DNA from: Albifimbria verrucaria
Taxonomy: Eukaryota > Ascomycota > Sordariomycetes > Hypocreales > Stachybotryaceae
DNA: 64,000 nt
NCBI GenBank assembly: GCA_020081605.1
Contig: JAHREC010000019.1
Location: 434,001 to 498,000 of the forward strand
Direction: 5' to 3'
Below the pieces are notes generated by a model that was given only the letters and a program-made list of their open reading frames with translations, was not told the origin of the DNA and did no database searches. Shown piece by piece: positions 1 to 64,000 of the stretch (within the stretch, counting starts at the first letter, position 1; each line of letters starts with the position of its first letter). The position numbers and the translations under genes are program-made.

Positions 1-821
1 ACAAAGAGGGTTGGGGGAGGGTTGGAGGAAGGCGGATCGTCTATAATAGTGGGAATGTTTCCGTCGCTGCAAGTGGCAACAGAACCATCATGGCAAACAA
101 GCTGAACTGAAAGCACCAACTGGACAAACAGTAATATATGAAATACAGATCTCGCCATTGAAATGACTTGGAAGGGAAAATAATTATGAATGAAAGCTGA
201 TGTTACTGCAGCTGAATGAGTCTGTTGAATGTTGAAGAATGATAATGCATTGATTTGGAAAGCAGGCCAGGCCTTTTCAAGGTCGGATGTTACGACTCGT
301 AACTACTAATAAGTAGCCATATCGTTCTATGGCAGGTCTAAGCCTCGGAATGAGGCTGAGTTCAGTCAGCGGTGGCCTTATAGTTTCCCATCAGTTAGGA
401 CTAGATCACTTTCGATTGCTTCATGCGACAGTTGGAAGGCTAAAACATCTGTGCCAGCACATATTTGCAAAACAGACATCCACTGAATGCCCTTGTTGCT
501 TATGTTAAGATTTAGCTGGACAATCAGCTGCAAGTGCTTCTCCGAGGCTCCAATGTACATGTGACGCTTTTAAAGTTAAAAAAACGTACGCCATCTCATC
601 TTTATCAGAAACAAGCATCCATCTAGATCAGTTAGTTTCAGAGCTACCTTCAGCCTGGCGCCAAAATACAGGCTAGTTTGGCGGAGTCAGTTCAGCTGCA
701 TTGCCCAGCTGAAGAAAGGTTAAGGCATATGAATGGAGGTTGGACCTCCCTACATTTCAGACCTGGAAACGATTGCCTCCGAAATTTCTACTGATCGTAT
801 CTTTTCCAATCTCAGGTCATT
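1..821. other. No gene recognised upstream of the SUR7-like gene
   Basis: No reading frame in this stretch shows a recognisable domain, signal peptide or convincing exon structure. The longest frame is a 60-codon minus-strand ORF at 378-560 with no family resemblance. It probably holds the promoter of the plus-strand gene starting at 822. Confidence 0.5.
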
Positions 822-1850
822 ATGGCTGCTCCGAACAGAACTGCTTCTTTCGCTATGAGTAGGAGGTCACGCGTGATTGCCGCCTTGACCGCAAATGGAA
901 TATCCTTTTTGTGCCTCATGCTTGTACTTCTGTCTGGTACTGGACAGTCACAAGGAGGACCTGGCTGGCTAAGCTTTGCTGTGGTGAGTACATGCCACAA
1001 TCATGAATGTGAACATCGAAGCTGAAATACTAAATATACGCACAGATCGACTGCTCAGATGTCGAAACCAGAGTCGGAAACGAATCATTCCGGGGCCTCC
1101 CTGATGCGAACGACTTCTCTAGGCATAAGGACTTTTATGCACTCTACCTCTGGACCTACTGCAGTGGCTATGTTTCCAAGCAAGGCGTTGACTACGAGAT
1201 TGATTTTTGTGCTTCACCCGGCACTAAATCTCTTTATAACCTGTACCGGTACTGGTCTTTATGGGGTGCACAGGTACACAAAGACGGGACAAGGTTCTTC
1301 TGGCTAGAGCATGGCCCTAATGGCCTTTACATGGCATATATTCTTGCGATTATGCTTGCGGCTGGAGTATTTCTCACAGGACGGCGAAGCCTGTCCTCAA
1401 ATCATGTCAGCACAATGACCACTTTTTTATCTGCTGTAAGTGCCAAGAATGCCAAGCTAATGGTTGTTGATATATCCCTATCTGACCAAATTTATTGATT
1501 AGCTGTCATTTGCTGCAACTTTGACAACGGCCGCGGCTGCGCAATTCACCTTTGGCCAGCTTATTCACCAAACAAGTAACCCTGAAATAAACGCAAGATC
1601 CCATAGGCTTGGGCATGCGGTGTACAACTTAAATTGGTTAAGTGTAGTTACTGCTTTGATATCATTCTATCTCTGGTTACAGCTTAGCGCCAGCAATAGC
1701 ATTCGTCGCGCTCCAACACTTGATACACGCGGTCTAGTTAAGGGATTCGACGTTGGCGGTACAACAGGGGCAGAAAGTCCGGTTCTAGACTCCGCTGCAA
1801 TGGCGAAGCCGTTGAGACGAAAGACTTTACTATCGAATGTAGATCTCTAG
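822..1850 (+). CDS. SUR7/PalI-family four-TM membrane protein
   Basis: Three exons, 822-983, 1046-1435 and 1503-1850, joined by introns with GTGAGT/CAG and GTAAGT/TAG ends, encode about 299 residues. Seen: a basic N-terminus, a hydrophobic segment at about residues 18-38, and a long extracellular loop containing LYLWTYCSG followed by a second cysteine (IDFCASPG), the claudin-like W-x-x-C pattern of SUR7 proteins. Three further hydrophobic segments start near GLYMAYILAIMLAAGV, and a polar cytosolic tail follows. Known for the family: plasma-membrane proteins of eisosomes or of pH and cell-wall signalling. The phase is preserved across both introns, so this gene has no frame break. Which SUR7 subgroup it belongs to cannot be decided from sequence alone. 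Confidence 0.8.
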
Positions 1851-2182
1851 ATAGCTAACTGTCGGGTGTTGTCATATTCCATATTCGAATTTCAGCTGTT
1901 CCGATGAGAACAAATTCTTGCATATGTGATAATCCTCGGGCAAGAACCATCAGCACAATGTATCTGAAGTGGCTCAATGTACCCTGCTCCACCATGATTA
2001 TTTCTCCTCACGGAGATCGACAAACAGACGGTTGGAAACGGGCCTATATCATATCGAATAGCTAATTGTTACCGTAGCGGACTCAGCGCTAGGGAATCTG
2101 TGGTCCCATAGGGGTTCGGACATGGGAAAATTGAGAGTTCAAGTCCACTTAATATACCAAGTAATTCCTGTATCAAGAAATA
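1851..2182. other. Intergenic DNA left of the MITE
   Basis: No coding sequence recognised. A tRNA-like B-box string (GTTCAAGTCC, about 2141-2150) is present, but no cloverleaf could be folded around it. Confidence 0.4.
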
Positions 2183-2438
2183 TCCCCTTGAGGCCGGTAA
2201 GCTGCAGACCAAGTAGAAGCCCCACAACGTCTTAGTCATGCGTTAGTACATGAAGCAACTCGTTGAATCTCTGATTCATACAATTATCGTGATGTAACTA
2301 CATGTAGCGAGGGGCAATGCCAGTACATCTATTATCGGCTAATTTACTAGGCCTTCTATGTATCTAGTTTTTATCCGGTTCCAATTGGTCAATTTACTGG
2401 TTTGCTACTTAGTCTGCAGCTTACCGGCCTCAAGGGGA
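2183..2438. mobile_element. 256-bp MITE with 34-bp terminal inverted repeats and TA target site
   Basis: The left end at 2183-2216 (starts TCCCCTTGAGGCCGGTAAGC) and the right end at 2405-2438 are reverse complements over 34 bases with one mismatch, at 2210. Both ends are flanked directly by the dinucleotide TA (2181-2182 and 2439-2440), as expected for the target-site duplication of Tc1/mariner-type elements. The 188-base interior has no ORF, so the element is non-autonomous. The near-identical ends suggest recent activity. No second copy was noticed in this window. Confidence 0.85.
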
Positions 2439-2440
2439 TA

Positions 2441-2935
2441 GGCCTTGAGGGTTGGTGCGACCCAGGATGAGTCTACAGAGGAGCAAGAATGACGATAGGA
2501 TTGATGCTATGATACCAATATTAGCAATAATAGCTTCTAGGAACAGTGCCATTGTTGCAACTTGATGCTAATACATTAAGAAATTGGAATGGGTCCCTGA
2601 ATTAACAACTGGAAGCTAGGCATGGTCAACGAACCCGTTACATATACTACTACTGCGATATGTCACAGAATCATCGGGCGTTGATTAGTTCTTACTCATC
2701 GGATAATGCACCCCTTCAGATGGCAACCTCAACGATTGGAAGTATCATGGCCTCGCCGTTTGATTGTGAAAAGAAGGACAATTGGCTTTCTCCTGGAAAT
2801 ATTATACAGGAGCTTCACTGATATTCAGAACCCAAGTATCATCATTAATTTGGCTACGTGTTTCGAAGTCCCAAACCTATCATGTCTCCATATCCAGTTA
2901 ATACACGAAATAAGATAATATATGAAATAGAATAT
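2441..2935. other. Intergenic DNA right of the MITE
   Basis: No supported gene. A 70-codon ORF at 2706-2918 has no recognisable features. The segment runs into the 3' end of the minus-strand ferredoxin-like gene. Confidence 0.4.
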
Positions 2936-3400
2936 TCATTCAGTTCCACCTAACTGGCTTGGATCCAAAAGAAGATCATCCTCGACGCGAATAATGATTT
3001 CAAGATCGCTCAGCGGGTAAGCGACGTCTGTTAGGATATAACCAATTTCAATATATTCATCGTCCAGGAATGATTGGGCACTCTGGTCCACTTTCCCAGA
3101 AATTAGCTTCGCGGCCGAGGTGCTGCTGGCCCCTGCACGGTCCGAATATGGCCACTCGTAGCCGAGTTCCTCAGCTCTATCAAGTAGATACTCGTCGTCC
3201 GGACAATCAAATGTATGCTTTTGATCAGGAAATTCTTTTTCAGACCAGGTAATCTTATAGACTGCCGCTGCGACAAGCTTCAAGCAAAATCAAGAGTCAG
3301 TATATGAGAAATGGAAAAGAAGCTCAGAGAGAAAATCATAAGCATGACGTACCTTGGAGCTCAAGAGGGCGAGGAATAGAGCTGCAGTCTTGATAAACAT
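2936..3400 (-). CDS. Secreted plant-type ferredoxin homologue lacking all four cluster cysteines
   Basis: Two exons, 3400-3353 and 3277-2936, with an intron starting GTACGT and ending AAG, encode 129 residues. Exon 1 plus the first codons of exon 2 form a signal peptide ([16 protein letters not shown] then LVAAA). The rest aligns end to end with plant and cyanobacterial [2Fe-2S] ferredoxins, including [34 protein letters not shown] and [10 protein letters not shown]. The spacing of the cluster ligands (C-x4-C-x2-C-x29-C) is kept exactly, but the ligands are D62, S67, S70 and D100. The only cysteine left is C41. It therefore cannot hold a normal 2Fe-2S cluster. A TATAAATA box lies about 100 bases upstream of the start, which supports the start and expression. 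Function is unknown. Fungi normally carry only adrenodoxin-type ferredoxin, so the gene may be acquired. Confidence 0.8.
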
Positions 3401-3500
3401 AATGCCTATAGGATTGGTTACTTGGATGGTTTTATTGTAATGAAGCATGTAGTTGCAAAGAGTAATGGCTTCAAAAACTAAAGTGGGAGGCTAAATATCT

Positions 3501-3508
3501 TATTTATA
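3501..3508 (-). promoter_or_regulatory. TATA box of the ferredoxin-like gene
   Basis: On the minus strand this reads TATAAATA, 101-108 bases before the ATG at 3400, a usual distance for fungal secreted-protein genes. Confidence 0.45.
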
Positions 3509-5463
3509 CTGAGATGGTGTATTTAGTGAGTGAACCACTTGTACTTGGCAGTATTCTTATTCGTCTCTTGTGGATCTATGACGTTTTAATATCTTAGATC
3601 TAGTACCCATATACGTAAGATTCTCTGGACTTGTTTCGGTTATCTAAGACTGTCTCAAACTCATATAATTGCGATGCCATTTGGTCCTTGCCGATCTTGT
3701 ATACGGCTTAGGATTTGGAAGTCTTTTCTTTTTAGATGCTTGCTTCTGCAAAGTATAATAAACGAACGTGGAATTTTTGAACTATGTGTAAGTTTTAATC
3801 TAGGAAAAGCGTCTCATTATAATAAAGAAAGTGGTCGGATAAGGCTGCCTACAATCATGTGTAACTCTTACCACTTCTTCGTTACGTTGCAGCGACGCAT
3901 CGGATACCGCTCCTGTCTAGAACATGCGACTTAAAATAGGGTAAGTAAGCCACAAGAACCGTATTTACGTCATTAACAATGATCTAAATGCAAATTAGTG
4001 ACATGAGCACAATCGGCAAGACAAGTGCTGAGTTGTTAGACTTGCAGACGTTAGAGGGATAAACTAATAGGGAGGGACTCTGATTTAATACTCCAAGCTC
4101 ATATTGCTATTACACTCAACTCACATCTGTTTGATTAATGACAAATGCCGTCGCTTCGACGACATCTTTGTCTATGAAAACATATCCGACTCAGACGCCC
4201 AACCTTTTCGCTCCCGGTGCGAGCACAAAGCTTACATTAGAGACAACAGACAGCGTCTCGATAATATATGGAAGCTCTATGAATTGAAAAAGAGAGTCAA
4301 TAAGCACCTCTCCCATCAAAGATACGTGCGTCATTGTTGTCCTGCTTGCAAGGAATTGCAAGTCTAGGCAGAGCGTGGGAACAGCCTATATAAAGCCTAG
4401 CCCTGGACAATGAACAAACGCATCTTGTTCGAAACATTGGCTGAAGAAGCTACCAATCGTGCATGTTTCTTGGGTTGAAGGCTTCGCTATGACTTCACGG
4501 CTAGCTCGATCTATTTTCTAGCTATATAATGCAATGCAGTTTTCCAATCATGCCCACAATTCCGGTATTATTGGATAGGGAATAGTTGGTTGTCGTTAAA
4601 AGCCTCTGTTCCTGCAAAAGTAAAGTACACTTATGTATTCAATGTCACTATTGAGCGACCCAATCCAGTTGCTGATATGGATTCAGTCCCGGCTTTGTGT
4701 TTTGTTAACAGACCTCAACGTTGCTAAGACAAAGATCAAAGATCAACGAGTTTGAGGGAATAGCCGGAATCTGATTTTAAGAGCAATGTCAAGCATTGTA
4801 ACCCGGGATTGACGATATGTGGAAGCGGGGACAGAAATAGCTGGCCACCCAGATGGGCAGGCTTTGGTGATTCTGGCTCAGGCGTCGCCGAATTAGTCAA
4901 ACATGGAGCGTTGTGGCATCACACGAGCCTTAGATATGGGCTAAGACGCTACTGAAGGGAGGCTGATTGTAAATGTACAAAGCCAAAAGGGAAAAGGCGG
5001 TGGTCTTTGTATGTGTAGCTTATCATGAGTAGTAACAGAAGACAGTTGGTCTGACGAAATACGCGCATTGGCGGGCATCAAAACAGTTCACAGCTGTTAA
5101 ACCGGAGAATGTAGGGACAAAAGAGTCAAGGGTCATCTCGCGGCTCCCTCGATGTTATCAACAGTCACCTTAAACAATTCTCATGCAACCCTGGCGCAGA
5201 CTAGATCCTCAAAGGGGACACCGATCTACAGGGACACGGATAATTCAGTCATTTAGCTCAACAATTTATATAGGGAAGATTGGGACCTACGTAAAGATAG
5301 TTAAAGGCAACTTGGGGCAGAAGGAGGCAGGTAAAGTAGGCAGGCAGACAGTGGAATGTATTCAACTATCCAATTGGTCTTGTCCTTCCTCTGGCGGCCC
5401 GGCCACAATTTGTTTAGGTCCTTCGGATCTTCTCGGGTTGCTTTTAGAAGTCTTGGCGGCGTT
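3509..5463. other. Long AT-rich intergenic region, no supported gene
   Basis: An 87-codon ORF at 4104-4367 is cysteine- and lysine-rich near its end but matches nothing I know. A strong TATATAAAG sits at 4387-4395, and an ATG at 4410 opens a 22-codon frame. This could be a promoter and 5' exon of an unrecognised plus-strand transcript. I do not call a gene. Confidence 0.35.
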
Positions 5464-5766
5464 CTACACCCTAGCCCTGGCGTTTGAGAAAAACTTAGAA
5501 CAGTCTTTAAGCGACTTAAAATCTAGATGTTCATCGGTAGATGGGACTCTGAGCACGAAGTCTTTAATGTTCAACAGATTAAGCTTACCTCCGTTCTTCA
5601 CTAAATCCTCACAAACCTCGGAGATCTGCTCCAAATAATCTATAAGATCTTTTGGGCTTTCATCTTCCTGGCGACGAGTTAGAGTAGTCCCAGCTTTGCC
5701 GCCCACAACAGACGCGGCAGCAACGGCAGCGGCGCCGAAAACAATAGTGGTAAATGTGAGCTTCAT
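5464..5766 (-). CDS. Small secreted protein, 100 residues
   Basis: A single exon encodes 100 residues. Seen: an N-terminal signal peptide (MKLTFTTIVFGAAAVAAAS), then a short segment ending in a dibasic site (TLTRR) that could be a Kex2-type processing point, then an acidic, leucine-rich mature part with two cysteines (EVCEDL and LKDCSK) that could form one disulphide. No family recognised. Size, signal peptide and isolation in an AT-rich stretch fit an effector-like or pro-peptide-bearing secreted protein, but this is inference. A minisatellite lies about 130 bases upstream of its start. Confidence 0.6.
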   Translation of the reverse strand: MKLTFTTIVFGAAAVAAASVVGGKAGTTLTRRQEDESPKDLIDYLEQISEVCEDLVKNGGKLNLLNIKDFVLRVPSTDEHLDFKSLKDCSKFFSNARARV

Positions 5767-5900
5767 AATGAAAAATCAAAAGCCAAGTAGTTTGTTTTCT
5801 CCAACTTATGAATGACAAGCTTACTGGCTTCTGAAATGGGTTCTGAGTGTGGGCGATAATGCTTCTTCGTCGCCAGACGAGCTCTTGTTATAATAAATTA

Positions 5901-6146
5901 TGACCCTTTTTGAGAAAATACGAATCATGATTCTATGTAGTGCATTCATAATGTGGCAATATGGATCATGATCACGTATGATAGATCCGCCCTGAGACAG
6001 TATGAGGTACGCTCACATATAGCAGATCCGTTATAAGACAACATCATCATTGACAGGGCATAGTAGATCCATTTTAAAACAATGCAATCCATTATCACAA
6101 ACAGTAGACCCGTCAGAAAACAATACGAGCAATCAAGAGGCACTGT
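5901..6146. repeat. Degenerate 41-bp tandem repeat (minisatellite), six copies
   Basis: Units begin at 5901, 5942, 5983, 6024, 6065 and 6106, exactly 41 bases apart; a weak seventh may begin at 6147. Copies 3-6 share AGAYCC at the start, an AGACA/AAACA block near position 13 and usually AGT at the end. Copies 1-2 are more diverged. Because 41 is not a multiple of three, the array is unlikely to be coding, although a 65-codon ORF crosses it by chance. Confidence 0.75.
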
Positions 6147-6159
6147 AGACGGCCCTCGG

Positions 6160-6554
6160 AGGCAGGACCAAATAGCTCCCTATCACGCCCTATTCTAAGA
6201 GCGCACTGTCACCCTGTGATTTTAGGTCATTACGGAGGGAGGTATGTGACCTACGAGTGATGATGTAACAAGAAAGTCATCAATAGACATTTTGTGTTTC
6301 AAATGGACCCATGGATTGTAGACATATTCACAACCGAAACATGCCCGCATAAGCAGAGAGCTGTCACGACTCCTGAGTAACATGCCTATCTTAACCAGTC
6401 GCACAACTGTCGGACTGTAATTGGTCGGAAGGACGACGGCAAATAGTGGCCGAGGAGGTTTTCCTTCAACTACCTGATACTGCATCCCACTGGCCACACT
6501 CTTCATATCAACCAACTTTGAGATGGAATGTCAAAACGGAAGCAAGAGAATGAA
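6160..6554. other. Spacer between minisatellite and rhodanese gene
   Basis: A 97-codon minus-strand ORF at 6222-6515 has no recognisable domain and no signal peptide. I do not support it as a gene. Confidence 0.35.
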
Positions 6555-7284
6555 TCAGAGATCATGCTTTGTCTGCAAACTGCGCACAGATTCCCATTTG
6601 GCAGCATCGTAGTTGTCCATCCATTCCGTATATTTGGGACCTGCCTTTATCCAGCCCTTGATGCCGTCCTGCAGAACCAAGCTCCACATATCTAAACCTT
6701 CTCGTGTGGCGATGTAGTCCCTGAATAAGCGAGCCGCTCGAGGCCCTCGTCCCTTGGAGGATCCTATCGTCTTTCAGCCTCGAATATTCCCATTTGTCCC
6801 AAATTTCGGTTGGTCCATCAACTTACCGCAATACCAAATAATGGTACGCACATTGGCTGCCTTGCAGATGGCGTACAGAGTTGGGACAGCCGGCTCCAGG
6901 TTATGTGATGGTAGATTCAGCGAGCCACGGATCGTTCCACCCTGTACAGAGGCTTATCAGTGTCCGCTTTGCTTGAGTTCAAGGCAAAAGCCAAGCTATG
7001 GTGAAATCACACCCTGGCATGGCAAAGGGCATTCCTACTTACCTCATGGTCAACTCCCGTACATCAACCAAAAGGAATCTTTCGGCCGGCGTGCTGCCGA
7101 GCTTTGCCAGCACTTGTTCACGTGTGATTACTTCTGGGCATGTCGTGTTCGGGCCGTGCAACAGTCCCATATTTTGTCGTGCAAAGGTTCTTGTATCCTT
7201 TGCCAGAAGTCTTGCGGTAGGACTCCTGAAACCGGCAGGAAAGGCCAAAAGGCGCCTGGGAAGATGTCCTGCGGCTGGAAACAT
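6555..7284 (-). CDS. Rhodanese-domain protein with CX5R loop (arsenate-reductase-like)
   Basis: Minus-strand gene with exons of about 7284-7043, 6941 down to a GTAAGT donor following WYCG, and a last exon ending at 6555. Seen: an arginine-rich N-terminus that could target mitochondria (MFPAAGHLPRRLLAFPAGF), then CPEVITREQVLAKL, FLLVDVR, GGTIRGSLNLP, and the active loop IIWYCGSSKGRGPR, where the catalytic cysteine and arginine are in CX5R spacing as in Cdc25/Acr2 proteins. The C-terminus reads DGIKGWIKAGPKYTEWMDNYD. The frame breaks by one base at about 7054, where VDHE should precede GGTIRG; this is probably a lost base in a short run. It is divergent from arsH with about 420 bases between the starts. 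Known: Acr2-type rhodaneses reduce arsenate to arsenite. The arsenate role here is inferred from the neighbours. Confidence 0.7.
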
Positions 7285-7705
7285 TGCGAGCGATGCGGAT
7301 CTAATTAGGCCTGTGTACACCAAACGGCGTAATAAGACCGGCGAGAGCGCCACCCAATCATGCTCCAATCCGGATATAGGGATAAATGACAAAGGGGATT
7401 TTGTTTATGCGGTTAGGCGAATGTGTAGGTAGAGCTAGCCTAGGCTCTACCGGTCAATAAGCACTCACACCCTTGTTAGAACTAATCATTACGCTTTGCA
7501 AGTGTGCGATGGGCATCTCGTTGCTTGGAACTGCTTGGAGAAGAACAATCGGCCTAAGTGCTTCCAAGTGTCGAAATTTAATATTTCTTACTGCCACCAC
7601 AGCCATGTCTTCGGTACCTTCAGCAAAACTCGGTCACACTCCTCCAAAAGGCCTTGGTCTCGGCCCTCCAATTCCAACGGTGTTAACAGACACGATGTTC
7701 CATCT

Positions 7706-8578
7706 ATGTCAATTAGCGAGGAGCAGGACGATCCTACTGTCAGGACCAAGTACAGGCCTTTTCTCACTCACCACCAAAAGACTATGGACGATTGGGTCTC
7801 GGACCTGGAGCTAGACACCGTGACCGCCATGGCTCGGGAAGACTTGGAGAAGACGGGCTCGCGGCTTAAGGTTCTAGTACTATATGGGAGCTTGCGAAAA
7901 CGGTTAGTATAGTGAATTCCATGCATGTCCTAACCACCCCGAAACGCGTAGACTGAGACAAATAGCAGATCATATTCGAAATTGGCAGCTTTTGAGGCCG
8001 CCCGCATCCTCCACCGGCTTGGATGTGACGTACGCGTGTACAATCCTTCACTGCTTCCAATTCGAGACTCGGTGGATGCGGATCATCCGGCTGTCCAGGA
8101 GCTCCGACAGCTATCCATGTGGAGCGATGCACACGTCTGGTGCTCGCCGGAGCAGCACGGCAACTTGACGGCTGTGTTCAAGAACCAGATCGACTGGATT
8201 CCACTCTCAACAGGTTCGGTACGGCCGACCCAGGGGCGGACATTGGCCATTGTTCAGGTCAATGGCGGCAGTCAGTCATTTAATACAGTCAACAGCCTCC
8301 GCGTCCTTGGTCGATGGATGAGGATGTTCACCATCCCGAATCAATCAAGCATCCCCATGGCCTACAAGCAGTTTGAGGACGAAGGAGGTGATGGGAGTGG
8401 CAAGGCTCGCTTGCTGCCGAGCGGGAACCGCGACCGACTTGTGGATTGCATGGAGGAGCTGGTCAAGTACACCATCATCATGCGTCAGCATTTCAGCTTA
8501 TTCTCAGACCGATACAGCGAGCGAAAGGAGAGCGCCAGCAAGGCGGTAGAAAGCTTTGCTACTAGTGCACTGAAGTAA
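7706..8578 (+). CDS. arsH: ArsH, NADPH-dependent FMN reductase for organoarsenicals
   Basis: Exons 7706-7902 and 7969-8578 (donor GTTAGT, acceptor GCAG) give 268 residues. Seen: EEQDDPTVRTKYRPFL, the flavodoxin-like phosphate loop VLYGSLRKRSYSKLAAFEA split by the intron, then WCSPEQHGNLTAVFKNQIDW, LSTGSVRPTQGRTLAI, QVNGGSQSFN, and LGRWMRMFTIPNQSS. These are the signature blocks of ArsH. Known: ArsH is an FMN/NADPH enzyme that oxidises trivalent methylarsenicals and confers resistance. The start at 7706 is the first in-frame ATG. An ATG at 7605 lies in another frame, so the true N-terminus could be longer. No break is needed in the conserved part. Confidence 0.9.
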
Positions 8579-9607
8579 GGTTACCGCAGGAACTGGTGAG
8601 TGTGTGCAGGTAGGCTTGGCCCGCGTCCTGTCTCAGGCATTGGAACTCGCAGTTGGACTTGCTGCCTTTGTTTACCGATGGACATAGATAATAGATAGAT
8701 GATAATCGGACCAGTAGATCCGGGAGTAGAGCTAGATATTGTTGCTTATAATGAGCAGCGCCAACGACATCAAATTCGGACACTCAGGAGTGAATGTATC
8801 CAGATGTAGAGAGGTCTTACTCTGCAATGAGGAAACCGGAAGATGGTGAACGATCGCCTATGGCACCACCCGAGGTAGTCCTCTGATGGTAGTCGATGCA
8901 GGTGTTGTCAGGCCGGGCTTTCGACTGCCGCGGCCATGAACGCAAGTGCTCGACGAGATCCCAAAGGAGAGGGAATCTTTGTCGGCAATGATGGCTTGCA
9001 GCCAATCAGCGCACGACAGTGAGTCACCGGTTGCGGGTCTTCTCGCATACCAGGGGATGGTTTATGTAGGGACCGCTTACGGATTAGATGACCCCTTGCT
9101 CTCGCATATGCCGCCCCGGATGTGGCTGAACAGCCAAGACCCGGTCGGGGTCTGACTAGTAAATTTACCGTCGTACGCAGAGGAAGATGTATCATATCTA
9201 GCCTGGCCCGCCATGACGCCTTGTATTGCATACAGGAATTCAAGGGTGCCATACGGCGGCCACAGCGGGTATAGCGGCTGACTATAGCCGCTGCGCTCGC
9301 TGTGGCTGCTATTGCTGCTATGACCGCCGTTGCTGCTGTAGGCATGGGAAGTGAGGCTGTCAAAACAGCAACTAAACCGGTGAAAAGAACTCCCTTTAGT
9401 TATATGTAAACCTGATATCGGATGTCCAGCTACTTCAGCCACAATTTGGGAGGATGATAAGTTATACGAGAATGAGGGGCTATCTACTCTGTAAGCGGTC
9501 GCTTTATGTGTAGTAACTTATAGCTTGAACAGCTGCTCTTTGGAGCTCGCTTCTGCAGCAACACCTCCGTTCAGATGTGGCTGACGTCGCCTTAATCGGT
9601 CAGTGCT
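8579..9607. other. Region with an unresolved minus-strand ORF
   Basis: Minus-strand frames at 9077-9442 (121 codons) and 8908-9363 overlap. One carries a hydrophobic stretch (KGVLFTGLVAVLTA) and the other a Ser/His/Gly-rich, then Tyr/Pro-rich sequence. With the frame errors seen elsewhere they could be pieces of one secreted protein, but no family is recognised and no exon model is convincing. Confidence 0.25.
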
Positions 9608-11114
9608 CTGCGCGACTGGCACTGTATTGCAGCTCCTGTTGCGCTTTTCTCCGGACTCTCCAAAGCTCGAGTAACGGCAGGCTTGATACTAAATACGACA
9701 CCCTGTGAAGACCTGGGCATAGAGGTAGGACCGGGCCCCCAAGTTGGGCTGTCTCATCTCTAGTGCTATGACCTCGGCGACTGCCAATATCGTTGGTTAC
9801 ATTCGAGGCCAGAGAAAAATAGTGGTTGTGCTGAGACCAGAAAATGCACAGGTTGGAGACTTACAGAGGCTAGGTAACACCACCGAGAGCCATGCAATAC
9901 TCAGGAAAGCGGGCGAGTCTTTCAAACCGACAATCTCTGCCGCCATCGGGCTAATGACCTAGCAGGTTATCAGCACATGTTCCCTTTAATGGGCTCTGCT
10001 TTGGAGTAAGCGCGTACAGCCCAGAAGATACCCAAGATGGCTCCGCTCAATAGTGCGAATGCTATAAGCGCATAATAATTGGTGGTTGGTAACCACAGGG
10101 TAAAAACGAGCACGCCGCAGCTGAAGGTTGTGATGCCGGCAACCTCGACGCGACCATAGCGGTCGCTCAGGTGGCCGATGACTGGTCGTCCAAGAGCGGC
10201 ACCCAAGTTCAAGACGGCTGCCACTGTTGCTGAATCCTGGCTAGACCGGCCAATGGCCAGCGCGTAGTCGGACAGCGAAAACATGAGGACGATGTAGCCG
10301 AACATCAAAAGAATACTCCAGCATAAAAGAAGCCTTACCTGGTATGAAGCGAGGAAGTGGACTGCGAACATGCGCTGGTTTGGTTGGATCTCGTCATTGC
10401 GCGACCGAACCAGGAGAGTCGCGACCAAGTTAACAACAAAGACGACCACCGCCGTGATGCGCAATGATCCTACTAAGCCAAGAGAGTCCAGCATCGCTTG
10501 CGTTGAGAAACAAATGACGATGCCTCCAACACCAGAGCCGGCGGCGCAGATTCCGAAGGCGAGACTGCGCTTCTTGCTAAACCACTGGGGAACGACGGCA
10601 GCGGCTGGAATGTAGAGAAGGCCAATGCCGAGGCCCACACACAGACCTTGCGACAAGTAGAGGTGCCAGGCTCTGCTAGCAAAAGAGGCGGAGACGAAGC
10701 CGCCGGGTAGGAGGATAACGCCGAGGAACATGGGCGCCCTCACACCGTAGCGCCGCATCAGCAGCGTGGCGAGGGGCGCCACCAGCAGTGCGAAGGCGAA
10801 GTTGAAGCCTCCGATGAGGGCGTAATCCAGGGGTCTGGCGTCTGCAAAGAGGTGGTGCGAGAGGTAATGGGCCAGGTAGACACTGTAAGACTTGCATGAG
10901 ACATAATCAGCAGGATGTCTTGCACTGGGTGTGTCAATGGCCTTACCGCGGCCACGCCCCAGGTGAAGCCATTGATAAGGAACTGGCCTAGGACGCACAG
11001 CCAGCCGTAACCACCATCAGGCGGAGGAGCTACACTGTCGCCGTGGGGGTAGTTAGGGTCTTCCGGCAGCGTCACTGATGCAAAGGCCATACTTGGCGGC
11101 TGATGCTCTGACAT
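9608..11114 (-). CDS. MFS transporter, monocarboxylate-transporter (MCH) type
   Basis: Four exons: 11114-10947, 10890-10018, 9958-9865, and from 9780. Seen: the family opening PPPDGGYGWLCVLGQFLING, SYSVYLAHYL, about twelve hydrophobic segments, YGVRAPMFLG, GLGIGLLYIPAAAVV, LGRPVIGHLSDRYGR, then PMAAEIVGLKDSP and LFAEVIAL in the later exons. As sequenced the frame stops at 9689 (408 residues). A missing base at the CCC run 9701-9703 would extend it to a basic tail ending near 9608, which fits the family better. It lies between arsH and arsM, so it may export methylated or trivalent arsenic or a thiol conjugate; that role is inference. MCH proteins generally move monocarboxylates. Confidence 0.8.
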
Positions 11115-11948
11115 GGTTGGGTTGGGTATCGCATGAAATTAAGGCAGTGAGGAGGAAACCGAGGCACTAGCACCAAACAATCCTTCGGCTTCAGAGCAGT
11201 GCGAAAGGGCAGTTGAGAGACTAGATCTCAAGCCTCGCAACCCAGGCAATGGAGTCGGTGTCTTGAGTAGGGTGCAGACAATTATGCAATCACACAGGAC
11301 TAACGCCTGGGATTCCTGACTGCCTACCTTAAGTAAGCAAGACTTTTTACGGAAACCTTACGCCAGCAGTGTTTCCATCTTGATTCCAGTCTGTAAAGTC
11401 GAACTACGCAGGCCCAAGCTAGAAGCACTGGCCCCATATTGGACAAAGGAAGACGGAGAGCTAAGGACCGTTATGTATCTAGGTCAATTATTTCTAAAAT
11501 TACAACCCCTGCAGTGCCTTCCTTCCCTTCCCTCCACCTTTATGGTGGCTCTATTAGTTTTGTAAGAGACAAGTCACCACCCGCACGGCTCGACACATGG
11601 GCATGCACGCTGAAAGAAACTCGTAATTTGTATTTTCGGTTATGATGTGCCCACAACCATCACGCTCACACGCAACAGCTGCCAGGTGTTTCCAAATGGC
11701 CTGTGGGCCAAATACGTCCGAAGGAGTGGGTGGGTGCAAGCGTTTCTGAAGATACAAAGAATGGCCTGACGAGCGAGAATAACACAAGCAACAAGAAAGA
11801 GAGAAAGACATACATACTTACATACGTACACACACATAAACAAGAGGAAAGAAGAAGAAGAGAGAAAGAGAGAGAGAGAGAGAGTGTGTGTGTGGATAGG
11901 AAAATAACATCACGCATTGCTCAACCTCGAGATGTTCATGACCCTACC
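11115..11948. other. Intergenic DNA with purine-rich microsatellite
   Basis: No gene seen. A strongly purine-rich plus strand at about 11841-11894 ends in (AG)n followed by (TG)n. ORFs reading through it are low complexity and not credible. Confidence 0.5.
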
Positions 11949-13123
11949 CTAGGAACAGCTGCCACCACCTCCGCAGCACGCGCCAGCATTGCTAGGGGGT
12001 TCATATCCTGACCCAAGAGAGAAGATACCTGGGACTGCTTTTGCTCACTCTTTCCACACCATTTATGCCCATATATCTGGAACGAAGCTGTATTGCTTCA
12101 TGTCAGCTTATCGTCATGCCTGCCAATGACTAACCGCACAACTCACAGATATACCCATTCAAGTCGTAATCGAGTTCCTTCCTCCCGGAAGGCGTAAGGC
12201 CCGTGCCGCAACTTGCACCACCTGCGCAACACGGCGTGACTGACTTGGTCTCCTCATTATCCTTATAGAGGCTGACATCCCTCTTAGTGTCTACCAAGAG
12301 GACATCTTGGTGCTGTCAGTGAGGATCTTCTCGATACACTAAATGTTGGAAATATCATACCATCGAAGCCGACGTCATATAAAACCTGTTTCATCTGGGC
12401 CACTTCGAGAGCACCCGACACACAGCCAGAGCGAAGGGCAGGATCGTCTTTGACCATGGGGGCAGCGGCTTCAATGCAAGGAAGTCACTGACAGCTAGGC
12501 GGCCACACGGCTTCAGGATGCGGTGGATTTCGCGGATAACGGCGAGCTTCTCGTTGTCTGGGACAAGGTTCAGGACACAATTGCTCATGACGCAGTCCAC
12601 CGAGTTGTCGGCCAGGGCAGCATATTGATGTTGGTATGTATAAACTCGACGTTGGAGATGCCCAGCTTCAAGCAGTTCTTTTGGGCGAGGTCGATCATGT
12701 CCTAGGCCAGAGATAAGGTATTAGTATCATAATTGGAGCGATGAGACATGGAGTAGTACCTTGGTCACGTCGAGGCCAACTACCTTACCAGTGGGTCCGA
12801 CCTGTTTGCTTGCGAGAAAGCAGTCGAAACCACCTCCACTCCCCAAGTCGACAACGGAATCGCCCTGGTATGGTTGATTAGAAGGGATCGACCTGCCGGG
12901 TGTCAGTTCCTAACCTTCTTCAAGCTGGCGATCAGAAGGGGTTTCCGCAGCCCTCGCCGATGTTGGCATCGCCAACAGCGCCGTTGAAGTCCGACGGGTC
13001 ATATCCGAGCGCAGCCGCGATCTTGCGTCTCAAGTTGTTCCTGATCGAGTTCTGGGCCCTGAAGCTATAGGCTTCCTGCACACAGTCAGGAACGACTGCA
13101 GTCTGTGATGTAAGGGAAGCCAT
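11949..13123 (-). CDS. arsM: ArsM / AS3MT-type arsenite S-adenosylmethionine methyltransferase with double cysteine tail
   Basis: Minus-strand gene of several exons. Seen in order: [29 protein letters not shown], the SAM-binding loop [67 protein letters not shown] with its cysteine, and [20 protein letters not shown]. The tail has [10 protein letters not shown] and, in a last exon reached by an acceptor after [19 protein letters not shown] before the stop. Known: ArsM methylates As(III) using three or four conserved cysteines, and C-terminal cysteine pairs bind arsenite. The frame breaks at 12938-12941, 12615-12617 and 12458-12462, each one base short in a G run on the plus strand. The start is shared with a roughly 850-base divergent promoter facing the FAD monooxygenase. 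Confidence 0.85.
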
Positions 13124-13975
13124 GTCGAGTGTACACGGAAGTGCCGTGTCTGGCGTAAACTATACAGAGGAAGGAGTGTGATGTAGGTTTGCTCTGCGGA
13201 AAATGCTCGATATTGCTTGCTATGGACTAGGATTTATAGGAGCCAACGTGATATCTGTATAACGCCCAGCCTCGAGGGGCCGCCTGATTAGACCACCGAA
13301 CCCAGTGGACTTAACGAGACACGTAAGGCATCAAGAAAGTTGACACAAGTGTGCCCTTCCCACATTTTCTTAATCTAGCATCTATTTCCAAAAGAGAAAT
13401 TATGAGTTCTCGTTGATCCTTGCAAATATCAGGTGCTCCTCCTCTCGACGAGGGTTAGCGACACATACGAAAAGCGACAGAAGGATGAGACCATACAGAC
13501 GCCTCGTGCGACTCATCTAATCTAAACCAATCGCCTCCCCTACGGAGATTCTGAGGGATGCATAGTATGTGATATGAAGAATGGATGCCTTGATAAATAG
13601 GAACGTGCATGCGCTGTGGCTGGCATACAAGGACAACAAGGTCAATATAATCTGGATTTGTTTGCGGGGCTCTCGCTTTGTGAACCAATAAATTACCGTC
13701 AGTGAGTCACTGCATACGTTGAGACGCAGTCATCGTAACTGCCGTATCATGCGGGGGTGGATGGCTTATTCATCTGCTGATAGCATGTCGAGCAGGGCGT
13801 GCGGAGGATGCCTGGCATGTTCCTAGCCTGTTAGTTGCGGCCCGTGGCCAGGACCATCCCTTTTCATGCCAGCGCCCATACATTAACCCTTTGATCTGCC
13901 ATATTTCAGCACTTAGTTAACGCGGAGACTGCACTGATTGTGAATTCAATTCCGTGAACGGATTTCAGTGTCAAG
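13124..13975. other. Divergent promoter region between arsM and the FAD monooxygenase
   Basis: No coding sequence is supported. The two flanking genes start at its ends and point outward, so it probably carries both promoters and could co-regulate them. Confidence 0.45.
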
Positions 13976-15643
13976 ATGAGTCGATCCAGTGGTGATGCCG
14001 GCTCATATGATAAGGTTGCCATCATTGGCGGTGGAATGGCAGGGATTGCCATGGGTGTCCAGTTGAAGAGGCTGCTGGGCCATGAGAACTTCCACATCTA
14101 CGAAAAAGGAGACAGCATTGGAGGCACCTGGTCACGGAACCGGTATCCCAACCTTAGCTGCGATGTCCCTTCTGAGGTAAGCCGCACTGATTGATTGGCA
14201 TATCTTGACCAGCTGTTGATTCTAGATATTAGTTCTATTCATTTTCCTTCTTTCAGAACCCAAATTGGTCCGAGAAGTATGCCTCGCAGCCTGAGATCCT
14301 TCGATATATTCTAGATTGCGCTCGCCACTTCCAACTCGAACCCCATATTAGCTTGCAACAGGAGTGTCTCTCCATGACCTGGTCCGAATCAGAAGTCCTT
14401 TGGACGATATCCTTTCGAGATCTAGCTTCAAATGGTCACTACTCCATACAGGCAAGATACGTGGTAACAGCTACAGGTGTTTTCGACGTCCCCAATAATT
14501 TGGACGGCCTGGCACCGCTCAAGCAATTTGGTGGTCATTTCTTCCATACCTCTCAATGGCGTGACATCGACTTTGAGAATAAACGAGTCATGGTGGTCGG
14601 AAATGGATGTTCGGCAAACCAGGTGATTCCGTGGATTCTCAAACAAGGACCTCGCTCTTTGGTCCAGCTTCTGAGGAGTGCACAGTGGGTGGCGCCGAAG
14701 AACAACCACAAGGTATCCGCCTTCATTAAGTGGTGTCTTAAGCATATCCCATTTGCTATGAAGATTCGTCGTCTCTTTTGCGCTTTTCAGCTAGACCGCG
14801 GTTTCGTCGCTTTTCGCCATACCGATCAAGGGGCCAAGACACGCGAATCAGCAGAGGAAGGCATCAAGTCGTACATGACCTCCACTGCCAGGCCGGACTA
14901 TCATGACATTCTACTCCCCGCTATGAGCTGGGTGCGAAGCGGCCGGTCATGGACCATGGTTATCTCGAAGCCACGAATGATCCCAATTTTATCGCTGTTC
15001 GCTGTGATGGTATTGACAGTATTGAAGGAGACGACTCGAAAACTATTGTCGACAAAGCTGGAAACCGTCATGAAATCGACATCGTCGTATTGGCCAATGG
15101 GTTTAGAACGCAAGACCTGCTGGCGCCCATGGAAATCAAGGGTCTGATGGGTCGCGACCTCCGCGAATTGTGGCACCAAATAGGTGGCCCAGAAGCTTAC
15201 TCGGGGTGAGTTCTGTGAGATAACATCAGTAATGATTGCCAAGTGCCTAATCGTCTCCTAGCGTATCCGTGTATGGATTTCCTAACCTTTTCATGCTTGC
15301 CGGGCCCAATACCCTTCCTTCTGGCAACTCTACCTTACATGGGATTGAATGTTCAGCCATATACATTACGCGTCTGCTGGGCGGTCTTTGGGGACCCAAC
15401 CGTGCAAAAAGATCTTCCAGAGTATATATCATGCCCATGCAAGAGGCTCAGACAAGGTATAATGCCACCATACAAGAGGGTATCGGCAAGCTGATCTACA
15501 CTAGCAAAGTCAGCACTTGGTATATCAACAAAGAGACTGGGAAGAATACGCTAATTTGGCCTGGGACGCAATTTTCCTTCTGGTGGAATCGATGTGTATC
15601 GTCAATCAAATGGTGGGACTGGTATGTAGAAAGACCAGAATGA
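13976..15643 (+). CDS. Flavin-containing monooxygenase, Baeyer-Villiger type
   Basis: Exons 13976-14176, 14257-15205 and 15262-15643. Seen: the FAD-binding VAIIGGGMAGIAMG, IYEKGDSIGGTWSRNRYPN, the Baeyer-Villiger fingerprint FGGHFFHTSQW, the NADPH-binding VMVVGNGCSANQ, IVVLANGFRTQDLLAP, and YGFPNLFMLAGPNT near the end. Length is about 510 residues, usual for the family. The frame breaks once at the C run 14916-14919, where LLPRYELGAKRP is recovered if one C is restored. Known: these enzymes insert oxygen into ketones or oxidise S/N atoms. It is divergent from arsM. Flavin monooxygenases called ArsO occur in some bacterial ars islands, so an arsenic-related role is possible but unproven; secondary-metabolite oxidation is the main alternative. 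Confidence 0.8.
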
Positions 15644-16456
15644 AGCATGAAGCTGTATTCTCAACGTTACATTGGTATAATAGAGTTGTCGACTCCTCCA
15701 AATGCACCCGAGACCTGCTGACATTCTCTATCACTTGACATGGGGTCTAGACTCACCAATGGGGCAAACAAGAAGCAGGCAAGCATCTTGACAGCGAAGC
15801 CCTGACACCTCATTTACCCCACACTTGCTCCAAATCTCCTGGCTTCGGGTCCCTGTCAATGTTTCTGTCCCATTACCCCGCCCTCGAGAGTGAGCCACGC
15901 TGGACTGGGACACTTTGGAGCGGCATGTGCTGGGCTTATGATGTTAGGAGCATTGATAGGTTAAGAAGCCGTGCCTGCACATGAAACTATGTTCCTGGGT
16001 AATAGGCCATGGAACTGCGCCTAATGTTGGACTTGCTTGTCATGATCATGGAAGTAAATATAGACTGCACTGACTAGAGGCTCAAATACCCCTATTTACA
16101 TGACGGTGTTTCCCGCAACTCGGTAGTCAAACGAGATGACAGTGGCGCCTCATGCGGCCGTATGATCGGTTTAGTGAACAGGTGCATTAGCTATGAAGCC
16201 GATGATCTAGATAATTGGCTCGTAGCGTTGCAATTAATATCCGGACAGGCGGGGTTGCTCAGCTCCCTGTTCAGCCGCTCCCTCCGAATCTTGTGACACA
16301 TGCATGATGGTGGGACTGGCTACAGATGCGAGTCAAGTTATATCCATTGGATTGTCTTCCTTCAACTCATAGCAATGCCATCTTGCTTGCTAGTCTTGAC
16401 CTGCAGTGGTCTGGTCGGAGCTCTCGTACCTGTCACCACTATTGGCATCATCAGAC
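15644..16456. other. Intergenic region, no gene recognised
   Basis: No domain or credible exon. It contains the presumed promoter of the GH55 gene and a short plus-strand frame from about 16378 with a hydrophobic start, which might be an alternative first exon of GH55. Confidence 0.4.
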
Positions 16457-18848
16457 ATGATGCGCGCCATCTCAGCATTGATGCTGGTGACAGCTGCAGC
16501 TGCATACTGGATGGAGGAGATTAAACACCAAGGCATCGCGGCGTACCACCAAGACCCAGAGTATTCCGTTTTCCGCAATGTCAAAGATTTTGGAGCAGTC
16601 GGCGACGGTGTTACGGATGATACCGAAGCCATTAACCGCGCCATCAGTTCTGGTGTTCGTTGTGCGCCATGGGTTTGCAAACAATCAACTACATCGCCCG
16701 CTACAGTCTATTTTCCACCAGGGTACGTTTAGGAATCCATGAAGTGACTTGGATCTAACCAAGAATTAGGACATATTTGATAAGCGGTTCAATTATCGAC
16801 TACTTCTACACGATGCTTATTGGTGATCCGACTGATCTCCCCATCATCAAAGCTGCTCCTACTTTTGACACCGGCCGAAATTTTGGTCTTATTGATGGCA
16901 ATCCCTACGGTGCCAATGGAATTGCCTGGATACCAGTCAATGTTTTCTTCAGACAGATTGCCAACTTCATCCTCGACACTACAGCCTTGCCCGCGACTGC
17001 AGCTGCTACTGGCATCCACTGGCCATCAGCACAGGCGACGTCCCTCACAAACATCGTGTTTAAGCTCGCCGAAGGACCAGACAGTCAGCATCAAGGAATT
17101 TTCATGGAAGAGGGTTCTGGAGGATTATTAAATGACCTCACATTTTATGGGGAAAGCTCGGTGCCAACTTTGGCAATCAACAGTACACGGCTCGGAACCT
17201 CAGGTTTTATAATGCACAGGTAGCTATCAGTCAGCTTTGGGATTGGGGATGGACATACAAGAGTCTCTACATAGAGAATTGCGGTGTCGGCATTCAAATG
17301 GCTGATAATAACACGGCTTCCGTCACTATTCTTGACAGCGAATTTAAGAACGTCAGGACCGCTATTTCGACGATTCGCAATCCTGGCGTCACGGTTCCAC
17401 CTGCGGCTGGAAGAGTGGTATTTTATAATGTGAATTTTGAGGATGTTGATGAGATCCTAGTTGGACCTCAGGGCACAATCATACCGGGAGGGATGGTGCG
17501 CAAGAATTTTCTCATGCTGGCTTTGCAATGGGCAACATCTACGATCCGCTCGGCCCCAAGGACGTCACAACTGATGATCCTCAAATTTCCCTCCTCCACC
17601 CCTCACTTTTGGAGTCTGATGGAAAGAGATACTATGAGCGCTCAAAGCCCCAGTACGAGAATGTTCCTGTTAAGGAATTCGTTTCCGCAAGGTCATTGGG
17701 TGCCAAGGGCGACGGCATTGCCGACGATACAAGAGCCCTCAATAGGCTTTTCCGCGATACTGCAAGAAGTGGAAAGATTGCGTATATTGACGCTGGAACC
17801 TACTACGTCACAAATACGGTTTTCATTCCAGCTGGCGCTCGTATCGTAGGTGAGGCGTTGGCTTCAAACATCATCGGTGGTGGACCCAACTTTGGCGATT
17901 CCCAAAAGCCTCGTGCCGTGGTACAGGTCGGCAAGCCGGGAGATGTAGGAAGAATTGAGTGGTCCAACATGATTCTGGCCACGCGTGGTTCTGCGTCCGG
18001 TGCAAAGGTCGTGGAATACAACCTCAATTCGCCACTCGGTACTGAACCCGCAGGCATGTGGGATGTGCATATTCGTGTGGGCGGCTTTGCTGGCACAGAG
18101 CAGATGATAAAGCAGTGTGACAATACCCGACCCTGGCAGGATGTTGTTGAAAAGTGCACGGCATCATGGATGAATATGCATATCACAAAGTCTGCCTCGG
18201 GTCTTCTGATGGAAAACTGTTGGATCTGGGTTGCTGACCATGACATTGAAGATCCAAACTATGCCCGAACACACGTCTTTTCGGGACGTGGTGTGTATGT
18301 TGAAAGCAGGAATGGACGACTTTGGTTCTCAGCTAGTGCTAGCGAGCATCATGTCTTTTACCAGTATCTTTTCCACAATACCAGGAATATTTACATGGGC
18401 CAGATACAAACCGAGACACCATACTACCAGCCCATTCCCCAGCACCGGTCCCTTTTACACCTGTGCCTGCCTATCATGATCCAGATTTCGAATCGGACTG
18501 CGAAAACTCTTCACAAAATACCACGGTACCCTGCCACATGGCCTGGGGCCTACGCATTCACAATTCACAGAATGTGTTGATTTACGGCGCTGGACTGTAC
18601 AGCTTTTTCAACAACTACAGCACGACTTGCTCTGATAGGGTGCCGGTGCAAGATGCCAGCAGCGCATTTTCGAGGTTGCTGATAAGAAATGCGGGCTAGC
18701 CAGCACCGGCATCAATGTTTACAATCTTAACATTGTGGGTACCAGAGCCATGATCACTCGACAAGGAACAGATATTGCCTCTTTTGATGACAATATTGCC
18801 GGATTCACAGCTGGACTTGCCGTATACAAGCACGACGGCAAACCATAA
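16457..18848 (+). CDS. GH55 exo-beta-1,3-glucanase, secreted
   Basis: Exon 1 is 16457-16722 and exon 2 begins at 16770 (GTACGT/TAG). Seen: signal peptide MMRAISALMLVTAAAA, YWMEEIKHQG, and a first pectate-lyase-like module beginning VFRNVKDFGAVGDGVTDDT. A second module begins FVSARSLGAKGDGIADDT, giving the paired right-handed beta-helices of GH55, and NCWIWVADHDIED follows. The end is IASFDDNIAGFTAGLAVY then TAA at 18846. Length is about 770 residues as in the family. Frame breaks, each explained by one missing base, lie at 17149-17152, 17490-17492, 18437-18440 and 18638-18640. Known: releases glucose from laminarin-type glucan of fungal or oomycete walls. The start could lie a little upstream. 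Confidence 0.85.
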
Positions 18849-19432
18849 ACGGCGGTTAGCGTTGAGCGTCCGCTGAGGCTTTATAGCGAGACTACTATCG
18901 TATATTGGCTTCAGTATTACGGTCCTGTAGACCTCCCAGGGTATCGTGCTTAACGGCAAAGAAGAGTAGTCATCGAATACATGACCTATGTTGCCTCACG
19001 TGAAAATTGAGACGAAATAGACGAGCGGTTGCCTGACCTTGACTTCGTGATTATTCCAATGCAGTCCCCTATATAAGAATACACTTATGTGAGAGGACTT
19101 TCATCAAAAGCTGCCAAGGTTGCATAGTGTAGAACAAACACCTACACTGACTACGGAGGTTTTGATTGGCTGTAATCTCCGCTCAAACACGAAACCTCCG
19201 GGTGGGGCCGGCTTGAGGTCGGAGTTCATGAAAGATCCCTCAGAGTCCACAGTTTTTGATCTCGTATATATATGAGTGCATCCTGGAAAATCGTGGAACA
19301 TTATTCTTTTCCGTCTTGGTTATCGTAAACGGAAGAACAAAAATCGTACTCTTGTTATCGACCGAATCCTTCCTCTTCCATTGTTCTCTTTTGCCACCCG
19401 ACACTCTAAGTCAAACAGCACTCTGTCTAAGG
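18849..19432. other. Promoter region of the GH1 gene
   Basis: No coding sequence. A GTGGGG-type string near 19200 resembles a CreA carbon-repression site (SYGGRG), but a single short match is weak evidence. Confidence 0.35.
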
Positions 19433-20985
19433 ATGTCTGAAGAGGCGGGAATGTGGGATCAGGCCGATCAGGCCACCTTTTCCCGGCTCACAGGCTTTGA
19501 CTTACCAGTTGAGAACCTGAAGCTTCCCAAAGATTTCAAATGGGGTGCGGCAACAGCAGCCTACCAGGTCGAAGGGCGGCCACGCAGGATGGCAAAGGGA
19601 AATCGATCTGGGATACATATACTCATCTTGAGCCTTCGCGCACTAGCGGCGAGAATGCGGATGTCACATGCGATCATTATAACCGCATTGAAGAAGATGT
19701 CAAGCTCATGAAGTCACTTGGCATGGATACTTACCGCTTCTCAATCGCCTGGTCGCGAGTCATTCCCTTGGGTGGTCGTGATGACCCAGTCAATGAGGCT
19801 GGTATTGCTTTCTATAACCGCCTAATCGATACGCTTATTGCAAATGGAATTTCACCGTCAGTCACACTGTATCACTGGGATGTACCGCAGGCTTTGTATG
19901 ATCGATATACAGCGTTTCTCAATACGGCGGAATTTCGCGCCGACTTCATACGATACGCACACTTGTGTTTCACCAGATTTGGCGATCGTGTTAAGTCATG
20001 GGTTACGTTTAACGAGCCTTACATCATCTCGATTTTTGGCCATCTGAACGGAACTCGCTCCTGGTCACTGCGTTGAGGTGGGAACTGACACCAAAACGGA
20101 GCCCTGGCGAGTTGGGCACACCATCATTCTGTCTCATGCTTCTGTCGTACAGATGTATGCCAATGAGTTCCAAAAGGATCAAGGAGGAAACATATCCATA
20201 GTCCTGAATGGGCATTTTTATGAGCCGCACAATGCGACAAAGCAGGCCGACATTGACGCTGCCCAGATTCGACTTGAATTTTACATTGGCTGGTTCGGCG
20301 ATCCTATCTTCCTCGGCCAAGATTATCCAAGCTGCATGAAAGACTATCTCGGGTCAAGGCTCCCAAGTTTCACAGCAGAGGACCTTGACCTGCTCAAGAC
20401 TACATGTTCAATTAATGCATTTTATGGCATGAACCATTACTCAACAAAGTTTGCTCGCCAGCTCACGACACCTCCCAATGAGGATGACTGGACAAGGAAT
20501 ATTGAAGAGTCAGCAGTCAATAGTGAAGGCGAGGAGATTGGACCGCCTTCGAGTATGCCGTGGCTTCGCATCGCTCCTGGTGGATTCCGCAAGCTACTCA
20601 ACTGGGTCTGGGATCGGTACCATCTTCCTATTTTGGTGACGGAGAATGGCTGCCCATGCCCAGGCGAATCCAATGTGGAGACTGCTATGGATGATCAATT
20701 TCGTCAAAGGTATTTGGGTCTATACTTGGACTCCATCTCAAGAGCCATCTATGAGGATGGCGTAGAGGTAAAAGCCTACTATGTATGGTCCTTGATGGAC
20801 AACTTTGGTAAGGGTACATCCGAACATTTGGACACTTTTAGATACTAATTTCTCCGCGTATAGAATGGTCTTCTGGTTATGGCCCTCGTTACGGGATTGT
20901 CCATGTTGACTTTGACACTTTGAAAAGAACACCAAAGGGATCAGCATACTATCTCCGCGACACATTCGAAAAACGACGATTATAA
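19433..20985 (+). CDS. GH1 beta-glycosidase, cytosolic
   Basis: Exon 1 runs from 19433 to 20807; a last exon 20864-20985 follows a GTAAGG/TAG intron. Seen: [57 protein letters not shown], the acid/base motif [10 protein letters not shown], the nucleophile motif LVTENGC, and [21 protein letters not shown] spanning the intron. There is no signal peptide, so it acts inside the cell. Frame breaks: one G short at 19574-19576, and one surplus base near 20052. Known: GH1 enzymes remove beta-linked glucose, galactose or related sugars; the sugar preference is not decidable here. Its stop is only about 32 bases from the stop of the convergent regulator. Confidence 0.88.
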
Positions 20986-21017
20986 TTAAACAGAATTGTT
21001 GCTATGCGCTGGACACT

Positions 21018-22793
21018 CTATGATACATCCTGTTCAACGAGACGTGATGCTTTCGAATCCAACCGAGACAAAATATCGATCAGAACAGCGCAGTCACGAC
21101 GAATTCTAGTTGTGAAAGGTGATGGCTCCTGTAATATCGAGAGGAGACTTGTTCCGATTAGGCGAACTTTTTCTACCTAGAAATTTTAAAAGGGTCAATA
21201 ACCATCGTCCTCGGACTCTCAAAGATGTATCGCACTCACGCAAGGCTCGCTGTTGACCTGTAAAGACCAGAACGGCAGAGTTTGTAACACTCGAACCATG
21301 TCGCGGGCGATCTCCGTCTTTCTCAAAAGCAGCATGTGCTTTTCCTCCGCTATGAAAGAAAAATAACCAACACCTTCCAGTCTTTGCATTATATGCATTC
21401 TGAGACAGTTGTATGTTACTTGCAGGTCCGCAACCTGGGTGGCAAATGCATTATGTTCGCGTTCAGTCATTGCTATGTCATCCAAGGTGAGATGAGGTGG
21501 TAAATCGTCAAGGCATGTCGCGAACCGAATGTAAAGTTGAGTAAGGATCGTGTAGTCGGTCGTTGTCAAGTACTCACTCGACATTTCTAAATCGTGCCGC
21601 TGGCTACGCCGAATTAATCGCACTTTCAATAATAGCTCTGCAGCATGATGCCAGAGCTCTATACCAGCCCTATACCCTGGCATAAACCTATAATTCATAT
21701 TAGTTCAAACTAATGCTCAGATGAAAATTTATAGTGTATAGCATACTTGTTTTGGTCATCGGATGGATAAGCTGTCGTGATGCCTTCCTCAAAAGAATGA
21801 CTTTGCAGTGTAATTGGCATAGACTGGAGGACAGCTAACGACTTATCGCCGACATAAACGCTCCAAAAGGCGCGTCGGCGCATTTCGGCCTCAATTGGGG
21901 CCAGCGAGACATAAGAACATTCGTCATACAGCCTCATGCGATGCACTAGCCGAATAGCTTCTCCAAAGACATGCCATGAAATCTCGGGTTTTGCGTAGGC
22001 ATGTAGGCAGTTCGAATGAAGATATCTAATAGTGATAGAATTTGCACTAGGATTCTGCAAATCATCATCAATGTAGCTATCAAGACAGCTACGTGATGCG
22101 TCAAGAAAGATCTTGGCGAGGCATTTCCCTACTGGAAACAGGCCTTCGGGCATGAAGAGACAGACTTTGGCGCATACGGCTGTGATTAATGTGAAATCCT
22201 GTTGGGTAAGGAAAAAGCAGGGGTTGTCACCCCAGTATGTTCTAGTAAACTGCGTAGACTAGGTTCATGTACCGACATATTTAGAGGCGCAATATATTGG
22301 AAAAACAGATCGGTGCATTGGCGAACCACTGTGTCAAGAGAACTTGAAGCCGAGGTTGCATGAGACACGCCAATACTCAAGGTAATCCATCTTTCGATTA
22401 TGGATGAATTTTGAGCCGATGATACAGTGGGTGCAGCTTGCGAAGTAAAGGGTAAAGAAGCCACTGAAATTTGGCGACGGCGCCGATGGTTACTACCATG
22501 GTAGTTCTGGAATATCTCAGGTTCCCGATTTTGTAATCTCGGCTTTCCTTTTGGTCCACGTTTTCCCGGGGAATCTCAAAAGTGCATATTAACCCAGCTT
22601 TAAAACAGCCGGTACACGAACGATTCTCAAAATCGCACTTTCATTTAACAGGTCAGCATACACCACTGTAAGACATCTCCAATACGCTCGCCAGCGACGT
22701 TCAAGTGGCTTACTCTTGTCTTTTCTTGCGACAGCGGTCACATGCACGACTATACAAAGTTCCATGTACATCCTCTTGTGATGACATAGCCAT
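21018..22793 (-). CDS. Zn2Cys6 transcription factor next to GH1 and GH78
   Basis: Exons 22793-22714, 22637-21747, 21687-21240 and 21176-21018. The start gives MAMSSQEDVHGTLYSRACDRC. The binuclear zinc cluster is CDRC, a cysteine in the next exon (CDFENRSC), TGC, and FKAGLICTF, in C-x2-C-x6-C-x6-C-x2-C-x6-C spacing once one A is restored in the A run (plus-strand TTTT at 22721-22724). It is followed by a basic linker GKRGPKGKP. The remainder is the fungal-specific middle homology domain (TAVCAKVCLF, RLYDECSYVSLAPIEAEMRRRAFWSVYVGDKSLAV). Other frame breaks are at 22565-22567 and 22212-22216. The position between the GH1 and GH78 genes suggests it controls them. Confidence 0.85.
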
Positions 22794-23398
22794 AAGTATG
22801 CAGGTGTATCTCTGGAGGCACTATCACGGCGGTTCTTTGACAGGGGTGGAGAAGTTGGGATGTTGGTTTCTCCCGAACCAAGAATGACCAAGTTTATTTA
22901 TTGAATTACACCGGGCCCCGCTTGATACCCTTGCCATGCCGGCGCAACCTACTCGGGGTTTATGCTTGCATTGCCCGCACGTTAAGGGATGCGAGGCACG
23001 GATTTATCCCCACCGCGGAGCTAGTCACATGAGCTTTCCACATCAAGTGGCCACTCCGTTAGGACATTGAGACGACCATGTAGGATTTACTTACCCGGGT
23101 GTGTCTCTATTATTGGCAGTAGCAACTACTTGGTGTAGCTACTGACAATAGGCATATGTGTTCCAATACTCGACTCGTCACAAAGTACACCCTCAGCATG
23201 AGCTTAGGAAAGCTTGAGGAACATCTTCGCAAAGTCGGATATCTACTGTCCATACTATTTCTACTGATATTATTGCTAGTTTGCGAATCTGATGACGCAT
23301 TCATATCTTCCGATGTAATAACCATCATGGTAGTTATGTTACAAGATGCGAGTTGACTTTCTCTAAATCTTCTGACGGTTCATGCTCCGTCACATAAA
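22794..23398. other. Spacer between regulator and GH78 gene
   Basis: Holds the regulator promoter on the minus strand and the GH78 3' region. No gene recognised. Confidence 0.4.
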
Positions 23399-26148
23399 CT
23401 ACGATTTTGGCTTAAGAGGCAACACTGGCCACTCATAGTCCCTTCTGAAAGTCGTTTGGAAGTCCCACTCTCCAAACCCTACTGTCTGTCTCTGTTCTTC
23501 ACTCTCGGTCGGAAGCACAACCTCCATAACCGTGCCGCGAGGTACAGTGACTGTCATATACATGGTTTCCTTCCCATCCTCTGTTGGTTTCGTCTTCCAT
23601 GAGCAAGATATGATCCCATTCGGCGTCATATGTGACGCCGAGGCTTGTGTAAAGTCAGCTCCTATGGCTGGAGCGACGAGACACGTCTTCCAACCCGCAT
23701 CCACTCTTTGCAAACCAGCAACCCGCTCGTACAGAAATTTGGCAATGGATCCAAATGCGTAATGATTGAACGAGGTCATCTCTCCTGGGTTGACGCTGCC
23801 ATCAGGCAACATGCTATCCCATCTCTCCCAGAGCGTAGTTCCTCCCATAATCACGGTGTGTAACCACGACGGACAACTTTTCTCGGTTAACATCGCATAC
23901 GCGACTTGGATATGTCCCGTTACAGCTAATGCTTCGCATATGTATGGTGTACCGGCAAATCCAGTAGCAATCCTGAAATTGTTCTTCCTTACCAAGTACA
24001 CAAGTCGATTTGCAGCGTGGACTCTTTGATCGGGTCGTAGTATGTTCAGACAGATTGCTATTGCATAGGCTGCTTGCGAATCTGACACAATGCGGCCATT
24101 TGCGGTAACATATTCGTCATGAAACTCCTTTCTTACCACCATTGCTTCGACCTCATATCTAACCTTCTCTTTAGTAAGGCCTAAAAGATCTGAGCATTTT
24201 GCCATCAGGTCAAGACTCTGAACAAGAAACATGTTGGCAATCATCCTTGCGTCACTAGCAGACTTCCAAGGTTGGTCTGGAGGCGCTGAAGGGTCGAGCC
24301 AATCCTAAAAATGAGGTGAGTTAGCTGTAAAGTCCTAGTTCAAATTACTTTGTGATTCTCATACCCCAAGCTGGAAAACCGAATTATCCCATAGATGAGT
24401 TGACCCAGTTTTGTTGCGCGGCAATACGTTCATCCACGTTACCATGCTATTGTACTGCTGAGCAAGGATACTTGTGTCGCCTGTCTCCTGGTAAAGCGCC
24501 CAAGGCACCAAAATCGTGGCATCGTGCCAGATTGCACATGGTACTCTCCTGCACCATATGGGATCTGGAAGCGTTGCGTTGGGGCTTACCATGGGCGGAA
24601 CACCCCCAAGACGCCCTGGTCATGCTCTAGGTCAACCAGCCAGTTCTTGAGCATTCCAAAACAATCGTATATCAGAGCAGCAGTGGGAGCAAAGACGGCA
24701 AGGTCCCCTGTCCAGCCCAATCTTTCGTCACGCTGGGGGCAGTCAGTTGGTACGGAAAGAAAGTTTGTCCTCATTCCCCAGAATACATTCTGATACAGCT
24801 TGTTGAGCAAGGTATCAGAACAAGAGAATGACCCGACTTCTTTCATGTCTGTATGACACACAACGGCTTCGATTGAGGTCGGATTAAAGGCACCACACCA
24901 CCCATCAATTTGGACGAATCTAAACCCATGGAAAGTGAAGCGCGGCTCGTAAGTCTCCTCTTCACTTCCCTTGATTGTGTACTCGTCTATAGCCTTGCAG
25001 ATACGCAGCGGACGCGTACACAACTCTCCATTCTCCATCACTTCCGCATGGTGAAGTGTGATTTTATGGCCCCGAGGACCATTGATATTCTTCAGTCGCA
25101 CGTAACCCACCAAATTTTGGCCAAAATCCACTACCGTTTTCCCAGAAGGCGTTTGGATAACCTGTGTTACCTGCACAGTGTCTATCCTTCTGACGGGCTC
25201 GGCGAAGCCTGCTGTGAGCACGACAGAGTCCGGTAAAGCAGGCAAGACAGTAACGCTACTCCAGTCCGACCCGTTGGCTTGCCGTGTTTCTGGGAATGGA
25301 GAAGACCAGTCATCTATTTCCAAAGTGGCATCATATTTTTCTCCATCATAGATCTCTGCAAGCCTTATGGGACCCTGAGCGACCATCCACGAAGCGTTTG
25401 TTGTGAGGACGTCTTGATGTCCATCACTATAAGTGATTTCTAGTTGCGCTATCAAGCTGGGGTGTGGACCCCAAATGTTTCGATGGCCTCCTTCAAAGCC
25501 AATTCGGCCACAGAACCAGCCTTCCGCTACTCGTACCCCTAAACAGTTGGAGCCATGAGACAAATTCGAAGTTACATCGTAAGTTTGGTACTGAAGTCTC
25601 CCGTCATACGCGGTCCAACCCGGAGCCATGAAATGGTCACCTATACGCTGGCCGTTGATTTCAGCCTCGTAAACTCCTTGTGCAGTGATGTAGAGACGTG
25701 CTTTTCGATTGTGTTATTTGTGGTAAACTCTTTCCTGTAGAGGTGCTCAGGGGCAGGCCCAGAGGAGCCGGGGCCCATGGAGCTGTGATGCGCTCGCATT
25801 TCCAGTCTTCACGATTAAGCAGGCCAATTTCAACTCGAGCGAATTCGCTCCACGCTGTAAAAATTGATTCTCGTCGTAGGCCCTGATTCGAATGGATACA
25901 CTCTGACGCGAGATCAACTCTTCATCAAAAGGCCACGGGACTAGAGTGCAGGATGGCGAAGACACCTGAGAGCTCAGCAACTTGGATTTAACCTTGGCGC
26001 CATCTTCGTAAAGCTCAATTTCGTAGCCGCTCTGTCGGAAGTTGTTAGAGCCCAGTATTGTCCAGGATAGCCTCGGCCTGCGCTCTTCAAGCCCGAGCGT
26101 ATTCGGCTCATGATAGTGTTCGAATCTCACACCCGTGACCTCTGTCAT
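23399..26148 (-). CDS. GH78 alpha-L-rhamnosidase, cytosolic
   Basis: Starts at 26148 (MTEVTGVRFEHYHEPNTLGL). One intron (24364-24305) splits FQLG/DWLDPSAPPDQPW, the conserved DWLDP block. Other seen blocks: ERRPRLSWTI, ITAQGVYEAEINGQRI, LGVRVAEGWFCGRIGFEGGH, VVDFGQNLVGYVRLK, FTFHGFRFVQIDG, VPTDCPQRDERLGWTGDLAVF, DATILVPWALYQETGDTS, LWERWDSMLPDGSVNPGEM, and SFNHYAFGSIAKFLYERVAG. There is no signal peptide. Length is near 890 residues, as for fungal GH78. Four frame breaks lie in runs at 24603-24607, 25702-25705, about 25751-25780 and 25859-25863. Known: removes terminal alpha-L-rhamnose from flavonoid, terpenoid or pectic glycosides. It lies in the island with GH1, a sugar transporter and a saponin hydrolase. 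Confidence 0.9.
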
Positions 26149-27283
26149 GATGCCTGCAGGAACGTAGGACGAAAAGAATGATGAAGCTTCTCAGATCCCC
26201 TGTCTGTGGCAAAGTTATAAGCAAGACATAATTAAGAGAGCGACAAATCGCTACAATGGGGTCCGAAATCCTCGCAAAACACCCACGTTCCCACTGCCTA
26301 TTTTGAAATGGGTCTGTTCAACCCCTCGCACCCGAAGTAAGAGCTACCGTAAACTATGGAGTGGGCCCTGTCGGAAAACCCGTCGGGAAACGCTTCAGGT
26401 CATGGGGCCTGTTCCCGCTGTTGATGTTTTAGCGTGTTGCTTCGTATTCGCACCCCTCGCCAGATGGGGGCAACAGAGACATGAGTTGGTTGTCGAGCAT
26501 AGCGGACATGACTCAACGGACATTTCCTTCCAAGGGCACCATGATGATTTCAGATGCAGAGCCATAGTCTGTTATCGTAACATCATGTCCCCGAGTGTAC
26601 ATAGTTCGCCGTAAGTCTTCCGATACTAAACGTCTGCTAAGCTGTTGTGGTCCAGGGTAGTGGGTTGGTGGGACGTGAATGCAGCCAAAGTAACTTTGCA
26701 AGCTTAAAACTAAGGTACCTAATGCTAAACTATTGCTACAGGCCTCCAAGAACAACACCTGCGATATAACAACCAAGCCAGGCCAAGCCAGATACAATTG
26801 AAGCAAGAGAACTATTTTTTAAATTGCAGAACTCCACAAGTAAATTCGAATTAACATTCAACATTGAAATGTAGGCATAGATGCAGCTGGAGAGTGTTGC
26901 TGACCAGCGAGGAAAGATTTCCACATCGTATTTCTCCTAATAATCTCGAAATATTTCTTTATTCATATATCTATATATGTACACATTCTTCCACAATGGT
27001 ACATATGTCTTTCACTGTTTCCAAAAATTAACAATTTAAATTTTTTATTTATTCTTTATACTTATTTATACATATTGGAAATTGCAAGCGCTGAAGATAA
27101 CTAGCTCAAGGACAGAGGAACGCGAACAACATGTTAAAATTGTTTAGTAGTTAAAGAGTAGGTCAAAGGAATAAACAGCCTCTGGGAACCCCATAAGCTC
27201 ACAAAATAATTACATTGTGCCTTTCAGGTATAAGGACTCTGCATTATGTGGTACAATTGATGATGCGCTAGTCTGAACCGAAG
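26149..27283. other. Intergenic region with AT-rich core
   Basis: No gene recognised. About 26940-27080 is very AT-rich with T and A runs. It contains the GH78 promoter on the minus strand and the 3' flank of the sugar transporter. Confidence 0.4.
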
Positions 27284-29082
27284 CTAAATTTCCTTTTCCA
27301 TCTTCTCTGCTCTGACCAATCTTTGTGTAGCGGTTTCCGTCTTATGGAACCGCCATGGCTTTACCTTCCTCTCAAACAGTTCGTCAAGCTCAGCAGATGA
27401 GCGCCTATATGGTCCATTGGTCAGCTTACTTCTCTTGGCGAAGCGAGAAGAGAGGTTCGACTTACCCCTTCGTTTCAGGGATGAGGAACCACATTCCAAT
27501 CATGAAGAAGAAACCGACTCCGGCATAGAACCAGCCAGTTTTGAGGCCCCAGTTCCACTTGTTTGTGTTGACCATGTATGGGGTTAGCTGATTCATCATA
27601 ACACCGATGACACATGTGCACGCCGCACCAAAGCCTGCAGTATAGGGTCGGAGGCGCTGAGACGAGATTTCTCCAATGAAGCCCCATCCGGCGGCGCCGT
27701 TTGCCGTCATGCCAACATCTGGGAACCAAATTAGCTGCTAGTATTATCTTTAGGTCAAACTTTACGTACTCCATAAGCAAGCAAATAACACAAGAACGTA
27801 GTCTGTCGCCTCGACTTTCTTTGTCACGCCGAGAATGCCGATGATAACGCAGGAAATCCACATAAGGCTTGTAGCGCAGCAGGCAATCCATCTTCGGCCG
27901 ATATAGTCAGCACATAATACCACGATAATGATGGTGGCAATGTTGATGGATGATGTGATGCATTTGATCATGAAAGGGTCCGCCAATCCGGCCTGTTGGA
28001 AGAAGTATGTCCCAAATGTGGTAAAAGGGTGAGTCCGAGAAATTGCTGTGACAAATTGGTCCAAAGAGAGACAACCGTTCGGAGGCCGTCCGTTCCACGG
28101 AAGATGGAATACCAATGTTCCCTTTTCTGCTCCACTGCAATTGAGCGCTCGTGTTCTACTGACAGTACTAGAGTCTCCAGCTGTTGCTCCACATTGTAAC
28201 CATCAACACCACGGTTAATCTTCTTCATTGCCTTCCTCGCTCCATCGGTGTCCCCGCGCGTTACACACCAGGCGGGCGATTCAGGAAGAAAGACGTAGAC
28301 GAGTATCATTATGCCAATCTGCGCCCATTGGGTGTAGATGGGAGTCAGGTAGTTGTGTGGGTGTTTTTGTTCATGGTCTGCATCGCGATGTAGGCGAAGA
28401 ACGTGCCGACCGTCCACCACAGACTATACAGCATCAGAAGGCCTCCGCGGATCCGAACTGGCGCGACCTCGGAGATGTACGTAGGCAGAGTGGTTTGCAT
28501 GCAGCCGACGCCGATACCAGCAAGCAACTTGCCAACCAGCCAGACCTGCCATGTGCGAGCCAAGGATTCCGCCAAAACACTGACTGCGAGGATGACCCAG
28601 TAGGTATACATAGCGACCTTGCGTCCGTAACGGCTGGAGACGAACGAAAGACTGACCATGCCGATGATCTGGCCGACAGACTGAATGGAGCTCCATCCAG
28701 CAAGAACGGGCGAGGCAAGAGCAGGAGAACCGTTGGCACCAGTTTCGGTCGCGAATTGGTTGACGAACGCTTTGTTGGCAACAATGCCCGAGTTCATGCT
28801 GTTGTTGGAATAAGTCAGCCTCGATGCATTCTAATCCATTGATTTGACTTGGCAAGCTCACCCAATCTGATATCCGTCGGTAGCGGCACTGAACGCTGCG
28901 GCAAAGCAAAAGAATGTGGCCACTTTGAAGGTCTTGACCGTCTCCCATATGGTCAAGGTCTCGTATCCTGTGGTAGCCTGACCTCTGACGGCGGCGTCGA
29001 CAATGTCGGCCTTTCCTTCAGCATACTCGACATTTTCGACAACATCGGCATCTCTCTTCTGAGAGGTATTGTCAGCGGCCAT
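27284..29082 (-). CDS. MFS sugar transporter, alpha-glucoside-permease type
   Basis: Exons 29082-28862, 28798-27770, 27718-27466 and 27404-27284. Seen: TDGYQIGMNSG, the loop SRYGRK, WQVWLVGKLLAGIGVGCMQT, TYISEVAPVRIRGGLL, WAQIGIMILVYVFLPESPAW, CADYIGRR, ISSQRLRPYTAGFG, and the family end PETKGRSSAELDELFE, with about twelve membrane segments. Frame breaks occur at the T run 28364-28368 and the A run 28023-28026. Known: members import di- and trisaccharides or plant glycosides by proton symport across the plasma membrane. It is divergent from the saponin hydrolase gene with about 670 bases between the starts, so the two may share control. Confidence 0.88.
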
Positions 29083-29749
29083 CGTGAGAGAGATACGATG
29101 AAGATGTTGGTAAATTGAGGTTGTACCGTGATGCCGAGCAGTGGCATGTGACACACCGAACAACCGATGATCACTGAAGAAAACATCCACGGTCAGCGTG
29201 CAGCATGTTGCATTTATACAACGTGGTATGGTGTTTCAATCGATAACTCCATGGTGTGGTCATTCGGACCTCGTAAGTCGGCTGGGAATGGGCCGAGTCT
29301 AGGCGCAACGCTTCGATATTGACAGGCCTAGCCTGTATTTCGCGGGGTTAAACGCGTATTCCCAATTCAATTTCCAAAAAGTTTTCCGACGAGTTTTCCG
29401 ACGCGTACTAAGTGAAGCTGGACAATATCTCCGCTTTTTGTGTGGGCGAGGCGGCGCTGGAACGCAGGGAGAGCCAGGTTCCTCCGCACGACCCGGACGC
29501 AACACCAAGCAACACATGGCAGAAGCCATGTCGATAGCCAAGTATGCCTGGGGATCGAGTCGTCACGGTCTCATCCGGACAAAATGGAGGCATCCAAGAC
29601 CGACGCCCGACGTCAAAGGTATAAATGGGGCCTTGTTGCGAGCTCAGAACAGAGACTTCAGGGACGCTCTCAACCGGAACAGCCGGGATACGACTTGGGC
29701 CTCCTGGCTAGTGATAATATTCACAACACTCATCTTTACACTGCCCGTC
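29083..29749. other. Divergent promoter between sugar transporter and saponin hydrolase
   Basis: No gene. It includes a small direct repeat GTTTTCCGACG at 29380-29405. The arrangement suggests shared regulation of import and extracellular hydrolysis. Confidence 0.4.
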
Positions 29750-31624
29750 ATGCATTTTAGGCCATTTTTACTTGCCTGTGGCGCATCGGTGGTCAGCTAT
29801 GCGTGCGCGAGTTCGCCACCTCCGCCTGCCCCAGAGCCCATCAGCATCGTCGAGCTGCCACTACCACCTGTCGCCCCCAGCTCGGACGAAGGCGCTTGCA
29901 CCATCGCAGTCAATCCTGGTCGAACAGGTTGTATTCGCCGTGATGTCGGCGAGTTTCAGGCCGGAGACTTCACGGCGGACGGGAAACACGTTGTGGCAAC
30001 TGTCGAGTTTGTTGGTGCTCCCGCAGCTCCGGACTCGGCCAGCATTTACACTGGGGAACACCTTATCCTAGTCAAGGCGGATGGTACGAACTTCAGCAAC
30101 GGCGACCCGTGGAAATGCTTGTCTTGTGGAGTGCCACAGGAAAACGCAGTCTCGCTTGATCCCCAAAGAGACTACCCCACGCTTTTAGGAGCCTCGACAA
30201 AGTTCTCTGGGGTCACAATATCCTAGATTGCAGCGGAAAACCTCTGGCAAGCGATGAGTGTACTCCGGAGTTGACGTACATTTACCCTATCCGATGGAAC
30301 ACGGCGCTTGACGGCACCGGACCGGGAGGAAGTCCGCGCGAAATGCGTCTGCATCCTGATGACATACACATGGGATGGAGTTCATTTACCGGCACCGGTG
30401 GCCAATTTGCCTACTTTGGTCGTCTAGAGTTTAATCCAGAACCTACCGTGGGCGAACCCCTGGCTCCTCGCTACGATCTTGTGGATGTCAATCTACTCTA
30501 CAACGCCAACCGTTCTGATCCAATTACCACGAGCGGCACGGAGCTGCAAATCAATGAGGATGCCATCACTGTGGGCGAACTTCGAGGATTCAGTGGCGCA
30601 GGCGATGAAATCATCTACATAGGATACTCTACAGAATCCACCAACATCGATGTTTTCGGAATCCACGTTGTTACGGGCGCAATCAGGCGCCTGACTAGCC
30701 ATCCTGAGTACACTGATCCCATCGCATTCTCCCACGATAACGAATGGATGGTTGCCATGGATACTAGGGGCAGCGACCGCCAGATGTTCATGTCTGGCAT
30801 GCGCTGGGTTCCACCTTTGGTTGACATCGTTGCGGTCACGGTAGCTTCATCGACGCGTAACAATGGACCCCGACGCTTCTTCCAACCCATTCTCATCGAT
30901 CGCTATGGTGATCGTGGCGACTACTTCGGCCAGATGGTAAACTCTGCTGGGGATGGCAGCGATGGTAGCGTCAACGACCCGAACTGGAACGGCAGAGCTG
31001 ATCCAGCGTTTTCACCCGACAGCACGCGCATCGTGTACTGGCAAGCTCTAGTGGTCTCTCCTCTTGTGGAGGTGTCAATCCTCTGCAATGTCCCAACTCA
31101 ACGGCTCAGGGTCAGCGAGAGTACCGCATCATGCTTGCACAGTTGACCGACCGCCTCCCAACGGATCCTGCTGAAATATTTGATGTGCCTGATTTCATTC
31201 CCTGGGCAACTCGTTTCCCCCTGGATCATCATATCCTCAGGTAAAGCCACTGCAACCTGGTAATTACACATTGAGTGGAAAGGTTTCAGGGACTGCTTAT
31301 GTGGACCTCGTTGCCGGTTCGCCGAGCCCTTATGGCATTGGGGCCGTTTCAGTCGAGTATGATGACTATTCTGACCAGGAAGGATACGTATTGAACGGAC
31401 ACGAAGAGGTGAAAGTGACAATCCTTCTTCCTGATGTCTGGAATAACCTGGTGGATTGGAAGTCTAACATCACGCAATCTGGCGTGGTAAGCGCAACGAA
31501 GAAGACTAGTCCTGACGGGTTTCATCTGCAAATCAACGCTGTCACGAACATATTCAATGCTACAGGAACATTAACCACGACAATCGATGGTGTCGTGTAC
31601 AAACAGCCTGCTAATGGGACATAG
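29750..31624 (+). CDS. Saponin hydrolase-family secreted protein (soyasaponin-type glycosidase)
   Basis: Starts at 29750 with a signal peptide (MHFRPFLLACGASVVSYACA) and a proline-rich linker (SSPPPPAPEPISIVELPLPP). Following blocks: VNPGRTGCI, DFTADGKHVVATVEFVGAPA, SIYTGEHLILVKADGT, DPWKCLSCGVPQENAV, ILDCSGKPLASDECTPELT, IYPIRWNT, REMRLHPDDIHMGWSSFT, QFAYFGRLEFNPEPT, AITVGELRGFSG, MDTRGSDRQMFMSGMRWVPP, SSTRNNGPRRFFQP, and DGSVNDPNWNGRADPAFSPD. These match the fungal saponin hydrolase family as I remember it. The length of about 625 residues fits. Frame breaks occur at 30183-30186, about 31060-31064 and 31217-31221. Known: characterised members cut the glucuronide bond of soyasaponin I, freeing soyasapogenol B and an intact trisaccharide. 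Confidence 0.8.
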
Positions 31625-32072
31625 TATGCTGTAGCGCGTTGAGTAGTGCATAGCTTGAGAACGTGGTGTGAATAGGACTATTTTCTAGGAGATAGACATC
31701 TGGCAGTTATATATCTCACTTTATTGCACAGAGTATTCGTCACCAATTCTCTCAATGGTGTGTAAGATTATCCTGTAGCACAATGTTGATCAAATGTATG
31801 GTTCCTATTTTTCGATATGCAATTACTAGCAGGAACTTATAAAGAAATAGTTTAGAGTTTCCCTACATCGTCTCTTCGAATTTCCAGTTTTCTTCCAAAA
31901 AATTGTGATCTCCCAATTACTTTTGCATCAATGGAGTATTCTGATAGAACCCTCGGATAAAATGAGATTCTGTATTAGAAGATATGCGCCTGAGGCATAA
32001 AATTTAGCGTGCTAGCGGAGTAGTCCTCTTCAACACAGTACCAAACTAATGAACATTGTCTTTACCAAACGC
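31625..32072. other. Intergenic region before the second Zn2Cys6 regulator
   Basis: AT-rich, no gene seen. Confidence 0.4.
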
Positions 32073-33896
32073 ATGGCAAGCAAGGAACAACACTCGTCCA
32101 TAGCATCGGCAGGTCTCAACACCGAACTTAGCGAGCTGTAAGCCAGAGTTGATGACTTGTTACGGTCATTGAGCTCTATTTTGTCTCTTGTAGGACGAAG
32201 AGCAACCCCTTCCATCTCTTACCGAGGCACCTGCACCTAGACCTTGGGATGCGGCCCTTATCTGCTTGCATTGTCTGCCGGTAAGTCTGCATCCATGTAC
32301 TTACGAAGCCAAAGATCGTCCGATTGAATAGCTACATAGAACACGTCGCAAGAAGTGCATTCGAACTCGCCCGGGTATTAGCTGCGATTACTGTGTCAAG
32401 CGAGGGCTTGGATGCGTTTTTGAAACCAAACCCGAAGCTCTTGTGACTGATGGTTATGAACCACTGAGGGCGCCAACGCCAGCCGACGCTTCTATCTTGC
32501 TGTCTTCCGTCCTCGTTCCAGACCCAGATCTCATATCTGAACTTGTTGATCTTTACTTTCGTTACATCCATGTCGCATTTAGCAACATATTCCACCGTCC
32601 GTCCTTTGAAGCCAGCGTGAAAGATGGAAGTATTCCCAAGATCTTGCTCTTTGGCGTTATGAGTCTAGCTGCTCGATTCTCAAGCCATATCTCTTTCGCA
32701 AACATGGATCCTCTGGTCCGAGGACACGCATATGCCAAAGAGACAGAGAGACTACTTGATCTTCATAAAACGTGTTTGACCACCATTCAAGCTTGCATGC
32801 TGATCGCAGCTGCCCAGGTCATCGAAATGCAGTCGACTACGGAATCAATCTTTTACACTATTGCGTGCCGTATGGCTATGATAATGGACCTTCCGAATGC
32901 AACCGTTAATAATCCCATTGAAAGAGAAGTTCATCTTAGAGGTAACTATCCAATTTTCTTGTATTTGAGTGTGCCGCTAAGCGCTGAAATTTGACAGTTT
33001 GGTGGTCTGTAATTGCTACAGATACGTGGTCGTCTAGTGCTCTTGGTCTGCCCAGAGCCATAGAAGCACGCTTCGACGTGGCGATGCCCATGGACGAGCG
33101 CGTGTTTTCTCGCTTGGATATTGATTCTCCAGATGTTGACTCTTCTGTGAGATCACGGTCCCGCTCACTACTTGTTCAGATGGTTTTACTCAATCAGATT
33201 CTATTTAAAGTCAATTCCCTGAATACAGGGTCCGTGACTAGTGAGTTCCGCCAGTCTCAGCTGCTTGAACGCGTCAACGAACTATCTACAACACTCGAGG
33301 AATGGAGATCTGGACTACCCAGAGATATGCTTTATACGCCGGAAAATCTCCGTTACTGGGCTGGAGAAGGCTGCGGCTCTATTTTCATAATACTTCACGT
33401 CAACTATAACCATCTAGGCCAGCTTCTCTTCCACCGGTTCTTGCATCTGAGCCTGGAGGACGATGAACTCTTCACCAACTATGCAAAGAACTGCAAAACG
33501 CATGCAGATGATCTATGTGAAATCATATATCGAGCTATAGAACAACCCGATACAGATGTGCGCTATCCTCTTGTTGGTCACATGTTGGTAGTAGCGTCAA
33601 CTGTTCAGCTCCACAGCCTCTTGTACAGCTCTGACGACACAGACGTGCAAGTTGCTAAGAGCCGACTTGAAACCAATTTCAAAATAATCAGTTCGCTTCA
33701 AGCATATTGGCCCAGTCTTCAGGCTTCGACAAGCCGTTTCGATGCATTTCATAGAGCATGTCTTCAGGGAAAAGACAGCTTCCGTTTCGATCAGTGGATG
33801 CTTCACTTCCTGGTTGAGTTTGCCCGACCAGTTGAAGAGAGGGACCAGGGCAGTGATAAGCAAGCTATTAGAGACACAAGCGAGGAGGAGACCTAG
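32073..33896 (+). CDS. Zn2Cys6 transcription factor beside the saponin hydrolase
   Basis: Exons 32073-32137, 32194-32280, 32340-32941 and 32998-33896. All phases agree, so no frame error is needed. The zinc cluster is split by the third exon start: ACIVC, RTRRKKC, ISCDYC, and VKRGLGC, in C-x2-C-x6-C-x8-C-x2-C-x6-C spacing. The middle homology domain follows (LYFRYIHVAFSNIFHRPSFE, LLFGVMSLAARFSSHISFAN, TTIQACMLIAAAQVIE, and WWSVIATDTWSSSALGLPRA). Length is about 550 residues. It lies directly downstream of the saponin hydrolase in the same direction, the usual place for a pathway-specific activator. Its targets are inferred, not shown. Confidence 0.88.
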
Positions 33897-34607
33897 AGAG
33901 GTGAAAGGTTTAATAGTTGTTTCTCATAGCCCTTACGAAGGGTGCTCATACCAAGCTGCCTCGTGGCACTAATAAGAAACCTGGCATTGCATGCACAACA
34001 GCCAAGTTTTTGACTAATGCTTACTTGATGCTCCTCTACTGCAAGTTAGAGAAACATTTGTCTCCGAAGATAAGCAAGTTATAGATATAGCACTGACTCT
34101 GGTGCCACAAAATCGCAATCAATGGTTAGTAACCTCTGTCCAGCATCTGTCCACACGAGGTGTCTCTCAAGCTTCTTTAAAAGCCAAACAAGCGACTTCT
34201 GATTCAGCTCGCGGGTGGAGCGGATAGACTTAAGTACTCAAATTTCTGCACCGTTTGTAATGACATTTACGTCTCTTCTCGATGTTCGTCTAAGAAATTA
34301 TACAGATGGCTATGTGCCCCGGAATTGTGATGAATTCCTCGACAATATCTTCGAGATGGCAGTTCTGCGAACTCGCTAGTGATATTCTTTATAGACTAGA
34401 GCAGTCAACCCCTGTTCCCACAGCTTGTAAGACATGATTTTATATTGTAACAGAACTTTCATTGGTTTTTGAGGATAATGCCGAAAAATTAGCAGGGTGT
34501 TGAACAGAATATGAGGCATATAAGCAAGGATCGTGCTGCTAAGTAAGGCTTGCATTTTTCGTTTTCTCTATCTTCTTTGTTTTTCATCAAGCATCATCCA
34601 GAATACA
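33897..34607. other. Intergenic region
   Basis: No gene recognised. A TATAAG at about 34517 lies some 90 bases before the next start. Confidence 0.4.
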
Positions 34608-35042
34608 ATGACTACGAAGTCCATGTCCAATGGACCGATTCGAGGTTTACTTCTCACAGAAGGAACCTTGAAGTTAATTGGTGGTTCAATTTTTATTCTA
34701 TCTCCTCACACAGTGCTTAACATGGTCATGCCCTCGCCATACCCGCCATCGGCATTGCTTCTCACCCAGATGCTGGGCACACAAACGTTAACGCTAGGTG
34801 TATGCATGCTTTTGGCATCATCAACCGCACCTTCGGCCATTGCGAGTCGGCGCATCGTTTATTGGACTGTGTTCACAAGGGATGCGGCTTTAATCGCCGT
34901 CCTCGGCTGGGAGTTATGTTTCGGACGATCTGATACGGCGTTGAGTCTTACAAAGGAAGGGTTACGTAGCTGGATTCTGGAAATACTGCCTTTCTTGCTG
35001 GGTCACTGGTGGATCCTTATGCGACGTCCAGGGTGGTTTTGA
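34608..35042 (+). CDS. Small four-TM membrane protein, uncharacterised
   Basis: A single exon of 144 residues starting MTTKSMSNGPIRGLLLTEG. Four hydrophobic segments are visible: GGSIFILSPHTVLNMVM, LLTQMLGTQTLTLGVCMLL, VYWTVFTRDAALIAVLGWEL, and WILEILPFLLGHWWILM, ending MRRPGWF. No frame break. I do not recognise the family; it resembles other small fungal integral membrane proteins of unknown function. The start is the second ATG-type codon of a longer frame and is the first true ATG. Confidence 0.6.
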   Translation: MTTKSMSNGPIRGLLLTEGTLKLIGGSIFILSPHTVLNMVMPSPYPPSALLLTQMLGTQTLTLGVCMLLASSTAPSAIASRRIVYWTVFTRDAALIAVLGWELCFGRSDTALSLTKEGLRSWILEILPFLLGHWWILMRRPGWF

Positions 35043-35549
35043 AACACCGTAGAAGATAAAACATCCCTCAACCTGGCCTTACCTAAGGAAGTGATGATGG
35101 GTTATTTGCTTAGACTGCGAAATGAGGATTTTTTGCTTTGTATACTTAATGTCAAGGAAAATGCCCGTGTATAATGGCTGTCGAGAGGGCTTGTATGGCG
35201 CATTTGCGTGGGAATGTAGAAAGACTTCATGCATAACACCATGAATCATATAATGAAGGTTCGGAATATCATCATATTTAATATGGAAACTATGCCATGC
35301 GATTCTTTTGTTTATGAAATACAATAGATTTAACTACCGAAGCACAACTAATCTTATCTCAATCGTCTCACTATCAAGTCTCCAAACTTCCAAATACTCT
35401 CAACACCCTGAAGTAGAAATTGCATTAAAAATGCAGATTGAAGAATAACAGTCTCCCAGCAGAACACTGTTTCTCCAAACTTGCTAAACATCCCCGTGTG
35501 GTCTTTGGGAGATAATGTACCAGATACTTGGCGACTGTGTTCCCAGTTC
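35043..35549. other. Intergenic region
   Basis: An 81-codon minus-strand ORF (35079-35324) has no recognisable feature. No gene supported. Confidence 0.35.
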
Positions 35550-36367
35550 TTACATTGCTGCCTTCTTCAAATTGTTCGCAAAGTTCTTCTTAATGAAAGG
35601 AACATTGGCGTCTTTGAAACTGGTTTTCTCTAGAGCGTTGCGTGCAGCTGTAGTGAGCTTTTCATAGGCTATGAGTGGTTGACGACCGCCCTTTTGTGTA
35701 GTGAAGATCAGGTCATGGTTCAAGGGCCACTTTGAATCATAGCCAATATGCGGTCCAGAGCTGAACTTCACATCGCGTGCCTTTTTCTTGTTAAAGCCCC
35801 CATGAGAAGAAACAGCGACTCCAATGACTTTGGCGCTTGTTGTCGCTTGTTCTCTGTCCAACCATACCACAACTGACTCCCAGTCATGGCGGTGGCCAAG
35901 ACCCGACGATGGTGAGTCTTTAGGCATATACCATGCATACATGATGGCGCGGCGCCCTTTGTAAGTGCCTTGTCGAGCGTAGACCTGTCCCTTGTTCTTT
36001 GAACATTTACCGTTGTGGGATCCTGTTGGTTTGAGGCCACCACTAGAAGTTTGTCTGTGTTAGCGCTCAGTCTCCTTGCCCATCTTCTTGAGTTGCATCG
36101 TAACTATCTAGACACTAAGAGGGGCTTGACACACCTGGTATCACCGGCACGGTTCACGGCAGGAAATGGAACACATCCATGGAAAACCTTGAGATAAGGT
36201 TGATACTTCTTGTAGAGATCACCGGTAGCACCTCCTGGTACAGATGTCGGGAAGCCGACAACTTTGTCATGCCCAATGACTTTTCGGGGCTCGATGACTG
36301 GTGCTGCAATTGTTCCAGAAAGAGCACCAAGCCAAACGACAAGACGAATGAGGGAAAGTGGACCCAT
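35550..36367 (-). CDS. Necrosis- and ethylene-inducing protein (NLP, NPP1 family), secreted
   Basis: Exons 36367-36135 and 36042-35550 (GTGTGT/CTAG) join in phase to 241 residues, so the gene looks intact. Seen: an N-terminal signal peptide of about 21 residues, a cysteine in HGCVPFPAV and another in GKCSKN at the exon 2 start, the expected pair of a type 1 NLP, and the family heptapeptide GHRHDWE. The His and acidic residues of that heptapeptide bind the divalent cation needed for binding plant sphingolipids. Known: NLPs act on eudicot plasma membranes from outside the cell and trigger necrosis and immunity; some fungal members are not cytolytic. Whether this one is active cannot be read from sequence. 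A TATA box lies about 110 bases upstream. Confidence 0.92.
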
Positions 36368-36477
36368 GTTGAATGTCGGATGATATTCTTTGCGTGTTTG
36401 GTGTGTGTATAAAAGGTGATGGTCTTCGAATCTAAGGTTGAGGAAATTCTAATGTCATGAGAGGTTGTGGAAGGGCT

Positions 36478-36486
36478 CTTTATATA
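36478..36486 (-). promoter_or_regulatory. TATA box of the NLP gene
   Basis: Reads TATATAAAG on the minus strand, 111-119 bases before the ATG at 36367. Confidence 0.5.
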
Positions 36487-36499
36487 CCTGGTTTGGTCG

Positions 36500-38084
36500 T
36501 ATGTAACGCGCATAAACACCGTCAGAGAACATTGCTTCGGACAGCATCAATGGACAAGAATTAGGTCCATTGTCTCGACGCTGATGCTAACCTGACGGAT
36601 AGCCTATCGTGAAGTTCTGGTCTCATCCTTCAGGTGACAGATACCTGATGTGGCGCTCGATGTTCTGGGGTCAATTGTGGGTTATAGCCCCCAAATTACT
36701 CCGGCCAAGCCTCCCCGTTTATGTGTGCTTTCTCCTTGGGGCGGCACTAAGACCCAAGAGACGGAGACAAACCTTGCTTGGGTTAGATTTAGCCAGAACA
36801 ACAACTCTTGGGGTCCGCCATAGGGCCAGCTGAAAGTGATTCTGCATGGCGGCACTATTGTGTAACAACGAACTAGAAATAGACGCATAGCCCAATTTGA
36901 TTTCTGCGCCAAACTGATTACGGGATCCGAATTGTCGAAATGCCTGCAAATACTGCACATTACCAGTTGGGGCGGCCCATCTTGGCAAGTCTAGACCGTG
37001 GCTTATTGAATATGTATCGACATAGGCATTCATCGGTAATTGAATCCACGAGATTACATGGCGAATGCAGGAAAAAGCATCACCTAGGAGGTACGGAAAT
37101 GTTGCTAGTTTACAATGTCACGATACGCAATGATAACAAAGGTATCGGCAAAAAGAAATCCAAAAGCGACATGTTAGATTAGCCATAGTGTGCGCGCGGG
37201 CGAGTAATAGCAAGACTACCCAACCAGCCAGGCTCAATATATCTCCAGGTCGTGGATCGGAATACTTGAGTTACTGACAATGCAGCGTTAAGCAATAGCC
37301 AACTCGTAGGCTATTCACAGAAGATCGGCCTGAGGCGTAGCACTCGATACTCGACGTCAAGCGAGGTTTCCGTGGGGCAGTGCTTCTTTCAGAGGTCGCT
37401 ATTGACGTCTGTGCCGCATTCGCAATTTGGATCAAGGCTACAGCTGGTGCGGCTACTCCGTCCGGCATTGCCGTATGTTATTGTACTCCTTGAAACCAGA
37501 GCCACATTGTTGATTCTGTTGGCACCATGCAGGGTATCCGAATGGGAAAATCCATAGGAAATTCTCGGTAACACCACAAACGATGGCGATTATCTAAACT
37601 ATTCCCCCGTCGCCTTTACTAAGAACTCGTCGATGACTCTTCTAGTGCTACTTTGGAGACCGAGCATGGGGTGAAGACTGATCACCATAAACCAGTTGTG
37701 GTGTTGCGCTAAATAGGGCCAAGGCAATGAGATGGTCTAGGGTGGGCGAATAGCCAGGAACATGATTCTCTTCCTTTGATGAATGGCAGACTAACACTGA
37801 CTTGCCTTGCTAGCTGCTATCAGGAAAAGGTTTATGAAGCGGCATGTCTTGGCAAAGTGATCCGCAAAATATGGCACCTTGAAGCTTTACTGTTTACTCG
37901 ATCGATTGAAGGCAAATCCACACAATCGGCTTGCTCGAATTGACTTCCAACCGACCCACATTCATGACGCAAGTGACAAAACCCAATTGCCCATCGTCAT
38001 TGCATGCAAGACCGGCAACGACGGAACCCCGTACATACGCTATGATGCGTCAATCGAACTAAAACGTACACCGGGAAGGGTGGA
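36500..38084. other. Intergenic region of about 1.6 kb
   Basis: Several ORFs of 60-104 codons on both strands (for example 36719-37033 minus and 37879-38100 plus) overlap one another and show no domain, signal peptide or splice pattern. I see no supported gene. Confidence 0.4.
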
Positions 38085-38090
38085 TATAAA
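38085..38090 (+). promoter_or_regulatory. TATA box of the MDR reductase gene
   Basis: TATAAA, 84-89 bases before the ATG at 38174. Confidence 0.4.
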
Positions 38091-38173
38091 GCTTGGCTGA
38101 AGCTGGTGGCTCTCTTAGATCCATCACACTCTTCTACCCGTGATTCTTAACCAAGGCAAAACGAAAACGAATC

Positions 38174-39205
38174 ATGGCAACAGCATCGTTCAAGAATCAA
38201 GCCGCCTGGCAGAAAGCTGCAAAGGCACCGGCTTTCGAAGTCGACACAGCGCCAGTAATTGACCCACCCGAGGGCTATATTCTTGTCAAGAATGCGGCAG
38301 TCGCAATCAACCCTGTCGATAATGTTGTGCAGAAATATGCTGCATTCCCGCTCGAATATCCTGCTGTTCTTGGTGAAGACGTTGCCGGCCTCGTTGCAGC
38401 AATCGGCCCTGGTGTTACTCGCTTCAAAACTGGCGAGCGAGTCTTGGGTTATGCGACCGGGCTTGCGACAAAGAAACCGGCCTATGGAGCATTTCAACTT
38501 TATACGCTGATAAAAGAAGAGGTTGCATCCCATATCCCAGAGGTATTGCCATATTCCAAGGCCACAGTATTGCCACTCTCTCTCGCGACGGCTGGGCACG
38601 CATTGTTTGGTGAGCCGACGCTCAATTTAACACATCCCAGCCTCAATCCGACTCCCATTTCTCAAACAGTCCTCATCTGGGGAGGTTCTTCCAGTGTTGG
38701 GGCCTCAGCGGTGCAGCTAGCCAAAGCCGCAGGCTACGAGGTGATCACAACCGCTTCACTCCGAAACCACAATGCGGTGAAGCAGCTTGGCGCCGTTGAA
38801 GTTTTTGACTACAAGCGCGAGGATGTTGTCGATCAAATCTCTTCCTTCTTGCAAGGAAAGCAGCTGGCGGGAATCTTTGATGCGAGCGGCTCAGATAGTG
38901 GGATGAGCAACTCGGGACAGATTGCTGCTAAGTCTCAAGGGAATCGCACAATCATCTGCGTGAGGAAGCCACCCGATGACATTCCCAAGGAGGTGACAGC
39001 CAAACCAATCTTGTCACTGAGTATCCTGGGGACGCCTGCTTCAAAGGCCGTCTTTGAGGACTATATTCCAGCTGCGTTGGTTCACGAGAAGTTCAAGGTT
39101 GTTCCCGAACCAGAAATCATTGGGCGCGGGTTGGAATATGTTCAGCAGGGTCTAGACACCTTGGCGAACGGAGTGTCGTTCAAGAAGGTTGTGATAGAGC
39201 TTTGA
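38174..39205 (+). CDS. MDR-superfamily zinc-free oxidoreductase (enoyl-reductase-like)
   Basis: One intact exon, 343 residues. Seen: an N-terminal GroES-like domain (GYILVKNAAVAINPVDNVV, PAVLGEDVAGLVAAIGPGV, FKTGERVLGYATG) and a Rossmann NADP(H) domain with QTVLIWGGSSSVGASAVQLA. The catalytic-zinc cysteines and histidine of classical alcohol dehydrogenases are absent, which places it with fungal trans-acting enoyl reductases and quinone-oxidoreductase-like proteins. A polyketide-associated or detoxifying role is possible, but no synthase gene lies in the window. It is a free-standing gene between NLP and a Zn2Cys6 regulator. Confidence 0.85.
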   Translation: MATASFKNQAAWQKAAKAPAFEVDTAPVIDPPEGYILVKNAAVAINPVDNVVQKYAAFPLEYPAVLGEDVAGLVAAIGPGVTRFKTGERVLGYATGLATKKPAYGAFQLYTLIKEEVASHIPEVLPYSKATVLPLSLATAGHALFGEPTLNLTHPSLNPTPISQTVLIWGGSSSVGASAVQLAKAAGYEVITTASLRNHNAVKQLGAVEVFDYKREDVVDQISSFLQGKQLAGIFDASGSDSGMSNSGQIAAKSQGNRTIICVRKPPDDIPKEVTAKPILSLSILGTPASKAVFEDYIPAALVHEKFKVVPEPEIIGRGLEYVQQGLDTLANGVSFKKVVIEL

Positions 39206-39426
39206 ACGGAGTGCTATGATTTTCGCCATCGATGAAGCGATATATTCAAGCAGAGGAAAAAAATCTTCCACCTTTATGAATGATTCTTTATGGCTGTCTA
39301 AGGTGCCCAGAGATATTACTTTATGATGGAAGAGGGTCATTTATCCCACTTCTGTCCATATACTGCTTATGGAGGAGGGAGGGATACCAAGAACAGACAA
39401 AATAACTAGAGAGATGCATGTATTCG

Positions 39427-41991
39427 TCATTTACTAAATATATCTTTAACCATACCAGTATTTATGTTGATGTCTACGAATCTCGACACCTCTTCCCACC
39501 ATTCTGGATTTGCCTCCAAATACTCGTTTATGGATGGAAACTGACAGGCAGGTTGTATGTCGCTGCATGCTAGAGTAGTCGTTCCAGTAGAGCATATATC
39601 TCCCGTGGTATTATTCGAGTTTATGATAATACTATCAGCGGAGTTCGGAATTTCTGCTGAAGTTGAGTCCTGAATTCCGGTCTGTGGATCAAGTGCCGAC
39701 TGCAAATGTCGAAGACGTCGGCACTGCGATTCGATATAGACATTGCCACGGTTTGCCATGCCGTCTAAAATTCCAAATCCTTGCTTTATTGACGTCTTGA
39801 CTTCGTCTGATAGTGGAAAAGCAGCATTGGCCATTATCAGAAGTAGGGTAGATGAAAAGGCATATTCCCCTTCCAAATAGCCATAAGTAGCTAAGATGAG
39901 GTTAGAAAGAAGGACTATGATGTTCGATTACCAATTTACCAATCATGCTATGTTCTCTAGCTCTCTCCATTAGAGAGATAGCCTCGGATGCTGCTTTCAT
40001 AGCATAGTCAACCATGAAGACTATGTTATCTGATAGCCCCTCTTTCCAATCGGTGCGTCGCTGGTTTGATGTGCCAAGTTTCGAGTGTTGCCGAATAATA
40101 TAGAAGAATATTGGCCTGGTAGTTAAAGAAACACATGAATGGTAGAGCAGATACACATTCACAGCGGCTCGATTAATCGTTGCACCACCATCCCTGGTAA
40201 TACTGATGCGTAATCTCTCCGGGACAGATTGAAGCCACGCAGAAAGAGAGTTCATGATGACCTGCATTGAGACGAGCAGATTCGAGCTAGATTTTGGTTG
40301 CTTATTATATATTTCTTTTTACTTGTTAGCTATACCTTGCTTGCCTTATCAACTGCTAATGGGGATCCTACCATTGCTAATTTGTCCTAATATTCTCGCA
40401 AGCTCTGTATATTTGACCATAATTATTTCGTACCATGGTGCTTCTTCATAATTCTAGCAGACTTGTCAATCAAAAATGCCAATTTATAACTATCAAAACT
40501 TACATCAATGACAGGAAAGGGGCTGTGATGCTTTCGTCTCTTATTGTCATTATTTGGCCGGCCTTGATGGAAAGAATCCTAAATGCTTATTAGTACTAGT
40601 GGCACAGTTGTTCTAGCTTCAAATACCTATCCAAGCAGTACAGAGACCACCAGACCTCTTTTCGGCGTCGCAAACTATTGGGTGTAATGCCCTGATCCAG
40701 AATATTCTGGTGGAGGCCCAGAGAGAGTGCCATGCGCAATGCTGCTCCAATCTATGGATTCTGTTACTAATTGCTCAGTCACTGCGATAGAGGACACTTA
40801 CATATATGAACGCGGAGTCTGGGCGGTTCAAACTATGCATGTAGTAAGCGACGTAAGCCAAAACTTCAATGAAAAGTAACGACGGTGTCTCGTGTATCTC
40901 AGGTAGGAGATGAAGTGCTGATTTGAAATAAGTAAAGCCAGGGGTCCTTCGTCATTTGTCCACTGATTTATTGAGTACATCTGACCGAGAGACAGGATCA
41001 TAAGCACTTGACACATGTTCAACCGTGATTCAAGACTCGAAATGTCCAATTCGCTCGTATAGACTGAATTCAGCCGTTCGTAGAAGTCATCAGGTTGAAC
41101 GGAGCATAAGATTGACCCAATAAAAACATGCTGAGCATTGTAAAGTTGCTTGCATAGCTCAAAAGGCGGCAATGGGGGACCTGAGTATTCTAGAGGGCGT
41201 GTCAAGGACGAATTGTACAATGGTGTTGTGTCCCAGGGATTATGGGTTGTACATGGGTTCAATCTCATCACTAAATGTGTGGATGAAGATGCACCGAGTG
41301 CTCCTACATCAACAGGTTAGAATCTCAAAAAGGAGAAAAATGAGAAAAACGATGGGATACGTTTGCTGCTCTTTTAAAGGAAAAAAAAAAACAAAGACGA
41401 GAAAGAGGGAGAAGATGGTATAATCTTACGTTGCTGCCCTGCTCCAAGCATTAAAATGCTACTAGATCCGTCATACCACCACTCATCATTATCTCCAGGA
41501 TGCTCTATCGAGTCGCTTTCTGTGTTATTTGGACATGCCGATCCTGCCGAGGATGTGACTTCAGGGATAGAAGGCCCCTAACTTGAGTTTGGAGCCTTAA
41601 CAAGTAGCTATATATAGAGAATTAGCACGCGGTATAAAAAGCTGAGAAACACCTCCTATTAAAATTCTGCGCTGACCTCTCAGAGACAACTACTCTTTTT
41701 CCGGGTCAGGGTAGATACAGTTATGGTTTCTCGATATACAATAAGAACATGGGAAGGGTGGTCGTCCAGAACACTTTGTTTTTCGACTACGGCATCTATT
41801 ACAACTGCAGGGAAACAATTAGTTGAGCAGGCTTATTGCATAAACATGAGCCAATGGGGTAACTTACGCGACTGCTGACCTTCTCAGTGCTGCTTGCTCC
41901 TGGTCAGTCGTTCTGCCATTCTGAGGCGTCTTTAATCGCGCGGTCGTTCTCAAGGGCTAGCTACGACCAAGGATAAAATCCCCGATAGCAT
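39427..41991 (-). CDS. Zn2Cys6 transcription factor upstream of PAD1/FDC1
   Basis: A multi-exon minus-strand gene. The zinc cluster is split by the first intron: QAALRRSAVA, then CNRCRSRKTKCSGRPPFPC and SYCISRNHNC. A coiled linker follows (VSESYLLRLQTQ), then the middle homology domain (QHVFIGSILCSVQPDDFYER, MCQVLMILSLGQMYS, YFKSALHLLPEIHE, LGLHQNILDQG, RRRKEVWWSLYCLDRYL) and a C-terminal part ending VKDIFSK. The first exon start is uncertain; 41991 is the best ATG if one C is restored. Clear frame breaks are at 40941-40944 and 41575-41578. It precedes PAD1 in the same orientation, so regulation of the decarboxylase pair is plausible. Confidence 0.8.
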
Positions 41992-42424
41992 TTCCGTTGC
42001 AAAGAGGACTGACTTCTCTAGAGCGCTCCACTCTCCATGCACGAAGTTTGTTCCGGTGCCGGATGTCCCACATTCAGCAGCTAGGCCAACGTACGTAACA
42101 GGCCCCTTCGGTTTGTGGGGCCGATGAGGCTTTAGGAAATGCGTTGCCGATGAGCAGGTAGGTGGAGCTTCTCTGTTAAGTGAGCCTGTGCTGCGGACTC
42201 GAGAATTACTGTCACATGCTACAACATCAGGGGTTGTACTTGCTCAATCATCTGAAACAACGGGAATCTGTTGAGTGTGTGTAAGGCTTGCACGCGTGGG
42301 TATGTTTGTCATGTTGATCAAACCACAAGAGCCATGCCAGGAGATGTGCAACACCTTGACTGTGACAGGCCTTCCGTGCACTTGTGCAGATTGTGTCTAT
42401 GTCATGATGATGCAAAAACTATTA

Positions 42425-43069
42425 TTATTGATACAAGCTAGTCTTTTTGGAACCCATCCCACCTCTCAAAGTCCCTGTATCGAGGTCAAACAAATCAAGT
42501 ATTCTTCCTACAGTGTGATCGACCATATCATCGAGCGATGCAGGGCGATTATAAAATGCAGGTACAGGTGGGAAAATGATTGCTCCATTCTGTGTTAATG
42601 ACAGCATGTTCTGCAAGTGAATACCACTCAGAGGGCATTCACGAGCCACCAGAACCAACCTCCGCCGTTCCTTAAGAACAACATCAGCCGCGCGAGAAAT
42701 CAGATCGTCGCAATACCCAACATTAATGGCAGCAAGAGATTTCATACTGCATGGAATGACTATCATGCCATCGCACCGGTAGGATCCACTAGCGATTGGT
42801 GCAGCCATGTTATAATTGCTGTAGCTGAAATCCGCCAGGGCTCGTACATTCTGAGGGGTGTAGTCCGTTTCATATTTAATCGTGCTTTCTGCCCATTTAC
42901 TCATAATGAGATGTGTCTCGACGTTTAAGCGTCGAAGCGCAGTGAGTGCCTTGATTCCCAGTATAGCTCCAGTTGCCCCTGTCAGAGCAACTATGATCTT
43001 TTCCGCCGTTGCGGGACAGGACTGGTAGTATCCCCATTTTCGACTGATAGAATAGCGGTTGTAGAACAA
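42425..43069 (-). CDS. PAD1: PAD1/UbiX flavin prenyltransferase
   Basis: The conserved core begins EKIIVALTGATGAILGIKAL and continues HLIMSKWAESTIKYETDYTP, APIASGSYRCDGMIVIPCSM, SLAAINVGYCDDLISRAADV, LKERRRLVLVARECPLSGIH, MLSLTQNGAIIFPPVPAFYN, RPASLDDMVDHTVGRILDLF. These are the UbiX blocks that bind FMN and dimethylallyl phosphate. Known: makes prenyl-FMN, the cofactor of FDC1, usually in mitochondria. The N-terminus is unresolved: no true ATG is in frame at 43069, and a frame shift near an A run (about 43032) may link to upstream sequence. It is divergent from FDC1, which strongly supports the assignment. Confidence 0.88.
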   Translation of the reverse strand: MFYNRYSISRKWGYYQSCPATAEKIIVALTGATGAILGIKALTALRRLNVETHLIMSKWAESTIKYETDYTPQNVRALADFSYSNYNMAAPIASGSYRCDGMIVIPCSMKSLAAINVGYCDDLISRAADVVLKERRRLVLVARECPLSGIHLQNMLSLTQNGAIIFPPVPAFYNRPASLDDMVDHTVGRILDLFDLDTGTLRGGMGSKKTSLYQ

Positions 43070-43554
43070 TATAGAAAAGGTCCAGGTACCGGTGCTAATA
43101 TGAGCAGAGGCAAATCAAGTCTTGTAAGTTTAGATGCCAGTAAAATGTTGTAGTGAGGTGCATGACAGAACAAAGTCTTTACAATAAGTAATAAATGAGT
43201 CGAAATACGTGATATCGATTCTCAAAGCAAAATTAATTCGTTGCATCGAGAATTTAAAGAACCAGCGCAAGTGTTTGACAGTGGAGAGTTGTTCTCCTCA
43301 TCGGAACGCTCAGCCGATGAAATTGTGGCATTTTGCACTACGCATAATTTATTTACAAGTCGGCCCCAGCAGCCGAAAGATTCGACAGAAAGCGTCAATG
43401 CCATCGGTAGCGGTGAGTAACTACCAATAAAGAAGAATTAATGAGTTTCCAGCGGCCCAAATCTGTCGGCAACCATCATGTAGGAGTTCGGGGACAATGC
43501 ATGAGGGTGGAGACAGTTTATGGCTGTCTTATAGCTGCCCTTTGTTGTTCTAGC
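43070..43554. other. Divergent promoter between PAD1 and FDC1
   Basis: About 600 bases separate the two coding regions, including the unresolved PAD1 5' end. Both genes could be induced together from here. Confidence 0.45.
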
Positions 43555-43561
43555 TATAAAG
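43555..43561 (+). promoter_or_regulatory. TATA box of FDC1
   Basis: TATAAAG, about 105 bases before the ATG at 43665. Confidence 0.45.
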
Positions 43562-43664
43562 CCTTGCCGTAGATTCTGATCGTGAGGCGTGTTTTAAATT
43601 ATTTTCCCGATCTCGCTTGTCTAATCCCGTCTCCTCAATAGTCTGTCTTCAATCATCAATCATC

Positions 43665-45194
43665 ATGGACCAACCCAATAGGCAAGCACCCACTGCAGCT
43701 CAGTGCCTCCGGCAATTCATCAAGGAATTGGAGAACGAGGGAGATCTAATCAAGATCACCGAGCAAGTTGATCCGCATCTAGAGCTTGGAGCTATCACCA
43801 GAAGGGTCTATGAGACCGAGGATAAAGCCCCATTGTTCGAAAACATCAAGGGTCGCATAGACGACGGCCTTTTTCGTGTTCTTGGAGCGCCTGTCGGAGC
43901 CAGCCGGGCTCCTGGAAAGCGTTTTATTAGGTTGGCAAAGTCAATCGGCTTGCCTTCGACGTCTACCGGGCAGGAAATAATTGAGCATATCAGAAAAGCA
44001 AAGCAACTCCCGCCTATCCCACCCAAAGAAGTCCCTACAGGCCCCGTTAAGGATTTCAAGCTATTCGGCAATGATATTGATCTTACGGCTCTGCCTGTTC
44101 CACTCCTTCGTCAAGGCGACGGTGGCAAATTCTTGCAGACATATGGAATGTATGTTGTGAAAACACCGGACGGCTCTTGGGTCAACTGGTCAATCACACG
44201 AAGCATGGTACATGACAAGCAGTCTCTTGTCGGTCCAATCATCCCTCGGCAAGATATTGGAGTTATTCGACAGATGTGGACAGATATTGGAAAGGATATG
44301 CCTTTCGCTCTATGTTTTGGAGTGCCACCTGCGGCGATTGCAGTTAGTGGAATGCCTCTACCCAAAGGTGTAAACGAGACCGACTTTATCGGTACTATGC
44401 TTGGAGCACCCTTGGAAGTTACAAAGTGCGAGACCAACGATCTTTTGATTCCCGCTAACGCGGAAATTGTCTTGGAGGGTGTTGTGTCCATGACGGAAAC
44501 CGCACCTGAAGGTCCCATGGCTGAATATCCAGGCTTGGTGGTTCCAGGGAAAACAAAGCCTTGCCCTATTTTCAAAGTCAATGCCATGACCTACCGTCGG
44601 GATCCTATCCTCCCTATTAGTGTGACTGGACGGGCCACTGAAGAAAGTGAGACCATTTGGGCGGTCATGCAGGCTGCTGAGGTTCTTCATATTACTCAAG
44701 CTGCGGGCTTACCAATCAAAATGGTCTGGTCGCCATTTGAGTCCCATTGCCACTGGTTTGTTGTTCAGACAGACCGTCAGAAGCTCCGGGCCATGAAAAC
44801 AAATATCAGGGAGTTCACAGAGCTGGTTGGAAATGTCATTTTCGCCTCAAAACCCGGTTTCTATATTCCCAAAATCCTGATCACAGGCGACGACATCGAT
44901 CCCACAAACCTAAGAGACGTCATTTGGGCCGAAGCAACTCGCTGTCAACCATATGCCAACGAAATCTTTTTCAACCAATATCCCAACATTTGGCTCATCC
45001 CATACGTGGGTAACGGAATCAAATCCGCAGATAATCATTACAAGGTGGCCAAGTGCTGTATGCTTATAGATGAGTTCGAATGTGAAACTCTACCTTGGAA
45101 AATAGGGTCTTTCCAAGGATCCTACCCACTTGACCTCCAAAACAAGGTGGTGGACAAGTGGCAAAATATGGATTCACGGAGTGAAAGAATATGA
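43665..45194 (+). CDS. FDC1: FDC1/UbiD prenyl-FMN-dependent ferulic/cinnamic acid decarboxylase
   Basis: A single intact exon of 509 residues from the ATG at 43665 (MDQPNRQAPT). Seen: LRQFIKELENEGDLIKITEQ, VLGAPVGASR, WVNWSITRSMVHD with the catalytic arginine (R179), SMTETAPEGPMAEYPG holding the two catalytic glutamates (about E282 and E287), PILPISVTGRATEESETIW, and ANEIFFNQYPNIW. These correspond to the R-E-E set of yeast Fdc1. Known: decarboxylates phenylacrylic acids (ferulic, coumaric, cinnamic) to styrenes using prenyl-FMN made by PAD1. It is divergent from PAD1 with a Zn2Cys6 regulator beyond it. No frame error. Confidence 0.95.
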   Translation: MDQPNRQAPTAAQCLRQFIKELENEGDLIKITEQVDPHLELGAITRRVYETEDKAPLFENIKGRIDDGLFRVLGAPVGASRAPGKRFIRLAKSIGLPSTSTGQEIIEHIRKAKQLPPIPPKEVPTGPVKDFKLFGNDIDLTALPVPLLRQGDGGKFLQTYGMYVVKTPDGSWVNWSITRSMVHDKQSLVGPIIPRQDIGVIRQMWTDIGKDMPFALCFGVPPAAIAVSGMPLPKGVNETDFIGTMLGAPLEVTKCETNDLLIPANAEIVLEGVVSMTETAPEGPMAEYPGLVVPGKTKPCPIFKVNAMTYRRDPILPISVTGRATEESETIWAVMQAAEVLHITQAAGLPIKMVWSPFESHCHWFVVQTDRQKLRAMKTNIREFTELVGNVIFASKPGFYIPKILITGDDIDPTNLRDVIWAEATRCQPYANEIFFNQYPNIWLIPYVGNGIKSADNHYKVAKCCMLIDEFECETLPWKIGSFQGSYPLDLQNKVVDKWQNMDSRSERI

Positions 45195-47392
45195 GTTATT
45201 TGTTCAATCTTTGTGCTTCCATGTGCAGATATCATGGAGCTTTTCATTTATCTCATAATTTGGGATGATGATCATTCTTTTGGTCTCTTCAAGAATGCTG
45301 TAACTATATTTGAGGACGGAAAATGTGGTAGCAATCAATCTATGTCAAATAATCAGCTACTCAACTTGCAAATGAATTAAGCACTTTATGGTCTTTTTCT
45401 TTCTCATAAGAATGCCACAGTACCAATTGAAGGCTATGCCAATTTCTTTCAACAGGGACTTCTACATAGACATCTGAGTAGATTATCATCAGGTTATGTA
45501 TTCCATCAGAGTTTAATGCACCCCGTTGTGTTGCACAGGTATCGTGAGAATTCAGAAGCTCGACTGCTCAAGGGCTACTTTCACCGTGTTTTACTCAGGG
45601 CTGGCCCTCTGCTTTGACCAGACAACGAAACACATTTTCTTGTCAACATATCTATGAGTCAAAAGAGTTCGGGGTTTAATTTTGTTTTTTGACAAAATTA
45701 TTTATGTGTATCTTGGACCTGAGATGCGGAAAACGTACAAAACGGCTGAGGCTGGCGGATGGGTTGGTGGCGTACATAATGCGACATTTTGTCAAGAAAT
45801 ATTCTAGTAATCCATTGATAAGAAGAGTAATAAAGATCCCGAAATTATTTCAGTTACAGACTGTGGCTATTGCACAGGCCATGGGAGCAGTCACCAGGCC
45901 AAGGAACCGTGGAATTATTCCGCGTGCGTGCGGTTTTAAGGTGCCTCGCCGATCTGCTTCCTGAGTAGAACAACCCACGTCATTCCCGCACATGTACGTG
46001 CTTCTCTTACATGACCTATAGATAAGATCTGCAACGTTTCCGTGGCATTCGCATTAGTTCTTAGGATGCCGCCGATACCACGTGGACTTGACAAGTGATC
46101 GGAGCATGGTGCTTGCATTAAACGGCCTCGGCACAATAGTACAGGCATAACCTGAAACTTTGACAGTGGACTTATCCGCCACTGGTGATCATTATCCAAG
46201 AAAAACACAATCATTGACAATTAAAGAGTGCTTAGCATGAGCTAACTCAGGGGTACGCTTGGCTGCATGTAAGCCACTCCCGGCTTTAGGTGATGCCACG
46301 AGACGTCCACAGCTGTCTTTCAGTCCAGGTCGTGTTTTTGACCTTTGTTCGAGCGGCTTTGTCCATATTTGGATTGAAAAGTGTCAAGAGAAATGCGCCA
46401 TTATGCCTTGCTTCACACCTGACCGCCGTACATGGTCAGGCAGATCAACGAATTTATGCCCGTTCATATTCTTCTTCTCTCGGTTTATCTATTCGGGGTT
46501 TTAACTCATCAGATAATTATTGTGCTATTCACTGTAATATGTTCAAATATTTGGCGTTACGAGTGGTTGGAATGCAACTTTGTTCTAGTTGTTTGGCGGC
46601 CCGCAGTCGTCAGCTCGTGATGTCCTCTCACAACATCGAGGCAAGTCCTGGAAGTGTTCCGCCAGGGCTGAATAAAGTTGGAGAAATTATTACAACCCAG
46701 GGCCTGACGTGACACGAACCCCCGCCCCTGTGGCTTCCGGCTTCCAGCTCCCAACGCCACGTTGGGGCGCCACCTCAAATGCCTTGTGTCCAGGTGCCAC
46801 AATTAACATACGACATGCCATGGCTTTCATCGCTTAAGTCTCGGCCGATGCCGGCTTAGCTTCATCTTCATTACCTATTCAGAGCTGAAAGACTTTCAAG
46901 CATGCATTAGACATAGTTTACTCTAGTAAAGCTGGCGAAGATCATTTAGTAGTAAGATGGTGTTATCAGTATTCCAGTGCATGTGTGGCTGCATTACCGT
47001 CCTCCCACGTTCTTTGGGGGTATTGGGACTTCCGCACCTCCATCGCTTGATGCATAAACCCTGTCAACACCCACATGCATTGGAGATCTACCTGGTCAGT
47101 GCTGCCGCAGCGATACGGCTTCACCGGCAGGACTCAGACTTCTCGTTTCATGCAAGTGGCAATGCTCCCAAATTTTTGACTAGGGACTGGCAGAAAAACC
47201 GATTCAAACAGGAGGTTGGACAGTAGTATCAGAGGATCGGAGCCGAGCAAGACTTACGGACGTCCTCTGACTCCATACGGAATGTGTTCATGAGCTGATA
47301 GCAAGCAAGCCACCATTATCACTCTTTGATGGATCAAGTTACAATCTGAGTAATTTCTAACTTCTTGAACTCAGTTCAGTTCAGTCTTTCTC
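45195..47392. other. Intergenic region of about 2.2 kb, no gene recognised
   Basis: ORFs up to 140 codons (46290-46712) overlap other frames and show no recognisable domain or splice structure. I see no supported gene. Confidence 0.4.
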
Positions 47393-47398
47393 TATAAG
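47393..47398 (+). promoter_or_regulatory. TATA box of the RidA gene
   Basis: TATAAG, about 118 bases before the ATG at 47516, preceded by a short CAGTT repeat at about 47371-47384. Confidence 0.35.
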
Positions 47399-47515
47399 TA
47401 TGCCCACAATCCCCTTGATTCTTCACAGGAAGCTTCTACTTCACCCACCAGCATCGAGACCTCAGCAAACTAGACTCTTCCAACTCTTTCTCAACAGTTC
47501 TTTACATTGCCCAAT

Positions 47516-48076
47516 ATGGTATCTCTCAACCTCGTCCGTGCAGCTGCTATCTTGCTTGGCACTAGCTGGTCCGCCCTAGCCGCCCCAGCTCGACCAGGTC
47601 GGCCTCTTATTACCCATGTTGGAAACCGTGGCGCATTGTATTGTACGTTGTCTTTAGCATCTTAAGAAGAGTCCTCTGCCACTGCTAACAACCATGAAGC
47701 TGGTGCTGTAGCTACCAAGGATATCATTTTTGTTAGCGGAGCCGTCCCCTCCGTGAATGGAACCATTCCTGAAGGCATCAGGGCACAAACCGTGAGCATT
47801 TTCAGCAAGTTTCAACCGCTCGGGTTCGTCTAACTCTTATAGATTACCGCTATCAACAATATCGCAGCCATCCTGGAAGAGGCGGGCACATCTTGGGAAA
47901 ACGCACTCAAGACGACAGTATTCCTTGCAAACATGGATGATTATGAAGGAATGAATGAGATGTATGGCGAGATGCTGCCACAGCTCAAGCCGGCACGAAC
48001 AACCGTGCAGGCAAGCAAGCTTCCTGGCAAGTACCTGATCGAAATGGACTTGGTTGCTGCCATTCCCAGATGCTAG
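47516..48076 (+). CDS. Secreted RidA/YjgF-family protein
   Basis: Exons 47516-47642, 47700-47791 and 47843-48076 fit in phase to 150 residues. A signal peptide is evident (MVSLNLVRAAAILLGTSWSA then LAAPA). The rest is a RidA fold: KDIIFVSGAVPSVNGTIPEG, TITAINNIAAILEEAGTSWE, KTTVFLANMDDYEGMNEMYG, and PARTTVQASKLPGKYLIEMD, including the arginine that binds the substrate carboxylate in RidA enzymes. Known: RidA deaminates reactive enamine and imine intermediates, normally in cytosol or mitochondria. Secretion is unusual and the extracellular role unknown. The N-terminal segment could instead be a mitochondrial presequence, but it is strongly hydrophobic with an ALA-type cleavage site. Confidence 0.82.
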
Positions 48077-49636
48077 ATAGATGCACTATCTTCAAAATTG
48101 TTGAGAGGTTGCTAGTCCTGGGGTCTCTGTTAGTTCCTTTTGAATAGATTGGAGAAGGCTTGAATAGACTGATCTTCTTTAACTTGGGCTCCAAGATATC
48201 ATAAGTCTGTAAATGCATGCGCTTGCTGTAGAGAATTGGAAGGCAAGAACGCGAACTACTGCGAGTTCACTACTGGAACTCATATTCGTTTTCGTGGCAT
48301 AGGAGAAGTGTATTTTCGCACTTGAACTTTTGCAAACTTGGTCTTCAGCATTCGTCAAACCAAGGTAGATTGCAAAGTGAGCTTCGTATCTTTCGGCCCT
48401 GAATAAACTGGGGATTTTGGAAGAGAACGACTGAATAATTATCGATCGTCAAGACCACAGTGGTTGTGAAGCGGGTATCCTTATTCAGCCTCGGTAGCAT
48501 TCATAGTTTTGTCCTGGGTCTAGACGAAAATGGAAATCTGAAGATATTCAAGCATTTGATTCCAGAACAAGTTTCATCAAGGACCCGTTGAATCTTTAAA
48601 GAACGGGAAAGCTTACTGTACAATATCTTAGCAATGGCTCACGTCTCAACTCTGCAGAACTTTCAACCCCTATTATTATCTGTTACAAATGGCATGCGAC
48701 GTTAACAAAAAAGTCGGGTAGTTGCACGTAACAGGCAACGTTGCGCAAGAAACTAATGGATTTAGAGTAAAGAGCTACCTTCACTCACAGTGCAAGGGCT
48801 ATACGTTGTAATTCCTAAGATCCACCTATTATATATTCTTACTATCATGCGTTGATATAAGCTTCGATTTGCCCACGGCTGTTTCATTACCCTTAGAGTT
48901 TATGTATTCATATTCACTTATTTACAATCTATACCAGAGGGGCAGATACCAGAGGCAGTATTGAGTTAAACCTATGGGCAACCCAATAAATTTCGTCTAT
49001 TGTGTAACCTTTATCCTTTTCTGTAACGTAGTAAATATTGCAATGAGCATAGTCGCCTTCATATTTTCATCAGCGAGATCAGCCTAAATGCCTAGAGGGC
49101 ATTTAAGTGAATATGAGCTACTATCGGACTAGGGTCTGATCGATATGGTCAAGGTGATATACTTTGGTCAGAGATGAAGATCCCCATGGTGTCTCATATG
49201 TTACCTCACTCCCCATGCAGGCTCCTCTCAACCAGGGGCATGGGTACAGTCATTGAGTTCTTCATGGCACAAGGCAGGTGGATATGTTGTAGCCAGCACT
49301 GATCCAATCGTTTTACACATAAATCCTATAACCAACCGCGTTTACTCGAAAACGGTATTAGTGTGAACTTGATGGGTCACAGGATAGGTAGTTACTGACA
49401 AACGCCCTAGGAGCAACCATTACATGATACTACGTTACGCTTTTGTGCGCGGGGCCAGTGACCCCTGCACCATGCATCCACCAACATATTTCTACACCTG
49501 CTACTTTAGTGGTTGGTGGATGCTACCTTTAATCTCATGAACCACAATCATGTGAACAGAGCATATCGGCTTCAAGCCATGTGTTCTAAAGAAGGCATGC
49601 GGTACGAGTATGGATAGTGTGGTTTTGACCGTTGGC
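48077..49636. other. Intergenic region of about 1.6 kb
   Basis: No supported gene. Contains a perfect 12-base inverted repeat (49474-49485 and 49512-49523). Confidence 0.4.
49474..49523. repeat. Inverted repeat, 12-base arms, 26-base loop
   Basis: The left arm GCATCCACCAAC (49474-49485) is the exact reverse complement of the right arm (49512-49523). It is about 230 bases before the chitinase start and could form a hairpin or be a dyad binding site. Confidence 0.5.
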
Positions 49637-49643
49637 TATATAA
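49637..49643 (+). promoter_or_regulatory. TATA box of the chitinase gene
   Basis: TATATAA, 110 bases before the ATG at 49753. Confidence 0.45.
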
Positions 49644-49752
49644 TCAGACGGATCAACTGAAGAAATAGGTCTTTCATGCATCGTTGTGCGGTTAGTCCTC
49701 TGACTTTCAAACTTCCCTTCATTCTTTGATTTCTGTCTTAATCACGGCCAAG

Positions 49753-50787
49753 ATGTTTAAGTCCGAATTCGTGATGCTACCTCTTGCCTTGTGGACGCTA
49801 TTTGCGGCGGTGCCTGCATTCGCCCAAGATACGTGTGCACTGAAAGGAAAACCACAGGGCAAAGTCCTAGTTGGATATTGGGAGAACTGGGATGGATCGA
49901 GCAATGGTGTTCATCCTCCATTCGGGTGGACGCCGATTCAAAACACCCAAATACGATCGCATGGCTATAATGTCATAAATGCGGCCTTTCCGGTCATTCG
50001 TTCCGACGGCACCGTTCTTTGGGAGGATGGTATGGATTCTGGTGTCAAGGTTGCAACTCCGGCCGAGATGTGCCAAGCGAAGGCTGCTGGTGCTACGATT
50101 TTACTTTCTGTGGGAGGTGCCGCGGCAGGCATTGATCTCAGCTCCAGCGCTGTCGCTGACAAGTTCATTGCAACTATTGTCCCAATTCTGAAGCGGTACA
50201 ACTTTGACGGCATCGATATCGACATTGAAACTGGTCTGGTCGGTAGTGGCAACATCAACACGCTATCTACCTCCCAGGCAAATTTGATTCGCATTATCGA
50301 TGGTAGTTCTTGCGCAAATGCCTGCGTCATTTGGATTGACTATGGCACCCGAGACAGCATATGTTACAGGTGGTAGTGTGGTATATGGAAGCATATGGGG
50401 TGCCTACTTACCCATCATCAAGAAGTATGCCGACAATGGGCGGCTGTGGTGGTTAAACATGCAATACTACAACGGCGCCATGTACGGTTGTTCTGGCGAT
50501 TCCTACTCAGCCGGCACCGTTGCAGGTTTCGTTGCGCAAACCGATTGCTTGAACAAAGGGTTGGTTATCCAAGGAACCACTATCCGGGTGCCCTATGACA
50601 AGCAAGTCCCAGGTCTACCTGCCCAGTCTGGAGCTGGAGGGGTTATATGTCTCCAAGCTTGGTTGGACAAGCTTGGGATCACTACAGTGGCGCCCTCAAA
50701 GGTTTGATGACCTGGTCTATCAACTGGGATGGCTCTAAGGGCTGGACTTTTGGTGACAATCTGAAAGGACGACTGAACACCGCCTAG
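49753..50787 (+). CDS. GH18 chitinase, secreted
   Basis: Starts at 49753 with a signal peptide (MFKSEFVMLPLALWTLFAAV then PAFAQ). Seen: KVLVGYWENWDG, HGYNVINAAFPVI, TILLSVGGAAAG, the catalytic motif FDGIDIDIE with the acid glutamate, LTMAPETAYVTGG, LWWLNMQYYNGAMYGCSGDS, and the last beta-strand MTWSINWDGSKGW. Length is about 343 residues, a single catalytic domain without a visible chitin-binding module. Two frame breaks: near 50303, where about two bases are missing after IIDG, and near 50674, where a surplus T precedes WDHYSGALKG. Known: hydrolyses chitin or chito-oligosaccharides. It is convergent with the GH28 gene. Confidence 0.9.
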
Positions 50788-51145
50788 GATATAAACTAGG
50801 CTTCTTGCATCATCGAGGTGCCTATTTGTACATACTGTAAATAGTGCTAGCAGTGTACCTACCAAAGTCAGCCAGCTTCGTCGCGACCCCTGAGTATCAA
50901 CTGCGCTTGTAACCTGCCATTGAAAGCATTCGTTAACCTTCCGAAAATGCTCAGAAACCTTCCTGGTTTCAGAAGCTGATAGTGGCAGCGTCTTTGGAAT
51001 TTGTAGCACTGATTTAAGATTCCTTTTGTGTCTCCCTGATGACTATCACATCATGCTAGCTTTCATTGCAAAAACTACTCTCTAGTTAATTATCTACACT
51101 TCCTTATACCTCTTCCCAAGTTTTTTACCAACGCTAGTCTCAACT
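50788..51145. other. Convergent 3' region between chitinase and GH28
   Basis: No gene seen; it holds both 3' ends. Confidence 0.4.
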
Positions 51146-52845
51146 TCAGACACAGGTCAAGTCTAGCAAGCCCTTATCTATATTCTTGCATTCGTAGACT
51201 GGTTTCTTCCCACTTGGAACGGTTACCATCAAGTTATCAACACGAATATTGTGGCAGCGCTGCGAGAGTCAATACCGAGTGAGTCATGATCAGTATGTTG
51301 TAACTTACATCCATAGCACTGCAGACTAAGGTACCGGCTTGAGGATCATTCTTCGCCGATGCTTGACCCCAGAAATTTTTCATTGTTATATCCTCAATTG
51401 TCAAGTTGGCCTAAGAAATCAGTAAGCATCAAATCCTAACAGCTGACAGAATTGCACATACAGGGTGTTCGTTGCAAAATGTCAAATTGCTCTGCCCATA
51501 GCATTGAGTAATTGTAATCACGCGGTCGTTATTATACTGGTAGAATGTATCATAGGTGACGTTCTTAACACGACCTAGACCGCCACCACCAACGAGATGC
51601 GTCTGAAAATTAGTATATGCCCCAGGCCACACTTTGATACGAGCACCATCGCTTGCATTGCTCATGGATGTGTTAAAAATAAGAAGGTTTTCGACGATAT
51701 CAGTCACGTTGGCATACTGGCCGAGCGATCCGACACTCATACCGTGGGACCCATCGCAGACAAGACCCTGGACTATGACATTGGTGCTGTTGGGTTTAAA
51801 AGAAACACAGTCTGTAGATAACTTTTAGTTTGGACTTTCCAAGATTAATTGACCAAGAATATTACCATCAGTGTTGATTATAACCGAGTTTTGAATGACA
51901 ATGTTGTCGCTCTGTAGTAATTAATTGTCAGCTTCTTTGCAACGGGCGTTTGCTAAGAGGCAATATTACTCTGTAAGTGTCCCAACCATCCGAGTTTGCG
52001 ATTTTTACACCATTTTCGGACTGAATTACAATTTCTTAGTTTTGTCAGGAACTTCGGGACAGTTTCCGTACCTTAGCAATGAGATCCATATCGCTGATAA
52101 TGACATTGCTGCTATTAGCGATGATATTAAACCACTGGTTTCCTATTAGTATAAGAAAGAAGTAAAAAGAACCTCAGTAGAACATACATGGGGAGGATTT
52201 CGCATGCGAATATTGGACATGGTGCCACCATGCAAGCCGTCAAGTGAAAGCAGCATAGGCCGGAACAACTGCTACGTTTTAGTACTTTACCTTCGCGCTG
52301 GGGTTGGCTGCAACTTACTGCTTTATTTGTTTCGATTTCCTTCCAGTAAGCTTGACCGTGACCATGGATGAGTGACTGGCCATTGCTCAGATCGCCGTAA
52401 ATGTTGACATCCTGGCCGCCCACCTTCCAGAATACCGATTGGTTCTGAAACGTGTATTTGAAACTGTTGTCGTTCCAATAATAGACATCTCTGTCGTCAA
52501 AGTGTATCTCCCCGTGATTACAACGTCCACGTGCTTTAGGAATGTTAGATCCAGCGGCGAGTTGATCCAATACACACGGTCTAGCACCACCGTGCCGCCA
52601 TTGTTGCAATCATGAAACGCCTTGAGGATGTTGGGTGCGGAGTCGCCACGAGGCTGACATGAGGGCTTCACGTAACAGAACTTATTTTCATCTCGTGGTG
52701 GGGAGACAGGCCATGGCAACCCAGTGTCGTGAGGCGTTGGCTTGAGCACCGGACGTCTGGGAAGAGGGGCACGTTCAGCCAGCCCTGGTGGCGTGAGCCC
52801 CAATGCGGCTATGGCAACGAGAATGAAGAGACGTGGATAGGCCAT
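51146..52845 (-). CDS. GH28 exopolygalacturonase, secreted
   Basis: A minus-strand gene with many short exons, starting at 52845 with a signal peptide ([20 protein letters not shown] then GLAERAP). Seen: [29 protein letters not shown]-like and [18 protein letters not shown] blocks, [26 protein letters not shown] (catalytic aspartates), [13 protein letters not shown] (catalytic His), RIKVWPGA, and the end [26 protein letters not shown], and DLTCV. The pattern Nx[17 protein letters not shown], and RIK is that of fungal exo-acting GH28 enzymes on homogalacturonan. One frame break at the C run 52510-52513 (VITG/EIHFDD). TATAAAAGG sits just upstream on the minus strand. Confidence 0.88.
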
Positions 52846-52905
52846 TTTTCATGGATGGACTAATGGCCAATCGCAGCACGAACTCAGGTACGGCTCTGCT
52901 CATTA

Positions 52906-52914
52906 CCTTTTATA
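52906..52914 (-). promoter_or_regulatory. TATA box of the GH28 gene
   Basis: Reads TATAAAAGG on the minus strand, 61-69 bases before the ATG at 52845. Confidence 0.45.
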
Positions 52915-54211
52915 ATACTATTTCACACGAGGCGTGCCTCATTAAGATGAGCTAAGACTTGACGTTTACTCCAAATCCATGCATATGCCATACGTGGAAT
53001 TTTCATCACACAGTCGGTAAGCAATCCCCGATGGTCCTGGTATTCGCCGAATCATGCAGCGAAAAAATGCATGCGAAAGATTTGGGTATGGGGTGGCCAC
53101 CTGGACGGTGTGCTGATCTTCCCCACACGCTTCCCCGCATAGTGGACAAGGGGATAACGTTGAGATTCCGAGTACTGTACAGTGTAGTTGTCCAATTAAT
53201 GTAAAATAGCGTCCAGTACAACTATCTGAAAGTTGGGAAACTGATCCAGATTGATCACTCTCTGCATCTGAATCGGTCACCCTCTGTATTTGAATCGGTT
53301 TTAGGGGCAATGAAACACATCGCATGCCAATCTAAGCGCTGTTTGCATGTTAGTTGCGACAGCTCGGAGTCGGATGGGGAGTTGCTACGACTCCTCCATA
53401 ATTTCACTGCACTACAGGGCACGTAACAAATCAAGATGATTTTGCAAAGGACTAGCAAGATGAGAATGTAGTCTCCCCATTGATCCGTAATTTTGTCTTT
53501 GATAAACATCCTAAGCTTGTAATACGGAGCCAAGACACTACACTACGACTTGACCCAGTCCAGTCTACAAGGAATAAATCCACCGATGCGTTTCCTGGAT
53601 AAATGAAAGTCAAAGAGAGTGGACGAAAATTAATCCGATCAACTTAAACGGCTCCTGAATCAGTCTGCCTGAACTTTCTGTTTTCCATGATCGACATTCA
53701 CCGCATGAGCCTGGGACCCGCTGCAACTGGTTACCTACGCATTTCACCAATTAGTGGCTGAATAGGTAGGTAGCCATCATTACAACTACCTAATGTCATG
53801 TATGGTCAATATTGGCATGAGCAGCCCTTCAGGTTTCTCCTTTTAAACACATACCAATACGATGGGCACTGGAACTGTCATGGGGACTTGACCACGTATT
53901 TATGTCACCCCAATATTACATGTTAGTAGAAAAGCTTCACGCTTACGGACATGCCGATTCGAATTGTTATCTAACCGCTTTGATCATGCATGAATATTTG
54001 CTTTTAGAGATTTTTCTTATCGACGATAAGCGCACAAATGCAACTAGGCAGTTGAACTTTTCCATGCCTAATATTCCGTTTCTCCTTTCTCAAGGTGATT
54101 GATAATCTATGAATTTTGAGATATAATACCAAAAAATAATACAAAACAAACAGAAAAAAACAAACAAAAGAAAGGGTTTCATCTGGATCCTCAGGGTCCT
54201 CATTCATCACA
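52915..54211. other. Intergenic region of about 1.3 kb
   Basis: Overlapping ORFs at 52966-53533 on the minus strand show no family. A 92-codon frame at 53255-53533 has one hydrophobic stretch but is probably chance. An A/C-rich low-complexity tract lies at about 54125-54175. Confidence 0.4.
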
Positions 54212-54566
54212 ATGCCCATCTCCAAGAAAGACAGAGTAAGTGCACCAAAGAACAGCACATGAAAAGGCCCCTACTAATGTCTTACCTTCCAGCGCAACAA
54301 AGAGCAGAAAAAGGCAGAGGCCGCTGGCACTCGAGCTCCCGTCAAGGCCAATGGCTTGCCTGTTAAGGCGCCCAAGCCGACGTCAATTGTAAATACCAAT
54401 CGCTTAACCATACCGCCACTGCGAAGGAAAAACTAATTACTCGATACAGTGCCAGAATTGTCGTAAGGAGATCGTCAACACAAACAAGATTCAGCTCGAG
54501 GTTCACGCCGGCACCCACGATGAGAAGCTGTGGCCAAAGGAGAAATGCTGGCCCAATGATTTTTGA
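54212..54566 (+). CDS. Small zinc-finger-like basic protein (about 78 residues)
   Basis: Three exons, 54212-54235, 54293-54388 and 54450-54566, fit in phase. The protein starts MPISKKDR, is lysine- and alanine-rich (RNKEQKKAEAAG), then has CQNCRKEIVNTNKIQLEVHA and GTHDEKLWPKEKCWPNDF. The C-x2-C followed by two histidines and a late cysteine resembles the short fungal and plant zinc-binding proteins of the At2g23090/4F5-like type. The molecular role is not known. It is too short and too finely spliced to appear as one long ORF, but phase, splice sites and conserved end support it. Confidence 0.7.
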
Positions 54567-55228
54567 TGTGGCAGTAGCTGGCATGGCAGGATTGTTCGAC
54601 TAAGCATTTTTGCACAAGCATTACGAATCGCATGGCTATGAAATTAATGTAGAGGGCGACTCCCATTGCAGATGTAGCCCTATGAGGCAGCAGAGAGGGC
54701 GGCTGCCAGTCCGTGTTTATGTCCTGTATCCGAAGCAAATGTTTTGACAATGGTAGCTTTAGAATTAACGATTCACGAATTGTTGCGCGTCAGAAACTAC
54801 GACTCTGTCCTCACCCGTTTATGCAAGATTCTTCGATGAAACGTTGTTCGGCACAAGGGAAAAAATGAATCACAAGCTACTGACAAGTAAGCGGAGTCCT
54901 TAAAGTGCGGCCGGGATTGAGTTCAGTGCAGTGGCGTTAACGCCAACACGGATCGAAGTTGTTGTAGATCCAGAACATATCGACGCTATACTAGGAATGC
55001 TCGACCATATGGGACCTCTAACAAGATATGAATGGCTCCGATATATAACCCTGGTAGACGCCGTGCCGCGTTGAAAGCGAGCGATATGCGATCCTTTCTT
55101 GACAGGTGCAAGCACCATTAGACCGCAGCTTCACATCAAAAGTATTAATCTCAACGACGCCGCCGAGAACATAGTGGGCACCTTCTCCTTCCAACAGTAC
55201 TTCACTTCACATTCAAGAACTATTCAAG
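54567..55228. other. Intergenic region
   Basis: No gene supported between the small zinc protein and the membrane-protein gene. Confidence 0.4.
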
Positions 55229-55918
55229 ATGTGGCATCCAACTTTATTATACATTTTGCTCGGTTTATTGATGGTAGTTTCCATCATTGAACTATCGCTC
55301 GTGTCATCGACTGTGGGATTTCTGCATGGCACAGCTAGTGGCTTTTTCGGCATCGATTGGAATGGCTCGATCTTGGAACTGAACGGCACTCCGAAAAACT
55401 TCCTCCTAGATCAAGGGCACACAACCAATGCAGCTGCGGGCACGGCCTTTATCCTCGTTGGTTGCGGCGGTATACTGGCTCTTTGGCTACGAGCTGGATC
55501 CAACCCTTCACGCGTCACTCTCGCCTTTTATTACCTGTGGCTAGTAGTGAACGTCTTTGCTCTCTGTCTTACCTTTGGAGCATTCGTCTATGTCTTTGTT
55601 GTCACAACCCGTCACCAAGGCCAGATTATTCAACCCGCAGTGGTTGCTACTCTTGACGGGGCACACTATAACATCGGTACTTGGACTCCTCAGAACTGGT
55701 TTTCTGCCGTTTTAAGGCTGGATTTATCTAGCTCTAGTGAGAGAAGCACCATTTCTTTAAATCTTCGTCTTATGAGAGGCTGGCAGTACACCTTGATTCC
55801 ATTCTTCCTTATTCAGCTCATGGAAACTGGTATGGCGCTTTACGACGCAACTCTCAGGCGACGGGCATCGGTTTCTAGGACGACAGTGGTGAAAGAAGAA
55901 TCTTCATTCAAGAAATGA
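55229..55918 (+). CDS. Four-TM membrane protein, uncharacterised
   Basis: A single intact exon of 229 residues. Hydrophobic segments: LLYILLGLLMVVSIIELSLV, AAAGTAFILVGCGGILALWL, LAFYYLWLVVNVFALCLTFG, and LIPFFLIQLMETGMALY. An extracellular loop lies between the third and fourth (HYNIGTWTPQNWFSAVLRLD), and a basic Ser/Arg-rich tail ends FKK. The layout recalls fungal MARVEL-like or claudin-like four-span proteins, but I cannot place it in a family. The start at 55229 is the first ATG of the frame. Confidence 0.65.
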   Translation: MWHPTLLYILLGLLMVVSIIELSLVSSTVGFLHGTASGFFGIDWNGSILELNGTPKNFLLDQGHTTNAAAGTAFILVGCGGILALWLRAGSNPSRVTLAFYYLWLVVNVFALCLTFGAFVYVFVVTTRHQGQIIQPAVVATLDGAHYNIGTWTPQNWFSAVLRLDLSSSSERSTISLNLRLMRGWQYTLIPFFLIQLMETGMALYDATLRRRASVSRTTVVKEESSFKK

Positions 55919-56131
55919 GGCTAGGTAGATGAGGTTTAATTTGAATGCCAAATAAGCTATTAATATAGAGTTCTCCCTGTACTTGGCTCTTTTTGGTAAC
56001 TACTCTATTCGGTGAGCTTTTCAAGGACCTATCGCCCGGTTTCGCCTCAAACACATCCCGTTTCCAACGCCTAACTGGAGCTCGTATGTACTCAAGAAGG
56101 TGATATCAATTGCTACATACACAACAGTGTA

Positions 56132-57069
56132 CTAATTAGAACCCCGAGAATGGGAATAGATATAAGAATCGAACTCGTCCTTATTCCGTGTTTGCACATA
56201 GACAGATCCAGGGCCAGTGAATCGGCAAACAAGTCCTTCACCAGTCTTCAAGCCGGTCATGGACCCACCACCAGCTTTCTCAATTCTGTAGTCGCAACTC
56301 CAAGCAACCAAATGTCCGTTGTCCACGATATGCTGCTCTCCAGGGCGAAGCTACGTGTTGTTAGCGCGATAATCAAATCAGGAGGGCACTAGGGGAAAGG
56401 AAACAGGGAAGAGCGTACATCAAGCCGGTCTACGGCGCCGAAACTGGTCAACCAGATAATGCCCTGGCCACCTAGACGATAGACGAAGATGTCCTCGCCA
56501 GAGAACATGGATTTGGAGAAGCCTTGCGCTTTGGTTTCTTTCGACACATCTGCCGTGCAAGCTAAGAAAGCGTCTTTACCAATAACCCATGGTTGGCGGC
56601 CATCGACATGCAAGGTAACTATGTCGCCAAACAGAGTTGGCCCCAAAACAACGCGTCCGGGCCCTGTGTATGTAGACTCCGACATTTCACTTCCCGAGAA
56701 AAGTCCTTTCATGGAGAATTTTACCTTCCCACTGAGCTGCACAGTGCCGGCCATATGGATCATCGCGCCTGGCTTAGAACGCACGATCGCGCCTTGCTGT
56801 AAGTCTACGGTCAACACAGCATTGGTGTCCCGGTGCGTGACACTGTAATTTCCTCCATGGAAAGCGCCACTATCGCTCTGAGGGAGCGGTCCACCTGCAG
56901 GAGGCGCGAAATTTCCTGGGGCTGCGGCGGAGGCGGGGATACTGCTGTTGTTGCTGGAACTGCTGGTGTTGTGGCTGTTGCGGTTGTTGAGGTTGTTGTT
57001 GCTGCTGATGTGGGTGAGGTGGAATGGGGGAGGAGCATAACCGCCCTGTGGATATTGCTGATATGACAT
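56132..57069 (-). CDS. AIM24: AIM24-family protein
   Basis: Exons 57069-56419 and 56350-56132 (GTACGC/TAG). It starts MSYQQYPQGGYAPPP, followed by a region that is glutamine-rich in an adjacent frame, then FHGGNYSVTHRDTNAVLTVD, IVRSKPGAMIHMAGTVQLSG, KGLFSGSEMSESTYTGPG, VVLGPTLFGDIVTLHVDG, LACTADVSKETKAQGFSKSM, FSGEDIFVYRLGGQGIIWLT, and GEGLVCRFTGPGSVYVQTRN. These are AIM24/TRAP-like blocks. Known: yeast Aim24 supports MICOS and mitochondrial architecture; family members also occur outside mitochondria. The glutamine-rich stretch (about 57005-56935) switches frame and back, consistent with two small indels in a repetitive tract. Confidence 0.85.
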
Positions 57070-58252
57070 GGTTTCGAGCTTGTGTATGTGATGATCAACG
57101 TGAAAGATCCCAAGGAAGAGTATGGGACATGTCTCGGCCAAGAGGTAGCGGCAGAAGGTGCTTAAAAGCTTACATGTGCCCCTCGTTCGCATAACACAGG
57201 GCTGAGTTCCCCAGTATTATCAAGAACACGCCGTATCAAGTTACGAAAAGCCGAACTGCCTAGCCGAATGAAGTTACTTGGAAGAACCAACAGCCGTGCT
57301 AGGTTTTAGGTAGCCAAGGCTAACTAGGTATACTCTAATTAATTGCTTAATTGTGGACTTCTGCCTGATAGTCAGCCATGTCAGCCTGCGCCCCTGGGGC
57401 GGAGTACAGAGTTTCACTTGGACATAACAGCAAAGGTCTTCCCATTGGCTCAGGCCAGTAGCATCGCCAACAGCCATATTCTCAAATGAGACTAGTGATT
57501 ACTGGCTGATCTTTTCGTTGGGCCTAATGCGGTGCTAATTTTCAGCATGGCTTTTAGGATGGGCAGGTTGGTGGCACAACCCCACGCCCGGATGGTTAGC
57601 CCCAGATGATGGATCAATATCCTCGATATTTCGATATATACCTCGATATCATTGGACTAAAGCTTTTGACCTGGCCCAGTCTCTTACATGTTGAATGGCT
57701 GGCAGTGAAAGAAATGTCGTTGATAGCCTATTATTTGTAGTTTCACAATACCCTGTTGACATCATGTACATCGGTGTAATGTGTTTGTCATGACAACAAC
57801 AACGAAAGAAAACAAAAACACCATTTCTGGGTAGCGAGTTGAATTGAATAGTACAGGAGCTATGGCCTCGAATAGAATGAAAACAGCCCACAGACACGAA
57901 GTGATTTAATTGGAGTGTTGCTTAAAAGACTACTGGTCTATTGGTCTTTCCTCCCTACTAAGCATAAAACTTCAGCATAAATTATTTTATAGGACTATAA
58001 TTATAGTACCAATTTGTAGGGTATCGTAGAGCTATGAAGTACCCATATCAACATTACATTCTATGTCAATCACTTGTCAATACAGTCCCTAAGATGTTGC
58101 TTCTATGATCAGACTACGACTTTGAACCTGTGTGCTCTCCAAAAACGCTTCACCATTATTTTGTATTTCGTGACTATGGATAATACTTGCTTTGATAGAA
58201 GATTTCACTTTCTTTTCTACTTGACTATAGATATAGTGGTTTCTCACAAAAA
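57070..58252. other. Intergenic region of about 1.2 kb
   Basis: No gene recognised. Short TCGATAT repeats occur at about 57622-57650. Confidence 0.4.
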
Positions 58253-60100
58253 TCACCACCAAGCCTCACGAGTGCTGCGCCATGTATTCGTGCCGCAGTG
58301 AATCTCACCTAATAACACATGGTGAGAAAAATAATCGTCTTGCCAAATCACGTTATAGCCGACCCCGGCGTAAATCTTTTCGGCTTCTTCCCGAAGGATA
58401 TCCTTGCCGCCAATCAAGGGGCCCCAGGGGTTCGGCGAAAGCACAGTTGAGTTCGTCAAGACCACGCCATTGACCACGCCGGGATAGAAAGCAAAGAGTG
58501 ACCTTGTGAAGTCTCCTCCAGATTGCCGACGCTGAACACTATTTGGCGGTGTAGCAGCTTCAATGATATTGAGTAATTCGTTGCTGGATGATACGGAGGC
58601 CATCTTGCTAGCGCTGCCACAGCCAGGATCCTGGTTATAGAACGTAGCAGGTAGACGGAAGATTTCTTTATCTGTGATTCCCGTCTCACGTTTGAGGATC
58701 TCCAGGTTGGCGTTGATACGCTCAGCAGCCAGCTTATTGGCGTCGGTGAAGTTCTTCAAAGCAAGAACTTGTCCAATGCTCAATTTAGGTACGCACTGTC
58801 CTCCATCGTACGAGAAGCTTGGTCGTGAAAATGCTCGTTCGCTTCCATGACCCTCCGCAACCGCCTTCTCAAGCAGTGCTAAGCCCTTTGCGGGATCATC
58901 CGCAATCAACACCCATCCTCTTTCATTGTCGGCCGGCAGAAACTGTAGAAACTCATCTACATGGCCTACAGCAAGCCAATCAGTGTCCAGTTTTAGGGGA
59001 TCTTGGGTTTCCTGCGCCTGGAAGAACGGTAAAATCTTGGGGTCTTGGTTGAACTGTCGACCTAGGATGACGCGCCCAGCCGGATAACTCTTGCCATTGT
59101 GGCTGTACGGAGGGATAGTTTCTACATTTCCTGTCGAATCCGTTGAAGCTCCGCCGTCACCGGTGTTCAACGCGCCTACTTTGCCGTCGCGAAGTTCCGA
59201 AAACACAGCACGACCTGAAGTTCGATAAAGTTGTGCAGAGCGCAAGAGAATACGTAGTACGATAGGGCCGTCTGGTCCAGGAATACTACTGTACCCCGTC
59301 TCAAAGAAATCTTGTGTCCAGATTTCACTGGCGCTGGTGAGCTCCTGCACAGGAACAATGGTGTCGACATTGCTGTGGAGATCTTTGACAAACTGACCCT
59401 GTGGGCCAGTCGTAAATCTGGTCACGAAGACACGTTCTGCAGTTTGTCCATGATGATGTGTCAGGACTGGTGCAACGCGCAAGGCGACAGTGTCTTTAGC
59501 GGTGTCTTGGGCACCATTTGACACGACAAATTGCACACGAATACGACCATCCCACCCGTTGGGACGACGGACATCACGCGCATCGAGGCCTAAGGTGAGA
59601 CCTTGCTTTATCTCTTGAGCTGTGAAGGCATGGTCGGGCTTGATAAATGTCCACTTATTATCAGCACCCTTTGAAAAGATTCGGACTTTTGTTGCATAAG
59701 ATGTGTCTATAACGGAAACAGTCCCTTTCGCGTCTGGACCTAAACCATCAATGGGCAAGGTGATGAGTGGTGCGAGGTACAGTGGGTTTCGGAGGACATC
59801 GTCGGAGGCGTCATTGCACAATTCCAACGCGGCATCTGTTGTCTGCCTAGTAATCTGAAGAGAGCACCGCCTGTCGGTATCCGCAATATTGGCCAGAAAA
59901 AGAGCACCATGGTCTGTGGTCCAGTTGTTCTTCCCTACCGAATCGAGGTCGTTGACGATGCCATCACGATTTGTGTCAGCCAGAATAGTCGCAGTGAATC
60001 CATAAGTTGCCTGGATAAAACCTTGAACAGTCAATATCTTCTGGTACTCTTGAATCATGATCCAGCAACGTACATAGCGCGACGAGATTTCTTCTAACAT
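58253..60100 (-). CDS. Peptidylarginine deiminase (PAD) family protein
   Basis: One long uninterrupted frame; 615 residues from the ATG at 60100. Seen: ADTNRDGIVNDLDSVGKNNW (calcium-site-like acidic stretch), TTDHGALFLANIADTDRRC, IWTQDFFETGYSSIPGPDGP with aspartate D264, DWLAVGHVDEFLQFLPAD with H380 and D382, and GEIHCGTNTWR with cysteine C602 near the end. These four positions match the catalytic Asp, His, Asp and Cys of PADs, and the C-terminal GExHCGTN is diagnostic. Known: PADs convert protein arginine to citrulline, calcium-dependently in animals. Fungal members form a clade apart from vertebrate enzymes. The N-terminus may have a further upstream exon with a signal peptide, so localisation is open. 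Confidence 0.9.
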   Translation of the reverse strand: MLEEISSRYVRCWIMIQEYQKILTVQGFIQATYGFTATILADTNRDGIVNDLDSVGKNNWTTDHGALFLANIADTDRRCSLQITRQTTDAALELCNDASDDVLRNPLYLAPLITLPIDGLGPDAKGTVSVIDTSYATKVRIFSKGADNKWTFIKPDHAFTAQEIKQGLTLGLDARDVRRPNGWDGRIRVQFVVSNGAQDTAKDTVALRVAPVLTHHHGQTAERVFVTRFTTGPQGQFVKDLHSNVDTIVPVQELTSASEIWTQDFFETGYSSIPGPDGPIVLRILLRSAQLYRTSGRAVFSELRDGKVGALNTGDGGASTDSTGNVETIPPYSHNGKSYPAGRVILGRQFNQDPKILPFFQAQETQDPLKLDTDWLAVGHVDEFLQFLPADNERGWVLIADDPAKGLALLEKAVAEGHGSERAFSRPSFSYDGGQCVPKLSIGQVLALKNFTDANKLAAERINANLEILKRETGITDKEIFRLPATFYNQDPGCGSASKMASVSSSNELLNIIEAATPPNSVQRRQSGGDFTRSLFAFYPGVVNGVVLTNSTVLSPNPWGPLIGGKDILREEAEKIYAGVGYNVIWQDDYFSHHVLLGEIHCGTNTWRSTREAWW

Positions 60101-61027
60101 TGAAGAGCTTCATCTTGGTCATTGGGAATGCCACATTCACAAGGGCTGCGGAAAGACAGAGCACATCTATTACAGCCGCAACCTCGTCATTATGTAGAAG
60201 CCGAGGTTTCAGGGGCAGAATTGTGCACCTGCCGGACCTGGCGCCATCGTTAGATAAAAGTTACCACCTTCTTTATGGTGCTTAGCACCAAATTTACAAT
60301 GCGGAATTTATCATGCGTATACGAAATGACCAGGGGTTGCATAAGTGGGCTCATTCCGACGAAGAACGAATCCATTATTACCCAACTCAAGCCTAATAGA
60401 TCTTTTTTACAAAGTAGTGCATAGATATGTGATGCCGCATAGACTATGTTTTGTAAACTCATTCCATGCATCATGAACCGTATCAAACACTGCATTATGG
60501 TTAGAACAACATAAGACACACATTTCTTTGCCTAGAGTTATATAAGGTTCCTATATATTTATGGGTCCCTGTCCCTACAGGGGTTGTCCAGTCGTACGTA
60601 GTTGATGGGAACTTCGCGATTTGCACTAAATGTGCTAATATTGCGCCTTCCAATTATGAAGATTTTTGCTACATGATAGTGTTATCACACTCCAACAGTA
60701 GGTCTAAAGTCTCTGGCGTAGTTATGTTGGGGAGGAGACATGTATCCTAGGATGACTATTCATGCGGCTAATTGATTAGAAGAGGTTTTGGACCCCGAGA
60801 TGTATTATTATGGAGCACCAATAGTCCACCCGTTAACCTTCATCCGAGGGATTGCACATCTGGAAGTAGAGAGTGATCGGTAAGTGTGGAATTTGTCTCT
60901 GAATCGAGAGTTATATGAGAAATGAAGAAAATAAGAGCAACAAAAAACACGGAGTTTATAATGAATTGCTTCTATCAAATGGCATAATGATCGTTGAAAT
61001 CGTCTAGTACTAAAAAGTCTCATAGAA
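60101..61027. other. Intergenic region of about 0.9 kb
   Basis: Holds the PAD-family promoter and possible first exon on the minus strand and the 3' end of the GH2 gene. No separate gene seen. Confidence 0.4.
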
Positions 61028-63838
61028 TCACGGGCTAAGCTTAATGCTGATTGAGCCCTCTGGAGCACCAATGTAAGTGTATCTTAGTGAGGTGAGGCTC
61101 ACCCCTGATACATCTATCTCTTTCACTTCTCCAGGAACCAAATCAAAACCGTTATCGCTGAGAGATATCAATTGGTTTTCCTCGATTACGAAACCTTTGA
61201 TGGGAAGGTCGCACAATAAGCTGAGGCGATCCTCTGAAATAGCTTTGAATGTGATCGTTCGAGGTCCCAAATTGAGGTATTTGATAGGCTGCGGCCACTC
61301 TGCGTTGGCTGCAATGACTGCATCATTTGATGAAATCGTAGCATAGATGATATACGGATTGTAGGTTGTAAGGCTCGACGGAATACTAGTATCTAGTGCC
61401 AGATTGGCTTCTGGGCCTTGATAGTCCTTTAGGACTTCAGTCGTGCTATTTGGCTGTACCATCACCTTTTGTTCAAGAGGCGCGATCAAGTCTTGGCCAG
61501 ACTGTACCGAAACGAAGCGGACGCGTAAATCTACCTCAACCGAGTCAGTGCGACTGTTGGCAATCCAAACATCGAATGTTGTGTCTTTGGCAGCCGCTCT
61601 AGGGTCGTCATGACCAGCAGTCCAGCTATGGAACCTTTTTGAAATGCCTACCGCCAAGGGTTTCAACGCTCGAGCAATAGCGTAGAACGAAGGCTTTTTA
61701 ATAAGGTAATAATCCACGACGGCCCAACTCATAGTAGGCCAGCAGTCGTTGAGTTGCCACACAAGCACCCCTCCACATTTGCGAGTGCCCCATTGGCGAC
61801 GCCACGACTCGTAGGCATACTTCATGGCTTCTGATTGAACCACTTGTGTCAGATGAGTATACGATGGAAGATCGTATTTAATGACGAAATTTTCAGAGAC
61901 ATAAGTGATCATACGGCGTTCATGATCGATTGCTTTGTTGCGGAAGTCCAACATTATAGATCCAGGGTACTGTTGTTGGGGGTCGGTGATTGACTTCTGG
62001 ATTGTTTCCAGGTGAGGGTATGCCTCCACTAAAAATGTTTCAGCAATCAATACATCTCGGTAGTTTAGATACTTATGTGGACTGCATCGTACTTCCAAAC
62101 TCACTCACGAAACGTGCTGACAGTTCCGGAGCTTCCTGGTATCTTCTCATTGCACCATGCCATACTGTCGCTTTGTTAGCAATTCCTTCTACTTCGCAGG
62201 CAACTTCACATACAATCCCACTGGTGTTTATCACCGACTGTTGGATCCCCGAGTTTTTCCCATCTCCCCATGGGCTTGTCGGGTGGTAAGCCACGGCAGG
62301 GTCTTCCTCTGAGACTATCTTTGGGAGTAGATACTCGTAGAGATATCTGGCTGGGAACGTGGACTTGAGCCAAGATTGGGGATCCTTGTCCTCATAATTG
62401 TACTCAAGTCCATATCGCTCTTGAACTTGATAATCCTCATTGCTGCCTGCCCATATGATCAGAGAAGGGTGCGAACGAAGACGCCTCATATTTTGCCTCG
62501 CTTCCTGTTCAACTGAGTTAAGGAATGTCGGATACGTAGGGTATGAAGCACAGGCAAAAGCAAAGTCCTGCCAGACGAGGATGCCTAGTTCGTCACAGGC
62601 ATCAAACAAAGCATCGTGCTCGTAGATCCCACCTGTCTTCAACTTAGCAGGCCGGCATAAAATCCAGAACGATCAACATACCACCCCAGATGCGGACCAT
62701 AATCTGATTTCCAGTTTTAAGTAACTCCATCCACTTTCGATACTTTTCAGGCGTAACTCTCGAAAGGAAACTGTCAGCTGGAATCCAGCACGAGCCTCCA
62801 CAAAATACATCAACTCCGTTGATACGAAAATAGAACGACTTGCCATATTCATCTGGCTGTTGAATGAGCTCTACTTGTCGGAATCCGATTTTCTTTAACT
62901 TTTCGTCAAGACCATGGATTATGGCTTTGACCTCATAGAGAGTCTGATGGCCGTAACCAAATGGGTTCCATAGACTAGGATTTTTATTTGAAAGTCCATC
63001 TTTGCCCGGCCATTTCCGTCAATCTCACAATCGTTATTGACGATACTTGAGCCTTCCAAGCAAATGGATAAGTTGACGGCACCCGAGTTGGATAGTGGAA
63101 CTGTAGCGAAGATGGTTCCGCTGATTGTTTCGAAATCAGAACTGATTTGGTATTGAACCCAGATATCATCGATCCTCGAGATGTATTGCTCCAAATAAAT
63201 CGGCTTCCAAGGCCCTAACGTGAGGGTAATTGGTCCCCAATCCCACCCCCAGTTGTACTGAGCACTTCTCACGGGCACACGACTCATTTCTGTCTGACGG
63301 ACGTAGAAGGTGTGTTCATGGCTATGCTCCTCAAGAAGTTTCCGACCGCGAGATAGGGTTGAGTCAAACTCAATTTCCAATGTATTTTCATCCCGAAGAT
63401 GGCTTGTTATGTTTATGCGATGCGATATAAACATGTTTTCTGTATTGAGTATGTCAACACCGTTGAGCCTTACCGTCGTGAATGTGTCAAGGCCATCAAA
63501 TACAAGATCCGTGGTCACTATGTCATTATTCTCCTGGCTCAAAGGATTCTTGAAGTGCGTCTTGTACACCCAGCTTTGTTCCCCAACCCATCTTACAGCA
63601 AGTTCGTTGAGATCTAGAAAAGGGTCGGGTATTCTGGTGCCTTGGTTAGTTTCTGTGGTGAGGAAATACTCAGAAGAAGATCCCGAGCGTTACATGCAGC
63701 CACTTACTTCTTATTTTCTAATAGATCAAGATGTACCTGGGTGGGCAGCTTTCTTGCAGGAAGCCAAGAGTTTTCTTTGGTGTCATCAACTTGTCGGAAC
63801 GTCCAACCTTCATGCAGGTCAAACCGTGAGAGCTGCAT
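61028..63838 (-). CDS. GH2 beta-mannosidase, cytosolic
   Basis: Exons 63838-63708, 63633-62682, 62632-62093 and 62028-61028. The start [20 protein letters not shown] has no signal peptide. Seen: [121 protein letters not shown] with the acid/base glutamate, FVSEFGM with the nucleophile glutamate, and [20 protein letters not shown]. Length is about 870 residues, as in intracellular fungal beta-mannosidases. A frame break at the T run 62981-62985 ([10 protein letters not shown] recovered). Known: trims beta-1,4-mannose from mannan or N-glycan oligosaccharides. Confidence 0.9.
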
Positions 63839-64000
63839 TGTCGAACCTGCAATTTAAACATGCAATCATACGCGAGAGATTGAGCCGAGTGAGAATGAAC
63901 CACGACCGACGAGAAGAAAAGATTCCCTAGAAGATATAAGCCACGCTAATTTCTCAGGCCGACTTAGCTGATGCGAAGCATTACCTAGTTCTCATTCTCA
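63839..64000. promoter_or_regulatory. 5' flank of the GH2 gene, cut by the window edge
   Basis: Only about 160 bases are visible; no clear TATA box was identified. Confidence 0.3.

Follow-up and report, generated by a model that had tools for sequence, protein, structure and literature searches.

In plant-type [2Fe–2S] ferredoxins, the cluster is in contact with backbone NH groups of the surrounding loop; together with its four thiolates, it carries a charge of −2 in the oxidized state. Several described proteins are close to the locus analyzed here: the Anabaena ferredoxin PetF (1fxa; TIGR02008/PF00111); pectocins M1 and M2 (8jc1, 4n58), in which a ferredoxin domain that keeps its cysteines is joined to a killing domain and serves to bind a receptor, not to transfer electrons; the mFDX-like/C1-FDX protein of plant complex I, described in the available text of PMC10069907 as a ferredoxin with lost ligands and a structural role; and the “ferredoxin (2Fe–2S)” of the carotovoricin (ctv) cluster of Pectobacterium. 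The last is mentioned in PMC6813493 and PMC6963963, whose available text does not speak of missing cysteines, and when it was deleted in Pcb1692, the assays used showed no change in bacteriocin production or competition (PMC6813493, available text). In the titles and abstract openings of the open-licence literature, we found no description of Cys-less or of fungal plant-type ferredoxins.

The gene described here lies on the window, the whole stretch of 64,000 nucleotides that was analyzed (C16:434001–498000 of an assembly that looks fungal and comprises 48.4 Mb in 41 contigs), and its product, hereafter the query, is by its sequence a homologue of plant-type ferredoxins without the defining feature of that class (Table 1). 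A spliced first exon is needed because exon 2 contains no in-frame ATG; exon 1 gives a signal-like start in frame with exon 2, and the spliced product has 129 residues (16 + 113). The curated cut-offs of PF00111 (28.3 bits against 21) and TIGR02008 (106 bits against 81.15) are passed, cyanobacterial ferredoxins of known structure match the query (56–58% identity to Anabaena chains), Arg42 and Glu94 are present, and Pfam finds no second domain in the 113-residue exon-2 part. The predicted fold is a β-grasp ferredoxin fold, the model agreeing with Anabaena PetF (1fxa) to 0.9 Å over 98 residues. In contrast to plant-type [2Fe–2S] ferredoxins, all four cysteines of the C-x4-C-x2-C-x29-C ligand set are replaced and the N-terminus is signal-like; Cys40 remains. 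The original prediction of a plant-type ferredoxin with D-S-S-D in the ligand places is therefore confirmed as an observation by the two profiles, in agreement with the predicted fold; the interpretation attached to it is partly supported, as set out below. A protein search of the source genome found a single copy and no paralogue, and the two other Fer2 loci of that genome (a reductase fusion, L001, and an adrenodoxin-like protein, L002) have kept their cysteines.

Table 1 Features of the Cys-less ferredoxin gene (window 2,936–3,508, minus strand)
Feature	Position in window	Strand	Content	Basis
Exon 1	3353..3400	-	16 codons: start codon and signal-peptide-like stretch	Read directly
Inferred intron	3278..3352	-	75 nt, GTACGT...TTGAAG (AAG acceptor)	Read directly
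Exon 2	2936..3277	-	113-residue Cys-less plant-type ferredoxin part, stop included	PF00111, TIGR02008, predicted fold
Ligand position 1	3140..3142	-	D62 (GAC)	Sequence and alignment
Ligand position 2	3125..3127	-	S67 (AGC)	Sequence and alignment
Ligand position 3	3116..3118	-	S70 (TCG)	Sequence and alignment
Ligand position 4	3026..3028	-	D100 (GAC)	Sequence and alignment
TATAAATA	3501..3508	-	101–108 nt upstream of ATG	Consensus match only

A search for homologues, advised along with the original prediction, uncovered a Cys-less family. Three protein searches contributed 218 proteins (12 matches, the best 120 of 3625 and the best 120 of 2761), and among the query and these best matches the ligands are CCCC in 174/219 and other in 45/219. 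Setting aside P0007 (D-S-C-C) and adding a Pectobacterium protein read from genome DNA (L180) gave the 45-row Cys-less set used below, query included; in this set from best-match searches, 43 rows have no ligand Cys, and a single one is left in P0022 (SCSD) and in P0159 (GDCD). The named fungal members belong to Penicillium frequentans (P0021), P. salamii (P0134), and Purpureocillium lilacinum (P0145), the named bacterial members all to Pectobacterium; the rows that have Trp37, 30 with the query counted, are called fungal-type. D-S-S-D is exactly kept in P0001, 89–91% identical to the query over 75 residues, and in P0012 (45–53%); the latter shares 51% identity with a bacterial protein and is probably bacterial itself. 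Two proteins outside the set may be recorded here: P0007 has 172 residues, a lipoprotein-like N-terminus, and a ferredoxin domain that has lost half of its cysteines, and the “ferredoxin-1” of Penicillium taxi (P0148), a fungal protein encoded on a contig of ~5 Mb, is an ordinary four-Cys plant-type ferredoxin.

A ferredoxin counts here as Cys-less if no more than one ligand Cys is left, ligand 4 is acidic, and a single acid occupies ligand 1 or 2, all of which holds for the query (D-S-S-D). In wider surveys, a script check found no Cys-less ferredoxin among 80 of the 559 confirmed loci on viral contigs, and L006 alone among 80 of the 171 on genome contigs. Annotated phage records matching P0149 number 279, the 40 listed being cyanophage proteins named ferredoxin (judged by their names), and 19 plasmid records match, each at <60% identity (judged by identity). 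Among 198 genomes searched at E ≤ 1e-15, three match: G001 and G068 with Cys-less proteins and G139 with a four-Cys fused protein.

The replacements follow a simple rule. In the best-match set, which is enriched for the rule through its search alignments, themselves made up of Cys-less rows, ligand 4 is an acid in 44/45 rows (the exception is P0131, GDSG), exactly one acid occupies ligand 1 or 2 in 44/45 and both in 0/45 (the exception is P0022), and ligand 3 is Ser or Thr in 43/45; Gly, Ser, or Ala is frequent at ligand 1. On the tree described below, the acid changes five times at ligand 1 and six times at ligand 2, in opposite directions and always traded; a sign test was ruled out because only three of the ligand 1/2 change pairs are independent on well-supported branches. 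Alignment A2, made of DSSD and SDSD rows only, recruited the rule-abiding GDSE, SESD, AETD, and GDAD rows, and the L206 protein (GDSD), found outside the 45-row set, obeys the rule as well. Since Cys-to-Asp requires two base changes and Cys-to-Glu three, the pattern is not one-step decay. The former cluster site is thus, to judge from these residue patterns, rebuilt under constraint and not merely lost. Elsewhere in the domain, Arg42 is found in 29/30 fungal-type and 14/14 Pectobacterium rows, and Glu94 in all 44.

Two carboxylates carry the same charge (−2) as the oxidized cluster with its thiolates and are able to accept bonds from backbone NH groups. In the reading that we favor, the acid pair would replace the lost [2Fe–2S] cluster in both respects and hold the loop, which would leave a redox-dead ferredoxin shape capable of binding only. 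A shape-keeping, cluster-free family with so simple a replacement rule would be a natural test of the role of the cluster in the fold. It is also conceivable, though rather unlikely in our estimation, that one metal ion, for example Fe, Ca, Mn, or Zn, is bound by the carboxylate pair and the Ser/Thr in place of the cluster, making the protein a metal-stabilized binder or small metal carrier. Two acids do stand at a former metal site, each in 44/45 rows, and the Arabidopsis mFDX-like protein has a single metal ion at the site after the loss of one Cys (PMC10069907, available text); however, the acid shifts between ligands 1 and 2, and with Gly, Ser, or Ala at ligand 1 few ligands would be left. 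The mFDX-like/C1-FDX protein differs further from the query in being of the mitochondrial type, with one ligand lost in land plants and no acid-pair rule reported in the available text of PMC10069907.

The bacterial members reveal a genomic setting. In P. aroidearum (L006), the Cys-less ferredoxin gene lies in a contractile-tail operon that contains lysis genes, sheath, tube, tail chaperone, tape measure, and baseplate hub and that is, by this make-up, a carotovoricin cluster. The 174-residue neighbor of the ferredoxin is a tail tube FII protein according to Pfam, which we followed, and a head closure protein according to PHROGs. In L006 and L166–L180 alike, PHROGs gives this label to the tail tube and calls a Gp37-like protein “portal protein”, both at odds with Pfam. 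An intact Cys-less copy is present in 12/25 Pectobacterium genomes. Carotovoricin-like tail tubes (at least 97.7% identity) are present at 21 of the 24 tail-tube loci; of these 21, 12 carry the ferredoxin gene behind the tail-tube gene, with a tube–chaperone gap of 480–512 nt, and eight are without it, with a gap of 145–162 nt; in the remaining one (G022), the chaperone lies outside the stretch and a broken ferredoxin copy is found further on. The three tail-tube loci at 83% identity have no ferredoxin gene. All 12 intact copies are situated between the tail tube and a terminator-like hairpin, and where the ferredoxin is absent the hairpin directly follows the tube gene, so that the ferredoxin looks added to the transcript of the tube.

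Among the 12 bacterial genes, dN/dS has a median of 0.090 (range 0.028–0.259) over 61 of 66 pairs, the other five having been dropped for low or undefined values; the bacterial members are under purifying selection. Other Pectobacterium ferredoxin frames with a printed loop have CCC in 14/14 loci and also in L184, a count that leaves out L189 and L190; L169 and L188 represent a different ferredoxin type. The carotovoricin “ferredoxin (2Fe–2S)” of the literature has thus lost its ligands in 12/12 intact copies examined. The ctv protein resembles the query in being Cys-less and in obeying the acid rule, and differs from it in being bacterial, in belonging to a tailocin operon, in having no signal peptide, and in having Leu37 in place of Trp37; no phage family was detected by Pfam in 10 scanned frames neighboring the query. 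That the query gene is a decaying, non-functional ferredoxin gene, as its single copy and its lost ligands might suggest, we regard as very improbable, because frame and splice sites are intact, P0001 retains all four residues, the acid rule is family-wide, and dN/dS of the bacterial members is low. The many Cys-less relatives, P0012 with its D-S-S-D included, likewise bear out the earlier proposal of selection rather than decay; the family itself, the acid rule, and the link to tailocins had escaped that proposal because they are not visible from the window.

A second enterobacterial tail cluster contains a family member. In G068, a GDSD Cys-less ferredoxin (the L206 protein; L242, 8494–8880) is encoded with antiterminator Q on one side and two holins and an endolysin on the other; its TIGR02008 score of 45.1 bits is under the cut-off. 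The cluster continues with tail terminator, sheath, tape measure, baseplate hub, baseplate J, Mu Gp48-like protein, tail fiber, and fiber assembly genes, and lies between T6SS genes and a sugar transporter. With no capsid, terminase, or portal family in the frames searched (five frames, four L242 tail frames, and 10 of 25 L243 frames), it looks like a Mu-type tailocin. Together with the carotovoricin loci, this places family members in two distinct tail clusters and at separate positions within them, in each case presumably released by lysis genes, and the G068 member moved the weight from a plant target toward competition between microbes.

The ancestry of the Cys-less state was addressed with a tree (88 rows, 92 columns) from which the four ligand columns had been removed and which does not include L206. 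The 45 Cys-less rows fall on one side of a branch with weak support (63/80), and the best tree requires one change of Cys state; a single origin is thus weakly supported by the alignment. An alternative tree joining the Pectobacterium Cys-less rows with the pectocins is not rejected (p-AU 0.554) and has a slightly higher likelihood, and Trp37, present in 30/30 fungal-type rows, occurs in no Pectobacterium row. The cysteines may therefore have been lost more than once, the fungal and Pectobacterium proteins being separate and convergent with separate functions; we take this as a serious though lesser possibility, since the best tree needs only one change, Phe35, Ala51, and Arg52 are common to most rows of both groups (Ala51 also to pectocins; the query has Tyr35 and Lys52), and both groups obey the same acid rule. 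Lateral acquisition, as originally proposed, remains likely from the one copy and the patchy spread of the family, but the tree does not point to a plant donor: the nearest tree rows of the query are Cys-less proteins, and spinach and maize fall among the ordinary ferredoxins. As to the gene being Starship cargo, DUF3435 matches were found on contigs C14, C18, C19, C20, and C21, and none on C16, the contig of the window.

Taken together, we lean toward the view that the query is a probably secreted, cluster-less ferredoxin acting as a redox-dead binder, most likely extracellular, in microbial competition, an electron carrier turned pure binding protein. Bacteria would produce the ferredoxin along with the tailocin and release it through the tailocin lysis genes, and the source fungus would export it; in either case it would occupy a partner that recognizes the ferredoxin surface, for instance a FusA-type receptor. 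Since free spinach ferredoxin competes with pectocins for their receptor (PMC3302902, available text), competition by an iron-free protein is workable in principle. The unchanged phenotype of the ctv deletion counts against this view, as do the 22/30 fungal-type rows that show no signal peptide. The query would resemble pectocins in the proposed use of the ferredoxin domain for receptor binding, although it has neither their cysteines nor their killing domain. The positions of the FusA face, as given by the NMR list in the available text of PMC5095587, are too variable among four-Cys proteins for retention to be judged. Still more tentatively, and in our opinion unlikely as a whole, carboxylate-pair ferredoxins may have moved between tailocins and fungi, the iron-free protein released by both jamming the FusA-type receptors of rivals and so blocking ferredoxin iron or bacteriocins using the same door; or, in tailocins, the protein may ride with the particle. 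The occurrence of the family in fungi and in two kinds of bacterial tail clusters itself points to microbial contests, in which plant ferredoxin is an iron source.

Secretion was considered separately. The query protein is probably secreted, judging from its N-terminus, with a hydropathy peak of 2.52 close to those of P0015 (2.58) and P0055 (2.51) in a hydropathy check, the latter two having the signal-like N-terminus within one open frame each. In frames that ignore introns, these three are the only ones of the 30 fungal-type rows to show such a start (3/30), 22/30 have Met right at the mature start, 2/30 are truncated, and 3/30 have other extensions; an upstream exon could escape notice because the frames ignore introns. 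The earlier description of a signal peptide split off by an intron fits the signal-like exon 1 of the query, but does not extend to most fungal-type rows in these frames. Secretion is not a general rule of the Cys-less family, and export may be peculiar to some members.

The same data bear on a plant-directed effector, that is, a decoy that binds FNR or another ferredoxin partner in the chloroplast, or else a plant receptor. Whitefly BtFTSP1 acts on a tobacco ferredoxin (PMC10583550, available text). The signal-like N-terminus of the query, the plant cell-wall enzymes elsewhere in the window, and the retention of Arg42 and Glu94 would suit such a role. However, the chloroplast must be reached, most fungal-type rows have no signal peptide, and the bacterial members reside in tailocins. 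Special conservation of the FNR-binding face is not supported: on a list of positions that we take to be the FNR contacts, 15/19 conserved positions are kept compared with 28/35 other conserved positions (Fisher p = 1.0), and a cruder count (16/20 against 61% of the rest) looked better because this face is more conserved in all ferredoxins. We therefore consider a plant-directed role improbable, and retain the redox-dead binder in microbial competition as the preferred reading.

In the surroundings of the gene, GC is 41–46% in the first 6 kb of the window and 49–57% at 7–16 kb. A MITE-like element of 0.28 kb (window 2173–2448), with 44-nt inverted arms (91% complementary), lies 0.5 kb past the 3′ end of the gene and has matches over 110 nt at 41 places in the genome, itself included. 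Frames further along the window belong to the FMN reductase, MFS, rhamnogalacturonase-like, GH1, and α-rhamnosidase families. A frame on the minus strand at window 5464–5775, starting MKLTFTTIVFGAAAVAAA, encodes a small protein that looks secreted and matches no Pfam family. The ITS of the source genome (L005) appears to resemble that of Myrothecium-like Stachybotryaceae. Elsewhere in the source genome (G000 C4:677912–679033), a match to the TRI5 family (trichodiene synthase) fits a trichothecene producer.
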